This document shows positions 1-64,000 of a stretch of DNA of 64,000 nt, piece after piece. The position numbers and the translations under genes were made by a program. Below the pieces are notes generated by a model. It was not told the origin of the DNA and did not search any database. It saw only the letters and a program-made list of their open reading frames with translations. This DNA comes from Modicisalibacter luteus DSM 23508 (lineage in GTDB: Bacteria; Pseudomonadota; Gammaproteobacteria; Pseudomonadales; Halomonadaceae), in NCBI RefSeq assembly GCF_000378505.1, contig NZ_KB899989.1, positions 172,221 through 236,220 on the forward strand. Reading direction: 5' to 3'. Every line of letters starts with the position of its first letter. Position 1 is the stretch's first letter.

Positions 1-1090
<1,090 letters not shown>

Positions 1091-1099
1091 TCAGACGAG

Positions 1100-2698
1100 T
1101 CAGATGTCCAGCAGCAGGCGCGCCGGATCCTCGAGCAGGTCCTTGATGGCAACCAAGAACTGCACTGCATCCTTGCCGTCGATCATGCGGTGGTCGTATG
1201 ACACAGCCAGGTACATCATCGGGCGGATCTCGACCTTGCCGTTGACCGCCACTGGGCGCTCCTGAATCTTGTGCATACCCAGGATGGCGGTCTGCGGCGG
1301 GTTGATGATCGGCGTCGACATTAGCGATCCGAAGATACCGCCGTTGGTGATGGTGAACGTGCCGCCCTGCATCTCGTCGATGCCCAGCTTGCCGTCACGC
1401 GCACGCTTACCGAAGTCGACGATGGTTTTCTCGACGTCGGCGATCTTCATGCTGTCGGTATCACGCAGCACGGGCACCACCAGACCACGATCAGTCGACA
1501 CGGCAACGCCGATATCCTGATAGCCATGGTAGACAATGTCGGTACCGTCGATAGAGGCGTTGACATCCGGGAAGCGCTTGAGCGCCTCGCTGGCGGCCTT
1601 GACGAAGAAGCCCATGAAGCCGAGCTTGGTGTCGTGCGCCTTGAGGAAGGTGTCCTTGTACTGAGCGCGCAGCGACATTACCGCGGTCATGTCCACCTCG
1701 TTGTAGGTGGTCAGCATGGCGGCAGTCTGCTGGGCCTGGACCAGACGCTTGGCGATGGTCTGACGCAAACGGCTCATCGGCACGCGCTTCTCGGGGCGCT
1801 CGCCCTCGATGGCCGGCGCTGCAGCTGCGGCACTCTTCGCACCACCACCGCTCTTGGCAGCCGGCGCAGACTTCTTCGCGCTGCCTTCCTTGACCGCCTT
1901 CTGCACGTCTTCTTTGAGGACGCGGCCACCCTTGCCGGTACCCTCGATCTTGCTGACGTCCAGATCATGCTCAGCGATCAATTTGCGCGCGGCGGGCGCG
2001 ACGATCTTGTCACCGACCTTCTCTTCACCTTCATCACCACCGCTAGCAGCCGGCGCTTCGCTCTGGTCTCCGCGGGACTCGGCGGAACCACTCGCGGCAC
2101 CTCCCTCCCCTTCGGCAAAGGTCGCAAGAAGGGCTTCGGACTCGACCTGCTCGCCTTCCTGCACCTTGATCTCGCTCAGCGAACCGTCAGCAGGAGCAAC
2201 GACTTCTAGTACGACCTTATCAGTCTCGATGTCGGCCAACACTTCATCGCGCTTGACCGCTTCGCCGACCTTCTTGTGCCAGGTCGACACGGTACCTTCC
2301 TGAACTGACTCGGGGAAGGACGGCGCCTTGACCTCATAGGTCTGGCCGGAAGCCGCCGGCTTTTCGGTCTGCGGTTCGGCTTTTTGCTCCGGCTCGGAGT
2401 CCTGGCCACCCTGGGGCTTGGAGCCAGCATCAGCACCCGACTTGGGTTCTGCCTTCTCGCCGGCTTCGCCCAACGTGCCGAGGACCTGCTCCGATTGGCA
2501 GGTATCGCCTTCTTCGACCTTGATCTCTGACAGCGTGCCCGCTTCCGGTGCCACAACCTCGAGTACGACTTTGTCCGTCTCGATTTCGACGATCAGCTCG
2601 TCACGTTCGACGCTGTCGCCGGGCTTCTTATGCCAGGCAGCAACCGTGCCCTCGGCAACGGATTCCGGAAAACTGGGCGCTTTGATCTCGGTAGCCAT
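1100..2698 (-). CDS. sucB: 2-oxoglutarate dehydrogenase E2, dihydrolipoyl succinyltransferase with two lipoyl domains
   Basis: E2 core of the 2-oxoglutarate dehydrogenase complex; transfers succinyl to CoA. 532 residues, against about 400-420 for the usual E2o. The extra length is a second lipoyl domain. Lipoyl domain 1 has its modified lysine in ETDKVVLE at K43 and domain 2 in the same motif at K161; each is followed by an acidic, Ala/Pro/Gly-rich linker. The E1/E3-binding domain is near 230-270 ([14 protein letters not shown]). The catalytic acyltransferase domain ends with DHRMIDG (H503, D507). It sits between sucA (42 bp upstream) and lpd. The succinyl specificity is inferred from the operon. 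Confidence 0.95.
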
Positions 2699-2740
2699 TT
2701 GGTTTCCTTAGTGGGTTCTCTCTCGTCCTGGTGGTTCGCC

Positions 2741-5578
2741 TCAGGCGTTAAAGGCGTCTTCCACCAGTTGGCGCTGCTGTTCGACGTGGACGGACATGTA
2801 ACCTGCGGCAGGTGCCGCCGAGGCCGGACGACCGGCGAACTTGAGTTCGCGGCCCAGGCCTTCCTTGTGCATGTCCGCAGCCACACGCATGTGGTGCTGG
2901 CTCTGGTACCAGGCCCCCTGGTTGAGCGGCTCTTCCTGACACCACACCACCTGCTCCAGGTTGGCGTAGCCCTTGATCGCTTCCAGAAGCTCATCTTTCG
3001 GGAACGGATAGAGCTGCTCAACACGCAGGATGGCCGTATCCTCGCGCTCATTCTCGGTGCGGTAGGCCGCCAGATCGTAGTAGACCTTGCCCGAGCAGAG
3101 GACGACACGCTTAACCTTGTCGGCCTGGAGCTTGCCCTGATCTTCCAACACCATCTGGAAACGGCCGTTGGCCAACTCCTCCAGCGTAGAAGTCGCTTCC
3201 TTGTGGCGCAGCAAACTCTTCGGCGACATCACTACCAACGGCTTGCGCAGCGGGCGAATGACCTGACGACGCAGGAGATGGAAGATCTGCGCCGGAGTGG
3301 TCGGCACACAAACCTGCATGTTGTGTTCGGCACATAGCTGCAGGAAGCGCTCGAGGCGTGCGGAGGAGTGCTCCGGCCCCTGCCCCTCATAACCGTGAGG
3401 CAACAGCATGGTCAGCCCACAGAGACGACCCCACTTCGATTCCCCAGAGGAAATGAACTGGTCGATGACCACCTGAGCGCCGTTGACGAAGTCACCGAAC
3501 TGCGCTTCCCAGATAACCAAAGAGTTCGGCACGGTCGTAGCGTAGCCGTACTCGAAGCCCAGCACGGCTTCTTCCGAGAGGAAGGAATCGCGAATGGTGA
3601 AGCGTGGCTGGCCTTCGCGAATATTCTCCAGTGGAACGTAAGTAGTGCCGTCCTTCTGGTTGTGCACCACAGCATGACGATGCGAGAAGGTACCACGGCC
3701 CGAGTCCTGACCGGTGAGCCGGATCGGATGGCCCTCGTCGAGCAACGTGGCGTAGGCCAGGGTTTCGGCAAAGCCCCAGTTGAGCGCCATGCCGCCAGCA
3801 TGCATCTTGCGGCGGTCTTCATAAATCTTGGCAACCTGACGCTGGACCTGGATACCATCGGGAATTTCGCACATGCGCGCTGCCAACTGCTGCATACGCT
3901 TCATGTCGAAGGAGGTATCGAAATCACCACTCCACTCGTGGCCAAGATAAGGCGTCCAGTCGACGAACAGCTCGGTGTTGGGCTGTTTGACTAGCGCATT
4001 GGCGACGTGATTACCGGCCAGCAAGTCCTCACGGTACTGTTCGACAAGCGCCTTGGCATCATCCTCGGAGAGCACGCCCTCCTTGACCAGGCGTGCCGCA
4101 TAAAGCTCACGGGAACTCTTTTGCGCCTTGATCTTCTGGTACATCATCGGCTGGGTACCGGACGGCTCGTCGGCCTCATTGTGGCCGCGGCGGCGATAGC
4201 ATACCAAGTCGATGACGACGTCCTTGTGGAACTGCTGACGATAGTCGATGGCGACCTGCGCGGCATGTAGCACGGCGTCCGGGTCATCGCCATTGACATG
4301 GAAGATCGGTGCCTGAACCATCTTCGCGATATCGGTCGCATACTCGGTGGAGCGCGTGTCCAACGGATTCGATGTCGTGAACCCTACCTGGTTATTGATC
4401 ACGACACGTACCGTGCCACCCGTCCGATAGCCACGCGTCTGTGACATCTGGAAGGTTTCCATGACCACGCCCTGGCCAGCAAAGGCCGCATCGCCATGGA
4501 TAGTGATCGGCAGCACCTTGTCGCCGTCGGTATCGTCGCGACGATCCTGACGTGCACGCACCGAGCCTTCAACTACCGGTGAGACGATCTCGAGGTGGGA
4601 CGGGTTGAAAGCCAGCGCCAGATGCACCTCACCGCCCGGTGTCATGACGTTGGAGCTGAAACCCTGATGGTACTTGACGTCGCCCGACCCCTTGGTGATG
4701 ACCTTCTTGCCATCGAACTCATCGATCAGCTCTGACGGGCTCTTCCCAAGGATATTAACCAGCAGGTTGAGGCGGCCACGGTGGGCCATGCCGATGACGA
4801 TCTCCTTGGTGCCATAACCGCCGGCACGCTGAATGAGCTCGTCCATCATCGGAATGAAGCTTTCGCCCCCTTCGAGACCGAAACGCTTGGTGCCGGGGTA
4901 CTTGGATGCCAAGTAGCTTTCCAGACCCTCGGCAGCGGTCAATCGCTCGAGTACGTGCTGGCGGACTTCATTGCTGTACTTCGGCTTCGAGCGCACCGAT
5001 TCGAAACGCTGCTGCAACCAGCGCTTCTCTTCGGTATCGACGATGTGCATGAACTCACAACCGATGCTGCGGCAGTAAGTCTGCTCCAGTGCCTCGACGA
5101 TTTCCTTCAGCGGTGCCTTGTCCTTGCCCAGAAAGAAGGAGCCGGTCTGGAACTCGGTGTCCATGTCGGCCTTTGACAACTGGTGGAAGGACAGCTCCAA
5201 GTCCGGAACCGGAACCGGCTTGCGCAGATCGAGCGGATCGATGTTGGCCTTCTGGTGACCACGGAATCGATAGGCGTTGATCAGCTGGAGAACCTTGACC
5301 TGTTTCTTGTTCTCGCCACTGTCGACTGCAGCCACGCCCTGGGTAGCGGTGCGACGGTTGCGTGCCAACTGGTAGAACTGGTCTCGGATCGGACTGAGGG
5401 GAGTATCGTAGGAGGGGCTGCCTTCCGGGCGCGGTAACTGGTCGAAATAGTTACGCCATTCATCCGGAACTTCATTGGGATCGACGAGGTATTGCTCGTA
5501 CAGCGCTTCGACGTAGTGAGCGTTACCGCCACTCACATGCGAGGAGCGCCACATCAACTCCATTATGCCTTCTTGCAT
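2741..5578 (-). CDS. sucA: 2-oxoglutarate dehydrogenase E1 component
   Basis: Thiamine-diphosphate-dependent decarboxylase that starts the 2-oxoglutarate dehydrogenase reaction. About 945 residues, normal for the family. Seen: the TPP/Mg region GDAAFAGQGVV followed by NNQVGFTTSN, and the HRGRLNLL motif of the E1o N-terminal half. The frame stays open to a GTG at 5596, but the ATG at 5578 gives an N-terminus (MQEGIMELMWRSSHVSG) that aligns without gaps with E. coli SucA, so that start is preferred. It is followed by sucB after 42 bp. Two strong hairpins separate it from sdhB upstream. Confidence 0.95.
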   Translation of the reverse strand: MQEGIMELMWRSSHVSGGNAHYVEALYEQYLVDPNEVPDEWRNYFDQLPRPEGSPSYDTPLSPIRDQFYQLARNRRTATQGVAAVDSGENKKQVKVLQLINAYRFRGHQKANIDPLDLRKPVPVPDLELSFHQLSKADMDTEFQTGSFFLGKDKAPLKEIVEALEQTYCRSIGCEFMHIVDTEEKRWLQQRFESVRSKPKYSNEVRQHVLERLTAAEGLESYLASKYPGTKRFGLEGGESFIPMMDELIQRAGGYGTKEIVIGMAHRGRLNLLVNILGKSPSELIDEFDGKKVITKGSGDVKYHQGFSSNVMTPGGEVHLALAFNPSHLEIVSPVVEGSVRARQDRRDDTDGDKVLPITIHGDAAFAGQGVVMETFQMSQTRGYRTGGTVRVVINNQVGFTTSNPLDTRSTEYATDIAKMVQAPIFHVNGDDPDAVLHAAQVAIDYRQQFHKDVVIDLVCYRRRGHNEADEPSGTQPMMYQKIKAQKSSRELYAARLVKEGVLSEDDAKALVEQYREDLLAGNHVANALVKQPNTELFVDWTPYLGHEWSGDFDTSFDMKRMQQLAARMCEIPDGIQVQRQVAKIYEDRRKMHAGGMALNWGFAETLAYATLLDEGHPIRLTGQDSGRGTFSHRHAVVHNQKDGTTYVPLENIREGQPRFTIRDSFLSEEAVLGFEYGYATTVPNSLVIWEAQFGDFVNGAQVVIDQFISSGESKWGRLCGLTMLLPHGYEGQGPEHSSARLERFLQLCAEHNMQVCVPTTPAQIFHLLRRQVIRPLRKPLVVMSPKSLLRHKEATSTLEELANGRFQMVLEDQGKLQADKVKRVVLCSGKVYYDLAAYRTENEREDTAILRVEQLYPFPKDELLEAIKGYANLEQVVWCQEEPLNQGAWYQSQHHMRVAADMHKEGLGRELKFAGRPASAAPAAGYMSVHVEQQRQLVEDAFNA

Positions 5579-5694
5579 CTCTCGGTCACCCTGCACTTAT
5601 GGGGTGGTGTCGGCGCCTGATACGGGGTGCGCACCGGCGTCACTCTTTGTCTTGCATGCGGACGAGGTGTCGTCCGCGGAATGCGCGGCGTGAT

Positions 5695-5731
5695 CGTCAA
5701 GAGCCGGTGCTCCTGGCACCGGCTCTTGACG
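5695..5731 (-). promoter_or_regulatory. Perfect 16-bp stem hairpin between sdhB and sucA (promoter-proximal to sucA)
   Basis: The arms 5695-5710 and 5716-5731 are exact reverse complements around a 5-nt loop (TCCTG). No U-tract follows on either strand, so it is not a classical intrinsic terminator. It lies in the leader of sucA, downstream of the sdhB stop. Likely roles, by inference, are an RNA-stability or processing element that sets the sdh:suc ratio, or partial attenuation. Confidence 0.7.
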
Positions 5732-5743
5732 CGTGGGCCGGCC

Positions 5744-5770
5744 TCACCTGCGGCACGAGGCCGCAGGTGA
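5744..5770 (-). promoter_or_regulatory. Second GC-rich hairpin downstream of sdhB
   Basis: The arms 5744-5754 and 5760-5770 pair over 11 bp (TCACCTGCGG/CCGCAGGTGA plus one C-G pair) around a 5-nt loop. It starts 37 bp after the sdhB stop in the direction of transcription and has no U-run. Together with the hairpin at 5695-5731 it makes a tandem structured spacer between the sdh and suc genes. Confidence 0.6.
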
Positions 5771-5806
5771 AACGGGCTCCAATGATAGCAAGTCGTAGGC
5801 CGCGAT

Positions 5807-6517
5807 TTAAGTAGCATTCGCCAATAGCAGCTCACGAATCTTGCCGATCGCGCGGGTCGGGTTGAGCCCTTTCGGACAAACCGCAACGCAATTCATGATG
5901 CCGCGGCAACGGAACACGCTAAACGGATCCTCGAGTTCGGCGAGGCGTTCGCGGGTTGCCGTATCACGACTATCGGCCAGGAAGCGATAAGCTTGAAGCA
6001 GACCGGCCGGGCCAACGAACTTGTCAGGGTTCCACCAGAACGACGGACAAGAGGTCGAACAGCAGGCACACAGAATACACTCGTAGAGTCCGTCGAGCTT
6101 GTCGCGCTCTTCGGGCGACTGCAGTCGTTCGATAGCCGGCGGAGAATTCTCGTTCTGCAGGTACGGCTGAATGCGCTCGTACTGCTTGTAAAAGATTCCC
6201 ATGTCGACGACGAGGTCACGAATCACCGGCAGGCCGGGCAACGGACGCAGCACCAGTTTGCCGCCCTTGGTCACGGCCGAGAGCGGCGTGACGCAGGCCA
6301 GGCCATTGGTACCGTTCATGTTCATACCATCGGAGCCACAGACACCCTCACGGCAGCTGCGACGGTAGGCCATCGAGCTATCCTGCTGCTTGATGAGCTC
6401 GAGGATATTCAGGACCATCAGGTCGCGGCCCTGTGTGTCCACCTGGAACTCCTGCATGTAAGGAGCGGAGTCGGTCTCCGGGTTGTAGCGGTATACGGAT
6501 ACCTGAAGCATGGACAT
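5807..6517 (-). CDS. sdhB: Succinate dehydrogenase iron-sulfur subunit
   Basis: Carries electrons from the flavin to ubiquinone in complex II. Seen: the [2Fe-2S] motif SCREGVCGSDG, the [4Fe-4S] motif CILCACCSTSCPS and the [3Fe-4S] motif CRGIMNCVAVCPKGLNP. The frame is open to a TTG at 6532, but the ATG at 6517 has a strong upstream GAGGGGGA and is preferred, giving about 236 residues. The short space after sdhA indicates translational coupling. Confidence 0.95.
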   Translation of the reverse strand: MSMLQVSVYRYNPETDSAPYMQEFQVDTQGRDLMVLNILELIKQQDSSMAYRRSCREGVCGSDGMNMNGTNGLACVTPLSAVTKGGKLVLRPLPGLPVIRDLVVDMGIFYKQYERIQPYLQNENSPPAIERLQSPEERDKLDGLYECILCACCSTSCPSFWWNPDKFVGPAGLLQAYRFLADSRDTATRERLAELEDPFSVFRCRGIMNCVAVCPKGLNPTRAIGKIRELLLANAT

Positions 6518-6528
6518 CGTGGTCCCCC

Positions 6529-8301
6529 TCAATAAGTACGGACTTTCGGCTCGAAGGTGTCGACTGTCTTTGGCGAGAAGTTGACTTCACGCTTGCCCAG
6601 CTTCTTCTCCAGCGGGTAGTACGTGGAGTGCTTGAGCCAGTTGACGTCGTCCCGATCCGGATAGTCGTAGCGAGAATGGGCGCCGCGACTTTCCTTGCGC
6701 TCGAGCGCAGAGATAGCGGTCGCTTCGGCCACTTCCAACAGGTTGTCGAGTTCCAGCGCTTCGACACGGGCCGTGTTGAAGGCATTGGATTTGTCGCCCA
6801 GGTGCGCATTGGCGATGCGCTCACGCAGTTCGGCCACTTTCTTGACGCCTTCCTGCATATGATCTTCCTGGCGGAAGACACCGAAGGCTTTTTGCATGGT
6901 TGCCTGCAGCTCGGCGCGTAGCTCGGACACCGATTCGCCACCGCTGGATTCATCCCAGCGATTCATGCGCGCCAATGCGGCATCGACGTCGGACTGGGCG
7001 GCATCCAGGTATTCGATACCTTCGTTGAGGGCGCCTTCGATGAACATGCCGGCAGCACGACCGAACACGACGAGGTCGAGCAGCGAGTTGCCGCCCAGGC
7101 GGTTGGCACCATGTACGGAAACGCAAGCCACTTCACCACAGGCAAATAGGCCGTTGACGACCTCGTCATTGCCGTCGCTGTCCTGCTTTATGACCTGGCC
7201 ATGAACATTGGTGGCCAGGCCACCCATCATGTAGTGACAGGTCGGCACAACCGGGATGGGTTCCTTGGCCGGATCGACGGCAGCGAAGGTCTTGGCCAGC
7301 TCGACGATACCCGGCAAGCGCTTGTGCAACACTTCCTCACCCAGGTGGTCAAGCTTGAGCAGCACGTGGTCGCCGTTCTCGCCGACACCGCGGCCTTCAA
7401 GGATTTCCATGACCATGGAACGGGCCACGACGTCACGACCGGCCAGGTCCTTGGCGTTTGGCGCATAACGCTCCATGAAGCGCTCGCCGTCCTTGTTGAT
7501 CAGGTAGCCACCTTCACCACGGCAGCCTTCGGTGACCAGCACCCCTGCCCCGGCGATACCGGTCGGGTGGAACTGCCACATTTCCATGTCCTGCACCGTG
7601 ACGCCAGCACGCAGCGCCATGCCGACGCCGTCACCAGTATTGATCAGCGCGTTGGTGGTGGACGAGTAGATACGGCCGGCACCGCCGGTCGCCAATACGG
7701 TGGCCTTGGACTTGATGTGCACCACTTCGCCGGTCTCGATGCACAGCGCGATGCAGCCGACCACGTCGCCGTTTGCATTCTTGACCAGATCCACCGCATA
7801 CCACTCGTTAAGGAATACGGTGTTGTTCTTCAGGTTGTTCTGATACAGCGTATGCAGCAGCGCGTGGCCGGTACGGTCGGCTGCGGCACAGGTGCGCGCC
7901 GCCTGGCCGCCCTTCCCGAAGTCCTTGGACTGGCCACCGAACGGACGCTGGTAGATGCGGCCGTTGTCGAAACGCGAGAATGGCAGGCCCATGTGCTCGA
8001 GTTCGAACACCGCTTTTGGGCCCTCAGAACACATGTACTCGGCCGCGTCCTGGTCAGTGATGTAGTCGCCGCCCTTGACGGTATCGTACATGTGCCAGCG
8101 CCAATCATCGTTGGGGTCAGCAGACGCGATGGCACAGGTAATGCCACCCTGTGCGGAAACAGTGTGCGAGCGGGTAGGGAAAACCTTAGAAATGACGGCG
8201 GTTTTCTTGCCGGACTTGGCCAGCTCGAGCGCGGCACGCAGGCCGGAGCCGCCACCACCGATGATGATTGCGTCGAATGTCAGATTACGCATGGTAGACA
8301 T
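6529..8301 (-). CDS. sdhA: Succinate dehydrogenase flavoprotein subunit
   Basis: Catalytic subunit of complex II, oxidising succinate to fumarate. 590 residues, normal length. Seen: the FAD-binding GGGGSG near residues 15-20, the motif [10 protein letters not shown] whose His46 is the covalent FAD attachment site in the family, and the catalytic-region motif HPTGI. It is the third gene in sdhCDAB order on the minus strand, starting only 3 bp after the sdhD stop. Confidence 0.96.
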
Positions 8302-8304
8302 GGA

Positions 8305-8652
8305 TCAGGCTCCCCAAAGAACTTGAACGCCCCACACCAGAAAGATGAAGATGGCGAGGATAATGGCGACTTGAACGGCGAAACGGATACCGGTCGGCTT
8401 GATGTAGTCAGTAACTACGGTCCACAGGCCGATCCAGGCGTGAGCCGCCAGTGAAAGGAAAGCCAGCAAGGAGAAGATGCGCATCCATGTCTGGTCGAAC
8501 AGGCCGCGCCAAGTCAGATAGTCGAGGTCCGGCGCGAACAGCAGATAGCCCACCATGAAAATGGTGTAGAGCATCAGGATGATTGCCGATACCCGCTGGA
8601 TCAGCCAGTCGGACAGGCCGCTACGGCCGAAGTTAGTGATATTGGTTACCAT
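8305..8652 (-). CDS. sdhD: Succinate dehydrogenase membrane anchor subunit
   Basis: Small hydrophobic anchor (115 residues) with three predicted membrane helices, at about residues 18-39, 58-79 and 88-113. The AHAWIGLWTVVTDYIKP segment holds the haem-ligand-type His and the Asp-Tyr pair expected near the quinone site. The ATG at 8652 overlaps the sdhC stop, so translation is probably coupled. Confidence 0.92.
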   Translation of the reverse strand: MVTNITNFGRSGLSDWLIQRVSAIILMLYTIFMVGYLLFAPDLDYLTWRGLFDQTWMRIFSLLAFLSLAAHAWIGLWTVVTDYIKPTGIRFAVQVAIILAIFIFLVWGVQVLWGA

Positions 8653-9023
8653 ACCCAGACTCCCGCCAGTACCACCAGGACCACGCTAGCCACAATGGTG
8701 ATTTTCGTATATTTAACTGCAGCCTCGAGCTCGATACCGAAGTCGAGATCCATCAGCAGATGTCGCACGCCCGCCGCGAAGTGGAACGCCAGAGCGGCCA
8801 ACAACCCCCAAGTCACCAACTTGGCAAAGAAGTTGTGCTCAAGAGCATTACGCACGGATTCAAACCCTTCGGGCGAAGATAGCGAGGCATCCAGCGCCCA
8901 GAAGAGAAAGATCAGACCAACGAAGAGGATGACGCCGGTGATACGGTGAGTAATGGAGGTCAGCGCAGGGAGTGGAAACTTTATCGTGGAGAGGTCGAGG
9001 TTTACGGGTCTTTTGCTATTCAC
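8646..9023 (-). CDS. sdhC: Succinate dehydrogenase cytochrome b556 subunit
   Basis: First gene of the sdh operon; 125 residues with three membrane helices. The N-terminal signature SITHRITGV (quinone/haem site) and the haem-ligand region HFAAGVRHLLMD are both clear. It starts with GTG at 9023. The 415-bp region upstream is shared with the divergent gltA and should hold the promoters of both. Confidence 0.92.
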   Translation of the reverse strand: MNSKRPVNLDLSTIKFPLPALTSITHRITGVILFVGLIFLFWALDASLSSPEGFESVRNALEHNFFAKLVTWGLLAALAFHFAAGVRHLLMDLDFGIELEAAVKYTKITIVASVVLVVLAGVWVW

Positions 9024-9438
9024 GGCACTTACACACTCTCTTGGCCCGCTCTACGTCTATCGGGCTAGGCCCGAGCGGGCGGTGGTTTGAAGAAGGGCCT
9101 CGGCGGTCCTGCCAAGTGACACGACCGAATCCCTTTCCCGCCAGTCGCGCGGGGAAGATTATAGGGACTGGGCATAGGTAAGACAAATCGTTACCGCAAT
9201 TTTGCGACCTTAGTGTTACTCTCGGTAACACCTCTCCGCCGCGTGCTAAGCTATGCTGCAGTGCGCTATAACTTTCCTGAGAATTCCTCAAAACGGGGCA
9301 CGAGACCCCTGCCATGAACACCAACGAGCAATTGACAATTGTTTCGTCATTCCTATAGTGGGCGGACCTTTTTGCGCCGGGCTGGCAGGCAAGACAACGA
9401 CTTACGTACAGAATGCGATAACGAAGAAGGAGGCCGAC
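9024..9438. promoter_or_regulatory. Divergent sdhC / gltA control region
   Basis: No coding region seen. It holds a good sigma70-like promoter for gltA (listed separately) and a perfect inverted repeat, GTGTTAC-N5-GTAACAC, at 9213-9231, with another GTTAC at 9190-9194. GTTA-type half-sites resemble ArcA-type sites, but the identity of the binding protein is only a guess. The sdhC promoter must read leftward from here; no convincing hexamers were assigned for it. Confidence 0.5.
9332..9359 (+). promoter_or_regulatory. Sigma70-type promoter of gltA
   Basis: A consensus -35 TTGACA (9332-9337) and a -10 TATAGT (9354-9359) are separated by 16 bp. The predicted start near 9366 gives a leader of about 73 nt before the gltA ATG. 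The -35 is embedded in CAATTGACAATTG, a palindromic sequence that could also bind a regulator. Confidence 0.7.
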
Positions 9439-10728
9439 ATGGCTGACAGAAAAGCGAAGTTGACTGTTGAGGGGCTGGACAAAACGATTGAGTTTCCGGT
9501 CTATTCCGGCACTACCGGACCCGATGTCATCGACGTGCGCGGCCTCACAGCCGAGGGCTTCTTCACCTACGATCCGGGGTTCGTTGCCACTGCCGCCACC
9601 GAATCCGCCATTACATATATAGATGGTGCCAACGGTGTTCTCCTGCACCGCGGCTACCCCATCGACCAGTTGGCCAACAGCTCCAACTATGTCGAAATGA
9701 GCTACCTGCTGCTGTTCGGCGAGCTGCCCACCGATGAGCAGTACAAGGAATTCGAAAAGACCATCCGTTACCACACGATGGTTCACGAACAGATTGCCAA
9801 TTTCTACAAGGGTTTCCGTCGTGATGCGCACCCGATGGCGATTATGTGCGGCGTGGTTGGCGGCCTGGCGGCCTTTTATCACGACCACCTGGACATCACC
9901 CGGGAGGAAGACCGCTATATTAGCGCGATTCGCCTGATTGCCAAGATGCCGACCCTGGCAGCGATGTCCTATAAGTACAATATCGGTCAGCCGTTCAACT
10001 ATCCCCGCAACAACCTCAACTATGCCGAAAACTTCCTCTACATGATGTTCGGCAATCCGGCTGAGGAATACGTGATCAACCCGGTGTTCGCAAAGGCCAT
10101 GGATCGCATCTTCATGCTACATGCCGACCATGAGCAGAACGCTTCTACGTCCACGGTTCGCCTCGCTGGCTCTACCGGTGCCAACCCATTCGCCTGTATC
10201 AGTGCGGGTATCGCCGCCCTATGGGGACCAGCCCACGGGGGCGCCAACGAAGCCGTACTCAACATGCTCGACGAGATTGGTGACGACTCCGAGGAGAACA
10301 TTCAGCGCTTCGTCGATCGCGCCAAGGACAAGGATGATCCGTTCCGCCTGATGGGCTTTGGTCATCGCGTCTATCGCAATTTTGACCCGCGCGCCAAGGT
10401 CATGAAGGAGACCTGCGACGAGGTTCTCAGCGAACTGGGCATGGCCGACGACCCCCAGCTCAAGATCGCCAAGCGCCTAGAGCAGATTGCCCTGGAGGAC
10501 GAATACTTTATCGAGCGCAAGCTCTACCCGAATGTCGATTTTTATTCCGGTATCATTCTCAAGGCCATCGGCATCCCGACCAACATGTTCACGGTCATCT
10601 TTGCGGTGTCACGCACCATCGGCTGGATTTCCCACTGGCACGAGATGATCAGTGGCAGCTACCGCATCGGCCGTCCGCGCCAGCTCTACACGGGTTACAC
10701 CGAGCGCGACTATCCCACAAAGGAATAA
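9439..10728 (+). CDS. gltA: Citrate synthase
   Basis: Type II citrate synthase (429 residues): condenses oxaloacetate and acetyl-CoA. Seen: [15 protein letters not shown], the catalytic-His motif [13 protein letters not shown] and the catalytic-Asp motif PNVDFYSG. The frame extends upstream to 9253, but the ATG at 9439 is preceded by AAGGAGG (9427-9433) and begins the conserved MADRKAKL sequence. Divergent from the sdh operon and closed by a strong terminator. Confidence 0.97.
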
Positions 10729-10744
10729 CGGCGACCTCTACCGA

Positions 10745-10782
10745 ACAACGGGCCGCCTCAGGGCGGCCCGTTGTATTTATAG
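10745..10782 (+). terminator. Intrinsic terminator of gltA
   Basis: A 13-bp perfect stem (10745-10757 with 10762-10774) and TCAG loop, followed by an A/T-rich ATTTATA tail. It begins 17 bp after the gltA stop codon. Confidence 0.85.
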
Positions 10783-11358
10783 GCAACTCCCCCGCCCCTC
10801 GACTATCTGTGTCGGCGTTCAGAGAGCCTGAGGAACGCTTCTCGGTGCCCAAGCACTACCAACAGCCTCCATCCGCCTGCCGGTCTCAGCAGCGAGCAGG
10901 AAGCGCCTCAAGCATTCCGCACTTGTCAGCCCAACTCGTGCAATGCCCCCTCAGCGTCGCTTGAATGAACGCCTCCAGCGTTCAAGAAGAGCACGTTTTC
11001 CACTCGCTAAATCCTGTTTCATGCGCCCTGAATCGTTTTCCACACTTTCTGTGGATAAACCTGTTAAAAACCTCTCAAAAACGTCTTCCAGTCGCCATAA
11101 CAAGCGGCCTGGCTACAAATTGACTAATTTTTAGCCACATATAAGTCGTTGATTAAGAAGGGAAACTCGAGGAAACGCACAACCACGGGCTTACCGGGAA
11201 ATCTATGCACAAGATTTCCTGAACGCGCCCTTAGGTGGGGAAAACTTTAGAAAAATGTCAACCCTGCTTCGGCAAAATTACAGACTCAAGCATGAAACAA
11301 GTCATGCTCGACGTTAGCGAAGCAACGTCAGATCAATGAAAGAGAAGGGAAAATAAAG
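10783..11358. other. Gene-free region with DnaA-box-like sites
   Basis: About 580 bp without a supported gene. At 11036-11058 TTTTCCACA and TGTGGATAA face each other across 5 bp. The second is a perfect consensus DnaA box (TTATCCACA on the minus strand); the first has one mismatch. A further one-mismatch site, CTATGCACA, is at 11203-11211 and a two-mismatch site at 10996-11004. The flank is locally A/T-rich (11060-11145). Short stem-loops at 11290-11335 precede the tRNA 3' end and may help end tRNA transcription. Confidence 0.5.
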
Positions 11359-11434
11359 TGGCGTCCCATAGGGGGTTCGAACCCCTGTTACCGCCGTGAA
11401 AGGGCGGTGTCCTAGACCACTAGACGAATGGGAC
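11359..11434 (-). tRNA. tRNA-Glu (anticodon TTC)
   Basis: 76 nt including an encoded CCA. The acceptor GTCCCAT pairs with ATGGGAC, the anticodon loop is CTTTCAC with TTC, and the T arm contains GGTTCGAACCC. Very similar to E. coli tRNA-Glu. Transcribed after tRNA-Ala, and fittingly close to gltX, the enzyme that charges it. Confidence 0.97.
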
Positions 11435-11459
11435 GCAAGAAGTGCGCTTCGCGAGATAT

Positions 11460-11535
11460 TGGTGGAGCCTACCGGGATCGAACCGGTGACCTCGACGCTG
11501 CCAGCGTCGCGCTCTCCCAGCTGAGCTAAGGCCCC
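11460..11535 (-). tRNA. tRNA-Ala (anticodon GGC)
   Basis: 76 nt with encoded CCA. The acceptor GGGGCCT pairs with AGGCTCC, the D arm is AGCTCAGCTGGGAGAGC, and the anticodon stem CGACG/CGTCG closes a loop with GGC. First gene of a two-tRNA unit. Confidence 0.97.
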
Positions 11536-11570
11536 CCTGAACCGCTTTGTCTCTCGCGAGGACGGGGCGT

Positions 11571-11599
11571 ATATTACTGATAACCTTTGCTTTCGTCAA
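11571..11599 (-). promoter_or_regulatory. Promoter of the tRNA-Ala/tRNA-Glu unit
   Basis: On the minus strand, TTGACG (11594-11599) and TAATAT (11571-11576) are 17 bp apart. They are followed by the GC-rich discriminator ACGCCCC, typical of growth-rate and ppGpp-controlled stable-RNA promoters. Confidence 0.8.
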
Positions 11600-11645
11600 C
11601 ACAGGAAAACGAGAATTTCGTGCTGCACTCAGCATCCTGGCCGTC

Positions 11646-11669
11646 GGCGGGCCGGACCACCGGCCCGCC
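11646..11669 (-). terminator. GC-rich hairpin downstream of gltX
   Basis: A perfect 10-bp stem (GGCGGGCCGG/CCGGCCCGCC) with ACCA loop, 39 bp after the gltX stop. There is no U-tract, so it is a weak or Rho-assisted terminator, or an RNA 3'-end stabiliser. Confidence 0.5.
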
Positions 11670-11708
11670 TATCGTCACTTGCAATAAACTTCAGCGTTCT
11701 CCTACATC

Positions 11709-13187
11709 TTAGAGTTCACGATACTCTTTCTCCAAGCGCTTGGCCTGCTTCTTGGACACGCCACCCAGCACCTCGACGGCATGACGCAAGCGTGCACGAG
11801 TCATATCGGATCCGAGAATGGCCATGGCATCCATGACTGAGGTGGAGGTTGCGGATCCGGTGATGGCAATGAACACGGGTGCCAGAAACGCTTTCATTTT
11901 CAGATCGAAGACATTGCTGAGCAGCTTTACCTCGGATAACAGGCTTTCCTTATCCCAGCGGGTCACCCCCTCGAAACGCCAGATCAGGAACTGCAATAAC
12001 TTGACCAGTTCATCGCGCTCAAGCTTGACGTCATCGAAGCTCCGCGCATCGATACGTGGCAGACCGGCAAAAAAGTGACCGGCCAGCGGCATGACATCAG
12101 ACAGTGTCTCGATACGTGGGCGTACCTGCGGCAGAATCTCGCCGACATAGCTCTCGTTGAAGGCCCAGTCGCGCAGTGCCTTGAGCAGCGCGACATCATC
12201 AAGGTCTTCACGGATGTAAACGCCGTTGAGCCAAGTCAGCTTCTCGAGGTCGAACACCGGCCCGCCCAGTGACACGCGCTGAATGTCAAAGTGCGCCATC
12301 ATTTCATCGAGAGTGAATTTTTCTCGCTCATCAGGCATCGACCATCCCATCCGCCCCAAGTAATTGGTCACTGCCTGAGGCAGGAAGCCCATGCGGCGAT
12401 AGTAATTGATCGATGTCGGGTTCTTGCGCTTGGAGAGCTTCGACTTGTCGGGGTTACGCAACAGCGGCATATGGCAGAGCTGCGGCATTTCCCAGCCGAA
12501 ATATTCGTAGAGTAGCTGATGCTTCGGCGCCGAGTTGATCCACTCCTCGCCGCGCAGAACGTGAGTAATACCCATGAGATGATCATCGACCACATTGGCC
12601 AAGTGATACGTCGGCATACCGTCGGACTTGAGCAGTATCTGCGCATCGACCTGGGCCCAGTCGACCTCAATCGTCCCACGCAGCATATCCGTCACCACGC
12701 AAGTTCCCTCATCAGGGACCTTCATGCGTACCACATAAGGCATGCCTTCGGCCTCGCGGCGTGCGACCTCATCATCAGATAAGGCCAGGTCGGCCGGCTT
12801 GAGTGCCATCTGCAATCCCTCAGCCTTGCGTGCCTCACGCAACTCATCCAACTCCTCGCTGGTCCGGTAGCACTTGAAGGCATGACCGGCGTCGAGAAGC
12901 TGGCGGGCATACTCGGCATATATATCGCCGCGCTCGCTCTGGCGATACGGACCGTGAGGCCCCCCGACATCCGGGCCTTCATCCCATTCCAGCCCCAGCC
13001 AGCGGAGCGAATCGAGAATCATCTGTTCCGACTCGGCCGTAGAACGCTGCCGATCGGTATCTTCGATGCGCAAGATGAACTGACCGCCATGTTGGCGAGC
13101 GAAACACAGATTGAACAAGGCGATGTAAGCGGTACCGACATGGGGGTCGCCGGTCGGCGAAGGGGCGATTCGTGTACGTACGGTCAT
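11709..13187 (-). CDS. gltX: Glutamyl-tRNA synthetase
   Basis: Class I aminoacyl-tRNA synthetase charging tRNA-Glu; 492 residues, normal length. Seen: the HIGH-type motif in [14 protein letters not shown] near the N-terminus and the KMSKS-type motif [11 protein letters not shown]. The frame runs upstream to 13448, but the ATG at 13187 begins the conserved [16 protein letters not shown] sequence. No zinc-finger cysteine cluster was noticed. Confidence 0.96.
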
Positions 13188-13284
13188 GGTTTCCGTTCCG
13201 TTGGCTCGAGTGTTGGGCGACATTATACGCACGTAACCCTGCCCCATCAGCCGCCAAGGTTCACTGAAGAGAGCCCATAGCGCC

Positions 13285-14181
13285 CTACAGGGCCAGGTGT
13301 TCGCGGAACCAGTCGGTGATGAAATCCAGGTAGGCCCGGGTCTTGTCGGGCAAGTACTTACGCGAGCGGAACAGTACCAACATACTGCCGTGCTCGTTCC
13401 AGTAGGGCTGCAGCAACGGCACCAGGTCGCCGTTGGCCACGGCGGCACGTGCCGCGAACGTCGGCAGGTAGGCTAGCCCGAAACCGGCCTTGGCGGCTTC
13501 GACGACACCCAGCAGGTTATTGATGACCAGGCGTGAGTTGGGCTCGATATCCAGCGGCTGGCCGTTTAATGAAAAACGCCAGTGCGCTCCCAGGTCGTAA
13601 TTGCCATAGAAAACGCTATCGTGCTGGGAAATATCGCGCGGGTGCACGGGATGCTCGGCGCGGGCCAGGTACTCCGGAGAGGCATAGAGTCCATATACCA
13701 CCTTGCACAAGGGACGAGAAACCAGGCTCGAAGGCGGCATTGGCCCCATGCGGATAGCCAGGTCGACCGAGTCGTCGATCGGCTCGAAACGCTGATCCTC
13801 GAGCAGTAGCTCTACCGCCACGTCGGGGTACCGGCGCATGAAAGCCGTGGTCGGAGGCGCCAGGTACATGAAGCCGAAACTGACCTGGGCGCTGACCTTT
13901 AGCTGCCCTCTCGGCCTGGCCGTGACCGACTGCACCTGTGCTTCAGCAGCAGCCAGCTCCTCACGGATACGCAAGCCATGCTCATAATAGATCTGCCCGG
14001 CTTCGGTCAGATGCAGCGAACGCGTCGAACGATTTAGCAGACTGACACCCAACTCCTCTTCCAGCGCCGCGACACGCTTGGATGCCAATGACTTGGAAAT
14101 ACCCAGGCGGCGGGCTGCAGCCGTGAAACTCCCGGCTCGAACGACCTCGACAAAGACTTTCAGCGCATCCAGGGTAGTCAG
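13285..14181 (-). CDS. LysR-family transcriptional regulator, apparent CTG start
   Basis: Substrate-sensing DNA-binding regulator. The winged HTH is complete only if translation begins upstream of the first ATG (14088), which lies inside the HTH. In frame upstream one reads [16 protein letters not shown], then [18 protein letters not shown], the usual LysR beginning. The only start-like codon giving this is CTG at 14181, which has CGGAGG six bases upstream and an in-frame stop just beyond. That predicts [10 protein letters not shown] and 298 residues, the normal length. The C-terminal effector domain is intact. A sequencing frameshift is the main alternative. The target is unknown; the DASS transporter is divergent and 480 bp away. 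Confidence 0.85.
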
Positions 14182-14197
14182 GCTTCACCTCCGGTAA

Positions 14198-14214
14198 GTT
14201 TCCATTAAGGAAAC
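14198..14214. promoter_or_regulatory. Inverted repeat upstream of the LysR gene
   Basis: GTTTCC-ATTAA-GGAAAC, a perfect 6-bp inverted repeat in the leader or promoter of the LysR gene. It could be an autoregulatory operator; this rests on position only. Confidence 0.35.
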
Positions 14215-14356
14215 ACTAGTTTTCGATTGTACCCACTTATTCAGCAAATAACGACTGCCTATACTGCAGCCACTCTTGAAGAAACACCTCGGTGTCCACT
14301 CGAGAGCCACCATGGGCACTCATGTGCCGGTGGTGCCTTCAGTGCAATATGCTTGA

Positions 14357-14397
14357 GCGCCAAAGGGCTGTTCGCCTGAGCAGCCGGCGCGTTTTTT
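14357..14397 (+). terminator. Intrinsic terminator-like structure upstream of the DASS gene
   Basis: Outer stem GCGCC/GGCGC (14357-14361 with 14386-14390), inner stem GGCTG/CAGCC, followed by TTTTTT at 14392-14397. No gene is evident upstream on this strand apart from a 14-codon reading frame near 14311-14355. It may end a short leader transcript or attenuate the transporter gene. The rest of 14215-14663 shows nothing else convincing. Confidence 0.5.
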
Positions 14398-14663
14398 CCT
14401 TCTTTCATGACTTTCGCAGCACCGCGAAACAGGTAGGCCTGAGTGGCTTTTCTCCCTTTGTAATTCAAAAACGCTGCATAAACCTCACCAGCGCCCAGGG
14501 CGTACAAGGTCATTGACGACTGCCGTCTCGTCGTTGCCCGGCAGAGAATTCTGGTACGCCTTCAAGATCAGCGCAGATATCTCATCAAGAAGCACACAGA
14601 GCGCTTCCTGCGGTCCTGGCCTGCAATTGAACTAGCATAAGTGAAAAATTGGGAGGCTTAATA

Positions 14664-16265
14664 ATGACTGAACAGTATCGCCCGAACAGTGAGTACGAAG
14701 ACTCGCCCGGAGGGCAAGGGTCTAACGGACGATCGGCCCGGGTGACATGGGGCCTACGCGCATTCGGGGTGGCTGTAGCGCTGCTGGTCTGGATTGCCAT
14801 GGGCTACGCTGAGGGGTTGTCGTCAGATGCACGCTGGGTCGCGACTATCGCTACCCTGATGGCGATCTGGTGGATGACAGAGGCGATCCCGCTCTCGGCC
14901 ACGGCTCTGCTGCCGATCGTGCTGATTCCGATGTTAACGGAGCGGACAGTCGGTCAGGCCACGGCGCCCTACGCCAGCTCTATCGTCTTTCTTTTTCTCG
15001 GCGGCTTCTTGATTGCCATTGCGATGGAGAAATGGAACCTGCATCGTCGCATCGCGCTCCTGACGCTGGCCCGAGTTGGGGTCGAACCGAAACGGATCGT
15101 GCTCGGCATGATGCTCGCCACGGGATTCCTGTCGATGTGGGTCTCCAACACTGCAACGACACTAATGATGCTGCCGATCGGGCTCTCCGTGCTCCGCCTG
15201 GTGGCAGAACGTAGTGGCGAGTCCTTAGCAACCACCTCCCCTGGACATGACCATCACCGGGCCGGTCACGTCGACTTCATTTTCGACGATAACATTAAAC
15301 GCTTTGGCGTCTGCCTGCTGCTGTCTATCGCATGGTCGGCGAGTATGGGCGGCCTCGGCACCCTACTCGGTAGCCCACCGAATGCCATTGTCGCTGGCTA
15401 CGCCGCCGACGAGCTAGGCCGTACCATCGGTTTCCTCGAGTGGATGATGATCGGCGTGCCGCTGGCCTTCACCTTTATCCTGGTGGCCTGGGTACTGCTG
15501 ACGCGTGTGCTCTATACCTTCGACATCGCTGAGATTCCCGGCGGCAAGGAAATGATCGACAACGAGATCCATAAGCTCGGACCGCTCAGTCAGGGCGAGA
15601 AGATGGTGATGCTCGTTTTTGGCTCGGCGGCGTTCCTTTGGGTCGTACCCGGCGTGCTCGCCAATATTCCTTTGGTGGGGAATCGGCTGGGGCCGTTCGG
15701 CGAGCTTGATGATACCGCCATCGCCATTGCCGCCGGCATTGCGATGTTCATTCTACCCGGTAGAGGCCGTAGCGATATGGTGCTGACTTGGAAAGATGCC
15801 GAGGACGGGCTGCCCTGGGGCGTACTGCTGCTGTTCGGTGGTGGCTTGAGCCTCGCCGGCGCGGTGGCAGGCACCGGCTTGGATAGCTGGTTCGGCGAGC
15901 AGATTACCGGGCTGGAGGTGCTTCCTATCCTGTTGCTGGTCGCGGCCGTGACCACGATAGTGCTTTTCCTCACGGAAGTGACAAGCAACACAGCGACAGC
16001 CGCGACCTTCATTCCCGTGCTCGGGGGTGTCGCGGTTGGCATTGGTGCCGACCCGATGACGTTGCTCATCCCGGCGGCCTTCGCCGCGACCTGCGCCTTC
16101 ATGTTACCGGTAGGAACGCCACCGAACGCCATCGTCTTCGGTACTGGCGCAGTCTCCATCGGCCAGATGGCACGTGGAGGCTTCGTTCTCAACATTGTCG
16201 GGATCGTGTTGATCACTGCCTTCTGCTACCTGATCGGGGGTTTTGCGCTCGGGCTACAGTTCTAG
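14664..16265 (+). CDS. DASS-family (SLC13) anion:sodium symporter
   Basis: Inner-membrane carrier of about 533 residues with roughly 11-12 hydrophobic segments. Two repeated family signatures are visible: SNTATTLMMLPIGLS in the first half with LLGSPPNAIVAGYA, and TSNTATAATFIPVLGG in the second half with VGTPPNAIVFGTGA. These pairs build the substrate and Na+ sites of di/tricarboxylate and sulfate carriers. The ATG at 14664 follows GGGAGG at 14651-14656. The substrate cannot be told from sequence; a C4-dicarboxylate is the common case. Confidence 0.88.
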   Translation: MTEQYRPNSEYEDSPGGQGSNGRSARVTWGLRAFGVAVALLVWIAMGYAEGLSSDARWVATIATLMAIWWMTEAIPLSATALLPIVLIPMLTERTVGQATAPYASSIVFLFLGGFLIAIAMEKWNLHRRIALLTLARVGVEPKRIVLGMMLATGFLSMWVSNTATTLMMLPIGLSVLRLVAERSGESLATTSPGHDHHRAGHVDFIFDDNIKRFGVCLLLSIAWSASMGGLGTLLGSPPNAIVAGYAADELGRTIGFLEWMMIGVPLAFTFILVAWVLLTRVLYTFDIAEIPGGKEMIDNEIHKLGPLSQGEKMVMLVFGSAAFLWVVPGVLANIPLVGNRLGPFGELDDTAIAIAAGIAMFILPGRGRSDMVLTWKDAEDGLPWGVLLLFGGGLSLAGAVAGTGLDSWFGEQITGLEVLPILLLVAAVTTIVLFLTEVTSNTATAATFIPVLGGVAVGIGADPMTLLIPAAFAATCAFMLPVGTPPNAIVFGTGAVSIGQMARGGFVLNIVGIVLITAFCYLIGGFALGLQF

Positions 16266-16698
16266 TTCGCGCTAGTAAAAGCTTGGGGGGCCTCTGCCGT
16301 TGATACCGATTAACTTGTGCAGGACGAACGCCCCCCATCAGATCTTGCTCGCTGCACGCTGGGCTCTGCGGGCTTTTTTATTTCGTCTTACCAACCGCGT
16401 TGTTGCGGCACGCGTTCATGTATGCATCACTAACGTACTAGCCACTCGTATACGGTGTCTTTCCCGTTAAGCCCGTTTGGTAAGTCATGATTACAGTGAT
16501 ACCGGCGATGCCGGTATTGGAATGGCCCGCCACCGCGAGCCTTGGGCATAGGGATCTGCAATCTGAACCATTTAGCGCGATAGCTTCTACCTAGCATGCT
16601 GCCTGACCATCGAACTTTTCAGAACGATTCTTAATCCGAAACAAACTTCGGTGGCAGGTGGCTATGCTATCGCGTTCACGTCAAGGCGAGATGCAACG
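16266..16698. other. Non-coding spacer
   Basis: No gene supported. A G6 run near 16285 and a C6 run near 16330 could pair distantly. GGGCTTTTTTATTTC near 16365-16385 looks like a terminator tail for the DASS gene, although its stem is imperfect. The remainder shows nothing notable. Confidence 0.4.
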
Positions 16699-17334
16699 AT
16701 GGACGCATTGGGATCCCGCATAAAACAATTGAGACTAAAGGCCAAATTGAGCAAAGCTGCTCTGGCCCGACGGGTCGGCGTTTCCGATGTCACTATTTCC
16801 TATTGGGAGTCGGGCACGATCCGGCAGATCGGTCATGAGCGTCTAGTCGCTCTGGCCAGTGCACTCGACTGTACGCTGGCGGACCTATTACACGGAACGC
16901 CCGCCCCTCCGCCACAACATGGCGTCTTGCATATACAGGTGCACCAGTCAGCCCCTTGGCTACACCATGGTGACGTGCCTGCCCATCTTCTCGGCGGTTT
17001 GCCATTGCCAGGCTTGACGAGAGATTGCCATCTCGTCACACCAGGGCACGGCGAAACCTTTGATTTTCTCGCTGAAGGTGACTTGGCAGCGGTGTTTCCT
17101 CTTTCCGATTTCGCTCGCGATGGGCTTTATGTGCTTGATTACCTGGGCAAGCTGACCATCCGGCACCTGAGCCGCACTTCGAGCGGGGATGTACAAATCA
17201 GGAACGAATCAGAGCACGTGGAGACAGTACCTACCAATGCTCTGCCCTTCCGCCTGGTTGGACAGATCCGTGCACGCTGGAAACTGGTGGAAAGCAAGGA
17301 TATCCATGCGATCGAGCCAGAGCCGACAGACTGA
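16699..17334 (+). CDS. XRE/CI-like regulator with degenerate S24-like C-terminal domain
   Basis: 211 residues. The N-terminal HTH_3 domain is at about 1-65 (RIKQLRLKAKLSKAALARR, then VSDVTISYWESG). The C-terminal part (residues about 100-200) resembles the S24 peptidase-like domain of CI/LexA repressors, with LYVLDYLGKLTIRHLSR followed by GQIRARWKLV. However, I do not see the catalytic Ser motif (GDSM-type). It is therefore probably a non-cleaving repressor, perhaps a domesticated phage-type regulator. Start chosen at the second in-frame methionine, where the HTH begins. Target unknown. Confidence 0.75.
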   Translation: MDALGSRIKQLRLKAKLSKAALARRVGVSDVTISYWESGTIRQIGHERLVALASALDCTLADLLHGTPAPPPQHGVLHIQVHQSAPWLHHGDVPAHLLGGLPLPGLTRDCHLVTPGHGETFDFLAEGDLAAVFPLSDFARDGLYVLDYLGKLTIRHLSRTSSGDVQIRNESEHVETVPTNALPFRLVGQIRARWKLVESKDIHAIEPEPTD

Positions 17335-17414
17335 ATCGATCGCCGCCTCGACTTGCATCCCTCTCGATGCCTACCTACGTTGCAGAAGTAAATGGTGATC
17401 AGGGAGGATTTGCT

Positions 17415-17621
17415 ATGCCCATGCTGTTCGATAGCTATGAAGCTGCCAGTGACTGGTATTCCACCAGTGACTACAAGGATCTGGAATGGTACGACGGCTT
17501 CGAGGAGGAGCAGCTTATCGAGTTCGCCTACAATAGCGGTTCCGATTATGACGGAGAGGATTCACTGATCGCCGCGTTTCTCCGAGAGCAGGGCGAAGAG
17601 CCTGAAGATTACGGCCTTTGA
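17415..17621 (+). CDS. Small highly acidic hypothetical protein
   Basis: 68 residues rich in Asp, Glu and Tyr (for example DYKDLEWYDGFEEEQLIE); no membrane segment or signal peptide. The ATG at 17415 has GGGAGG seven bases upstream, so it is preferred over the upstream in-frame ATG at 17367. Not recognised as a known family. It converges with small RNA A across a bidirectional terminator. Confidence 0.65.
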   Translation: MPMLFDSYEAASDWYSTSDYKDLEWYDGFEEEQLIEFAYNSGSDYDGEDSLIAAFLREQGEEPEDYGL

Positions 17622-17692
17622 GGCTATCCTCGCCTAGAGCTAGAGAAGGCCCGGTAGTGCCGAATACGAGCCGCGTTCCTGTATGGCTTGCA

Positions 17693-17842
17693 TAAAAGAA
17701 GCCCGACCTATCAAGGCCGGGCTTCTTCGTAGCGCCCAATCGCGCCCTGCATCCTGCAGTTCATCTACGAGAATCCTTCTCGGGCATCCTTGGTTCGTCG
17801 AGCATCCTTGCTCGGGTTCCTTAGGACCACTCCCTGCTCACG
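17693..17842 (-). ncRNA. CsrB/RsmZ-type regulatory small RNA (copy A)
   Basis: Predicted minus-strand RNA of about 150 nt. It carries six GGA motifs (TCC on the plus strand at 17752, 17774, 17787, 17805, 17818 and 17831). Three lie in hairpin loops: CTGCATCCTGCAG (17747-17759), CGAGAATCCTTCTCG (17768-17782) and CGAGCATCCTTGCTCG (17799-17814), plus-strand sequences. It ends in the stem 17696-17727 followed by UUUU. A -10-like GATAGT (17849-17854) and a GacA-type palindrome (17898-17915) lie upstream. Repeated A(N)GGA in loops is the hallmark of RNAs that sequester CsrA/RsmA. It is clearly homologous to copy B, with different but still paired stems. Ends are inferred. Confidence 0.85.
17696..17727. 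terminator. Bidirectional terminator of small RNA A and the acidic ORF
   Basis: AAGAAGCCCG pairs with CGGGCTTCTT (17696-17705 with 17718-17727), with an internal CCT/AGG extension. On the minus strand the stem is followed by TTTTATG, fitting the 3' end of the small RNA. Confidence 0.85.
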
Positions 17843-17897
17843 GCGGGTACTATCGCAAGAATTTGCACGCAGCAAATTAAACAGCGTTATGTATTCT

Positions 17898-17915
17898 TGT
17901 AAGACATTGACTACA
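17898..17915. promoter_or_regulatory. GacA-type upstream activating palindrome of small RNA A
   Basis: TGTAAG-ACATTG-ACTACA on the plus strand (minus: TGTAGT-N6-CTTACA). It matches the GacA box TGTAAG-N6-CTTACA at 10 of 12 positions. Its centre is about 64 bp upstream of the predicted RNA start, the spacing reported for Pseudomonas rsmY/rsmZ-type promoters. Confidence 0.75.
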
Positions 17916-17999
17916 AAAAGTGTGAGACAAGCTTAATAGAGCCTAGGGACGTGTAATTCTCCAGCAGGGCCCGGCGCATAGAAAGCCCGGCCGAGAGTG

Positions 18000-18719
18000 C
18001 TAACACTCGATATTTTCGCAATGCAGGTAGTTGGATTTGAAGCCGGCAAATACCTTGAGCCGCTCCCAGTCCAGAATCGTCATGCGCTTGTTACTGAACG
18101 CAATCAGCGCCTCGGAGCGCAGTTTCTGTAGCGTTCGGTTGACATGAACATGAGTCATCCCCATCGAGTTGGCCAGTTCAAGCTGGGACAGTGGCAGATC
18201 GAAGCTGGTATTGTCGGTCAGCCCAGCGATACGTGAACGCAGCAGCATCTCGCAGAATACATGGGCCAGACGCCTGTCAGCGGATCGACTGCCCGCATTG
18301 ACCAGCCATTCGCGAAGTGTCGCCTCGTCGACAAGCGTCGACCAGAATAGAGCCCGCGCAAGGCGGCCATTGCTTTCCATGAGATAGCTGATCTTATGGG
18401 CAGGCAACAAGGCCACCTTCAGTGGGGTCAATGCACGGATAGAGTGGTCCATTTCATTGAGAATCGTGACGTGCACGTCGCACAGATCACCAGGAATGAG
18501 GTAGGCCATGATGTGGTTATTGCCATTTCCCAGCGATTTGTATCGGCACGCCCAGCCTTCTTCAACCAGATGAACAGCATCCGGTCGCTGGCCCTCGCTA
18601 ATGATGTCTTGCCCTTTTCGATAGTTCTTTCTAATAATGGCTGCGTTTTCTATAGAGCGCTTTTCTTCGTCCGTTAACTCTATGAAATTATTAAGCTTAT
18701 TGAGCAAATTAGCTGTCAC
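18000..18719 (-). CDS. Crp/Fnr-family transcriptional regulator
   Basis: 239 residues: an N-terminal cyclic-nucleotide-binding fold (about 20-135, with RKGQDIISEGQRPDAVHLVEEG) and a C-terminal winged HTH (about 165-225, recognition region SMGMTHVHVNRTLQKLRSE). There is no FNR-type N-terminal cysteine cluster, so it is not an oxygen-sensing FNR. It also lacks the typical cAMP-site signature. The effector and targets are unknown. It is divergent from the DJ-1/PfpI gene with 279 bp between. Confidence 0.85.
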   Translation of the reverse strand: MTANLLNKLNNFIELTDEEKRSIENAAIIRKNYRKGQDIISEGQRPDAVHLVEEGWACRYKSLGNGNNHIMAYLIPGDLCDVHVTILNEMDHSIRALTPLKVALLPAHKISYLMESNGRLARALFWSTLVDEATLREWLVNAGSRSADRRLAHVFCEMLLRSRIAGLTDNTSFDLPLSQLELANSMGMTHVHVNRTLQKLRSEALIAFSNKRMTILDWERLKVFAGFKSNYLHCENIEC

Positions 18720-18998
18720 AGAAAAAACCGCCTCATTAAGCGCAGAAGAGGGAAGTAACTCAACAAACTAGCAATTCAGGACCACTCTCGATACAGGCCG
18801 AAGCTAGTATAAGAACCAGCAGTGAATGGCTTTGTGGCCGAGAATAATCCGGGTAGCGGCTCTCGATACCTATCTTGAAACCGCCCTGACCCAAACCCTC
18901 CCCAAGGTGGGCTTTTGTCTTTACCCTCAAATGGCTCGCACATACAAGGTAGAGCTTCTACTCTGCCGCAAGTAGGTCACGAGTTTCAGGGAGGAAAG

Positions 18999-19688
18999 AT
19001 GATGAAAATTTTAATGGTACTGACGTCACATGACCAACTGGGAGATACCGGTAACAAGACCGGCTTCTGGCTGGAGGAGTTTGCTTCACCCTATTACGTA
19101 TTCCTTGAGGGCGAAGCCGAGATCACGTTAGCTTCACCCAAAGGCGGCCAACCGCCGGTCGATCCCAAGAGCCATGACCCCAACGACGAGACCGAATCCA
19201 TCGTACGGTTCAACCAAGACAAACAGGCACAAGACGCCTTGGCTAACACAGTGAAACTGGCTGAGATAAACGCTGAGGATTATGACGCCGTGTTTTATCC
19301 TGGTGGACATGGCCCGCTTTGGGACCTCGCGGAAGATACCGACTCCATCAAGCTTATCGAAACCATGTACGAGGCAGGTAAGCCCGTCGCTGCCGTATGC
19401 CATGGCCCAGGTGTTTTCCGCCACACTCGAAGCGCCGACCGCCAGCTCCTGGTCAGTGGAAAGCGAGTGACAGGCTTCACCAACACCGAAGAAGAAGGGG
19501 TCCAACTGACCGAGGTCGTGCCCTTTCTGGTTGAAGACATGCTGAAGGATAACGGGGGTGAATATTCCAAGGGAGAAGACTGGAGTTCTTACGTGGTAGT
19601 GGATGGCACCCTGATTACCGGCCAGAACCCTGGCTCATCAGACGAAACGGCAAAAACATTGCTTGAAGTACTCAAACGAGCACAGTGA
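18999..19688 (+). CDS. DJ-1/PfpI-family protein (HchA-like)
   Basis: 229 residues of the class I glutamine-amidotransferase-like fold. The nucleophile elbow AAVCHGPG places Cys134 next to His135, and an acidic residue near Glu26-27 can complete the site. Family members act as glyoxalase III, chaperone or deglycase in stress. Two adjacent ATGs (18999, 19002) follow GGGAGGAAAG; the first is used. A GC-rich hairpin follows the stop. Confidence 0.85.
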   Translation: MMKILMVLTSHDQLGDTGNKTGFWLEEFASPYYVFLEGEAEITLASPKGGQPPVDPKSHDPNDETESIVRFNQDKQAQDALANTVKLAEINAEDYDAVFYPGGHGPLWDLAEDTDSIKLIETMYEAGKPVAAVCHGPGVFRHTRSADRQLLVSGKRVTGFTNTEEEGVQLTEVVPFLVEDMLKDNGGEYSKGEDWSSYVVVDGTLITGQNPGSSDETAKTLLEVLKRAQ

Positions 19689-19692
19689 CAAG

Positions 19693-19721
19693 AGAGGGCG
19701 CTCCTTGATGGGGCGCCCTCT
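19693..19721 (+). terminator. Hairpin after the DJ-1/PfpI gene
   Basis: AGAGGGCGC (19693-19701) pairs with GCGCCCTCT (19713-19721), starting 4 bp after the stop codon. No clear U-run follows, so its strength is uncertain. Confidence 0.6.
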
Positions 19722-20325
19722 GTATGGGGATGAGCCTGCATCATATATACGAAACAGCTATTCTTTGGGGCGCATCCTGATCATAAATAAACGCCCCCTT
19801 CCAATATACTGCCTGACGCAAAAGCATGGCAGCCAAACCAGCATCAGTACTGATACTATACTTGCGCCGGATAGGACGCTCTCCGCCGCCCTGCGCTGGA
19901 TTGGCCAAAGCCAATAACCAAGCAGTTCATAGCCACTTTATACCCAAATGGCCCGCTGGTGTAGAGTTGGGTTCGCATAGGCGTGTGGCTTCAGGCACCA
20001 TATGCAGGGCTGTCATCGAATGCAAGAAGGCTCCGGCTTTCGCCGGAGCAAGATGGACCAAGGATGCTTCATGGCTATTTAAATCTAGCCCTTAAAGCCA
20101 ACTTTCCATGTGTCGTTTTTATCAGATCACGTTGTTTTAATTTTCAATAAGCACGTTTAAAAACCACTTTACACGAGTCTTAAAAAACAGAAACCTTTAT
20201 TAACTTGCGACACACTTATATCGCACCTAATTTATCAATACGCCTTTAGCATATGGCATTAAGCAATATAAGGAAAGTATTGCTTTCTAGGCAATTAGAA
20301 GCCCCTAGAATTAAGGAGAGTTTCG
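19722..20325. other. Gene-free region and AT-rich leader of the KGG gene
   Basis: No coding region supported. A perfect 8-bp stem GCTCCGGC/GCCGGAGC with TTTC loop is at 20030-20049; read on the minus strand it has a GAAA tetraloop and is followed by CTTCTT. From 20095 to 20260 the DNA is strongly AT-rich, as for stress-type promoters. A GGA-loop hairpin at 20261-20285 is listed separately. Confidence 0.45.
20261..20285 (+). promoter_or_regulatory. GGA-loop hairpin in the KGG gene leader (candidate CsrA/RsmA site)
   Basis: AAGCAATA (20261-20268) pairs exactly with TATTGCTT (20278-20285), and the 9-nt loop TAAGGAAAG presents AAGGA. The ribosome-binding site AAGGAG (20313-20318) supplies a second GGA about 42 nt downstream. 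A loop GGA plus an RBS GGA is the classical arrangement for CsrA repression. Confidence 0.55.
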
Positions 20326-20679
20326 ATGGCAGACGATAAGCGTAACCAAGGAAACATGAGCGTAAACGAAGCTGGCAAGAAAGGCGGCGAAGCCACTTCA
20401 GAATCTCATGGTAAGGAGTTCTACGAAGATATTGGCCATAAAGGTGGTCAGAGTAGTGGTGGCAACTTCAAGAATGATCCCGAGCGTGCTGCTGAAGCAG
20501 GCCACAAAGGTGGTCAGAATAGTGGCGGTAACTTCGCCAACGACCCTGAAAAGGCCTCCGAGGCTGGCCAGAAAGGCGGCAAGCAAAGTGGCGGTAACTT
20601 CGCAAACGATCGCGAGAAAGCCTCTGAAGCTGGCAAGAAAGGCGGCGAGCATAGCCATGGTGGAGGCCGTAACTCCTAA
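20326..20679 (+). CDS. KGG-repeat stress-induced protein (YciG/GsiB-like)
   Basis: 117 residues, strongly hydrophilic, built of tandem repeats of the type GHKGGQNSGGNFANDPEKA. At least four repeats are visible, each centred on a KGG motif. Proteins of this family are small, hydrophilin-like and induced by general stress or stationary phase; their molecular role is unclear. The start follows AAGGAGAG. It has its own terminator and converges with small RNA B. Confidence 0.88.
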   Translation: MADDKRNQGNMSVNEAGKKGGEATSESHGKEFYEDIGHKGGQSSGGNFKNDPERAAEAGHKGGQNSGGNFANDPEKASEAGQKGGKQSGGNFANDREKASEAGKKGGEHSHGGGRNS

Positions 20680-20740
20680 TCATTCCGTCCGGAAGTGATT
20701 TAAGGAGGGATGTATACCTAAGGAACGAGTTCCCGTGCCA

Positions 20741-20775
20741 CTGCCAACGGCCTTACCGTTGGCAGTCAATTTTTC
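20741..20775 (+). terminator. Intrinsic terminator of the KGG gene
   Basis: A perfect 10-bp stem, CTGCCAACGG/CCGTTGGCAG, with CCTTA loop, followed by TCAATTTTTC. Confidence 0.88.
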
Positions 20776-20799
20776 TAGAGTAGTTAGGTCCATCTACGC

Positions 20800-20967
20800 T
20801 TGGATGGAGCTCGGCCTGTAGAGACCGAGCTCCGTAACGCTACACAGCGCCATGCATCCTGCATCTCTCCATGAGCATCCTGCTCATGCGTCCTTGGTAA
20901 TTTGAGCATCCTTGCCCAGGTTCCTTTGATGAGTTCATCCATGAACGCAAGACCACTATGCCCTGTC
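20800..20967 (-). ncRNA. CsrB/RsmZ-type regulatory small RNA (copy B)
   Basis: Predicted minus-strand RNA of about 165 nt with seven GGA motifs upstream of its 3' stem (plus-strand TCC at 20857, 20868, 20878, 20891, 20909, 20922 and 20938). Clear loop examples are ATGCATCCTGCAT (20852-20864) and ATGAGCATCCTGCTCAT (20871-20887), plus-strand sequences. The 3' end probably uses the stem 20806-20814 with 20825-20833 (GGAGCTCGG/CCGAGCTCC), although a U-run is lacking. A -10-like TATATA is at 20974-20979 and a perfect GacA palindrome at 21027-21044. It aligns along its length with copy A; arm changes preserve pairing. Exact ends are inferred. Confidence 0.82.
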
Positions 20968-21026
20968 TCAGCGTATATACAATTAACCCATGCGAACACA
21001 AGACGTAGGGAATAACAGGATAAAAT

Positions 21027-21044
21027 TGTAAGAAAAAGCTTACA
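21027..21044. promoter_or_regulatory. Perfect GacA-type palindrome of small RNA B
   Basis: TGTAAG-AAAAAG-CTTACA, a perfect match to the GacA upstream activating sequence. Its centre is about 68 bp upstream of the predicted start of small RNA B. Confidence 0.82.
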
Positions 21045-21065
21045 GAAGGTAGGCGGATTAGGAAG

Positions 21066-21101
21066 ATAGAGAAAAAATAAGCCCCGGCTATCGGCCGGGG
21101 C
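21066..21101 (-). terminator. Intrinsic terminator downstream of the SRAP gene
   Basis: On the minus strand, GCCCCGGC pairs with GCCGGGGC (8 bp, arms 21094-21101 and 21081-21088), followed by TTATTTTTTC. It lies about 150 bp beyond the SRAP stop and insulates the small RNA B promoter. Confidence 0.8.
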
Positions 21102-21252
21102 AAAAGACAGTGACGTAGAGCTATGACGAACCTGCAAGGAATGCAGGACGAGTAAAAAAGACGTCACACCAACACCCTAACAGGAGGCCTCATGTACAAA
21201 TCGTTGAATAAGCCTATTTTGTGACGCTATTTTACCATTCGGTGTCTCATCG

Positions 21253-21909
21253 TTACGCTGGATTGATTAGCGACTCGTCGCCCGCCCCACTTGGCCGGTT
21301 TACCTTAGTGCTGACCGGCCAGTGCGTAATCAGCTTGGCATTGAGGTGATGCACTACGTTGCGTAGGGTCTCGCGATCGGTCAGGTCAACGTCGAGCCAA
21401 GGCTCCAGACTTTCGTCGTCCAGAATCAGCGGCATGCGGTCATGTATGTCTTGGGCGGAGCCCCGGGCAGGCTCGGTGATGATGGCACAGCCCAGGGAGC
21501 CGTCCTCGCGCTCGGTATAGATACCTGCGAAATAAATCGGCTCTCGGTCCTCCCGACAAATGAAATGAGGCTGCTTGGGTGAGGCGGCCTTGTCCCATTC
21601 ATACCACCCATCGGCGGGTATAAGACAGCGGTGCTTCTGGAAGGAAGATTTGAAATAGCCTGACGTGGCCACCGTCTCGACCCTGGCATTGATCGGCTGG
21701 CTCGCCTTGCCCTTCGCCCACTTCGGCTTGTACCCCCACCATAGTTCATCCATGTGTGGCGGCTCATCACCCGACATGCGCCGTATCGCCGTGATCCAGG
21801 TGCCAGGCGGCACGTTGTAACGCGGGGCCGGCTCACCCTCAACGGTAGATATCCCTACTTTCGTCGCAAACTTGGGGTAGGCACTATATAACGCGAAACG
21901 GCCGCACAT
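21253..21909 (-). CDS. SRAP-domain protein (YedK/HMCES type)
   Basis: Single-domain SOS-response-associated peptidase/AP-site sensor of 218 residues. Members form a DNA-protein crosslink to abasic sites through the N-terminal cysteine. Seen: MCGRF with Cys2 next to the initiator Met, PRYNVPPG, the DGWYEWD segment with the conserved Glu, and HDRMPLIL with the conserved His. It is close to, and divergent from, the LexA-controlled umuDC operon, consistent with a DNA-damage role. Confidence 0.93.
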   Translation of the reverse strand: MCGRFALYSAYPKFATKVGISTVEGEPAPRYNVPPGTWITAIRRMSGDEPPHMDELWWGYKPKWAKGKASQPINARVETVATSGYFKSSFQKHRCLIPADGWYEWDKAASPKQPHFICREDREPIYFAGIYTEREDGSLGCAIITEPARGSAQDIHDRMPLILDDESLEPWLDVDLTDRETLRNVVHHLNAKLITHWPVSTKVNRPSGAGDESLINPA

Positions 21910-21997
21910 AAACGACTCCTGAAAGAGCTTTTCCTAAGCGTGGGCAGTAACTTCTGGCTCGGCAAGCCATGCTAGTGCACATACCGCCTGGCCTGAT

Positions 21998-22156
21998 TTA
22001 CCGCCACTCCGCAGGCCCAGCCACCGCGCGGAAGTCATCCCGGCTTTTCCAGGGCGGCACCAACAAACGCGCCGGGCTGAACTGGCTGAGGCCATACCCT
22101 TCTAGCGTCGGATGGTGACCACCTGCCATCAGCGGGCCGAGATACATCACAAACAT
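21998..22156 (-). CDS. Possible small hypothetical protein
   Basis: A 52-codon frame from an ATG at 22156, ending shortly upstream of the SRAP gene on the same strand. An AGGAGG lies about 13 bases upstream of the start, which is somewhat far. The sequence (for example GGHHPTLEGYGLSQFSP) is not recognised. It may be real or chance; the rest of 21910-22266 shows nothing else. Confidence 0.25.
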   Translation of the reverse strand: MFVMYLGPLMAGGHHPTLEGYGLSQFSPARLLVPPWKSRDDFRAVAGPAEWR

Positions 22157-22266
22157 TATTCGGCAGCAACCTCCTGTTTTTATTGGTTTCACTTACCGAC
22201 TCCCGCCTCAGCGTTGGCGGCCATCCGTATATTAGCGTTTGCCTGTGATCGAGGATTCGTTAAATA

Positions 22267-22282
22267 CTGTATATCCAACCAG
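22267..22282 (+). promoter_or_regulatory. LexA (SOS) box
   Basis: CTG-TATATCCAAC-CAG fits the gammaproteobacterial LexA operator CTG-N10-CAG and lies 18 bp upstream of the umuD start codon. It places the operon under SOS control. Confidence 0.88.
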
Positions 22283-22300
22283 CAACAGGAGAAAATCCCT

Positions 22301-22735
22301 ATGTCGCCACTCATCCATGCCGAGCTTGCACCGCCGCCGCTCGCCCTGCCGTTTCCCGAGACGCTCATCCGCGCGGGTTTGAGCGGGTTTCCCAGCCCCG
22401 CGCAGGATTACGAAGGCCGCACGCTGGATCTCAACGAACGACTGATCAAGCGTCCCTCTGCCACGTTCTTCATGCAGGTGGTCGGTGACAGTATGGTCAA
22501 GTTCGGCATGCAGGATGGCGACATTCTGGTCGTGGACCGCTCAATAGAACCCCGTCCTGGACAAATCCTCGCCGCACTGGTCGATGGCGAAGTGATCGTC
22601 AAGCGCTACGAGATCATAGGCAACCGCCCTTATCTCTGCTCCGGTAACTCCCGTTATGCCCCCATCCCCCTCGGTGACAACGAGTGCCAAGTCTGGGGTG
22701 TCGTCCGTTCGGTGATCCACGAGTATCCGGTGTGA
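22301..22735 (+). CDS. umuD: Error-prone repair protein UmuD
   Basis: S24-family self-cleaving accessory subunit of DNA polymerase V; 144 residues. Catalytic Ser64 in VGDSM and Lys101 in GEVIVKRY are present. The segment LSGFPSPAQDY aligns with the E. coli cleavage region CGFPSPAADY, so cleavage at S28-G29 is likely. The ATG at 22301 follows AGGAG and a LexA box. The TGA is two bases before the umuC ATG. Confidence 0.93.
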   Translation: MSPLIHAELAPPPLALPFPETLIRAGLSGFPSPAQDYEGRTLDLNERLIKRPSATFFMQVVGDSMVKFGMQDGDILVVDRSIEPRPGQILAALVDGEVIVKRYEIIGNRPYLCSGNSRYAPIPLGDNECQVWGVVRSVIHEYPV

Positions 22736-22737
22736 CC

Positions 22738-24018
22738 ATGATTGGCCTTGTCGATTGCAATAACTTCTACGTGAGCTGTGAGCGGGCATTCCGGCCGGAT
22801 CTCGAAGGTCGCCCCGTCGGGGTACTGTCAAACAACGACGGCTGTGTTATCGCTCGCTCGACTGAGCTGAAAGCGCTGGGCGTAGAGATGGGCGCCCCTG
22901 CATTTCAGCTCAAGCACCTGAGTCATAACCGCGGCGTAGTACTGCTTTCCAGCAACTATGAGCTTTATGGCGACATGTCCTCCCGTGTGCAGTCCGTGCT
23001 CGAGGAGTTCGCACCGCAGGTGGAGCCCTATTCCATCGATGAAATGTTTGTACGCTTCGACGGCTTCGAGACAGCGGCGCTGACCACGCATTGTCGGAAG
23101 CTACGCCAGCAAGTGCGCCAGTTCACCGGCATCCCGGTTTCCATTGGTGTTGCCCCAACCCGAACGCTCTCCAAACTTGCCAATTGCGCTGCCAAGAAGA
23201 TTCCCGGTTATGGCGGTGTATGTGTACTGGATCGCGACAGCACGACCACCAAGGGCCTGCTGCAGCGGGTCGAGCTGGGGGATATCTGGGGCGTGGGTCG
23301 GCGCCTCATCGAACGCCTGCATACTATGGGGATTCGCTCGGCATGGGACCTGCGTAACACCGATCCCAGGCAGATCCGCCGCAAGTTCAGCGTGACGCTG
23401 GAACGCACCGTGCTCGAACTGCAAGGCACCCCCTGCATCGAAATGAATGATTTTGATGAACCCAGGCAGCGCATCATGACCAGTCGCTCGTTTGGCAAGC
23501 TCACCGGCAATTATCAGGAGGTTCAGGAAGCCATTCGTCAACACGGCCAGCGCGGCGCTGAAAAGCTCCGCCAGCAAGGCAGCCTGGCCCGGGCCGTGCT
23601 CGTCTTTCTCAAGACCAACCCGCACCGCCCTGACCTGCCCCAGTATTCGCCCAGCTTAATCGTCGAGCTGGAACACCCTACCGACGACAGCCGCCCGATC
23701 CTGCACGCAGCCAGTCAGGCGCTGCAGCGTATTTTCCTGCCCCGCTTTGCCTATATGAAGGCTGGCGTAATGCTGCTCGACCTGGTCGATGCCAACCGGC
23801 AGCAGCTTTCGCTGCTCGACACGCCTCAGAGCGCCACCGATCGCACACGGAGCGAAAGGCTGATGGCGACCATGGATGCGCTGAACCAGAAGATGGGGCG
23901 CGGTACGCTAAGATTGGGCATGCCGACAGAGGGCGCGGCCTGGCACCTGCGCTGCGCCAATCGCACACCGCGATGGTCCACGCGATGGGAGGAGATTCCC
24001 AAGGTGAGAGTGCTTTAA
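22738..24018 (+). CDS. umuC: DNA polymerase V catalytic subunit UmuC
   Basis: Y-family translesion polymerase of 426 residues. Seen: the metal-binding IGLVDCNNFYVSCER at the N-terminus, PYSIDEMFV with the catalytic Asp-Glu pair, the helix-hairpin-helix region WGVGRRLIERL and the UmuC C-terminal domain. The ATG at 22738 is coupled to umuD and matches the usual UmuC N-terminus. Confidence 0.95.
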   Translation: MIGLVDCNNFYVSCERAFRPDLEGRPVGVLSNNDGCVIARSTELKALGVEMGAPAFQLKHLSHNRGVVLLSSNYELYGDMSSRVQSVLEEFAPQVEPYSIDEMFVRFDGFETAALTTHCRKLRQQVRQFTGIPVSIGVAPTRTLSKLANCAAKKIPGYGGVCVLDRDSTTTKGLLQRVELGDIWGVGRRLIERLHTMGIRSAWDLRNTDPRQIRRKFSVTLERTVLELQGTPCIEMNDFDEPRQRIMTSRSFGKLTGNYQEVQEAIRQHGQRGAEKLRQQGSLARAVLVFLKTNPHRPDLPQYSPSLIVELEHPTDDSRPILHAASQALQRIFLPRFAYMKAGVMLLDLVDANRQQLSLLDTPQSATDRTRSERLMATMDALNQKMGRGTLRLGMPTEGAAWHLRCANRTPRWSTRWEEIPKVRVL

Positions 24019-24025
24019 GTAAACG

Positions 24026-24046
24026 CCCCGGCATTCCTTGCCGGGG
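24026..24046. terminator. umuC terminator
   Basis: A perfect 8-bp stem CCCCGGCA/TGCCGGGG with TTCCT loop, followed by TCTT on the plus strand. On the minus strand the loop reads AGGAA and the tail is CGTTTACTT, so it could also end a leftward RNA. Confidence 0.65.
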
Positions 24047-24127
24047 TCTTGCAGCCAGGCGTCCTACCCCAGAGCCAATGCTACGTGTTTTGCAGCGGGC
24101 AAAAATGAGTCAAATTGCTCGTTGTGA

Positions 24128-24145
24128 TGTAAGCCATTGCTTACA
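24128..24145. promoter_or_regulatory. Third GacA-type palindrome, upstream of the NYN/cold-shock gene
   Basis: TGTAAG-CCATTG-CTTACA is a perfect match to the GacA box. Rightward, -10-like TAATAT (24174-24179) precedes the NYN gene. Leftward, TAGCAT (24078-24083) could start a very short RNA at about 24071 with two GGA motifs, ending in the stem 24026-24046. The direction of action cannot be decided by eye. Otherwise 24047-24340 shows no gene. Confidence 0.65.
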
Positions 24146-24340
24146 GGTTCTGTAGAACATACAGAAGGTTTAGTAATATACCTGCCACACGGTATTGAGG
24201 CAGATCAGCCTTCGGCACCCACCGCTGTCCCGGTCCAGTCCGCAAAGCTGACGTAGTTAAAGCGGGGGCAACTAGTCGCCGATACCAAGTGTTCAAGGCT
24301 CCAAGAGAGCGATGCTATCCATGCTTAAAACGGATTCACC

Positions 24341-25240
24341 ATGGCAAACACCGGCAAGGCCTTGACGCGCATCGGCGTCTTCTACGATGGCAACTACTTC
24401 TTCCACGTCAGCAACTATTACCAGTATGAACATCCGCGCAATGCACGCATCGGTATCTCAGGGTTGCATGATTTCATACGCCAGCGAGTAGCCTCTGAGG
24501 AGTCACTGGATCCCAACTACTGCCAAGTGGTAGATGCGCATTACTTCCGAGGGCGCCTGAGCGCCGAAGACGCTGAGAAACGTGACGTGCTGCTCAAGGA
24601 GCGCAAATTCGACGATGCGTTGATGCATGCCGGCGTTACCACCCACTACCTGCCGTTGGGTGCAGAAGGCGAGAAGGGCATCGATGTATGGCTGGCCTTG
24701 GAAGTGTACGAGCTGGCCTTTTACAAGCGCTTCGACATGGTGGTACTGATCGCTGGTGACGGCGACTTCCTGCCATTGGTCCGCAAGCTCAATACGCTGG
24801 GCATCAAGGTCATGCTGCTTGCCTGGGATTTTCGCTTTAAAGATAACCGGGGCAGCGTACGTGAGACGCGAACTGCCCAGGCGTTGCTCAATGCCGTGAC
24901 CTATCCAGTGCTTATGCATCAGGTGATTGATGACCGCACCCTGCGCAACGATCGCACCATTGACAACCTGTTCCTCTCCCGCGGGGTGAAGCCCGCCCCG
25001 GCCAGAGACTCATACGCTGATCAGGGCGATAACGGAGCGGCCCGCTATGGCACGGTGCACCACGTCAAGGATGGGTTCGGCTTCATTACCCCAGAAACCG
25101 GCGAAGACAACCTATTTTTCTTTTCCGGCGACGTAGTGAATACCGACTTCGAAGCTCTCAAGGCCGGAGACCCAGTAAGCTTTGAGATCGGGGCAAACGA
25201 TAGAGGGCCGTGTGCGGTCAGTGTGTCGCTGAGACGCTAA
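24341..25240 (+). CDS. NYN-domain (PIN-like) RNase fused to a cold-shock domain
   Basis: 299 residues. N-terminal NYN/LabA-like nuclease domain (about 8-185) with acidic residues in VFYDGNYFF (Asp16), KGIDVWLALE and LIAGDGDFLPLVRKL, the metal-binding positions of the family. A short linker leads to a C-terminal cold-shock domain (about 236-299) with the RNA-binding DGFGFITP and NLFFF. The architecture suggests an RNA-targeting endoribonuclease; the substrate is unknown. A perfect GacA palindrome lies about 200 bp upstream. The 3' end abuts the integrase remnant. Confidence 0.85.
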   Translation: MANTGKALTRIGVFYDGNYFFHVSNYYQYEHPRNARIGISGLHDFIRQRVASEESLDPNYCQVVDAHYFRGRLSAEDAEKRDVLLKERKFDDALMHAGVTTHYLPLGAEGEKGIDVWLALEVYELAFYKRFDMVVLIAGDGDFLPLVRKLNTLGIKVMLLAWDFRFKDNRGSVRETRTAQALLNAVTYPVLMHQVIDDRTLRNDRTIDNLFLSRGVKPAPARDSYADQGDNGAARYGTVHHVKDGFGFITPETGEDNLFFFSGDVVNTDFEALKAGDPVSFEIGANDRGPCAVSVSLRR

Positions 25241-25395
25241 TAGCATCCATAGCGCTTGGCCCACTCATCCGCCATCGCTTTCTTAGGGAACGTTCTCGCT
25301 TCCGAATAGTCAGGCTGACCATGGCGGCCGATGCGGATCTGCGCCAGGTATGAGAAACTGCCGTCCTTTTTGCGGCGCTTCCTGATCGTCGCCAA
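25237..25395 (-). pseudogene. N-terminal remnant of a tyrosine-recombinase integrase
   Basis: 52 codons from a TTG at 25395 with GAGGAGG upstream. The sequence MATIRKRRKKDGSFSY, then QIRIGRHGQPDYSEA, is the arm-binding N-terminal domain of phage or island integrases. The core-binding and catalytic domains (R..HxxR..Y) are gone; the frame stops where the NYN gene ends. It sits divergently just upstream of dusA, a known island integration target. It is the stub of a lost element. Confidence 0.75.
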
Positions 25396-25409
25396 GCGAA
25401 CCTCCTCGA

Positions 25410-25450
25410 TGTACCAAATCGCCGAAGCCCTGTGTACCAAATTTGTACCA
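25410..25450. repeat. Three TGTACCA direct repeats between integrase stub and dusA
   Basis: TGTACCAAAT at 25410-25419 and 25433-25442, and TGTACCA at 25444-25450. Their position just upstream of an integrase start and the dusA 5' end suggests integrase-binding or attachment-site repeats. This is inferred from location only. Confidence 0.5.
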
Positions 25451-25496
25451 GCACATGACGTAAAACAGGGCAAAACCACTGTAAATATGAACAGTC

Positions 25497-26543
25497 ATGA
25501 ACAAGATGGCAACAGCTAAAACCGGCATGAATACTGGCACCGCGCGGCCTGCGCTGGATAGGACGTTCTCCGTCGCGCCGATGATGGACTGGACGACACG
25601 CGATTACCGTGTGTTCGCCAGGACACTGACTCGCCACGCGTTGCTTTATACCGAGATGGTCACAACCGGGGCCATCCTGCACGGTAGCCCGCGGACTCGC
25701 TTTCTTGGCTACGACGACACCGAACACCCTTTGGCGCTGCAGCTGGGCGGAAGTGATCCCGGCGAGCTGGCCGAATGCGCGGCCATTGCCGAGGCATGGG
25801 GTTATAACGAGGTCAATCTCAACGTGGGCTGCCCCAGCGATCGGGTACAGAACAATCTGATCGGCGCCTGCCTGATGGGATACCCTGCCAAGGTTGCGGA
25901 CGCGGTTCGCGCCATGCAGGAGGCAGTCTCGATTCCGGTAACGGTGAAGTGCCGTATCGGCATCGACGATCAGGATGAAGATGCCGATCTGGAGCGTTTC
26001 ATCGCGCAGGTAGCCGATGCTGGCTGTGATACGTTCATCGTGCATGCTCGCAAGGCGTGGCTGCAGGGGTTGTCTCCCAAGGAGAACCGTGACATCCCGC
26101 CGCTCAATTACCCACGTGTCCACCGCCTGAAGATGAGTCGTCCTGAACTGCACATCGGTATCAATGGCGGGCTCAAGACACTCGACGACTGCCGAGACCA
26201 CCTGCAGCACGTCGACAGTGTGATGATAGGACGCGAGGCCTACCAGAATCCATGGTTGTTAGCCTCGGTCGACGAAGCTTTTTATGGACAATCGGGCCCG
26301 GCACAGTCACGCCATCAGGCAGCCTGTGCCCTGCGTCCCTACATCACGCGTCGCCTCGAGGAAGGCGCTCGCCTGAACCATGTTACCCGCCACCTGCTGG
26401 GGCTGTTCCAGGGCTGTCCCGGTGGGCGGCGCTTCCGGCGCCACCTTTCCGAACATGCCCACCGTGAAGGAGCCGGACTGCAGGTATTCGACGATGCGCT
26501 GGGGCTGGTACCCGAGCCGGAGCGTGCGTGCCTCGAGGCCTAA
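25497..26543 (+). CDS. dusA: tRNA-dihydrouridine synthase A
   Basis: FMN-dependent enzyme reducing uridine in the D loop of tRNA; up to 348 residues. Seen: FSVAPMMDWTTRDYR, the catalytic-Cys motif NLNVGCPSDRVQNN, VKCRIGIDD, IVHARKAWLQGLSPKENR and GINGGL. The DusA-specific motifs separate it from DusB/DusC. Starts at 25497 and 25527 are both possible; neither has a strong RBS. Converges with the M14-family gene. Confidence 0.93.
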   Translation: MNKMATAKTGMNTGTARPALDRTFSVAPMMDWTTRDYRVFARTLTRHALLYTEMVTTGAILHGSPRTRFLGYDDTEHPLALQLGGSDPGELAECAAIAEAWGYNEVNLNVGCPSDRVQNNLIGACLMGYPAKVADAVRAMQEAVSIPVTVKCRIGIDDQDEDADLERFIAQVADAGCDTFIVHARKAWLQGLSPKENRDIPPLNYPRVHRLKMSRPELHIGINGGLKTLDDCRDHLQHVDSVMIGREAYQNPWLLASVDEAFYGQSGPAQSRHQAACALRPYITRRLEEGARLNHVTRHLLGLFQGCPGGRRFRRHLSEHAHREGAGLQVFDDALGLVPEPERACLEA

Positions 26544-26579
26544 CCCAACTCCCACGGCAGGGACAGGCCAGGTATGTTG

Positions 26580-27608
26580 CTAAAGGGTTTCCGGCGCCGG
26601 TTCGTAGTCCGACTGGAACGATTCCACCGCATTTTCGGCTTCCTCGATAGCATCGAAGCGGGCCACATGGAACAACGCTTCGCCTTCGTTGGCCAATGGC
26701 AGGTTGCTCATGCCGATGACGATGCCATCGGCATTGGCCACGATCTCGTCTTCAGAATTGCCAAAGGGATCGGCCACCACACCCAATATCTGTCCTTTGG
26801 CGACACGGGCCCCGAGACGCGTTCGTGGGCGCAGGATGCCGTCGATCGGCGCCCTCGCCCAACTCGAGCCGTTGGCGACCTCGGCTGCCGGCGGCTGGCT
26901 ACGCCGGCGACTGGCAGCGAGCATGCCCAGTTGGCGCATGACGCGCAATACGCCACGTACGCCAGGGGCGATGGCCCACTCATCGAAGCGTAACGCCTCA
27001 CCTGCCTCATAGGTCAGTACGGGCACGCCCCGGCTTTGCGCATAGGCGCGCAAGCTGCCTTCGCGCAGTTCCGCATTGAGAATCACCGGCACACCGAAGG
27101 CCTCGGCCATGGCAGCAGTCTCGCTGCCCTGCTGTAGCTGGGCACGGACCTGAGGGAGATTGGTGCGATGGATGGCCCCGGTATGCAAGTCGATGATGTG
27201 GGTCGCCTGATCGGCAATCTGCTCTCGAAATAGCGCCGCAACCCGCGAGCCCAGCGAGCCTGCCTCGCTGCCGGGGAAGCAGCGGTTGAGGTCGCGCCGG
27301 TCAGGCAGGTATCGGGTGTGCTGCACGAAGCCGAAGACATTGACGATGGGGACCGCAATCAGCGTACCGCGGAGTCGCCGAATCGCCGAGGAGCGCAGCA
27401 GGCGACGCACGATCTCGACGCCGTTGATCTCGTCACCGTGGATCGCGCCACAAACCAACAGCACTGGGCCGGGCTGGCGCCCATGAACGACTTCGACGGG
27501 AATATGTAGCGGCGCATGGGTATAGAGCTTGGCAATAGGCACATCGATCTGTGCCCGCGAGCCCGGCGCCACACGCACGCCGGCAAGTTCGAAAGGGGCT
27601 CGAGCCAT
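26580..27608 (-). CDS. Succinylglutamate desuccinylase/aspartoacylase-family (M14) zinc hydrolase
   Basis: 342 residues. Zinc-site motifs are visible: GAIHGDEINGVE (His and Glu ligands), PDRRDLNRCFPGS and IIDLHTG (third ligand). The C-terminal half carries a beta-rich domain (DGILRPRTRLGARVAKGQ) as in AstE-like proteins. Members remove acyl groups from N-acyl amino acids or act on peptides; the substrate is not known here. Single gene between dusA and the TSUP permease. Confidence 0.85.
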   Translation of the reverse strand: MARAPFELAGVRVAPGSRAQIDVPIAKLYTHAPLHIPVEVVHGRQPGPVLLVCGAIHGDEINGVEIVRRLLRSSAIRRLRGTLIAVPIVNVFGFVQHTRYLPDRRDLNRCFPGSEAGSLGSRVAALFREQIADQATHIIDLHTGAIHRTNLPQVRAQLQQGSETAAMAEAFGVPVILNAELREGSLRAYAQSRGVPVLTYEAGEALRFDEWAIAPGVRGVLRVMRQLGMLAASRRRSQPPAAEVANGSSWARAPIDGILRPRTRLGARVAKGQILGVVADPFGNSEDEIVANADGIVIGMSNLPLANEGEALFHVARFDAIEEAENAVESFQSDYEPAPETL

Positions 27609-27735
27609 GGGTTACCTCTATAAGAACAGTGTTTCCTTTTATACTCGGGTCGTCGCCCAATGGCGAGCGCAACCGGCCATTTCCAGTGCCGGCTGATAAA
27701 CTGCAGCCTCGTATCATGTTCGCAAAGGACCTGGA

Positions 27736-28482
27736 ATGCCCCTTCCCGACTATTCTCCCCTGGCCTGGACGCTGATCGTGCTGGCGACTTTCATGACCGG
27801 TGTCTCCAAGGGCGGGTTCGCCGGCGGATTTGGCACGCTCTCGGTGCCATTGATGGCGATTGCCATCGGGCCGATCGAGGCAGCCGGGCTGCTGCTACCA
27901 CTGCTACTGGTCATGGATATGTTGAGCGTCAGGGCCTGGCGGGGGCGCCAGGACAATACCGAAGTCAAGCGCCTGATACCGGGGCTAGTGGTCGGCGTGC
28001 TTGCAGGTACGTTGTTGATCGGCACGTTGGATGAAAACTTGATACGTCTGGTCTTGGGGGTCATCGCCCTGCTGTTCGCCATCTATATGCTGCTCAAGCC
28101 AGCCGCCTCACGCCCCATCAGCCGGTGGTGGGCCTTCCCTGCCGGGGCCGGTTGCGGTTTCACCAGTTTCCTGGCCCATGCCGGCGCGCCACCGATCAAC
28201 CTTTACCTGATTCCGCGCCGGCTACGCAAGGAAACCTTCATCGCTACCTGCGTGGTAACCTTTGCGGCAGTCAACCTGATGAAACTTGGCCCCTATCTGT
28301 GGCTTGGCGAAATCAACCTGACCAGCGCCAGTGCCTCGCTATTGCTGGTACCGGTCGCCTGGGCCGGCGTACGCAGCGGTCTCTGGCTACAGCATCGTGT
28401 CAATGAGGTACTGTTCTACCGGCTGATCATCGTAGCTATGGTGGTTGTCGGCATCCAACTGATCGTCAAGGCGCTTGGCTAG
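27736..28482 (+). CDS. TSUP (TauE/SafE) family membrane permease
   Basis: 248 residues with about eight hydrophobic segments and the family's GVSKGGFAGGFGTLSVPLMA near the N-terminus, repeated in part by FTSFLAHAGAPPINLYLIPR. Members export or import sulfur-containing or organic anions such as sulfoacetate, sulfite or taurine-derived compounds. Substrate unknown. The glycosyltransferase follows after 40 bp. Confidence 0.85.
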   Translation: MPLPDYSPLAWTLIVLATFMTGVSKGGFAGGFGTLSVPLMAIAIGPIEAAGLLLPLLLVMDMLSVRAWRGRQDNTEVKRLIPGLVVGVLAGTLLIGTLDENLIRLVLGVIALLFAIYMLLKPAASRPISRWWAFPAGAGCGFTSFLAHAGAPPINLYLIPRRLRKETFIATCVVTFAAVNLMKLGPYLWLGEINLTSASASLLLVPVAWAGVRSGLWLQHRVNEVLFYRLIIVAMVVVGIQLIVKALG

Positions 28483-28522
28483 GATCCAATCATTGAGTCA
28501 TTTTGCTAAGGAGAGCAATCAT

Positions 28523-29596
28523 ATGCCGAAACTGACCTTCATCGTGGCTGGCGACCCTGCCCAGCTGACCGGTAGCCATGTCTACGACGCCCGTGTCACT
28601 GCTGCTCTTCGCGAGCAAGGCTGGCAGGTAGAGGTCATCGGCTTGGAGGGGCGTTTTCCCGAACCCGACACTACGGCAACCCAGGCTTTGGAATCGGCAC
28701 TGGCGGCACAGCCCGAAGGAGCCAGTGTCATCATTGATGGCATGGCCATGGGCGGCTTGCCCGAGGTCGTGGCCAAGCATGCCAAGCGACTCGATCTCAC
28801 AGCCTTGGTGCATCATCCACTGGCGGACGAAACCGGCCTCGACGACGCACAACGAACCCGCTTCAAGGTCAGCGAGACCCGAGCGCTCGCTGCTGCCAAC
28901 CGCGTCATTGCCACCAGTCCGTTCACCGCCCACCGGCTGGCCGATTTCGAGGTGTCGGCGGAGCAGGTGGTAGTCGTCGAGCCCGGCGTGGAGCCGGCGC
29001 CGCTGGCAGCCTCGGTCGAGCAACCGTCAAGCGGCCACCAACGGCTGCTGTGCGTAGCGACACTAACGCCCCGCAAGGGCCACGATATCCTGGTCGATGC
29101 CTTGGCCCAGCTAAGCGAATTCGACTGGCAGTGTGACTGTATTGGTGGGCTCGAACACGACCCTCGCCATGCCGAGGCCGTCGCTGCACGTATTCGCGAC
29201 AAGGGCCTTGAAGATCGGATTCGACTGGTAGGCGAACGTGCAGCTGACAAGCTGGGTGAGTCCTATGACCAAGCCGACCTCTTCGTGCTGCCCTCGCATT
29301 ACGAGGGTTATGGCATGGTGATCACCGAAGCCGTGAGCCGCGGGCTGCCAATTATCACGACCACTGGCGGCGCCTTGGCCTACACCTTGCCCCGCGGTGC
29401 AGGAATTGGTGTACCACCCGGCGACCCTCAGGCGCTGGCCGACTCGCTGCGTCAATGGTTTACGGACGCCGCCCTGCGTGAGCGCCTGCGCCAGGGTGCC
29501 CGACAGGCTCGTTCCTCGCTGCGTTCCTGGTCAGATATCGGCCAAGTCTTCGCCAACGCCCTGAAGAGCCCGCCTCGCCAGCAGCATCACGACTAA
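28523..29596 (+). CDS. Group 4 glycosyltransferase
   Basis: 357 residues with the GT-B fold. The C-terminal nucleotide-sugar domain shows VATLTPRKGHDILVDALA and the donor-site Glu motif HYEGYGMVITEAVSRGLP. The frame opens at 28475, but the ATG at 28523 has AAGGAGAG upstream and gives the natural N-terminus MPKLTFIVAG. No polysaccharide cluster surrounds it, so the acceptor is unclear. Confidence 0.85.
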   Translation: MPKLTFIVAGDPAQLTGSHVYDARVTAALREQGWQVEVIGLEGRFPEPDTTATQALESALAAQPEGASVIIDGMAMGGLPEVVAKHAKRLDLTALVHHPLADETGLDDAQRTRFKVSETRALAAANRVIATSPFTAHRLADFEVSAEQVVVVEPGVEPAPLAASVEQPSSGHQRLLCVATLTPRKGHDILVDALAQLSEFDWQCDCIGGLEHDPRHAEAVAARIRDKGLEDRIRLVGERAADKLGESYDQADLFVLPSHYEGYGMVITEAVSRGLPIITTTGGALAYTLPRGAGIGVPPGDPQALADSLRQWFTDAALRERLRQGARQARSSLRSWSDIGQVFANALKSPPRQQHHD

Positions 29597-29654
29597 GGCC
29601 AACAACGCAACGCCGCGTTATTCTTGACGTTTTTATCGTTCTCCGGAGTCGCTC

Positions 29655-31202
29655 ATGCTGGAAGTCATCTGCCTGTCATTCGCCTTCGTGCTCGGCCTGA
29701 TTGCACGCGCCTGCGGGCTGCCTGCGCTGATCGGCTTCCTGGCAGCAGGCTTTCTAATCAATCCGTTGCAGGACATTCTGCACCTGCCCCATTCGACACC
29801 GGAAATCCTCGATCACGTAGCGCACCTCGGTGTGTTGCTGCTGCTGTTCACCGTCGGGCTGAAGCTCAAGCTCAAGAGCTTGGTACAGCCGGAAGTCATC
29901 GGTGGCGGCCTGCTGCATTTCGCCGTTACCGTCGGGGTGTTCGCCCCTGGCCTGCATTGGCTTGGTGGCATTGCCTGGTCAAACGCCCTGATTCTGGGTA
30001 TCGCCCTGGCCTTTTCGAGCACCGTCCTGTCAGCCAAGAGCCTGGAGGCCCGCCGGGAGCTGCGTGCCTTTCATGGCCGGGTAGCGATCGGCATCCTGAT
30101 CATCCAGGATCTGATTGCCCTCTTTGTTCTGGCCTTCTCGGTCGGTCAGGTGCCTTCGCCCTGGGCGCTGGGCCTGCTTGCCCTGCCACTGCTGCGCCCC
30201 GTGATGCACCGCCTGATCGATGCCAGCGGCCATGATGAGCTGCTGATGTTGATGGGCCTGGTCCTGGCCATCGTCGTTGGCGGCGCCGGCTTCTCCGCCC
30301 TTGGCCTGTCTGGTGAAGTTGGCGCTCTGGTGCTGGGTGCGCTGGTCTCGAAACATCCGCGTGCTCAGGAGCTGGGCAAGTCCCTGTGGGCACTGAAGGA
30401 GCTGTTCCTGGTCGGGTTCTTCCTCAAGATCGGCATGTCCGGCCTGCCCGACTGGCAATCGCTTGGCTTTGCGGTGGCTTTTGTCCTTCTTCTGCCGCTC
30501 AAGGGCTTGCTATTCTTCTTCCTGCTTATCCTGTTTCGGCTGCGCTCACGCAATGCCTTCCAGACAGCAGTCAGCCTCACCAGCTACAGCGAGTTCGGCC
30601 TGATCGTCGCCGCGGCGCTCGTTCCCGACGCGCTGGTCGGCCTGGCGCTGGCCGTGGCGCTTTCGTTCCTGGTCGCCTCGCCCCTGCAGCGCTATGCTCA
30701 TGACCTCTACGGGCGCCTGGAGCCTCGTCTGATCCGCTTCGAGACGCATACGTGGCATCCTGATGAGCAGCCGGCCTCGCTGGGCGATGCCCAGGTACTG
30801 ATCATCGGCATGGGCCGGACCGGTACCTCGACCTATGACCGGCTCAGCGAGGACAACATCCCGATCATTGGCATCGATGCCGACCCCAGCCGGATAACCA
30901 GCCACACCGCCGGCGGGCGGCAGGTCGTCTATGCCGACGGCGAAGACATCAGTTTCTGGAACAGTGTCGACCTGAGCCGGGTACAGGCGGTAGTACTGTC
31001 GTTACCCGATGCCGAGTCGAAGGTGTTCGCGACACGTCAGTTACGCAGTCATGGCTTTACGGGCGCCATCGTTGCGCATAGCCTTTATGCAGACGAAGCT
31101 GAGTTGATCCGTCAGGCGGGTGCCGACCAGACTTACCTGACCATGCATGAAGCGGGTCTTGGCTTGGCCGAGCATGTTCGTCACGGACTCAACCCCACGT
31201 GA
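29655..31202 (+). CDS. CPA2-family cation/proton antiporter with TrkA-N domain
   Basis: 515 residues: about 12 membrane segments (to residue about 365) of the Na+/H+ exchanger fold, with LLLLFTVGLKLKLKSL and AFSSTVLSAKSLEARRE. A cytosolic RCK/TrkA-N domain follows (VLIIGMGRTGTSTYDRL), which binds NAD(H) or another nucleotide ligand. Related to Kef/YbaL exchangers; probably K+ or Na+ for H+. Useful for ion homeostasis in a halophile, but the ion is not determined by sequence. Confidence 0.87.
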   Translation: MLEVICLSFAFVLGLIARACGLPALIGFLAAGFLINPLQDILHLPHSTPEILDHVAHLGVLLLLFTVGLKLKLKSLVQPEVIGGGLLHFAVTVGVFAPGLHWLGGIAWSNALILGIALAFSSTVLSAKSLEARRELRAFHGRVAIGILIIQDLIALFVLAFSVGQVPSPWALGLLALPLLRPVMHRLIDASGHDELLMLMGLVLAIVVGGAGFSALGLSGEVGALVLGALVSKHPRAQELGKSLWALKELFLVGFFLKIGMSGLPDWQSLGFAVAFVLLLPLKGLLFFFLLILFRLRSRNAFQTAVSLTSYSEFGLIVAAALVPDALVGLALAVALSFLVASPLQRYAHDLYGRLEPRLIRFETHTWHPDEQPASLGDAQVLIIGMGRTGTSTYDRLSEDNIPIIGIDADPSRITSHTAGGRQVVYADGEDISFWNSVDLSRVQAVVLSLPDAESKVFATRQLRSHGFTGAIVAHSLYADEAELIRQAGADQTYLTMHEAGLGLAEHVRHGLNPT

Positions 31203-31246
31203 TAAAGTTATTGGTGGTTCGCGCAGGGATGCCGCAACGATGAACC

Positions 31247-32275
31247 ATGGTGAAGAATCGGCAGGAGAGCCGTGTGAAACCTGAAGCCCCACCCTGTCCA
31301 CGCAGCGGCGAAGGTCACGTACGCCGCGTTGGCGTGGAGATAGAGTTTGCCGCCATTGCGCCCTTGGCTGCTGCCGGGCTGGTGCAAGAGAGCTATGGCG
31401 GCAAGATCAGGCAACTCAGCCCTCATCGCATCAAGGTCGTCGATACACGCTGGGGTGACTTCACTATCGAACTTGATGCCAAGTATGCCCACCCGGATTC
31501 CAAGTTCATCCAGAAAGCCGAGGCCAAGGGCAGCGACGATGAGCTGTCGCATTTGCGTCTGGAACTGCACAACCGCACACGGGAACTGATTGGTGATGCC
31601 GTGGCTGTCGTCGTGCCAACCGAGATAGTCTGTCCACCAATCCCCTGGCTAGCCCTCAACGAGCTGGATCTGCTGTTCGATGCCTTGCGCCAGCACGGTG
31701 CCCGAGATACCCGCGATAGCCTGCTATACGGCTTCGGTCTGCATCTCAACCCTGAGGTTCCCGGTACCGACGTGGCCTCGCTTCTGGCCCACCTGCGCGC
31801 CTATCTGATTCTGGCTGAGTGGCTGCGTGAGGAGATCGATATCGACATCACGCGGGAAGTGCTGCCGCATGCCAATCCATTCACCAAGGAATACGCACTC
31901 AAGGTACTCGACCCCGATTACGCGCCCGACCTGGATACGTTGATCGATGATTACCTCGCCGCCAACCCTACACGCAACCGTGAACTCGACCTATATCCGC
32001 TGTTCGCGCACCTGCGTCCTGATCACCCGAGCGAGTACCTGTCCGATGAACTGGTGAAACCGCGTCCGACCTTCCACTACCGTCTGCCCAATGCGCAGCT
32101 CTCGCAACCCGACTGGAGTGCGGTCGCCGAGTGGAACCGCTGGGTCGAGGTCGAACGTCTGGCGGCCGACCCCGATCGCCTGGCCGAACGCGGCGACGCC
32201 TACCTGGAACACCATCGCCGTTCCTCCGTGACACGCTGGCTGGAACGGCTCAAGGAGTGGATGAAGGATTCATGA
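31247..32275 (+). CDS. Putative amidoligase (glutamine-synthetase/gamma-GCS fold)
   Basis: 342 residues. The N-terminal HVRRVGVEIEFAAI followed by DFTIELDAKYA is the nucleotide/metal-binding start of the amidoligase_2 family of COOH-NH2 ligases. GFGLHLNPEVP supplies a further conserved His/Asn segment. Family members are predicted to make amide bonds in unusual peptides or cell-wall modifications, and a class I amidotransferase-like hydrolase is a typical partner. Here the next gene is such a protein, with an ATGA overlap. The substrate is unknown. Confidence 0.8.
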   Translation: MVKNRQESRVKPEAPPCPRSGEGHVRRVGVEIEFAAIAPLAAAGLVQESYGGKIRQLSPHRIKVVDTRWGDFTIELDAKYAHPDSKFIQKAEAKGSDDELSHLRLELHNRTRELIGDAVAVVVPTEIVCPPIPWLALNELDLLFDALRQHGARDTRDSLLYGFGLHLNPEVPGTDVASLLAHLRAYLILAEWLREEIDIDITREVLPHANPFTKEYALKVLDPDYAPDLDTLIDDYLAANPTRNRELDLYPLFAHLRPDHPSEYLSDELVKPRPTFHYRLPNAQLSQPDWSAVAEWNRWVEVERLAADPDRLAERGDAYLEHHRRSSVTRWLERLKEWMKDS

Positions 32276-32961
32276 CACGCCCCCGGATCGGCATCACGAC
32301 CTCGGACCACAAGAGCCGCCTTGCCTGGCTGTGTGACTGGCTAGCCGTATGGCGGGCTGGTGGCAAGCCTATACGCTTGTCGCCGTCGCGCCCGGTGCCA
32401 GAGGGGCTCGACGGGCTGGTTATCGGTGGCGGTGACGACATCGGTGCCCAGCTCTACGGCGGCGAAGTCCAGCTCGATGTGCGGGTCGATCCCAAGCGCG
32501 ACATTCTCGAGCTCGACCTGCTCGAGCGCTTGCTGCCAAGTAATTGTCCAGTGCTTGGCATCTGTCGCGGCGCGCAGATCATCAACGTGCATTTGGGGGG
32601 GTCACTGTACAGCGATATCTACACCACGTTCGACCACATCAGGAAACGTCGCACGGTCCTGCCACGCAAGACGGTCGACGTGGTCGAGGGAAGCTACCTG
32701 CATGAGCTTCTCGGCGTTGCCTGGTGCCAGGTGAACAGTCTCCATCACCAAGCTATCGACCGTACCGGCGATACCATCGATATCGTCGCCCGCGACCGCG
32801 ACGGATTGGTCCAGGGCATTGAAAGCCGCGCCTACCGGTTCCTGATCGGCGTTCAATGGCATCCTGAATTTCTGATTTTCAATCGGCCCCAGCAGCGCCT
32901 GATCCGGGCCTTGGTCAGTGCCGCCTGTGAACATGCCGAGCAACGCGCCCAGGCCCACTGA
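32272..32961 (+). CDS. Class I glutamine-amidotransferase-like hydrolase (peptidase C26, PuuD-like)
   Basis: 229 residues. Catalytic Cys in LGICRGAQIINV, catalytic His-x-Glu in GVQWHPEFL, and the oxyanion GGGDDI segment. It resembles gamma-glutamyl-GABA hydrolases. The ATG at 32272 overlaps the amidoligase stop, so the two proteins are made together. It probably removes or supplies gamma-glutamyl groups in the amidoligase pathway. Confidence 0.87.
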   Translation: MTRPRIGITTSDHKSRLAWLCDWLAVWRAGGKPIRLSPSRPVPEGLDGLVIGGGDDIGAQLYGGEVQLDVRVDPKRDILELDLLERLLPSNCPVLGICRGAQIINVHLGGSLYSDIYTTFDHIRKRRTVLPRKTVDVVEGSYLHELLGVAWCQVNSLHHQAIDRTGDTIDIVARDRDGLVQGIESRAYRFLIGVQWHPEFLIFNRPQQRLIRALVSAACEHAEQRAQAH

Positions 32962-33052
32962 CCCTCGGCTACGACCAACGTCTTCTCTTGCTGCGAGGCA
33001 CTCTCGCCTAGTCTTGGAAGCAGCGAAACGATAACAAGAGAAGACAGCTGCC

Positions 33053-34732
33053 ATGACACTGACCCACTCCTATGCCGCCGTCGATACATTGATCGTGGGT
33101 GCCGGCCCCGCCGGCTGCCTACTCGCCAAACGGCTTTCCGAGGACCCGCACCACCGCGTCATGCTGATCGAGGCCGGCGGGCGCGACAATTACCCATGGA
33201 TCCATATCCCGGTGGGTTACCTCTATTGCATTGGCAATCCGCGTACCGACTGGTGTTTTCGGACCGAGACCGAGGACGGACTCAACGGACGTTCGCTAGG
33301 ATACCCGCGCGGGCGAGTACTGGGCGGTTGTTCGTCGATCAACGGCATGATCTACATGCGTGGCCAGGCCCGTGACTACGATCAGTGGGCGTCCATGGGC
33401 AACCCCGGCTGGGCGTGGGAGGACGTGCTACCGCTGTTTCGCAAGAGCGAAGACCATTATGCTGGCGAGAATGCATTGCATGGCGCCAGCGGCGAATGGC
33501 GCGTGGAAGCGCAACGCCACAAGTGGGACATCCTCGAAACGTTCCGCGAGGCCGCCGCCGAGGTCGGCATCCCACCGATAGAGGACTTCAATGGCGGCGA
33601 CAACGAAGGCAGCAGTTACTTTCAGGTCAACCAGCGCAGCGGCGTGCGCTGGAATGCTGCCAAGGCATTCCTCAAAGGGCTCGAGCGTCGTCCCAACTTC
33701 ACACTGGTCACCAATGCCGAGGTCGATCGAGTCATCTTCGATACGCATGAAGCGATGCCTAGAGCCTGTGGCGTCCGCGTGTGCCTGAACGGCGCCTGGC
33801 AGGAGATTCGTGCCCGCGAGGTCATCCTGAGCGCCGGCGCCATCGGCTCTCCATCGATCCTGCAGCGTTCCGGCATTGGGCCTCGCCCACTGCTCTCTCA
33901 ACTCGGCATTCCCGTGGTGCATGAGTCTCCCGGTGTCGGTGAAAACCTGCAGGACCACTTGCAGCTACGCATGATCTATCGAGTCGTGGGCGCCAAGACC
34001 CTCAACGAGATTGCCGGGACCTGGTTCGGCAAGGCCAGCATGGCCTGGCAGTACCTGCTGTCACGCAGCGGGCCGATGACTATGGCACCCAGCCAGCTGG
34101 GGGTATTTGCACGTTCCACGCCGGACCAGCCCAGCGCCAATCTCCAGTACCACGTACAACCACTATCGCTACCGGCCTTCGGCGAACCGCTGCATCCCTA
34201 TCCGGCCTTTACCGCCTCGGTGTGCAACCTGCGCCCCGCCAGCCGGGGCCGGGTAGCCATTCGCGCCGCTACCCCCTCCACACCGCCACTCATCCAGCCC
34301 AACTACCTGAGCGAAGAAGCGGACCGGCGTGTCGCCGTGGATGCCATTCGCCTGACCCGGAGTATCGCTGCAGCCCCGGCGCTGTCGCGCTATCGTCCGG
34401 AAGAGATCAAGCCCGGGGCCGAGTTGCAAAGCGACGAGGACCTGATGCGCGCCGCCGGTGACATCGGCACGACAATCTTCCACCCGGTAGGTACCTGCAA
34501 GATGGGACAGGACGAAAACGCCGTCGTCGACCCGCGCCTGAGAGTTCACGGCGTGGCAGGATTACGCGTAGTCGATGCGTCGATCATGCCGACCATCACG
34601 TCGGGAAATACCTGCTCGCCGACGTTGATGATCGCCGAGAAAGCCGCCGCCATGATCCTCGAGGAGCAACAATGGAGGGCCATCGGCGACACCACACCGG
34701 CGCGTACCAATTCGGAGGCCGTCAATCCCTGA
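33053..34732 (+). CDS. GMC-family FAD oxidoreductase (choline-dehydrogenase-like)
   Basis: 559 residues. FAD motif VGAGPAGCLLAKRL near the N-terminus, GMC signature 1 PRGRVLGGCSSINGMIY and signature 2 GAIGSPSILQRSGIGP, and the C-terminal TIFHPVGTCKMG with the catalytic His. Members oxidise alcohols with membrane or quinone acceptors. No betB/betI neighbour is seen, so it is not assigned as betA; the substrate alcohol is unknown. Confidence 0.88.
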   Translation: MTLTHSYAAVDTLIVGAGPAGCLLAKRLSEDPHHRVMLIEAGGRDNYPWIHIPVGYLYCIGNPRTDWCFRTETEDGLNGRSLGYPRGRVLGGCSSINGMIYMRGQARDYDQWASMGNPGWAWEDVLPLFRKSEDHYAGENALHGASGEWRVEAQRHKWDILETFREAAAEVGIPPIEDFNGGDNEGSSYFQVNQRSGVRWNAAKAFLKGLERRPNFTLVTNAEVDRVIFDTHEAMPRACGVRVCLNGAWQEIRAREVILSAGAIGSPSILQRSGIGPRPLLSQLGIPVVHESPGVGENLQDHLQLRMIYRVVGAKTLNEIAGTWFGKASMAWQYLLSRSGPMTMAPSQLGVFARSTPDQPSANLQYHVQPLSLPAFGEPLHPYPAFTASVCNLRPASRGRVAIRAATPSTPPLIQPNYLSEEADRRVAVDAIRLTRSIAAAPALSRYRPEEIKPGAELQSDEDLMRAAGDIGTTIFHPVGTCKMGQDENAVVDPRLRVHGVAGLRVVDASIMPTITSGNTCSPTLMIAEKAAAMILEEQQWRAIGDTTPARTNSEAVNP

Positions 34733-34842
34733 CGTCGTGGGCCCGGTATAAGAAGAAAGCGTGGCGTTGGGGCAACGCATCATCATTTTCTCAACTATCC
34801 TCCTAGGGTGCCCCTATCGGCAGGACCGGCCAGGAGATAGCG

Positions 34843-35466
34843 ATGCCCTTGGAACTCTTTCTCAACGCCACGTCCCCCTATGCACGCATCGTACGTGTGT
34901 GCGCCCTGGAGAAAGGGCTCGAAGACAGGCTGATCTTGAATTGGGTCGACCCTTGGGCGGATGATGCAGAACTCATCGAGGTCAACCCCAGCGCCAAGGT
35001 GCCGGCGCTCTGCTGTGAAGACCGCACCTCGATCACCGAAACGCTGCCCATCCTCTACTATCTCGACAGCCTGACGGAAAAACCGATCCTGCTACCCCGG
35101 GAGTCGCTGGCAGCGGTCCTGCATGGCGTCGGCCTCGGCATGGGCCTGGTGGATGCCGGTTTCCAGACAGTCATTGCCCGCAAGTATGCCGGTCGCACAG
35201 ATGCCGACCGCAGCCATCTCGGCAAGCGCCGTCTAGCCGCCATCGAAAGGATTCTCAGCCGTCTCGAGGCCGAGACCGTATCGCGGAACAGTTACAATGG
35301 CGATACCCAACTGACTCTGGACGATATCGTTATTGGCGTCGCCCTCGACTACCTGCGCTTTCGTCTGCCGGAAGTCGAATGGCCGCTGCGTTTTCCGGCC
35401 CTGGCCGCCTGGGAAGATACTCGCCTGACGCGGCGCAGCTTTCACGACACGCGTTTCACTAGCTGA
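34843..35466 (+). CDS. Glutathione S-transferase family protein
   Basis: 207 residues. Thioredoxin-like N-terminal domain with SPYARIVRV (the Ser/Tyr region of the GSH site), the cis-Pro motif KVPALCCEDR and ITETLPILYYLDS. An all-helical C-terminal domain follows. Cytosolic; specificity unknown. Converges with the osmC-like gene. Confidence 0.87.
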   Translation: MPLELFLNATSPYARIVRVCALEKGLEDRLILNWVDPWADDAELIEVNPSAKVPALCCEDRTSITETLPILYYLDSLTEKPILLPRESLAAVLHGVGLGMGLVDAGFQTVIARKYAGRTDADRSHLGKRRLAAIERILSRLEAETVSRNSYNGDTQLTLDDIVIGVALDYLRFRLPEVEWPLRFPALAAWEDTRLTRRSFHDTRFTS

Positions 35467-35492
35467 GTCGGCACAGACTCCCTTCGAACACG

Positions 35493-35519
35493 ACAACGCC
35501 GGCCCATGGCCGGCGTTGT
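35493..35519. terminator. Bidirectional hairpin between GST and osmC-like genes
   Basis: A perfect 12-bp stem ACAACGCCGGCC/GGCCGGCGTTGT with CAT loop, between convergent stops. No long U-run on either side. Confidence 0.65.
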
Positions 35520-35540
35520 ACTGGCTGTGCGAATAGAAGA

Positions 35541-35972
35541 TTAGCTTTCCAGCTTGGCGTCTAGCGTAATCTCGGCCTTGAACAGTTTGGAAACCGGGCA
35601 ACCTTCCTTGGCCTTGTTGGCCGCTTCCTCGAACCTGGCCTGGTCGGCTCCGGGCACTCGCGCCCGTGTTTCGAGATGAATGGCGCTGATAGTGAAGCCA
35701 CTGTCATCCTGTTCCAACGTCACCGTGGCCTCGGTCTTTATGCTTTCCGGCTCGAGTTCGTCCTGGCCGAGAATCATCGACAAGGCCATCGAGAAGCAGC
35801 TGGCATGCGCGGCCCCAATCAGTTCTTCCGGGTTGGTTCCCGCCTGTCCCTCGAAACGGGTATTGAAGCCGTAAGGATTCTGCTTGAGAGCACCACTTTC
35901 GGTGGAAACCGTCCCCTTGCCTTCTTTCAGGCTACCTTGCCATTCTGCGGAGCCCTTTTTCTTGATGCTCAT
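35541..35972 (-). CDS. osmC: OsmC-family peroxiredoxin
   Basis: 143 residues. N-terminal MSIKKKGSAEWQGSLKEGKG and the peroxidatic Cys region EELIGAAHASCFSMALS, with the second Cys in EGCPVSKLFKAEITLDAKLES, as in E. coli OsmC. It reduces organic hydroperoxides and is usually induced by osmotic or stationary-phase stress. OsmC rather than Ohr because of the C-terminal CPVSK and length. Confidence 0.9.
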   Translation of the reverse strand: MSIKKKGSAEWQGSLKEGKGTVSTESGALKQNPYGFNTRFEGQAGTNPEELIGAAHASCFSMALSMILGQDELEPESIKTEATVTLEQDDSGFTISAIHLETRARVPGADQARFEEAANKAKEGCPVSKLFKAEITLDAKLES

Positions 35973-36128
35973 ACTGCCCTCCTATGGGTGAACCGATGAG
36001 AATGCGCGGCCACACGTGAAAAGTATCTGCGCTCGCTGATTTTCAGATAGCGTTTAGCGGCCTGCCGCCCTACACACTGTAGACGATGGCAGCGTTCTGA
36101 CCATGCTCATGCCCGTGACAGGTCCTCT

Positions 36129-36677
36129 TCAGGAGCGCTTCAAGTCATCCAGACGTGCGGCCAGCGACTCGATGCCCAGCTTGCGCATCAGCGCGACATT
36201 GCGCTCGGGAATACGCTCGGGGCGGGGAAAGTGGGCCAAGGCACGCTCGATGCTCGCTTCGCGAAGGATGTGCAGCATCGGCCAGGGCGAACGATTAGTG
36301 TAATTTGCCGGATCGTCCGGGGCGGTCCCGCCGAAGACATAATCGGGATGAAAGCTCGCCAGTTGATACGTCCCTTCATAACCCTGCTGCTCGAGCAGGG
36401 TCTCACCCAGATCAAGACAATCGAGATAGTGCGCGAAATCTTCAGCGCCAGCGATCAGGACCAGCAGTGTGGTTTCGGTTTGCGGCGAGGCATCAAGGTG
36501 GCGGCACTCCTCGATCAAGGTCAATAGCAGATGCTCAACGTCGGAAGCGTCTACCGGAACATAACGTATGCTGTCGCGCTCGGTTTCCCGCCGGGCAAAC
36601 GGGCATACATCGAGTGCCACCACGAAACGCTCGACCCAGGCTTGGGACTGGCGCAACGGCTCGAGCGAGGAATTCAT
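36129..36677 (-). CDS. DUF1415 family protein
   Basis: 182 residues with WVERFVVALDVCPFARRE at the N-terminus and FHPDYVFGG, NRSPWPMLHILRE motifs, typical of DUF1415. No function is established for the family. Divergent from the aldo/keto reductase gene. Confidence 0.85.
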   Translation of the reverse strand: MNSSLEPLRQSQAWVERFVVALDVCPFARRETERDSIRYVPVDASDVEHLLLTLIEECRHLDASPQTETTLLVLIAGAEDFAHYLDCLDLGETLLEQQGYEGTYQLASFHPDYVFGGTAPDDPANYTNRSPWPMLHILREASIERALAHFPRPERIPERNVALMRKLGIESLAARLDDLKRS

Positions 36678-36782
36678 AACAAGCTCTCTAGGGATATGGG
36701 TTGGCAGTATACACCGCCAGGGACTGGCATTTTCCCGATCAGTTCACCAAGGTTCATGAAAACTGCCGCACAGGAGAGAGAC

Positions 36783-37673
36783 ATGCCCCAACATTCCCGA
36801 CCCCACGTTGCCCTGGCTGCCGACGGTGACCTGGCCGCCCTCGACCTGCCGGCCATTGGCCAGGGCACCTGGTACATGGGCGAGGGCCTTGCCCCACGCC
36901 GAGATGAAGTGCGCGCCCTGCAGCAGGGCTTGGCGCTGGGCATGACGCTGATCGATACGGCGGAGATGTATGCCGACGGCGGTGCCGAGGAAGTCGTCGG
37001 TGAAGCCATTCGCGATCGTCGCGACCAAGCCTTCGTGGTATCGAAGGTATACCCCTGGAACGCCGGTCGCGACAGCGCCATTGCAGCATGCGAAAGTAGC
37101 CTGGCACGCCTGGGCACCGATTATCTCGATCTCTACCTGTTGCACTGGCCGGGCAGTATCCCCCTTGAAGAGACTTGGGAGGCTTTCGAACGGCTTCGCG
37201 AGCAGGGCAAGATCCTGCGCTTCGGAGTGTCGAACTTCGATATCGATGACATGCAGCAGCTCTACGCCCTGCCCGATGGGCCGCGTTGCGCCGTCAATCA
37301 AGTCCTGTATCACCTGGGCTCGCGCGGTATCGAACACAGCCTGTTGCCTTGGCAGCGCCGCCATGGGCTGCCGACCATGGCCTATAGCCCGATTGCCCAA
37401 GGTGGACGGCTGCGCCAGCGGCTACTCGACAACGATGCAGTCCGTACCGTCGCGAAGGCTCACGCTGCCACGCCGGCCCAGGTGCTGCTGGCCTGGGCAA
37501 TCCGCCCAGTAGACGGCAAGCATGACGTCATCGCCATTCCCAAGGCCGTGCAACCTGCCCATGTCGAGGCCAACGCAGCCGCCATGGAGCTGCGCCTGAG
37601 CGAAGATGACCTGGCCACGCTGGACAGGGAGTTCCCGGTCCCGGATCGCAAGCCGCCACTCGACATCATTTGA
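36783..37673 (+). CDS. Aldo/keto reductase
   Basis: 296-residue TIM-barrel NAD(P)H oxidoreductase. The catalytic tetrad is visible: Asp and Tyr in IDTAEMYADGG, Lys in VVSKVYPWN and His in LYLLHWPGS. The frame extends upstream to 36531, but the ATG at 36783 has AGGAGAGA just upstream and gives the expected N-terminus. Substrate unknown. Confidence 0.9.
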   Translation: MPQHSRPHVALAADGDLAALDLPAIGQGTWYMGEGLAPRRDEVRALQQGLALGMTLIDTAEMYADGGAEEVVGEAIRDRRDQAFVVSKVYPWNAGRDSAIAACESSLARLGTDYLDLYLLHWPGSIPLEETWEAFERLREQGKILRFGVSNFDIDDMQQLYALPDGPRCAVNQVLYHLGSRGIEHSLLPWQRRHGLPTMAYSPIAQGGRLRQRLLDNDAVRTVAKAHAATPAQVLLAWAIRPVDGKHDVIAIPKAVQPAHVEANAAAMELRLSEDDLATLDREFPVPDRKPPLDII

Positions 37674-37677
37674 AGGT

Positions 37678-38439
37678 TCAGGCCCTCTCATCGAGCCCCA
37701 AGGTGTCCTGACTGCTGGCATCCCGGAAGCGGCGTCCGCGCCGTGATGCCAGCCGATCCGCCAGCCTGGTCGGCTCCGGCAGCTTGGTACGACCGAGGCA
37801 GGCGATCACCCAATCGAGCGCCGTGACCTGGCTGATGCGATGGCCGGGCGAGACAATGACCGGCTTGACACCTTGGCGACTGCGCAACATGGCCCCGATC
37901 ACCACTCGCCCCTCCTCATTCTGCTGCGCATCGTCGGGGTCTTCCTTGCGCCGTCGATCGGTCAGCCAGGTCCACTCACCACGCTCCTCCGGCACCTCAC
38001 CGTGACGTCCACATAGACGCTTCTTGGCGATGCCGATAGTGGGCAGATCCAGCCACAGGCCAAGGTGCGAGGCCACCCCCAGCCGCCTCGGATGGGCAAT
38101 ACCCTGGCCATCGACCATGACCAGATCGGGGCGGCGGGAGAGCCGCTCGAAGGCACCCAGCGCAGCAGGGATTTCGCGAAACGACAGCAGTCCGGGGATG
38201 TAGGGCATCCGAGTGGGCTCGCGGTGGACGATCTCCTCGATCGGCACCAGATCCGGCCATGCCAGGAGCACCACGGCGGCACGCGTCGTTTCGCCCTCGT
38301 CCTCGAAACCGATATCGACACCGGCAAGAACGCTGACCTCGCCCAACCGGTCGCGGCGTTCGACGCGTGGCGCCAGGCTACGTTGCAGTGCGATGGCATC
38401 TTCGGGCGATAGCGTCCAATCGTGGAGAGTATCTGGCAT
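37678..38439 (-). CDS. nfi: Endonuclease V (deoxyinosine 3' endonuclease)
   Basis: 253 residues, slightly longer than E. coli Nfi because of an acidic insert near DPDDAQQNEEG. Motifs: VLAGVDIGFED with the catalytic Asp, YIPGLLSFREIPA and VMVDGQGIAHPRRLGVASHLG. It nicks DNA at deaminated adenine. Convergent with the aldo/keto reductase gene, four bases apart. Confidence 0.93.
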   Translation of the reverse strand: MPDTLHDWTLSPEDAIALQRSLAPRVERRDRLGEVSVLAGVDIGFEDEGETTRAAVVLLAWPDLVPIEEIVHREPTRMPYIPGLLSFREIPAALGAFERLSRRPDLVMVDGQGIAHPRRLGVASHLGLWLDLPTIGIAKKRLCGRHGEVPEERGEWTWLTDRRRKEDPDDAQQNEEGRVVIGAMLRSRQGVKPVIVSPGHRISQVTALDWVIACLGRTKLPEPTRLADRLASRRGRRFRDASSQDTLGLDERA

Positions 38440-38502
38440 AAGGGCATTATCCTGAGCGGTGTGACACTGCCCCCCAGCCTAGCCTATTCGCCTAGCCAAT
38501 CC

Positions 38503-38925
38503 TCAGTCGCAGAATCCCCAGCCTTCGAGAAGGGTGCGCAGTTTCTCGACACGCGCCCGATTCTTGCCCATGTCGCTCATGCCCAACCGCGAAGCGCTGC
38601 GTACATGGCAAACCTTCTCTTCCTCACTCCAGAATAACTCCAGGTCATCGACGAACCCCAGCCAGGCCGAATGGCATTCGGCGTGCAGGTAGGTATCGGT
38701 CTGTGTGATGACCTCGGCTTCCTCGCAGGCGTGCAGGGCACTGGCCAGGCGAGCCAGGATCTCCTTGCCGCCGTCCATGTTGGGTGACGAGAACGGTGCG
38801 ACATAGTGCGCCTCATCCTCGGCCTGGCTACAGACACAATTATGGGTTGTCGGGCAAATCGCCAGCCTGCCCTGGCTGACGCCAAGGTTGATGGGGCGCT
38901 TGCTGGTCATCGGATTAGTCAACAT
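38503..38925 (-). CDS. DUF1499 family protein
   Basis: 140 residues. RLAICPTTHNCVCSQAEDEAH and YLHAECHSAWLGFVDDLELF match the DUF1499 pattern (CPxxxNCV, then FVDD). Function unknown. The ATG at 38925 has GAGG at suitable spacing upstream. Divergent from sbcD. Confidence 0.85.
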   Translation of the reverse strand: MLTNPMTSKRPINLGVSQGRLAICPTTHNCVCSQAEDEAHYVAPFSSPNMDGGKEILARLASALHACEEAEVITQTDTYLHAECHSAWLGFVDDLELFWSEEEKVCHVRSASRLGMSDMGKNRARVEKLRTLLEGWGFCD

Positions 38926-39134
38926 GGGCCGGTTCCTCGCCGTGTCTCCGCTTGGACTTGTTGTCGGATCTTTATCCAGTCAAGTCTGTCAGGAGGAAAG
39001 CTGCAAGCCCCACTTGCCCCTACCGAGCACTTCGCTGTCAGCGAATGTCATGTCTCGGTGCACAGAAGAGCAACCTCGCTCTCGGCCACCCCTGTCGCCC
39101 TGTTACACTGCTCGCATCAAGGCGGGAGCATAAC

Positions 39135-40370
39135 GTGAAGCTGATCCATACCTCCGACTGGCATTTGGGCCAGACTTTTCACGGCCAGGAGCGCCATTAC
39201 GAACACCAGCGCTTTCTCGACTGGCTGCTGGACACCCTAGAAGCACGCCGCCCCGATGCCCTACTGGTAGCCGGGGATATCTTCGACGTGGTCAATCCCT
39301 CGCTGCGCGCCCAAGAGCAGCTCTACGACTTCATCGTCGCCGTCCATGAGCGATTGCCGCGCCTGACGCTGGTAATGATTGCCGGCAACCACGACAGCGG
39401 CGCGCGCATCGAATTACCGGCAGCCTTGCTCAAGCGCCTGCGTGCCCATGCACTGGGCCGCGTAGTGTGGCTCGATGATGGCCGCCTGGACGCCCATCGC
39501 CTGCTGGTCCCGTTGGAAGATGATGATGGCGAGGTACGCGCCTGGTGTCTCGCCCTGCCTTTCCTGCGCCCTGCGGAAGTTACCGGCGGCGAAGTCGGCG
39601 ACGACTACGTGGCGGGCATCACCCGGGTTCACCAGCAATTGATCGAGGCAGCACAGGCACGCCGTGCGCCGGGCCAGGCGCTAGTGGCCATGAGCCACGC
39701 CCACCTGCGCGGTGCCGCCGTTTCCGAAGACAGCGAACGCCCGATCGTGATCGGTGGCGAGGAATCGCTGTCGGCCAACCTGTTCCCCGAGTGCATCGCC
39801 TATGTGGCCTTGGGCCACCTGCACAAGCCCCAGCAGGTCGGCGAGGCTCGCATCCGCTACAGCGGCACCCCGCTGCCCATGGATTTTTCCGAGGCGCATT
39901 ATCCGCACCAGATCGTCGAGGTCACACTCGCTGGCGAAACGCTTGGAGGCGTCGAGATCATATCCGTGCCACGTGCCGTCGACATGCTACGCGTGGGTCC
40001 GGCCCCGCTCGATGACGTGGTCAGTGAACTCGAAGCGCTGGAAAGCGATACCCGCCTGCCCCGCTCACGCTGGCCATGGCTGGAAGTGCGTGTACAACTC
40101 GATGCGCCGCGAGTCGACCTGCGCGCCGTCATCGAGCGCGCCCTGAACGGTCAGGCAGTGCGCCTGGTACGCATCCAGTCGCTGTACGCTCAACGCGAAG
40201 GCGACCTTTCACCGGGCCAGCAGCGCCTTGAAAGCCTTGGCCCCCAGGCGCTGTTCGAACGTGCCTGGCAGGACAGCTACGGAAGCCTGCCGGACGAGCC
40301 GACCCGCCAGGACTTCGCCAACCTGCTGCAGTCGGTCATCGATAGCGATGCGGAGAGTGAGCACGAATGA
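39135..40370 (+). CDS. sbcD: Exonuclease SbcCD, nuclease subunit
   Basis: 411 residues, Mre11-type calcineurin-like phosphoesterase. Motifs: IHTSDWHLGQ, VAGDIFD, AGNHDSGARIE, MSHAHLRG and ALGHLHKPQ. It cleaves hairpins and DNA ends together with SbcC. The frame is open from 38952, but the GTG at 39135 yields the family N-terminus (VKLIHTSDWH). The stop overlaps the sbcC start. Confidence 0.94.
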   Translation: MKLIHTSDWHLGQTFHGQERHYEHQRFLDWLLDTLEARRPDALLVAGDIFDVVNPSLRAQEQLYDFIVAVHERLPRLTLVMIAGNHDSGARIELPAALLKRLRAHALGRVVWLDDGRLDAHRLLVPLEDDDGEVRAWCLALPFLRPAEVTGGEVGDDYVAGITRVHQQLIEAAQARRAPGQALVAMSHAHLRGAAVSEDSERPIVIGGEESLSANLFPECIAYVALGHLHKPQQVGEARIRYSGTPLPMDFSEAHYPHQIVEVTLAGETLGGVEIISVPRAVDMLRVGPAPLDDVVSELEALESDTRLPRSRWPWLEVRVQLDAPRVDLRAVIERALNGQAVRLVRIQSLYAQREGDLSPGQQRLESLGPQALFERAWQDSYGSLPDEPTRQDFANLLQSVIDSDAESEHE

Positions 40371-43300
40371 AGATCCTCGCCATTCGCTTGAAGAACCTTG
40401 CCTCGCTGGCCGGCGAGCACACACTGGATTTTTCGCAAGGCCCCTTGCAAGAGAGCGGACTGTTCGCCATTACCGGCCCGACCGGGGCCGGCAAGAGTAC
40501 GCTGCTCGACGCCCTGTGCCTGGCACTGTTCGGTAACACACCACGCCTGCGCAGTGCCCCGGCACGCGACTCACAGACCCCCGACGTCGAGGGAGAACAA
40601 CTGGTCACCGCCGACCCACGCACCCTGCTGCGCCGTGGCACGGCATCGGGTTTCGCCGAGGTGGATTTCGTCGGCCGCGACGGTAGCCACTATCGCGCCC
40701 GCTGGTCGGTACGTCGCGCCCGGAACCGCCCGGAAGGCCGACTGCAAGCCTCGGAACAGGCACTGATTGCCCTTCCCGACGAGCGGGTCCTCGCCAGCCA
40801 GAAACGCGAATTCGATCGCCTGCTGCCCGACAAGCTGGGGCTGACCTTCGAGCAGTTCACCCGCGCAGTGCTACTCGCGCAAAGCGAGTTCAGCGCCTTT
40901 CTCAAGGCCGATGACAATGCTCGCAGCGAGCTGCTGGAGAAACTGACCGATACCGGCCTCTATTCGCGCATCTCAGTGGCTGCCTACCAGCGTACCCGGC
41001 AGGCCAGCGACGAGATCAAGCGTCTCGAGTCACGCCTGGAAGGCGAATTGCCAGCCAGCGCCGAACAGCGCAAGGCCATGGAAGCCGATGCCGAGCAGGC
41101 GGAACAGGCCTGGCAAACCGTTCAGGCCCGTGCCGATGCACTCAAGGCGCGCCGTGCTTGGCTCGAGCAGGAATACCAGTTGCGCGAAAGCTGGCAGCAG
41201 GCCGTAACCGCCCGTCAGCAAGCCGAGAAGGCACATGCCGCCCTGGCCGATCAGCGCACCCGACTCACTCAACTCGATGCCCTGGCTCCGCAGGCACATC
41301 GATTCCTGCGCCAGCGTGAGCTCAAGCGTGACCTCGCCGACCTGCTCGATCAGCAGGAAAATACGCGCCGTGCACTTGACCAAGCCGAACGTCAGCAGCG
41401 GGACGGCCAGCTCGACTTCGACGCTGCCCAACGCCGGGCCAGCCAAGCTTATGAGGCACGCCAACAGGCACAGCCGCTGCTCGACGAAGCCAGCCGCCAC
41501 GCCCAGCGTCTGGACGATCTCACCCGGGACATCGACGCCCAGCAGCGTGAGCGTCAACAACTTGCGCACAACCTCACAAATACGCAGCAGGCCTTGTCAG
41601 CCAAACGCGACGAACACAGCCACTCCCAGGCAGAGCTGCAACAGCTGGAGGGGCGCCTTGGCGAGCACGGCTCACCGGCGCACCACCGGCAAGCGCTACA
41701 ACAGGCGGAAGACCAGGCACGCCAACGGCTCATGGCACTGGAAGAGGCCCGCCACGCCTGGCAGCATTGGCAGCGGCTAACGCAGCAGCAAAGCGCGCTG
41801 GAAACCCAGCAACAGCAGGATCGTCAGGCGCAGGAAAAGACCACTGCAGAGGGCCGCGACGCCAGGCTACGCCTCGAGCAAGCGGAGCAACAGGCGCAAC
41901 GAGTGCGAGAGAGCATCGAACGCCTGCGTGCCGTACGCAGCGAAAGTGTCGAGAAGCTGCGCGCCCAACTGCAGGCAGACGCGCCTTGCCCGGTGTGCGG
42001 CAGTCTCGAGCACCCCTACCGCCACCAGCCACCCGCCTCGCCAGCCCAGGAAATGCTCGAGCAGACCGAGCGTGAAGAAGAGCGCCAGTTGAGCGAGGCC
42101 ACCGAGCGACTCGAGGCGGCTCGCGAACTCCATCAGGCACTGACGGCACGTTACCGAACCCTGCAGGCGCAGCTGACCCAGCGACAAGAACCGCTGGACG
42201 AGGCCACCCGTGCCACTGCGGAGGCGTATCAAACACTCGATGCCCTGGCGACAGGCCGTGAACTGCTGGCTCAGGACGAAGCACAGCGCGGTGACTGGCT
42301 AGAAGCCCAGCTCTCGTCCGCTCGTCATCAACGCGACGATCGGCAGCAAGCCCTGCACCAGTTCGATCAGGATCAGCAGCGCCTGGCGCCACTGCGCGAA
42401 ACGCTGACGGGCCTTACCGTCGAGATTGGCAGGCTCGATAGCCAGGCCCAGCAGCAGCAGCAGCGGCTTGAGCAGATCGATGCCAGCCTCACGCCCAGAA
42501 TCGCCGAGCTGGACACACTGCGCCAAACGCTGACACAGCAGCTCGGCGAATATGCCAATGTGGCGCAGTGGCGTAACGCGCTGGAACGAGACGTCACTGA
42601 TGCAGATAAGCGCTTGAACAATGCACGAACCACGCTGGATGCTGCCCGTCAGGCGCACCAGCGCCTTAGCCTGCAACTCGAACACAGCGCCACACAAGAG
42701 GCTACCGCTCGACGCGAGATGGAGACGTTGGAGAGTGAGCTGCAAGCATGGCGTGAAGCGCACCCGACAATCAGCGACACGACACTGGAACAGCTACTCG
42801 GCATGGATGACGCCGCGCAGTCCGAACTGCGCGCCCGGCTACAGCAGGCCGACCAGTCGCTTCGCGATAGCCAGTTGCGAGCTCAGGAGCGCTTTACGAC
42901 ACTGAAGGAACATCGCCACGGCCAGCTTGATCCTGCCCTGTGCGACGATCCCGAGGCGTGCGTTTCCCATATCGAGGCTTTGGCGACGACACTGCAACGA
43001 GAAGAGGTCGAGCTTGCGCCCCGCCAGCAGCAGGCTCAGCAGCAACGCGACGATACACTGCACCTGTTGCGTGACGACGACCGCCGTCGCCGAGCCATGC
43101 GTGCGCTGCAGACAGAACTCGACGCGGCGCGCGCTGAGCAGCGTCGCTGGGGCAGGCTCTCCTCGCTGATCGGCTCTGCCGATGGCAAGGCATTCCGGCG
43201 CATCGCCCAGGCCTACAATCTCGAGCGCCTGCTGGAGCATGCCAACACCCACCTTACCGGGCTGTCACGACGCTACCGCCTGGTACGCGGCGGCAGCCCC

Positions 43301-43651
43301 CTCGGGCTATTGATCATTGATACCGACATGGGCGACGAGCAACGCTCCGTGCATTCGCTTTCCGGTGGCGAGACATTTCTGGTATCTCTGGCCCTGGCGC
43401 TGGGCCTGGCCTCGATGGCCTCGGGCCGATTGAAAATCGAGTCGCTATTCATCGACGAGGGTTTCGGCAGCCTCGACCCGCAATCGCTGGCGCTGGCCAT
43501 GGAGGCGCTGGATGGCCTGCAAGCGCAGGGCCGTAAGGTGGGAGTGATCTCTCATGTCCAGGAAATGCATGAACGCATCCCGGTGCGTATTTGCGTGGAG
43601 CCGGCCGGCAACGGCGCCAGCCGGCTCGTTATTGCTCAAGGGCAGGCATGA
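40367..43651 (+). CDS. sbcC: Exonuclease SbcCD, ATPase/coiled-coil subunit
   Basis: 1094 residues, Rad50-type. Walker A GPTGAGKS at 37-44; long Gln/Ala/Arg-rich coiled coils from about 190 to 930; zinc-hook CPVC at 541-544 near the middle. The ABC signature LSGGETFLVSLALALGLA and Walker B/D-loop FIDEGFGSLDPQSL are near the C-terminus. Coupled to sbcD by an ATGA overlap. Confidence 0.94.
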   Translation: MKILAIRLKNLASLAGEHTLDFSQGPLQESGLFAITGPTGAGKSTLLDALCLALFGNTPRLRSAPARDSQTPDVEGEQLVTADPRTLLRRGTASGFAEVDFVGRDGSHYRARWSVRRARNRPEGRLQASEQALIALPDERVLASQKREFDRLLPDKLGLTFEQFTRAVLLAQSEFSAFLKADDNARSELLEKLTDTGLYSRISVAAYQRTRQASDEIKRLESRLEGELPASAEQRKAMEADAEQAEQAWQTVQARADALKARRAWLEQEYQLRESWQQAVTARQQAEKAHAALADQRTRLTQLDALAPQAHRFLRQRELKRDLADLLDQQENTRRALDQAERQQRDGQLDFDAAQRRASQAYEARQQAQPLLDEASRHAQRLDDLTRDIDAQQRERQQLAHNLTNTQQALSAKRDEHSHSQAELQQLEGRLGEHGSPAHHRQALQQAEDQARQRLMALEEARHAWQHWQRLTQQQSALETQQQQDRQAQEKTTAEGRDARLRLEQAEQQAQRVRESIERLRAVRSESVEKLRAQLQADAPCPVCGSLEHPYRHQPPASPAQEMLEQTEREEERQLSEATERLEAARELHQALTARYRTLQAQLTQRQEPLDEATRATAEAYQTLDALATGRELLAQDEAQRGDWLEAQLSSARHQRDDRQQALHQFDQDQQRLAPLRETLTGLTVEIGRLDSQAQQQQQRLEQIDASLTPRIAELDTLRQTLTQQLGEYANVAQWRNALERDVTDADKRLNNARTTLDAARQAHQRLSLQLEHSATQEATARREMETLESELQAWREAHPTISDTTLEQLLGMDDAAQSELRARLQQADQSLRDSQLRAQERFTTLKEHRHGQLDPALCDDPEACVSHIEALATTLQREEVELAPRQQQAQQQRDDTLHLLRDDDRRRRAMRALQTELDAARAEQRRWGRLSSLIGSADGKAFRRIAQAYNLERLLEHANTHLTGLSRRYRLVRGGSPLGLLIIDTDMGDEQRSVHSLSGGETFLVSLALALGLASMASGRLKIESLFIDEGFGSLDPQSLALAMEALDGLQAQGRKVGVISHVQEMHERIPVRICVEPAGNGASRLVIAQGQA

Positions 43652-43662
43652 CGGGAAAGCGC

Positions 43663-44268
43663 TTACTCTTGCATGCGACGGGTGATGGTTGCCACATGCT
43701 CACCCTGGAAGCGAGCAATGGTCAGCTCGTTCTCGCTAGGCTGGCGGCTACCGTCCCCACCGGCAATGGTCGTCGCCCCGTATGGGGTGCCGCCGGACAC
43801 TTCGTTGAGCTCGGTCAGTGCCGCGCATGAGTAGGGAACACCGACCACCACCATGCCCATGTGGAACAGCATGGTATGAATCGAGGTCAGCGTGGTTTCC
43901 TGGCCGCCATGCTGACTGGCAGTGGAGGTAAAGGCGCTTCCCACCTTACCGATCAGCTTGCCCTGCGCCCAGATGCCACCGGTCTTGTCCCAGAAGTTGC
44001 GCATCTGCGAGGTCATGTTGCCGTAGCGGGTCGGTGTGCCGATGATGATGGCGTCGTAGTTCACCAGTTCGTTGGGATCGTCGATCAGCGGTGCGTCCTG
44101 ATCCATCTTGTAACCGGAGTTCTGAGCCACGTCGTCAGGGACCAGTTCAGCGACCCGACGAATATCCACCTCGGTTCCTGCCACGCTGCGTGCGCCTTCC
44201 GCGACCGCCTTGGCCATGGTCTCGATATGGCCGTAGCTCGAGTAATAGACAATCAACACTCTGCTCAT
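43663..44268 (-). CDS. wrbA: NAD(P)H:quinone oxidoreductase WrbA
   Basis: 201 residues, flavodoxin-like. FMN phosphate loop [12 protein letters not shown], the WrbA segment [18 protein letters not shown] and [14 protein letters not shown]. It reduces quinones by two electrons and protects against redox stress. Converges with sbcC. Confidence 0.94.
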
Positions 44269-44400
44269 CGCTGTTCTCCTGTGTGCATGGATGAAGCCCT
44301 CTCAACCATGGTCTACAAGCCTGCTGGCGTCAAAACGCTCCCGGCGCCGGCGAACGGCATGCTAGGCTGGCGTGACGCTTTCGAACCAGGAATGATCACC

Positions 44401-45558
44401 ATGGGCTCCGCACCGTTGCTGCTCGAGACACTGATCGGTCACGCCAGTGTGTCACGCGACTCCAACCTCGACCTGATCCGCTTCATCGAGGGCTATCTCG
44501 ACGATTTCGGCGTGCACTACGAACGCATCGAGAACGACGACGGCAGCAAGGCCAACCTGCTGGCGCGCATCGGCCCCGACGTCGCCGGTGGCGTCGTGCT
44601 CTCGGGGCACACCGACGTGGTGCCCGTCGATGGACAGCCCTGGACCAGCGATCCCTTCTCTCTCACTGACCGTGGCGATGGGCGGCTCTACGGCCGTGGC
44701 AGCTGCGACATGAAGGGCTTCATTGCCTGCGCCCTGGCCCTGGTGCCGGCGTGGGTAGAGCAACCGCTCGAGCGGCCCATCTACCTGGCATTCTCCTACG
44801 ATGAAGAAGTCGGCTGCCTGGGCGCGCCGCGCATGATCGAGCGCCTGATGGCCGGGCATCCCCGCCCTGCCGCCGTGATCGTCGGCGAACCCACGCTGAT
44901 GGCCCCAGTAGTCGCTCAGAAAGGCATCACCAACCTGCGCACTACCGTGACGGGTTGCGAGGCCCACAGCAGTCAGGTCAACCAGGGGGTATCGGCCATC
45001 CATATCGCGGCGCGCCTGGTCACGCGCATCGAGGACATCATGGCCGAGCTGCGTGACGAGGGACGGGTCGACGATGCCTTTAATGTCGGCCATTCCAGCT
45101 TGCATGTCGGCAAGATTCAGGGTGGCACGGCGATCAATATCATGGCTCGCGAATGCCGCTTCGATTGGGAGATTCGCCATCTTCCCCAGGATGGTTTCGA
45201 TGAGGTCTTCCGCCGCTTCGAGACCTTCTCGCATACACTGGAGAGCGAGCTCCAGCATCGCTCGCCTCGGGTGTCCATCCGAACCGAGCCCTTGACCGAG
45301 ACCGTCCCGGGCCTGGCCGATCGTGACAACGCCGAAGCCTTGGCCCTGTGCCATGCCTTGCTCGGCGAACGCGACAGCGAAGCGGTGGCCTATGCCACCG
45401 AAGCCGGTCAGTTCCAACGGGCCGGCCTGGCGACGGTCATCTGCGGTCCCGGCAGTATCGCCCAGGCCCATCAACCGGACGAATATATCGAGATTTCCCA
45501 GCTCGATGCCTGCATGGCATTCATGCAGCGCCTGGGTAAACACCTCTGCCGGGATTGA
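44401..45558 (+). CDS. argE: Acetylornithine deacetylase (M20 family)
   Basis: 385 residues. Metal-site motifs GHTDVVPVDGQPW and GRGSCDMKGF, the catalytic Glu pair in SYDEEVGCLG, and the C-terminal GPGSIAQAHQPDEYI with the last His ligand. It hydrolyses N-acetylornithine to ornithine in arginine synthesis. The frame continues far upstream antisense to wrbA; that extension is not credible. ATGs at 44392 and 44401 are both possible. Confidence 0.88.
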   Translation: MGSAPLLLETLIGHASVSRDSNLDLIRFIEGYLDDFGVHYERIENDDGSKANLLARIGPDVAGGVVLSGHTDVVPVDGQPWTSDPFSLTDRGDGRLYGRGSCDMKGFIACALALVPAWVEQPLERPIYLAFSYDEEVGCLGAPRMIERLMAGHPRPAAVIVGEPTLMAPVVAQKGITNLRTTVTGCEAHSSQVNQGVSAIHIAARLVTRIEDIMAELRDEGRVDDAFNVGHSSLHVGKIQGGTAINIMARECRFDWEIRHLPQDGFDEVFRRFETFSHTLESELQHRSPRVSIRTEPLTETVPGLADRDNAEALALCHALLGERDSEAVAYATEAGQFQRAGLATVICGPGSIAQAHQPDEYIEISQLDACMAFMQRLGKHLCRD

Positions 45559-45609
45559 TACAGCTTCTTGCCCCAATAGGGATAGTTAACCAAGAGTCAC
45601 GTTGCCGAA

Positions 45610-45652
45610 ATGTTCAACATATGGCAGCTTGATGCCAAACCTAGTTGGACAT
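45610..45652. promoter_or_regulatory. GntR-type operator half of the shared palindrome set (before the gntR gene)
   Basis: ATGTTCAACAT at 45610-45620 is a perfect odd palindrome. A second, weaker site TAGTTGGACAT (45642-45652) overlaps the regulator start. The same motif recurs at 48451-48481 and 61302-61332, which suggests autoregulation by the FadR-type regulator. Confidence 0.7.
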
Positions 45653-46457
45653 CAGTTACGTGAAGGAAAAGAAACGCAAGACAGCCTCCCGTCCCAGTGT
45701 CGCCGAGGCACTCGCCGAAGCGATCTTCTCAGGGCACTACCAGCCGGGCGATTTCGTACCCAAGGAACTCGCCCTCTGCGAGCAGTTCGCTATCAACCGT
45801 TCCGCCGTACGCAGCGACCTGCGCCAACTGGTGGACGTCGGCATCATCGAGCGTATCTCGGGCCACGGTTCGAAGGTGCGCGAGCATGCCGAGTGGAACA
45901 TCCTCGACCCGCTGGTCACCGAGTGGATGACCCGTTATGCCTCGCCCAATCCGCAGTTGCAGCGCGAGATCCTGGCCTTCCGACTCGACGTGGAGCCCTA
46001 TGTCGCAATGACCGCCGCCCAGCGCGCTACCGCCAAGGATCTGGTCGCCATCGAAGAAGCCTTCGAAGGCATGGGCCAGCACCTGCGTACTCCGCAGACT
46101 TCCGACGACCCCAACGCCAAGGCCAGACTGCATAGCGATTTTGACGTCGCCTTCCATGTCGCCATCTTCAAGGCGACGCACAACATCGTCTGGGCGCAGC
46201 TATCGCATATCCTGCGCCCTTCTATCTACCTGTTAGTATCGATGTCGAACGTGAGTGAATCCGATGACCCCGCAGAAAGTCTCGAGCGTCACCGTTGCCT
46301 GATGGAAAGTATCCGCGCCCGTCAGCCCCGCGAAGCCTTTCTTGCCGCTCAGCACGTGCTCGGCGGTACAGCACGGGCGCTAGGCATAGAGCCCGGGGAA
46401 AGCGCTTTAGGCCGCGAATTCGATGGGACAAAGCCAGCCAGGGATGCCGCGACCTGA
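45645..46457 (+). CDS. GntR/FadR-subfamily transcriptional regulator
   Basis: Up to 270 residues. N-terminal winged HTH (GDFVPKELALCEQFAINRSA, then VRSDLRQLVDVGIIERISGHG) and a C-terminal all-helical FCD ligand domain with metal-type positions in HSDFDVAFHVAIF and ERHRCLMESI. The start is TTG at 45645 or GTG at 45660. FCD regulators sense sugar acids or other carboxylates. Convergent with a sugar-acid dehydratase gene and linked by common operators to it and to the TRAP operon. Confidence 0.88.
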   Translation: MDISYVKEKKRKTASRPSVAEALAEAIFSGHYQPGDFVPKELALCEQFAINRSAVRSDLRQLVDVGIIERISGHGSKVREHAEWNILDPLVTEWMTRYASPNPQLQREILAFRLDVEPYVAMTAAQRATAKDLVAIEEAFEGMGQHLRTPQTSDDPNAKARLHSDFDVAFHVAIFKATHNIVWAQLSHILRPSIYLLVSMSNVSESDDPAESLERHRCLMESIRARQPREAFLAAQHVLGGTARALGIEPGESALGREFDGTKPARDAAT

Positions 46458-46480
46458 TCCCGGCGGTTCTGCCACACGAA

Positions 46481-46514
46481 AAAACGCGCCTCGGGCAATC
46501 CCGAGGCGCGTTTT
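46481..46514. terminator. Perfect bidirectional intrinsic terminator
   Basis: A 15-bp stem AAAACGCGCCTCGGG/CCCGAGGCGCGTTTT with CAAT loop, with A-run before and T-run after. It serves both the gntR gene and the convergent dehydratase gene. Confidence 0.93.
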
Positions 46515-46537
46515 GCTGACCAGTCTGACTCGTGGGC

Positions 46538-48340
46538 TCAGTGATTGTCCCGTGGGGGTGTGCGCCGCGCCACATCCCGATATTTAGTCGCCGGCTCGAG
46601 TGTCATGCCACGGTCGTGCTGTTCGACCATGCCGCGCTGGATCTCCTGCCACGGGGTCTGGTGTGGCGGATAAATATAGCCACCCCGCGATGCCAGACGC
46701 TCGCGGCGCTGCGCCAGATCCTCATCGGATACCAGCAGGTTGGCCTCGCCCTTGCGCAGGTCGATGCGAATACGATCCCCCGTTTCGAGAAGCGCTAGCC
46801 CCCCTCCGACCGCTGCTTCAGGCGCGGCATTGAGAATCGACGGCGAGCCCGAGGTCCCCGACTGACGGCCATCGCCCAGGCAGGGCAACGACTCGATACC
46901 GCGCTTGATCAAGGCCTCGGGCGGCTGCATGTTGACCACCTCGGCCCCACCGGGATGGCCCACCGGCCCTGCGCCACGCATCACCAGGACCGTGTTCTCA
47001 TCGATTTCCAGATCGGGATCGTCGATCCGCGCATGGTAATCCTCGGAGCCGTCGAACACCGCCACGCGACCTTCAAAGGCATCCGGATCGTCGGGACGGC
47101 TCAGGAAGCGCTGACGGAATTCGTCCGATATCACGCTGGTCTTCATCAGCGCGGAGTCGAACAAGTTGCCCTTGAGGTTGATGAATCCGGCATGCTCGAC
47201 CAGCGGCTTGTCGTAGCGACGGATGACGTCTTCGTCCAATGTTTCCCGGCCTTCGACATTCTCTGCCAGTGTCCGCCCGTTGACCGTGCGCGCTTCGCCA
47301 TGCAACTTGCCGACTTTCAACAGCTCGTTAAGCACCGCCGGCACCCCGCCGGCACGATAGAACTCCTCACACAAGTAGACACCGGCGGGCATGACATTGC
47401 TCAGCAACGAAATCTGGTGCCCCAGTTGTTGCCAGTCGTCATTGGTGATCTCGATCCCGGCGTGGCGGGCAATGGCAATGATATGGATAGGCGCATTGCT
47501 CGATCCCCCCAGCGCCGAACAGGCGACGATGGCGTTCTCGAAGGCCTCGCGAGTGAGGATATCCAGCGGGCGTATATCTTCCCAGACCATATCGACGATG
47601 CGCTTGCCGGTATCATAGGCGACGATGGAGCGCTCCTTGTACGGCGCCGGGATGATCGCCGAGCCGGGCAAGCTCATGCCCAGGCATTCCGCCATGGAGT
47701 TCATGGTCGAGGCGGTGCCCATGGTATTGCAGTGCCCGACGGACGGTGCCGAATCGGTGGCTCGGGAGAGGAACTCTTCGTAATCAATGTCCCCTGCCGC
47801 CAGGCGCTTGCGCAGCTCCCAAATGATGGTGCCCGAGCCGACACGCTCGTTGCTGCCACGCCAGCCATTGAGCATGGGACCACCGGAAAGCACGATGGCG
47901 GGGATATTGACGGTGGCCGCCGCCATCAGACAGGCGGGTGTGGTCTTGTCACAACCGGTAGTCAGTACCACGCCATCCAGTGGGTAGCCATGCAGCACCT
48001 CGACCAGGCCCAGGTAGGCCAGGTTGCGATCCAGCGCTGCCGTCGGGCGACGCACGTTCTCATGGATCGGGTGCATGGGGAACTCGAACGGCACCCCACC
48101 CGCCGCCCGAATACCATCCTTGACGCGCTTGACCAGCTCGATGTGATGACGGTTGCACGGTGTAAGGTCGGAACCAGACTGAGCGATGCCGATAATCGGC
48201 TTGCCGCTGCGCAATTCTTCCAGCGTCACCCCATAGTTCATGTAGCGCTCGATACAGATTGCCGTAGTCCCGGGGTGCTCGGGATTGTCGAACCACCAGC
48301 GCGAGCGGAGCTGGCTGGGCGTAATCTTTTGGTCGCTCAT
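46538..48340 (-). CDS. IlvD/Edd-family sugar-acid dehydratase (first copy)
   Basis: 600 residues. Fe-S cysteine motifs [15 protein letters not shown] and [11 protein letters not shown] are present, as in [2Fe-2S] pentonate dehydratases. The length and N-terminus ([17 protein letters not shown]) fit aldonate dehydratases such as xylonate or arabinonate dehydratase rather than IlvD (DHAD) or Edd. It dehydrates an aldonate to a 2-keto-3-deoxy acid. Two operator palindromes lie 110-140 bp upstream. Exact substrate unknown. Confidence 0.85.
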
Positions 48341-48450
48341 GGTCTGACGCCTTTAACTAATGAATCCGTGAACAATCGAAACACTACCGGTGGCCAGCCT
48401 AAACGCCCAACCACCTTCTTCGGGAGAGTAGCCTATCCCGCAAACCCTGT

Positions 48451-48481
48451 ATGTTGAACAAATGGATTATATGTCCAACAT
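48451..48481. promoter_or_regulatory. Twin GntR-type operators upstream of the dehydratase
   Basis: ATGTTGAACAA (48451-48461) and ATGTCCAACAT (48471-48481); centres exactly 20 bp apart, two helical turns. Identical spacing is seen at 61302/61322. Confidence 0.75.
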
Positions 48482-48494
48482 AATGAATCAACTA

Positions 48495-49898
48495 TCACTC
48501 ATAGGTCATGGCTTCCAGCTCCCTTCCCCTGGTCTCCTTGACGAACTTGACGACGAAGAAGATCGAAACCGCTGCGCAAAGGGCATAAAAGCCATAGGCT
48601 CCAGCCAGACCAACCGACGCCAACAGGATCGGGAAAGTCATGGTGATCGAGAAATTGGCCAGCCACTGGAAGAGCCCTGAAATCGCCAAGCCTGAGCCAC
48701 GCATCTGATTGGGAAACATCTCTCCCAGCATGACCCACATGACTGGCCCCCAGGAGACATTGAAGAACAGCACGTAGGCGTTGGCCGACAGCAGCGCGAT
48801 AACACCCATATCATCTGTCAGCGACAACGAGCCATTGATTATGCTGGCCGTGGAGAAGACATAGGACAGTATGCCCAGAGTGACCGCCATACCTACCGAA
48901 CCACCCCATAACAGCGGCTTGCGGCCGATACTGTCGATCAGCGAAATGGCGATTAGACAGGCTCCGATGCTTACCGCCCCGCTGATTACGTTGATCAAAA
49001 GCGCATCATTCTCGGAAAAGCCAACCGATTGCCACAACACCGCACCGTAGTAGAACACCACGTTGATGCCGACCAGTTGCTGAAAAACCGCCAGACCGAT
49101 GCCGACCCAAACGATACTATGGACCTTGCCAGTTGCACGATTGATCACATCGGAGAGCCGCGGCTTATGGCTGCTGGAAAGGGTTTCCTTAATCTCCATG
49201 ACTTTTGCTTGCAGCTCGCTCTCGGCGTAAGCCAGTGCTAGCACCTTTCTGGCCTTGTCCTCCTTGCCTGCACTGATCAGGTAGCGTGGGCTTTCAGGAA
49301 TGAATAACAAGGCTGATAGAAAGAACGCCGCCGGCAGAATCTCGATCCAGAACATCCAGCGCCAGGCGGCAAAATCAAGCCATAAAGCCGAAACGGACGA
49401 GCCAGCGATCTGTGCCAGCAAATAATTACTCAGGAAGGACACGAACAGTCCGGAGATGATGGCTACTTGCTGAATCGTTGCCAAACGCCCCCGCACGCGT
49501 GACGGCGCGATCTCGCTGATGTACGCAGGCGTCATGACACTTGCCGCACCTACAGCGATCCCACCGAGGATGCGATAGATGACGAACTCCAGCGACGAAG
49601 CAGCAATACCGGAGCCCCAGGCGCTGATCAGGAAGAACGCGGCAGCGACCAGCAGAATGGTACGTCGGCCATAAAGATCCGCCAAGCGGCCGGCGAAGAA
49701 AGCCCCGACTGCGCACCCCAGTAACATCGAGGCAACATTGAATCCCGTACCGACGCTGTCGGAATCGAACGCCGACTGCAAGCCATCAACGGTGCCATTG
49801 ATGACCCCGCTATCGAAGCCAAACAAGAAACCGCCGATCGCAGCGATACAACATATGATGAAGATATAGACTGGTTGTCTTTTGCTTGTTGCTGGCAT
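48495..49898 (-). CDS. MFS sugar porter (XylE/GalP type)
   Basis: 467 residues with 12 predicted membrane segments. Sugar-porter signatures: GFLFGFDSGVINGTVDGLQ, GRLADLYGRRTILL, FIPESPRYLIS, the QQLVGINVVFYYG sugar-site motif and VKETRGREL at the end. It transports a hexose or pentose with H+. The dehydratase follows on the same strand behind its own operators, so pentose import is plausible. Confidence 0.9.
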   Translation of the reverse strand: MPATSKRQPVYIFIICCIAAIGGFLFGFDSGVINGTVDGLQSAFDSDSVGTGFNVASMLLGCAVGAFFAGRLADLYGRRTILLVAAAFFLISAWGSGIAASSLEFVIYRILGGIAVGAASVMTPAYISEIAPSRVRGRLATIQQVAIISGLFVSFLSNYLLAQIAGSSVSALWLDFAAWRWMFWIEILPAAFFLSALLFIPESPRYLISAGKEDKARKVLALAYAESELQAKVMEIKETLSSSHKPRLSDVINRATGKVHSIVWVGIGLAVFQQLVGINVVFYYGAVLWQSVGFSENDALLINVISGAVSIGACLIAISLIDSIGRKPLLWGGSVGMAVTLGILSYVFSTASIINGSLSLTDDMGVIALLSANAYVLFFNVSWGPVMWVMLGEMFPNQMRGSGLAISGLFQWLANFSITMTFPILLASVGLAGAYGFYALCAAVSIFFVVKFVKETRGRELEAMTYE

Positions 49899-49957
49899 GC
49901 CTTGTTCCTTTATTTGTGTATTGTTATTGCCGTCTGGTTTGAAAGAAAGCAGCTACT

Positions 49958-50131
49958 TCAGCAGACCCAGTCGTAATCTGCAGGACTGGGATAATCGCCG
50001 CTTGCACGGTGACTCCGCCTGGGATGAACCCGTTCTGGCCAATTTTTGAAGCGCACGCCGGCATCCCAGGGGCTACCGTTAGACAGCCACTCCAAGTCAC
50101 CAACAAGATGTTTGCCTGTCATGCGATTCAT
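49958..50131 (-). CDS. Small ORF (57 aa) coupled to the ABC ATPase gene
   Basis: The ATG at 50131 overlaps the ATPase stop codon (ATGA). The frame encodes 57 residues starting [16 protein letters not shown] and ending [14 protein letters not shown]. It is Trp/Arg-rich with a low-complexity-free, protein-like composition and no membrane segment. It is not a recognised family. It could be a real last gene of the operon or the tail of a lost larger gene. Confidence 0.5.
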
Positions 50132-51150
50132 GCTCTCGGCGGCGGTGCCTCGATGCGCATCCCGTCGTTATCGAAGCAATGCAGCGCGTCGGCCCGCGGC
50201 GTCAGCCACAGCGACTCGCCGGGCTTCGTCGGGTCATCGCCCGGCAAGCGCACGATGAGATCGCCCAAAACCTCGCCAGCGACATAGGCGAAGGTGTCGG
50301 CGCCAAGCTTCTCGATCACTCGCACGCGACCGCGCCAAGCGCCCTGCTCGCGGCTGACATCGATATGCTCGGGCCTTATTCCCAGCGTGTGCGCGCCATA
50401 CGCTTGCGCAGTCTCGCCCTCGATCAGGTTCATGCGCGGCGAGCCGATGAATCCGGCCACGAACCGCGTCGAGGGGCGCGTGTAGAGTTCCATCGGGCTC
50501 CCCGCCTGTTCGATGCGTCCACCATTCATGACCACGATCCGATCGGCCAGGGTCATTGCTTCGACCTGATCGTGGGTCACGTAGACCATCGTCGCGCCGA
50601 GCCGCTGGTGGAGTTCGGCCAGCTCAACACGCATGCGATTGCGAAGCGCTGCATCCAGGTTGGAGAGCGGCTCGTCGAACAGGAATACTCCTGGGTTGCG
50701 TACGATGGCCCGGCCGATCGCCACGCGCTGGCGCTGCCCGCCGGAGAGTGCTGCCGGTTTGCGATCGAGATAATCCTCGAGATTGAGTAACCGAGCCGCC
50801 TCGGCGACCTTGGCCTTGCGCTCCTCGGCGGGCACCTTGGCCAGGCGCATGCCGAAGTCGATGTTGCGGGCCACGCTCATGTGGGGATAGAGCGCATATG
50901 ACTGGAAGACCATCGCCACGTTGCGCTCGGAGGGTTCCTCCTGGGTCACGTCGCGCCCATCGATCGACACCGAACCTTCGCTGGCGGTCTCGAGCCCGGC
51001 GATGATGCGCAGCAGCGTGGACTTGCCACATCCCGAGGGCCCCACCAGTACGGTGAAGCTGCCGTCATCGATCGCCAGGTGCATATCGGGAATCACATCC
51101 GCACCGCCCTTGAAGCGTTTGCGGATGCCCGTCAGGGTCACGTCGGCCAT
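50128..51150 (-). CDS. Carbohydrate ABC transporter ATPase (MalK/UgpC type)
   Basis: 340 residues. Walker [15 protein letters not shown]-loop, signature [14 protein letters not shown], Walker B/D-loop [14 protein letters not shown] and H-loop VTHDQVEAM. The C-terminal TOBE domain is typical of CUT1 sugar importers. Last large gene of the pentoside uptake operon. Confidence 0.93.
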
Positions 51151-51154
51151 GGAA

Positions 51155-52795
51155 TCATCCTCTCAGTGAGTCATTGCCGGCCGCGTACGCGTCGGACCGG
51201 ATGTAGCGAAACGCGCTGAAGTCCGCCGGCAGGCCGCGACCACTGATATCGTGCGCCGCCATGCCCAGGAAGGTGCCGGTGAAGTAGCCGTGGGCACGCC
51301 CCGCGCCCTCGTCGGAAAGCATTCCGGCATCCAGCGTCGGACCGATCGGCTGCCACTCACCGGCACCCTCGGCATAGCGAAACCGGAGGCTGGCACCGTC
51401 CATCGTCAGGCCTAGGCGCACGGGCGTGGTCTCGTCGAGCACCACCGGTGAGGCCAGGGGAAAGTCGAGATCGCCGCTCGGCCAGTTATCGACGCAGCTT
51501 AGGATCGTCAGGACGCGCTGGCCGGCATCGTCGCGCGTGACCGCTAGGTAGTGGAACTTGAAGCGGTTGTAGTAGGCGATCAGGCCGGCGCACTGCTGGT
51601 AATCTTCGGGGGCGAACTCGAGCGTCGTCTCCGCCTCGCAGGCGAAGGCATCGCGGCGGCGCGCGACCAGCGCCTGCTCGAACCACGAGCCCGGCGACTG
51701 GCGGCCGTAGAGACGCAGGTATCCGCGCCGCTCGGTGAGCGAGAACAGCCGCTCGGGATAGGGCGTGCGCAACCATTGAAAGACCATCGGCAACGTCGCG
51801 GTCTCGAAAACGTGGCGCTCTTCCCGCTCGGGTGGCCGGGGCGCCGCGCCGTCCGGCGCCACCAGCTCGACCGCCGGGGCATTGCCGCCGGCCGCCAGGC
51901 GCAGCCAGCCATCGTCGTCCCAGCGAGCCCGCTGCAGCGCCGTTTCGCGGCCCAGCGGCGAACGCTGGGTGCCCGGCAACGGGCGACCGCAGAGATGTAC
52001 CAGATAGGTCGCACCCGACGGCGTGTCGACCAGGTCGGCGTGCCCCGCGCGCTGTAGCCTCAGGCTCGAATCGCCCCGCGAGGTCAGCACCGGGTTGTCC
52101 GGGTGCACCTCGTAGGGGCCGGTGATCGATCTTGACCGGGCCATGGTCACCGCATGGCCGTAGCCCGTGCCGCCCTCGGCGACCAACAGGTGATACCAGC
52201 CGTCGCGCCGATACAGGTGCGGGCCTTCGGTCAATTTCATGTCAGTGCCGGCGAAGATCGTGTGGATCGGGCCGGTCAGCGTCTGCGCCTTTGCATCGTA
52301 CTCCTGCAGCACGATGCCGCCGAAGCGATCCGGGCCGGCCGCCTGGCGATAGTCCCATTTCAAGTTGAGCAGCCAGTGGCGGCCATCGTCGTCATGGAAT
52401 AGCGACGGGTCGAAACCGCTGGCGTTGAGAAACACCGGGTCGCTCCAGGGCCCCTCGATGCTCGGCGCGCTGACCAGATAGTTGAGTCCGTCCTTGAAGT
52501 GACCCTCGTAGCGCTTCATGTCGGTATAGATCAGCCAGAAGCGGCCCTGCGCATGGCTCAGGCAGGGCGCCCAGATGCCGCAGGAATCGGGATTGCCGCG
52601 CATGTCGAGCTGTGCGGGCCGATCGAGCGGCCTGCGCACCAGCTGCCAGTTGACCAGATCCGTCGAATGATGGATCTGTACCCCGGGGTACCATTCGAAG
52701 GTCGATGTGGCTAGGTAGTAGTCCTCGCCCACCCGGCAGATTGAGGGATCGGGATTGAACCCGGGGAGAATGGGATTGGTGAACGTGACGGCCAT
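51155..52795 (-). CDS. Glycoside hydrolase family 43 (beta-xylosidase/alpha-L-arabinofuranosidase)
   Basis: 546 residues, no signal peptide, so it probably acts on imported oligosaccharides in the cytoplasm. N-terminal five-bladed propeller with catalytic-base region [15 protein letters not shown], the pKa-modulating Asp in [16 protein letters not shown] and the acid Glu in [17 protein letters not shown]. The C-terminal beta-sandwich (about 330-540) is as in XynB-type enzymes. Encoded within the ABC operon. Confidence 0.92.
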
Positions 52796-52798
52796 GCC

Positions 52799-53629
52799 TC
52801 ACCCCTTCACGGAGCCGCCGGTCAGCCCGGCGACGATGTATTTCTGCGCCGCCAAGAAGAACACAATGGCGGGCAGGATGGTCAGCGAAACGAACGCCAG
52901 GATCAGGTTCCACTGGGTCAGGTATTCACCGCGGAACTGCATCATGCCCAGCGGCCAGGTGTAGATGGACTCGGTATTGAACACCACCAGTGGCAACAGG
53001 AAGTTGTTCCAGCTCTGTACGAAGACGAACACCCCGACCGTGGCGAGAATCGGCGTCGACAGCGGCAGCGTGAAGGCCCAGAAAAAGCGCAGGTAGGTGC
53101 AGCCATCGACGTAGGCCGCTTCGAACAGCTCGCGTGGCAACTGGTCGAAGAACGCCTTGAACAGCAGGATCGCCAGCGACAGCCCGAAAGCCGTCTGCGG
53201 CAGGATCACCGCCCAGTAGGTGTCCAGCAAACCCAAGTCGCGCACCTTGATGAACAGCGGCAGGATCGCCGCAGCGAACGGGAACATCAGTCCCAGCAGC
53301 AGGTAGGAATGCAGCATGCGCGCGCCGAAGAAACGGATGTGAGAGAACACGTAGGCCGCCGCCGCCCCGACGATCAGCGTCAGGATCACCGTCGCCGATG
53401 AGATCAGCAGCGAGTTGCCCAGGTACTGCCAGAAGCTGGGATCATCGAGAATGCCTGCGTAGTGGCTGACGTCCCAGCTCGCCGGCAGCCCCAGCGGATT
53501 GGTGCGCAACTGCGCATTGCTCTTGAAACCGCCGAAGAACGCCGCCAGCAGCGGACCGATGACGAAACCGGCGACGACCAGCAGTACGATCACGCGCAAG
53601 CTGTTGCGCAGCAGGAACAAGCGGCTCAT
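52799..53629 (-). CDS. Carbohydrate ABC transporter permease (MalG type)
   Basis: 276 residues, six predicted membrane segments, with the EAA loop ELFEAAYVDGCTYLRFFWAFTLP. The ATG at 53629 overlaps the stop of the upstream permease gene; longer upstream readings lie in the wrong frame over that gene. Confidence 0.92.
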   Translation of the reverse strand: MSRLFLLRNSLRVIVLLVVAGFVIGPLLAAFFGGFKSNAQLRTNPLGLPASWDVSHYAGILDDPSFWQYLGNSLLISSATVILTLIVGAAAAYVFSHIRFFGARMLHSYLLLGLMFPFAAAILPLFIKVRDLGLLDTYWAVILPQTAFGLSLAILLFKAFFDQLPRELFEAAYVDGCTYLRFFWAFTLPLSTPILATVGVFVFVQSWNNFLLPLVVFNTESIYTWPLGMMQFRGEYLTQWNLILAFVSLTILPAIVFFLAAQKYIVAGLTGGSVKG

Positions 53630-54549
53630 GCACCCTCCTTGGCCATCGCGTGGCGCTGGTAGAAGAAGGCGACCAACATGGCAATGACGAACAGGAAGAT
53701 GGCAGCGGCACTGCCGAAGCCGATCTTCAACCGGGTCAGGCCGAAGGTATAGAGGTAGGTGACGATGGTATGGGTGCTGTTCGATGGCCCCCCGTTGGTC
53801 AGCGGAATGATGATGTCGAAGATCTGCAGCGAACCGATCAGAGCGAAGAATACGCTGACGACGATAGCGTGCTTGATCATCGGTATCTGCACATGGCGGG
53901 CAATCTGCCAGGGGCCGGCGCCCTCGAGCCGCGCGGCCTCGACGAGATCCTTCGGCACCCCTTGCAGGGCGGCGATATAGATCATCATGTGGAAGCCGAA
54001 ATACTTCCATACGATGACCGTCATGATTGCGGCGAACGCCCATTGGCGATCGGCGAGGATGTACACCGACTCCATGTCCAAGGCATGAAACAGTTGGGCC
54101 GTCACCCCGTATTCGCCGTCGAAGACGAAACTCCAGATCAGCCCGGCGGCCACCTCGGCTAGGATATAGGGCAGGAAGAATACCAGCCGAAACAGCGCAT
54201 TGGTCGGCGTCTTGCGATAGATCAACAGTGCCAGGCCCAGCGCCAGCGGCAATTGCACGACCAGCGAGACGATGACCAGTTGGACGGTGTTCCATAGTGC
54301 CGTGTGAAAGGTCGAGTGCCCCAGCAAGCGCTGATAGTTCTCCGCCCCCACGAAGTCGCTGGGCTTAGCGTAGCCGTTCCAGTCGAACAAGCTGTAATAG
54401 GCGGCGTCCGCCAAGGGCAGGATGACGAATAGCGAAAACAGGATCAGCGCCGGCGGCAGCAACAGCAGTACTGCACTCAGCCGACCGCTGGCGCGGCCGC
54501 GCCGCAGCCGTTGTCGCCAGTTGGAAAAGGAATACGACGATGTAATCAT
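53626..54549 (-). CDS. Carbohydrate ABC transporter permease (MalF type)
   Basis: 307 residues, six to seven membrane segments; the first near VLLLLPPALILFSLFVILP. The EAA loop reads DLVEAARLEGAGPWQIARHV. Coupled by ATGA overlap to the second permease. A hairpin separates it from the binding-protein gene. Confidence 0.92.
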   Translation of the reverse strand: MITSSYSFSNWRQRLRRGRASGRLSAVLLLLPPALILFSLFVILPLADAAYYSLFDWNGYAKPSDFVGAENYQRLLGHSTFHTALWNTVQLVIVSLVVQLPLALGLALLIYRKTPTNALFRLVFFLPYILAEVAAGLIWSFVFDGEYGVTAQLFHALDMESVYILADRQWAFAAIMTVIVWKYFGFHMMIYIAALQGVPKDLVEAARLEGAGPWQIARHVQIPMIKHAIVVSVFFALIGSLQIFDIIIPLTNGGPSNSTHTIVTYLYTFGLTRLKIGFGSAAAIFLFVIAMLVAFFYQRHAMAKEGA

Positions 54550-54575
54550 GCAAACACCCGATATGAGGCTCGACA

Positions 54576-54593
54576 GGGGCCGTTGCCGGCCCC
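54576..54593 (-). promoter_or_regulatory. Attenuator-like hairpin between binding protein and permease genes
   Basis: GGGGCCG/CGGCCCC with TTGC loop, 15 bp after the binding-protein stop. Such hairpins commonly keep binding-protein mRNA more abundant than permease mRNA. Confidence 0.55.
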
Positions 54594-54607
54594 GGCGAAA
54601 GGCACGC

Positions 54608-55873
54608 TTAACGGAACTGCCAGGCTTCCTCGACGCGTTCGGCCGCTTCCTCCGGACTGGTCACGCCCTGAGCGATATCGGTGCTGATGTCGTTCACCGT
54701 CGCGCCGACCGAAACGCCAAGGTCATGATCGAGGAAGATCTGATGATAGGAGGCCTGGTCGATGTCCTCGGCCACCTTGCGGCCGTAGGGGGTCGTCAAT
54801 GCCTTCTCCGCGCCCTTGACTATCGGCACGAAGATGCCGCGCCTGGCCGCCTCGCGCTGGTTGTCGAGACTCAGCAGGCTCTTGAGGAAAGCCACTGTCT
54901 CATCGGGGGCGTCGCGCGTGATCGCCCAGCCGTTCAGCCCGCCGAAGGTCGCCTCGTTGCCCTGCCCGCCTTCCACGGTGGGAAAGGAGATGAAGCGCAG
55001 ATCCTCATCCGGCACCCCTTCCCCGCTCATCGAGCGCTGTTTCGAGGGCAGATAGTCCCAATCCCCCATCAAATGGAAAGCCGCCTCGCCATCGCCGAAC
55101 ATGCCGCTGGCCCGTTCGTAGGTGGTGGTCATGAAGCCGGGCTGGAACGGCTCGAGCTCGACCAGTTGCTTGAGCTTCTCGCCGACCTGGACGAAAGGTG
55201 GCGCGGCGAAACCTTCGCCCTCACCGGCCTTGGCGGCCTTGAAGCCCTGCTGGCCGGCCAGCCGTGTGGCCAGGCTGCCCCAGTAGAAATGCATCGGCCA
55301 GCCATCCTTGGCCCCCACCACGATCGGCGTGACGCCGGCCTCCTTGAGCGTGGCGACGGCATTGAGGAAGTCCTGCCAGGTGTCGATGGCGTCGATATCC
55401 ACGCCGGCCTTTTCGGTCAGCGCGGTATTGGTCCACAAGCCCACCTCGGTCACGTACAGCGGAGCGCCGTAGATCTTGCCATTGATGGTAAAGGCATCGA
55501 TCGCCGAGTCCGGGAAACGCGCCTGCCAGCCGTCCTGCATGGCCGCGGTCAGGTCCTTGACGAAGCCGGCCTCGACCTTCTCCTTCAAGGCTTCGCCACC
55601 CCAGCTGTAGAAGATGTCCGGGCGTTGGTCGGACTGCAGCAAGGTGGGCAGCTTCGACTTGTAGGCCTCGTTGGAAAGGTAGTCGAGTTCGATGGTCACC
55701 CCGGGATGGCTGTTCTCGAATTCGCGAGCGATCTCGGCGTAGTAGTCCTTCTCGACTTGGCTGATTTCCACACGCATCACGCGGATGGTGGTATCCGCCA
55801 TCGCCGATTGTACGGAGCCGAGCAGTGTAGCGACGGAGACGATCATCAGGGTCTTTCTGGGATGGCTTAACAT
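54608..55873 (-). CDS. Sugar ABC transporter substrate-binding protein
   Basis: 421 residues, extracytoplasmic solute-binding family 1. The N-terminus MLSHPRKTLMIVSVATLLGS followed by VQSAMA is a Sec signal peptide, cleaved probably after AMA. No lipobox Cys, so it is periplasmic. Binding-site-type aromatic segments (FYSWGGEALK, MHFYWGSLATR) are present. With GH43 next door, a xylo- or arabino-oligosaccharide ligand is likely. Confidence 0.9.
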   Translation of the reverse strand: MLSHPRKTLMIVSVATLLGSVQSAMADTTIRVMRVEISQVEKDYYAEIAREFENSHPGVTIELDYLSNEAYKSKLPTLLQSDQRPDIFYSWGGEALKEKVEAGFVKDLTAAMQDGWQARFPDSAIDAFTINGKIYGAPLYVTEVGLWTNTALTEKAGVDIDAIDTWQDFLNAVATLKEAGVTPIVVGAKDGWPMHFYWGSLATRLAGQQGFKAAKAGEGEGFAAPPFVQVGEKLKQLVELEPFQPGFMTTTYERASGMFGDGEAAFHLMGDWDYLPSKQRSMSGEGVPDEDLRFISFPTVEGGQGNEATFGGLNGWAITRDAPDETVAFLKSLLSLDNQREAARRGIFVPIVKGAEKALTTPYGRKVAEDIDQASYHQIFLDHDLGVSVGATVNDISTDIAQGVTSPEEAAERVEEAWQFR

Positions 55874-55916
55874 GGCTACTCCCGTCTTGTTGTTGGAGCG
55901 TGGCATGGGCGGTCGC

Positions 55917-56801
55917 TCAGCGCGTGACGCGCGGTTCGACCAACCCCGGGTTGGGCGCGGGCATGGCGAACAAGCTGCCCGCCGACGGCCATTGATGGTG
56001 TTTTTCGTCGTCACTCAGGTGCTGCGTGGCCGTAGTGATGTAAAGCGTCTTGCGGTCGGTCCCTCCGAAAGCCACCATAGTGGGATGCGGGCAAGGCAAT
56101 GCATGGCTTTCCAGAAAAGCGCCGTGGCGATTGAACCTGGCGATCCGCCCGCCTCCGTAGAGTGCGCACCAGTAGTCGCCCTGGCTGTCGACCGCGGCGC
56201 CGTCCGGCACCCCGGGCAGGCCATGACGCGCCAGATCGATCCATGGCTCACCCGCCTCGAGCGTGCCGCGTTCGGCGTCGAAGGCGTAACGCCATACTTG
56301 GCGGGTTGGCGAGTCGCTGTGATAGACGAAGCGGCCATCCGGACTGAACGCCAGGCCGTTAGAAATGGCCAGCGCGCCTTTCACCGATGTGAGGCATTCG
56401 CCGTCCAGGCGATACAGGCTGGCACTCAGCGTCGCTTCGGTGGCGTCAATCGTGCCCACCCAGAATCGTCCCGCCGGATCGCAGCGGCCATCGTTAAAGC
56501 GGTTGCCGGATTCATCGAGCCATTCGGGGTTGGCGACGATTAACGTTTTTTCGCCACTGCCAGGGTTCAGCCGGTAAATCCCCGAGCGCGCGGCGACGAC
56601 CAGCCCCGCGTCACCCAACGCCAAACAACCCAGGGGTTCGCCCAGTACGACGCTATGCGGTGTGTCGTCACTGTCGGGTCGCCAGCTGTAAACCAGCCCA
56701 CGATTGATATCCACCCAGTGCAGGGACTCGCTCGCCGCGTCCCACACGGGGCTCTCGCCCAGACTCATGTCGAGCGCGACGGCGACGGCGGGCGCGCTCA
56801 C
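55917..56801 (-). CDS. SMP-30/gluconolactonase-family lactonase
   Basis: 294 residues, six-bladed propeller. Metal-site residues: LGESPVWDAA (Glu), RFNDGRCDPAGRFWVGT (Asn/Asp), AISNGLAFSPDGRFVYHSDS (Asn, Asp). Begins with GTG overlapping the SDR stop (GTGA). Opens aldonolactones to aldonates; here probably pentonolactone from the SDR step. Confidence 0.9.
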   Translation of the reverse strand: MSAPAVAVALDMSLGESPVWDAASESLHWVDINRGLVYSWRPDSDDTPHSVVLGEPLGCLALGDAGLVVAARSGIYRLNPGSGEKTLIVANPEWLDESGNRFNDGRCDPAGRFWVGTIDATEATLSASLYRLDGECLTSVKGALAISNGLAFSPDGRFVYHSDSPTRQVWRYAFDAERGTLEAGEPWIDLARHGLPGVPDGAAVDSQGDYWCALYGGGRIARFNRHGAFLESHALPCPHPTMVAFGGTDRKTLYITTATQHLSDDEKHHQWPSAGSLFAMPAPNPGLVEPRVTR

Positions 56802-57568
56802 CCCCAGCCTCCATCGACCGGGATCTCTTGGGCGCTGATCTGGGCGCTATCGTCGGCGGCGAGAAACAACGCAGCGGGAGCGATATGCTCGGCTTCCAGA
56901 CGCACCTTCAAGCATTGATGAGCCTGAATATTGGCCTCGTCCTCGGGACCGATCCACTTCTCGAGCTGGCGCTCGGTCATGACGCTGCCGGGCACCAGGG
57001 TGTTGACGCGAATGCCATGCGGGCCCAGGTCGCGGGCCAGACTGCGCGTCAGCCCGTGCACCGCGGCCTTGGCGCTGACATAGGCAGCCATGTCACCGAG
57101 CGCCAAGCGCACGCTGATCGAGCCGAAGTTGATGATCGAGCCGCCGCCCGCCTCGCGCATCTGCTCGGCCACGGCCTGGATGGTGAAGAACATCGGACGC
57201 AGGTTGAGCGACATCCGCTCGTCCCAGTAGGCGACATCGACATCGCGCCAATCGTGGCGGTCATCGTTGGCAGCATTGTTGATCAGCACGCGAATGGGGC
57301 CGAGCGTCTCGCCGACCCGAACGATGGTGGACTGCAGGGCCTCGACATCGCGGATATCGCAGAACTCGAAACACGGGGCCCGGCCAGTTTCCAGCTCGAG
57401 CTCCTCGACCAGCGCCTTGCTCGCCTCCTTGGCGATATCGACGAAGACCACCCGGGCACCCTGGCGATGAAAGGCGCGTGTCAGGGCGGCGCCGATACCG
57501 CTGCCGCCACCGGTAATGAATACCACACGCTGTTCGAGGCTCGGGTATCGCGCTGATGGGTGGGTCAT
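56798..57568 (-). CDS. SDR oxidoreductase, probable pentose 1-dehydrogenase
   Basis: 256 residues, classical SDR. NAD(P) motif TGGGSGIGAAL, NNAAND, and catalytic YVSAKAA with Ser in NFGSIS. First gene of the operon SDR-lactonase-ABC-GH43. By context it oxidises D-xylose or L-arabinose to the lactone. The ATG at 57568 has AAGGAG upstream; longer starts are less likely. Confidence 0.88.
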   Translation of the reverse strand: MTHPSARYPSLEQRVVFITGGGSGIGAALTRAFHRQGARVVFVDIAKEASKALVEELELETGRAPCFEFCDIRDVEALQSTIVRVGETLGPIRVLINNAANDDRHDWRDVDVAYWDERMSLNLRPMFFTIQAVAEQMREAGGGSIINFGSISVRLALGDMAAYVSAKAAVHGLTRSLARDLGPHGIRVNTLVPGSVMTERQLEKWIGPEDEANIQAHQCLKVRLEAEHIAPAALFLAADDSAQISAQEIPVDGGWG

Positions 57569-57675
57569 ATCGGCTCCTTTTTTCATGCTGCTTGATTGCT
57601 CTTGGGGTTGCATGGCTAGCCGCGCTTGACTCCCTATCAGCAACCAAGCGCACGATGTGGCTACCTTCGAGTGAG

Positions 57676-57700
57676 ATTTAATTTAGCATATGAATTAAAT
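57676..57700. promoter_or_regulatory. AT-rich operator upstream of the pentose operon
   Basis: ATTTAATT-N9-AATTAAAT, an 8-bp inverted repeat about 110 bp upstream of the SDR start. A related repeat, TAATTA-N11-TAATTA (57851-57873), precedes the ROK gene. AT-rich palindromes of this sort are typical targets of ROK/XylR-type repressors. The rest of 57569-57884 shows no gene. Confidence 0.6.
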
Positions 57701-57884
57701 ACCCCCACATGACACTTTAGTCGTTGCAACAAAAGGCGAATAACCGAGCATAAAATGTGCAGGATGAGCAATGAAACGGCTTAAAGGAGCCTTTCTAACT
57801 GGCTGAAAGCTTATTCGACCGGCATTATCCTTCGACTCAATAGCGCTATATAATTAGTGCAATAAATTAATTAGAGGTTTATTC

Positions 57885-59117
57885 ATGATCACCCCGGTCA
57901 CCGACTCGATACGCACCGACAACACCCTGGCCCTGATCCGTTCGCTGCGCGCCCATGGCGCCATGGCCCGTGTCGACCTGGCTGCTGCCAACCAGTTGAG
58001 CTCGGCTACGGTGACCTCGATCAGCGGCGATCTGCTCGAACGAGGCATCATCGTCGAACGCCCACCTTCCGCTCAGCAACTCGGCCATCGCGGCCGTCCC
58101 AAAACGCTGATAGCTCTCGATCCTGATGCAGCCTGCGTAATCACCATCAAGCTGTCGATCAACGAAGTGCGCTTCACGGTAGGCAATTTCTGCGGTGAGC
58201 TGCATCACAGCGACACCCAGGCGGTCGACACGCTGGCTCTGACGGCCGAGGCGTTGATCGAATTGCTGGTTCGGCACATCGACGGCCTGAGCCAACGCCT
58301 GGCGGCTACCTGCGGCCCGGTCGCCAGTATTTGCCTGGCCGTGCAGGGAATCGTGTCGCCGGTACGCGGCAGCATCGTCTGGTCGCCAGCCTTCGCCCTG
58401 CGTAATGTCGATATCGTTTCGCCGCTCCGGGCCCGTTTCGCCTGCCCGGTTCAGCTGGAAAACGACGCCAACTGCATCTCTGCAGCGATCACCAGCCACC
58501 CTGACTACATGGCCATTCCCAACCTGGCAGTAATCATGCTCGGTTATGGTGTGGGCATGGCGATGCTGATCGATGGCAAGCCCTATCTCGGCGCCCACGG
58601 TTCCTCGGCGGAGTTCGGGCATACCAAATACGAGGCCAACGGCGCACTCTGCGCCTGTGGCAAGCGCGGCTGTATCGAGGCTTACGTCAGTGACTACGCG
58701 CTCTATCGAGACGCCCACACACTATTACCGCTGCCCGCTGGCGATAGCGCCCACCCCTCGGAGGAACAGATGCAGGCGCTGGTCCGGCTCGCCGAGAACG
58801 GCAACCCGGTCGCCAAGCAGATATTCGCCAAGGCGGGCCATGTGCTGGGAACCGGCATCGCCAACGTGTTGGCGCTGTTCAACCCCGATCAGGTACTGAT
58901 CACCGGCTCGGGCGTGCGCGCCTACCATCAGCTCGCGCCCAGCCTTGATCAGGCACTGAATGACGCATTGGTCGAGGAACTGATCGGCCAGACGCGCCTA
59001 GCCACTTACGGTTGGGACCACGACATGACCTGCATGGGCGCTATCCAGTTGGCCCTGAAGGCGGCCGATCATCGGCTGGTACAACTTGATCGTTCAAAGG
59101 CCCTGCCCTTGGCTTGA
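57885..59117 (+). CDS. ROK-family transcriptional regulator (XylR-like)
   Basis: 410 residues: N-terminal winged HTH (about 15-75: RVDLAAANQLSSATVTSISG) and a ROK sugar-kinase-like domain. The ROK zinc motif is seen in CACGKRGCIEAYVS, with GHTKYEANG before it. Divergent from the pentose operon and flanked by AT-rich operators, so it is the probable local repressor sensing xylose or a relative. Confidence 0.9.
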   Translation: MITPVTDSIRTDNTLALIRSLRAHGAMARVDLAAANQLSSATVTSISGDLLERGIIVERPPSAQQLGHRGRPKTLIALDPDAACVITIKLSINEVRFTVGNFCGELHHSDTQAVDTLALTAEALIELLVRHIDGLSQRLAATCGPVASICLAVQGIVSPVRGSIVWSPAFALRNVDIVSPLRARFACPVQLENDANCISAAITSHPDYMAIPNLAVIMLGYGVGMAMLIDGKPYLGAHGSSAEFGHTKYEANGALCACGKRGCIEAYVSDYALYRDAHTLLPLPAGDSAHPSEEQMQALVRLAENGNPVAKQIFAKAGHVLGTGIANVLALFNPDQVLITGSGVRAYHQLAPSLDQALNDALVEELIGQTRLATYGWDHDMTCMGAIQLALKAADHRLVQLDRSKALPLA

Positions 59118-59174
59118 ATCGCCGCGCAGGGCGACTGGAATAGTCCGCGACTGGATCCGTCCTCACAGCAAACA

Positions 59175-59206
59175 AAAGCGCCGCCGGCCTGAGCCGACAG
59201 CGCTTT
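59175..59206. terminator. Bidirectional terminator between ROK gene and second dehydratase
   Basis: AAAGCGC/GCGCTTT outer stem with an inner CGGC/GCCG stem, between convergent genes. Confidence 0.7.
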
Positions 59207-59235
59207 ATCCTGCCTCTAGCTAATCCACTAACGCT

Positions 59236-61002
59236 TCAATGCGAGTGCCGGGGCACCTCGGCGCCGCGACAGCCCACCAGGAAGTCGAAGTCGCAGCCCT
59301 CGTCGGCCTGCAGCACCCGCTCGATATAGAGCTGGCGGTAGCCGCCGCTGGCGGCAATGGTCCGGGACGCTTCGGTGGGATCGGACTCGGCCAGGCGCGC
59401 TTCGAGCTCCGCGTCGCTGATGTCCAGGTGCAGCTTGCCGGCATAGGCGTCGAGCTCGATCCAGTCGCCGTTGCGCACCGCGGCCAGCGGACCACCGGCG
59501 GCAGCTTCCGGGGCGACATGCAGCACCACGGTGCCGTAGGCGGTACCGCTCATGCGTGCATCCGAGATGCGCACCATGTCGGTAATGCCCTGCTCGAGGA
59601 TCTTGGCCGGCAGGCCCATGTTGCCGACCTCGGCCATGCCGTGATAGCCGCGCGGCCCGCAGTTCTTCATCACCAGCACGCTGTCGGCCGTGACCTCGAG
59701 GTCGGGGTCGTTGATGCGCGCCTTGTAGTCGTCGAAGTCCTCGAACACTACCGCCTGGCCGCGATGGGTCATCAGCTCGGGGGTCGCCGCCGAGGGCTTG
59801 AGCACCGCGCCGCGTGGGGCGAGGTTGCCGCGCAGCACGCACATGCCCCCGTCCTCGCGCAGCGGGTTGTCCAGCGGCCGGATCACCTCGTCGTTGTACT
59901 GCGGGGCATCCTTGACGTTGTCCCACAGCGTCTTGCCGTTGACGGTCAGTGCGTCCTTGTGCGGCAGGCGGTCGGCTTCACCCAGGCGGCGCAGTACCGC
60001 GGGCAACCCGCCAGCGTAATAGAACTCTTCCATCAGGAAGCGCCCGGAGGGCTGCAGGTCGACGAGGGTCGGCGTGCCGCGGCCGATGCGCGTCCAGTCG
60101 TCGAGGTCGAGATCCACGCCGATACGCCCGGCGATGGCTTTCAGGTGAATCACCGCGTTGGTCGAGCCGCCGATCGCGGCGTTGGTGCGGATGGCATTCT
60201 CGAAGGCGCCCTTGGTGAGGACCTTCGAGAGCGTGAGGTCCTCATGGACCATCTCGACGATGCGGCTGCCGGACAGGTGGGCGAGCACGTAGCGGCGCGA
60301 GTCCACCGCCGGGATCGCCGCGTTGTGCGGCAAGGACGTGCCCAGCGATTCGGCCATGCAGGCCATGGTCGAGGCGGTGCCCATGGTGTTGCAGGTCCCG
60401 GCCGAGCGCGACATGCCAGCCTCGGCAGCCATGAACTCGTGGATCGAGATCTTGCCGGCCTTGACCTGCTCGGAGAGTTGCCAGACCACGGTGCCCGAGC
60501 CGATGTCCTTGCCCTCGTGCTTGCCATTGAGCATCGGCCCGCCGGTGACCACGATGGTGGGAATGTCGCAGCTCGCCGCGCCCATCAGCAGCGCCGGAGT
60601 GGTCTTGTCGCAGCCGACCAGCAGCACCACCGCGTCCAGCGGGTTGCCGCGGATTGCCTCCTCGACGTCCATGCTCGCCAGGTTGCGGGTGAACATGGCG
60701 GTGGGGCGCAGGTTGGACTCGCCGTTGGAGAACACCGGGAACTCCAGCGGGTAGCCGCCGGCTTCCAGCACGCCCTTCTTGACGTGCTCGGCGATCTTGC
60801 GGAAGTGGGCGTTGCACGGCGTGAGCTCCGACCAGGTGTTGCAGATGCCGATGATCGGCTTGCCCTGGAACTCGTGATCGGGGATGCCCTGGTTCTTCAT
60901 CCAGCTGCGGTACATGAAGCCGTTCTTGTCGGCGCTGCCGAACCAGGCGGCACTGCGAAGCGGTTTTGCTTGGGAGCGAAGCGGGCGTTTCTCATTGGAC
61001 AT
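59236..61002 (-). CDS. IlvD/Edd-family pentonate dehydratase (second copy; L-arabinonate dehydratase-like)
   Basis: 588 residues. Fe-S motifs [16 protein letters not shown] and [12 protein letters not shown]-terminus LRSAAWFGSADKNGFMYRSW is typical of L-arabinonate dehydratases. The ATG at 61002 follows GGAGGAG; the longer frame to 61041 is not needed. It is a distinct subfamily from the copy at 46538 (different N-terminus). Divergent from the TRAP operon, with an inverted repeat upstream. Confidence 0.9.
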   Translation of the reverse strand: MSNEKRPLRSQAKPLRSAAWFGSADKNGFMYRSWMKNQGIPDHEFQGKPIIGICNTWSELTPCNAHFRKIAEHVKKGVLEAGGYPLEFPVFSNGESNLRPTAMFTRNLASMDVEEAIRGNPLDAVVLLVGCDKTTPALLMGAASCDIPTIVVTGGPMLNGKHEGKDIGSGTVVWQLSEQVKAGKISIHEFMAAEAGMSRSAGTCNTMGTASTMACMAESLGTSLPHNAAIPAVDSRRYVLAHLSGSRIVEMVHEDLTLSKVLTKGAFENAIRTNAAIGGSTNAVIHLKAIAGRIGVDLDLDDWTRIGRGTPTLVDLQPSGRFLMEEFYYAGGLPAVLRRLGEADRLPHKDALTVNGKTLWDNVKDAPQYNDEVIRPLDNPLREDGGMCVLRGNLAPRGAVLKPSAATPELMTHRGQAVVFEDFDDYKARINDPDLEVTADSVLVMKNCGPRGYHGMAEVGNMGLPAKILEQGITDMVRISDARMSGTAYGTVVLHVAPEAAAGGPLAAVRNGDWIELDAYAGKLHLDISDAELEARLAESDPTEASRTIAASGGYRQLYIERVLQADEGCDFDFLVGCRGAEVPRHSH

Positions 61003-61110
61003 GACTATCTCCTCCACGGTGGCTGGCGACCTGATCACCACGCGTCATTGACGTTATGTACGCACCATACCGGCAATATCGATAACCACGAAATGCCCAT
61101 ATAACCTATC

Positions 61111-61134
61111 TTTGATATCCATTTGTATATCAAA
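61111..61134. promoter_or_regulatory. Inverted repeat upstream of the second dehydratase
   Basis: TTTGATAT-N8-ATATCAAA, a perfect 8-bp inverted repeat about 110 bp before the dehydratase start. It differs from the ATGTTSAACAT set, so this gene may answer to another regulator. The rest of 61135-61300 shows nothing notable. Confidence 0.55.
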
Positions 61135-61301
61135 AATAAATTCTCTTGCCACTCGTCCTTGATACAAGGTGTGGCGCACTGTCTCGAAGCGTGGCTAAGC
61201 CCCTGTTCAGGCAGGTGTTCTTTGCTACCGCGACATGGCTCACCTTGTGGCGTGGTGATGCCGCATAACCGCAGAGAAACACCCACCCCATACGAAAGTC
61301 T

Positions 61302-61332
61302 ATGTTGAACATATACTCGCTATGTTCAACAT
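61302..61332. promoter_or_regulatory. Twin GntR-type operators upstream of the TRAP operon
   Basis: ATGTTGAACAT (61302-61312) and ATGTTCAACAT (61322-61332), both perfect, centres 20 bp apart as at 48451/48471. They lie about 120-150 bp before the dctP start. Confidence 0.78.
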
Positions 61333-61453
61333 TCTAAAACCAATCACGTCGGTTCAACCACAGGCCACACTGGATGGTTACGGCCCGAGCGTGACGTCGC
61401 CATCACTCGATGACCACCAAGCCACAACAACAAACGCTGTTCGGAGACAACAC

Positions 61454-62473
61454 ATGTTCAAGCTCAAACCCATCGTAATCGCTACAAGTTCGCTGATGTT
61501 ACTGGGACTTTCCGCTGCACAGGCTGCCGAGTACGAATGGAAGTTCCAGGCTTCGGAAACCTCCGGTGAACCCAGTTTCAAGATCAAGCAGGAGTGGGCC
61601 GACAAGATCGAAACCATGACCGATGGCCGAGTCTCTATCGAAGTCATGCCGATCAATGCGGTGGTGGGGCCGACCGAAACCCTGCAGGCCGTCAGCTCCG
61701 GCATCCTCCAAGGCCACATGACCGACCCCAGTTACTTCTCGGGACAGGATCCGGCCTTCGGCATGCTGGGTAACCTGGTCGGTGCCTGGCAGGACCCGTA
61801 CGACTTTCTTGAATTCATGAACAATGCCGGCGGCGAAGAGCTTTACAACGAACTGGCCGAGCCCTATGGCACCCACCTGATCTCCGCGGCTACCTTCCCG
61901 CTGGAGTCGGTACCGTCCACGGTGGAAATCAAGACCATAGACGACTTCCAAGGGCTCAAGATCCGCGCTCCGCAGGGGATGGTCTACAACATCTTCGAGC
62001 GCATCGGTGCCACACCGGTCAACCTGCCGGGCTCCGAGGTCTATACCGGTCTCGAGAAGGGCGTGATCGACGCAGCGGACTCCACCGTGCTCTCCAACAA
62101 CGACGCTCAGGGGCTACACCAGTTCGCTCCCTACCCCCTGTATCCCGGCTTCCACTCCATGCCGATGATCGCCGTATCGATCAACAAGGGGATCTGGGAC
62201 GAGTTGCCGGCAGACCTGCAAACGACGCTGGAGGTCGCCTTCGACCGGATGGCCTATGACTTGATCGCACGCCTGAGTGCGCAGGACATCGAGGTCCTCC
62301 AGAAGCTCCAGGAAGATCCGAATGTCCATCCGTACGATCTGCCGGCCGAAGAGCGCAAGAAGTTCCGTCAGGCCGCCGAGCAGGAATGGAAGGAATGGGC
62401 AGGCAGGAACGAGATGACCCAGAAAATCTACGACTCCGCGACTGCATTCCTGAAGGCTCGCGGCCAGCTCTAA
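61454..62473 (+). CDS. TRAP transporter solute-binding protein (DctP family)
   Basis: 339 residues. Signal peptide MFKLKPIVIATSSLMLLGLS, cleaved after AQAA. The family's GLKIRAPQGMVYN segment holds the Arg that binds the ligand carboxylate. The frame is open from 61322, but that start overlaps the operator; the ATG at 61454 begins the signal peptide. By regulon membership it probably binds a sugar acid. Confidence 0.9.
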   Translation: MFKLKPIVIATSSLMLLGLSAAQAAEYEWKFQASETSGEPSFKIKQEWADKIETMTDGRVSIEVMPINAVVGPTETLQAVSSGILQGHMTDPSYFSGQDPAFGMLGNLVGAWQDPYDFLEFMNNAGGEELYNELAEPYGTHLISAATFPLESVPSTVEIKTIDDFQGLKIRAPQGMVYNIFERIGATPVNLPGSEVYTGLEKGVIDAADSTVLSNNDAQGLHQFAPYPLYPGFHSMPMIAVSINKGIWDELPADLQTTLEVAFDRMAYDLIARLSAQDIEVLQKLQEDPNVHPYDLPAEERKKFRQAAEQEWKEWAGRNEMTQKIYDSATAFLKARGQL

Positions 62474-62542
62474 GCAATGGACATGCCCAAAGCGTCGCCA
62501 GGCGAAGGTCGGATGTTTTTGGATAGACCCATGATATATCCA

Positions 62543-62563
62543 GGGGCCGGCACGTCCGGCCCC
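62543..62563 (+). promoter_or_regulatory. Hairpin between dctP and dctQ
   Basis: GGGGCCGG/CCGGCCCC with CACGT loop, 70 bp after the dctP stop, no U-run. Likely a 3'-stabilising or attenuating structure favouring the binding protein. Confidence 0.55.
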
Positions 62564-62591
62564 GCCATCTTTCCGCCCTATTCTGACCATG

Positions 62592-62611
62592 GCAGCACCT
62601 GCAGGTGCTGC
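62592..62611 (+). promoter_or_regulatory. Perfect 20-bp palindrome just before the dctQ ribosome-binding site
   Basis: GCAGCACCTG/CAGGTGCTGC ends three bases before GGAGGAAAC. As RNA it could fold beside the ribosome-binding site; as DNA it could bind a dimeric protein. Confidence 0.5.
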
Positions 62612-62622
62612 ATGGAGGAAAC

Positions 62623-63249
62623 ATGTCCCCTTCGATAGACAAGGACAATCGCACTTTGAAACATGAGGACGAGCTTGCCGGCCCGACGTCCGGCGAGACC
62701 ACCACGGTCCCCGATCCCGTGCGCAGCACCTTCGACCGTGGCGTGGTGTGGTGCGCCCGCGGTGCCGCCTGGCTGGTCTTCGCCGCCATGGCGATCAGTG
62801 TCTTCGAGGTCATCATGCGCTACGGCTTCGGCTCGCCCACCTCGTGGGTCCACGAGAGCGTGGTCATGCTGGTCGCCGTCAGCTTCGCCCTCGGCGGCCC
62901 GGCGGCCCTGGCCAGCAACCGCCATATCCGCGTGCGCGTGCTCTACGACAGCGCCGGCCCGCGCCTCAAGCTGTGGCTCGACCGCTTCAACGACCTGGTC
63001 ACCTTCGGCTTCTGCCTGGCGATGAGCTACGCCGCCTACGTGATGTTCTGGGACGCCTCGCACAATCCCCTGGGCGAGTGGTCGCTGGAGCGCTCCGGGA
63101 CCTCCTGGAACCCGCCGTTTCCCGCCCTGGTCAAGGGCATCATCATGATCGCGCTGATCCTCATGTGCATTCAGTCGTTCATCCACCTGATCCAGTCGCT
63201 GCGCGGCAAGCCCGCCATCCCCCCGAGCGATAACGAGGGAGCCGTGTAA
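62623..63249 (+). CDS. TRAP transporter small permease (DctQ family)
   Basis: 208 residues with four membrane segments after an acidic 30-residue N-terminal tail; SPTSWVHESVVMLVAVSFALGG and NRHIRVRVLYD are family features. The ATG at 62623 follows GGAGGAAAC. Its stop overlaps the dctM start. Confidence 0.9.
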   Translation: MSPSIDKDNRTLKHEDELAGPTSGETTTVPDPVRSTFDRGVVWCARGAAWLVFAAMAISVFEVIMRYGFGSPTSWVHESVVMLVAVSFALGGPAALASNRHIRVRVLYDSAGPRLKLWLDRFNDLVTFGFCLAMSYAAYVMFWDASHNPLGEWSLERSGTSWNPPFPALVKGIIMIALILMCIQSFIHLIQSLRGKPAIPPSDNEGAV

Positions 63250-64000
63250 TGGATATCGCCGACGGAACGATCCTGATGGTCGGGGCGATCTTCGCCCTGC
63301 TGATCACCGGCCTGCCGCTGGCCTTCATCACCGGCCTGGTGGCGCTGGCCTTTACCTTCGGCTGGTTCGGCACCAACGCCCTGCCGCTGGTCACCAGCCG
63401 CGTATATGGCTTCGTCACCGAGTATTCGCTGGTGGCGGTGCCGATGTTCGTGTTGATGGCCTCGCTGCTCGACCGCTCGGGCATCGCCAAGGACCTGTTC
63501 AACGCCATGCGCGTGTTCGCCGGCCGCCTGCCCGGCGGGGTCGCGGTGCAGACCGTGGTGGTGGCGTTCTTCCTCGCCGCACTGTCGGGCATCATCGGCG
63601 GCGAGATCGTGCTGCTGGGCATTCTGGCGCTGCCCCAGATGCTGCGCCTGGGCTACGACAAGCACCTGTCGATCGGCGTGGTGTGTGCCGGCGGCTCGCT
63701 GGGCACCATGATGCCGCCCTCGATCGTACTGATCATCTACGGCCTGATCGCCAGCGTGTCGATCGCCGACCTGTTTACCGCCGCGATCACCCCGGCGGTG
63801 ATCCTGATGCTCTCCTACATCGGCTACGTGCTGGTGCGCTGCCTGAAGAACCCTGCCATGGGGCCGCCGCTGACCGATGAGGCGCGGGCCGAGACGTTTG
63901 CCACCAAGGGCCAGGCGCTCAAGGCGATCATCGTGCCGGCGCTGATCGCGGTGCTGGTGCTGGGCTCGATCTACGGCGGCGTGGCCTCGGTCACCGAGGC
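63249..64000 (+). CDS. TRAP transporter large permease (DctM family), partial
   Basis: The N-terminal 250 residues are visible; the gene runs off the window. The ATG at 63249 overlaps the dctQ stop (TAATG). Repeated membrane segments and LAALSGIIGGEIVLLGILAL with SLGTMMPPSIVLIIYG are characteristic of the Na+-coupled large subunit. Confidence 0.92.
   Translation, partial: MDIADGTILMVGAIFALLITGLPLAFITGLVALAFTFGWFGTNALPLVTSRVYGFVTEYSLVAVPMFVLMASLLDRSGIAKDLFNAMRVFAGRLPGGVAVQTVVVAFFLAALSGIIGGEIVLLGILALPQMLRLGYDKHLSIGVVCAGGSLGTMMPPSIVLIIYGLIASVSIADLFTAAITPAVILMLSYIGYVLVRCLKNPAMGPPLTDEARAETFATKGQALKAIIVPALIAVLVLGSIYGGVASVTE

Follow-up and report, generated by a model that had tools for sequence, protein, structure and literature searches.

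A minus-strand locus, referred to as copy B, in the 64-kb window analysed here (the whole stretch of DNA under study, C1:172221-236220, from a genome of 4.53 Mb in 42 contigs) is, with a probability of roughly 0.85, the gene for a CsrB/RsmZ-type small RNA under the control of GacA, and one of 18 loci that would act as a pooled CsrA-titrating system. Copy B is a credible RNA gene of this type, every function assigned to it being a prediction. Taken alone it is one more member of the CsrB/RsmZ type, and it is the 18-locus family with its linked csrA genes that deserves attention. The first-pass annotation had proposed a CsrB/RsmZ-type RNA downstream of a GacA box, arisen by local duplication of a neighbouring locus, copy A; the box, the compensatory structure and the presence of GacA/UvrY and csrA genes in the genome bear out the former, whereas the duplication found no such backing.

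Sequence elements and structure of copy B

On the minus strand, copy B comprises in order the box, a TATATA element, the predicted RNA with its seven GGA motifs and a terminal hairpin (Table 1). The perfect TGTAAG-N6-CTTACA palindrome reported earlier was confirmed. The 4.53-Mb genome has three other perfect sites; of the four, three (at B, C4a and C12) are located 112-118 nt upstream of a family core. The palindrome had been placed about 68 bp upstream of TATATA; the actual distance is 59 bp from centre to centre, with 68-69 bp fitting the implied start site.

Table 1. Features of copies A and B and of adjoining genes, in window coordinates
Feature	Position	Strand	Basis or remark
Perfect GacA-box palindrome TGTAAG-N6-CTTACA, copy B	21027..21044	-	TGTAAGAAAAAGCTTACA; predicted GacA site
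-10-like TATATA, copy B	20974..20979	-	
Predicted RNA of copy B, ~160 nt	20806..20966	-	Putative start and end
Conserved core, copy B	20853..20926	-	Covariance models R1 and R2
Central GGA hairpin CATGAGC-AGGAT-GCTCATG, copy B	20870..20888	-	Compensatory changes across family
Terminal hairpin, G+C-rich, without U-tract, copy B	20806..20833	-	Sequence and terminator scan
GacA-box-like site with 2 mismatches, copy A	17898..17915	-	Box scan
Conserved core, copy A	17748..17822	-	94.4 bits with R1 (training row)
Intrinsic terminator with U-tract, copy A	17696..17727	-	Terminator scan
Crp/Fnr-type regulator gene adjoining copy A	18000..18719	-	Pfam HTH_Crp_2 and cNMP_binding
KGG-repeat gene, convergent with copy B	20326..20679	+	Pfam KGG
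SRAP gene upstream of copy B	21253..21909	-	Pfam SRAP

The position of the box is a property of the family. A box with three mismatches or fewer was found within 160 nt upstream of 39 of 64 loci from seven genomes, compared with 5.8% of dinucleotide shuffles. This test drew on the source genome and six further members of its genus and used 64 of their 70 matches, five matches inside RNAs already counted and the weak L097:6358 (24 bits) having been dropped. In the source genome the same measure was satisfied by 12 of 19 rows, these being the 18 loci plus the weak L099:8136, which was kept. Two further copies have boxes with 4 mismatches that sit where the family would place them, at -96 and -97, so that a GacA-box-like site is present 93-118 nt upstream of the core in 14 of the 18 loci; none was seen in the scan upstream of C24b, C11, C5 or C17a. 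Averaged over the sequences downstream of the 14 boxes, the -10 score is highest at an offset of 43, with a value of 2.86 compared with 0.64 to 2.22 elsewhere between 25 and 59; this maximum is 4 nt nearer the box than the TATATA of copy B (offset 47). A GacA/UvrY box precedes the putative promoter, and is perfect in B, C4a and C12.

The count of seven GGA motifs ahead of the terminal hairpin (seven in 129 nt) was likewise borne out. Among 4816 windows of the same length elsewhere in the 64 kb the mean is 1.7 and 0.15% reach seven. However, shuffles of copy B that keep its composition have a mean of 3.8, with 4.2% reaching seven (P 0.042), and the six motifs of copy A are reached by 13% of such shuffles (P 0.13). 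Since base composition explains part of it, the GGA count by itself is weak evidence and not decisive, and spacing, pairing and the box carry the argument.

With regard to pairing, the first-pass annotation had described hairpin arms that differ between copies while remaining paired, and covariation in homologous loci had been set beforehand as a test. Such covariation was found by pair counts in both alignments examined. In 12 cores from three genomes, 7 of 15 pairs show double-sided change and 89.4% of cells are paired, against 82.7% in shuffles and 25-38% with slid partners; further pair types were matched by 53 of 500 shuffles. In the 18 copies of the source genome, aligned with MAFFT without reference to structure and counted against shuffled and slid controls, every one of the seven central-helix pairs has changed on both sides, and pairing holds in 94.4% of cells, against 83.3% in shuffles and 21-45% with a slid partner. 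None of 500 shuffles reached the observed values for cells paired, pairs changed, cells changed or covariation score, and 22 of 500 reached that for further pair types; relatedness can inflate these shuffle results, and the central helix was taken from copy B itself, which favours it over its slid versions. In copy B paired stems flank GGA as judged from covariation, in keeping with the several looped or unpaired GGA motifs expected of CsrB/RsmZ-type RNAs, and its central stem is complete (7 of 7 pairs). The weaker points are the composition shuffles and the single fold of copy B, in which minimum-energy prediction forms hairpins at the second and last GGA loops and does not form the central hairpin.

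A 127-codon open frame with a GTG start (20784-21167) spans copy B, which, together with a GGA count only mildly above shuffles, could be taken to mean that the region is a small coding gene or an unrelated repeat in which GGA motifs and palindrome coincide by chance. This is scarcely credible, given that the double-sided changes fall in stems and that the box recurs at the family distance. A protein-coding copy B was rejected: the core varies by single-base indels, from 73 to 77 nt over 12 rows, such that any shared reading frame is broken.

An intrinsic terminator is expected of CsrB/RsmZ-type RNAs, and copy B has a terminal hairpin followed by AUCCAAGCG in place of a U-tract. Scanning from the core start revealed a hairpin with a T-run at 84-203 nt in 14 of the 18 loci, one at 212 nt in C17b and a weak one in C17a; none was found for C4a, and none before 386 nt for copy B. 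Conceivably, then, copy B, with the convergent KGG gene ending on the opposite strand some 130 nt beyond it, reads on into that gene and is chiefly its antisense regulator as opposed to a CsrA sponge; C4b likewise adjoins a convergent KGG relative. Nevertheless, a normal terminator separates C4b from its KGG gene, and the conserved part of copy B is the GGA core, common to copies with no KGG gene found nearby, making the antisense reading very improbable. Separately, a terminator-like hairpin is present on the minus strand at 21073-21148, just upstream of the copy B box. A sub-threshold Rfam match to anti-hemB (RF02837) at this position (29.7 bits, threshold 49.5) was set aside as a likely chance hairpin match.

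An RNA family in the source genome and the Halomonadaceae

BLASTN searches with copy B reached only 3 of 14 genomes of the genus at E ≤ 0.001, the source genome included, and covariance models were therefore employed. The first, R1, was built from 12 cores, five of them from the source genome (A, B, C4a, C4b and C12). In that genome it gave 26 matches with the cut-off at E ≤ 10, of which 19 remain at E ≤ 0.01 and merge to 18 distinct loci at E ≤ 0.0034, 13 of these loci being outside the training set. The loci are distributed over contigs C1 (three), C2, C4 (two), C5, C7 (two), C9, C11, C12, C17 (two), C24 (two) and C32 (two). A second model, R2, with 71 training rows including 17 of these 18 loci, gave 22 matches at E ≤ 0.01; 20 of them cover the same set of 18, and the other two, which are weak, were left out. 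In arriving at the count for this genome, C32:6737 was merged into C32:6860 and C7:174165 into C7:174094, whereas C4:333724 (22.7 bits, E 0.05), C5:257135 and C7:78684 (26-27 bits) were excluded. The core of copy B scores 88.3 bits with R1 and 81.2 bits with R2, being a training row of both.

Among 250 genomes of the family, 106 had R1 matches at E ≤ 0.01 and 125 had R2 matches at E ≤ 0.001, so that the models offer an annotation route for these RNAs. Counted as matches and not as genes, with 19 candidates scored per genome, the source genome has the most R2 matches (at least 19), followed by G012 (14), G007 (13), G123 (11) and G135, G154 and G212 (10 each); matching genomes of genus g11 have 1 to 4. 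With laxer filters, 20 of 38 relatives matched at E ≤ 0.01, the figure for those outside the family being 2 of 13. The Rfam models gave scores below their gathering thresholds: copy B scored 18.6 bits against 44 with PrrB_RsmZ (RF00166), and the csrA-adjacent copy and C4b scored 28.3 and 22 bits against 57 with RsmY (RF00195). The copies are for this reason not filed in those families, and are regarded only as working like them.

Two of the loci are carried by C32 (L093), a contig of 9,814 bp that is probably a plasmid, as judged from a Rep3 replication initiator, an integrase, a resolvase and a 32-bp terminal overlap; megablast of the whole contig against a plasmid collection returned no match. 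Upstream of one of its family RNAs, on the same strand, is another GGA-hairpin array, matched by neither model.

csrA genes and comparison with known systems

Both protein partners of such a system are encoded in the source genome. A GacA/UvrY orthologue is located at C4:338244 (290.5 bits against a curated cut-off of 280, the one match above the cut-off), and there are three csrA genes, two of them in tandem on C12. On this contig (L091, 5045-5860) csrA-2 and a family RNA are divergently oriented on either side of a perfect box, and csrA-3 is preceded by a box with one mismatch, the boxes being 65 and 69 nt from the respective start codons. The arrangement of csrA beside a family RNA recurs in two related species. 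Genome G007 has the gene layout of C12; a box with two mismatches precedes csrA-3 by 68 nt, and none of two mismatches or fewer lies between csrA-2 and the RNA. In G012 a single csrA and a family RNA are divergently oriented, and the intervening box has two mismatches and is 68 nt from the start codon.

Across the 250 genomes, nine have at least two csrA genes, 239 have one and two have none. Extra csrA genes occur in 4 of 10 genomes with eight or more RNA matches against 5 of 240 others (Fisher p 1.5e-4). However, three of the four are sister species, reducing the association to about two independent cases, and genus g20, with up to 11 RNA matches and a single csrA, argues against a strict link between the RNAs and csrA.

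The preferred reading of these data is as follows. GacA is predicted to bind the palindrome of copy B, and transcription would start near 20966 to give an RNA that would offer its GGA motifs to CsrA dimers, drawing them off target mRNAs. The 18 copies and three csrA genes would form one pooled CsrA-titrating system, in which the 14 boxed copies might be expected to rise jointly once GacA is active, while the four copies for which no box was seen would answer to other signals. A more elaborate version, put forward tentatively and perhaps less probable than not, is a distributed Csr network in which 18 sponge genes (most boxed and some not, four near Crp/Fnr genes, two on a plasmid), one of them sharing its GacA box with a duplicated csrA, would sum many signals as one pool of free CsrA, sponge and target having expanded together. 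The 18 loci, together with 13 and 14 matches in two sister species, render two questions testable: what maintains several sponges that seem redundant, and whether additional sponges evolve along with additional csrA copies.

Halomonas anticariensis, a halophile with GacS-GacA and CsrA, belongs to the same family as the source organism. The RNA partner of its Gac system is entered as 'Unknown' in a table from 2020 (PMC7366521). Among the titles and abstract openings listed in a literature search, which leaves subscription papers mostly outside and does not show absence from print, none describes such RNAs in the Halomonadaceae.

Csr/Rsm systems in the papers cited here have two to eight titrating RNAs (PMC4824345, PMC3171408, PMC8523701, PMC7366521). 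As there described, Azotobacter vinelandii has RsmZ1-7 and RsmY (PMC4824345) and Pseudomonas syringae has RsmX1-5, RsmY and RsmZ (PMC7366521). The present RNAs resemble the A. vinelandii set and Pseudomonas RsmX, RsmY and RsmZ in being short, multicopy, equipped with several GGA hairpins and, by prediction in the present case, GacA-dependent. They differ in number, with 18 loci against eight in A. vinelandii and seven in P. syringae, and in their sub-threshold Rfam RsmZ and RsmY scores. In Shewanella oneidensis the box TGTAAGN6CTTACA similarly lies upstream of the GGA-rich, close-set CsrB1 and CsrB2 (PMC3171408), although there are two RNAs there and the likeness is one of description and not of alignment. 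CsrB and CsrC homologues of Marinomonas mediterranea were predicted on the strength of ANGGA motifs and a GacA box; their levels fell in mutants of PpoS and of PpoR, and loss of these regulators raises csrA1 expression (PMC8523701). This system, again likened by description and not by alignment, has two RNAs, whereas here the extra csrA genes have upstream boxes of their own.

Origin of copy B and its gene neighbourhood

Copies A and B had been regarded as a paralogous pair aligning along their whole length. Their cores are related, but the two are members of a set of 18 and not simply a pair, copy B lacks the U-tract of copy A, and alignment is confined to the core of about 80 nt (79% by BLASTN), the 5' leaders aligning poorly. 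A FastTree analysis of 43 copies from three species, with about 260 nt per copy and poorly supported deep branches, placed copy A in a clade with counterparts from the two other species (support 1.0). Similar groupings with counterparts were obtained for C11, C5, C32b and the C2/C17b pair (1.0 each), and for C4b and C12 (0.97 each); those of A, C4b, C12, C11, C5 and the C2/C17b pair come from both other species and those of C32b from one. Copy B stands alone on a long branch, and neither sister species has a clear counterpart of it. Pairwise scores are 128 for B and A and 133 for B and a copy from another species, against 314 and 304 for A and its counterparts. The tree does not support a recent local duplication from A to B. 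Exchange between loci may have taken place.

The long branch, the want of a clear sister-species counterpart and the missing U-tract would also suit a copy B that is decaying or silent and gives no defined working RNA of its own, the family as such being real and functional. Against this, the box is perfect, the central stem retains all of its pairs and the R1 score of the core is high, albeit for a training row, and decay is considered unlikely.

An older local origin may still hold, since the nearest named relative found, Modicisalibacter xianhensis (L022), has four family RNAs within 3 kb around the same Crp/Fnr gene, the product of which is 81% identical to that encoded between copies A and B. 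In this species (L022, 4298-8300) there are two SRAP genes with a family RNA after each, and the position that B would hold, following the SRAP gene, is taken by a C4b-type copy. Family cores are present at 5270-5345 and 8215-8289 in both L022 and genome G012, which is taken to be M. xianhensis. Four of the 18 copies (A, C1c, C11 and C7b) have a Crp/Fnr gene no more than 500 bp away, compared with 0.11 expected at random (p 6e-6), an expectation based on 16 HTH_Crp_2 matches above 50 bits in the genome and on a 500-bp limit chosen after the neighbours were seen. The four genes are the window gene at 18000-18719 and those in L094, L096 and L098, and in three of the four cases the Crp/Fnr gene is convergent with the RNA.

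The fourth perfect GacA box of the genome is also in the window, at 24128-24145, flanked by a umuC-like gene (22684-24018) on one side and an NYN/cold-shock gene (24341-25240) on the other, and neither R1 nor R2 has a match there. Downstream of it on the minus strand is a short stretch with two GGA motifs, one of them carried in the loop of a strong hairpin rich in G+C (24018-24080).
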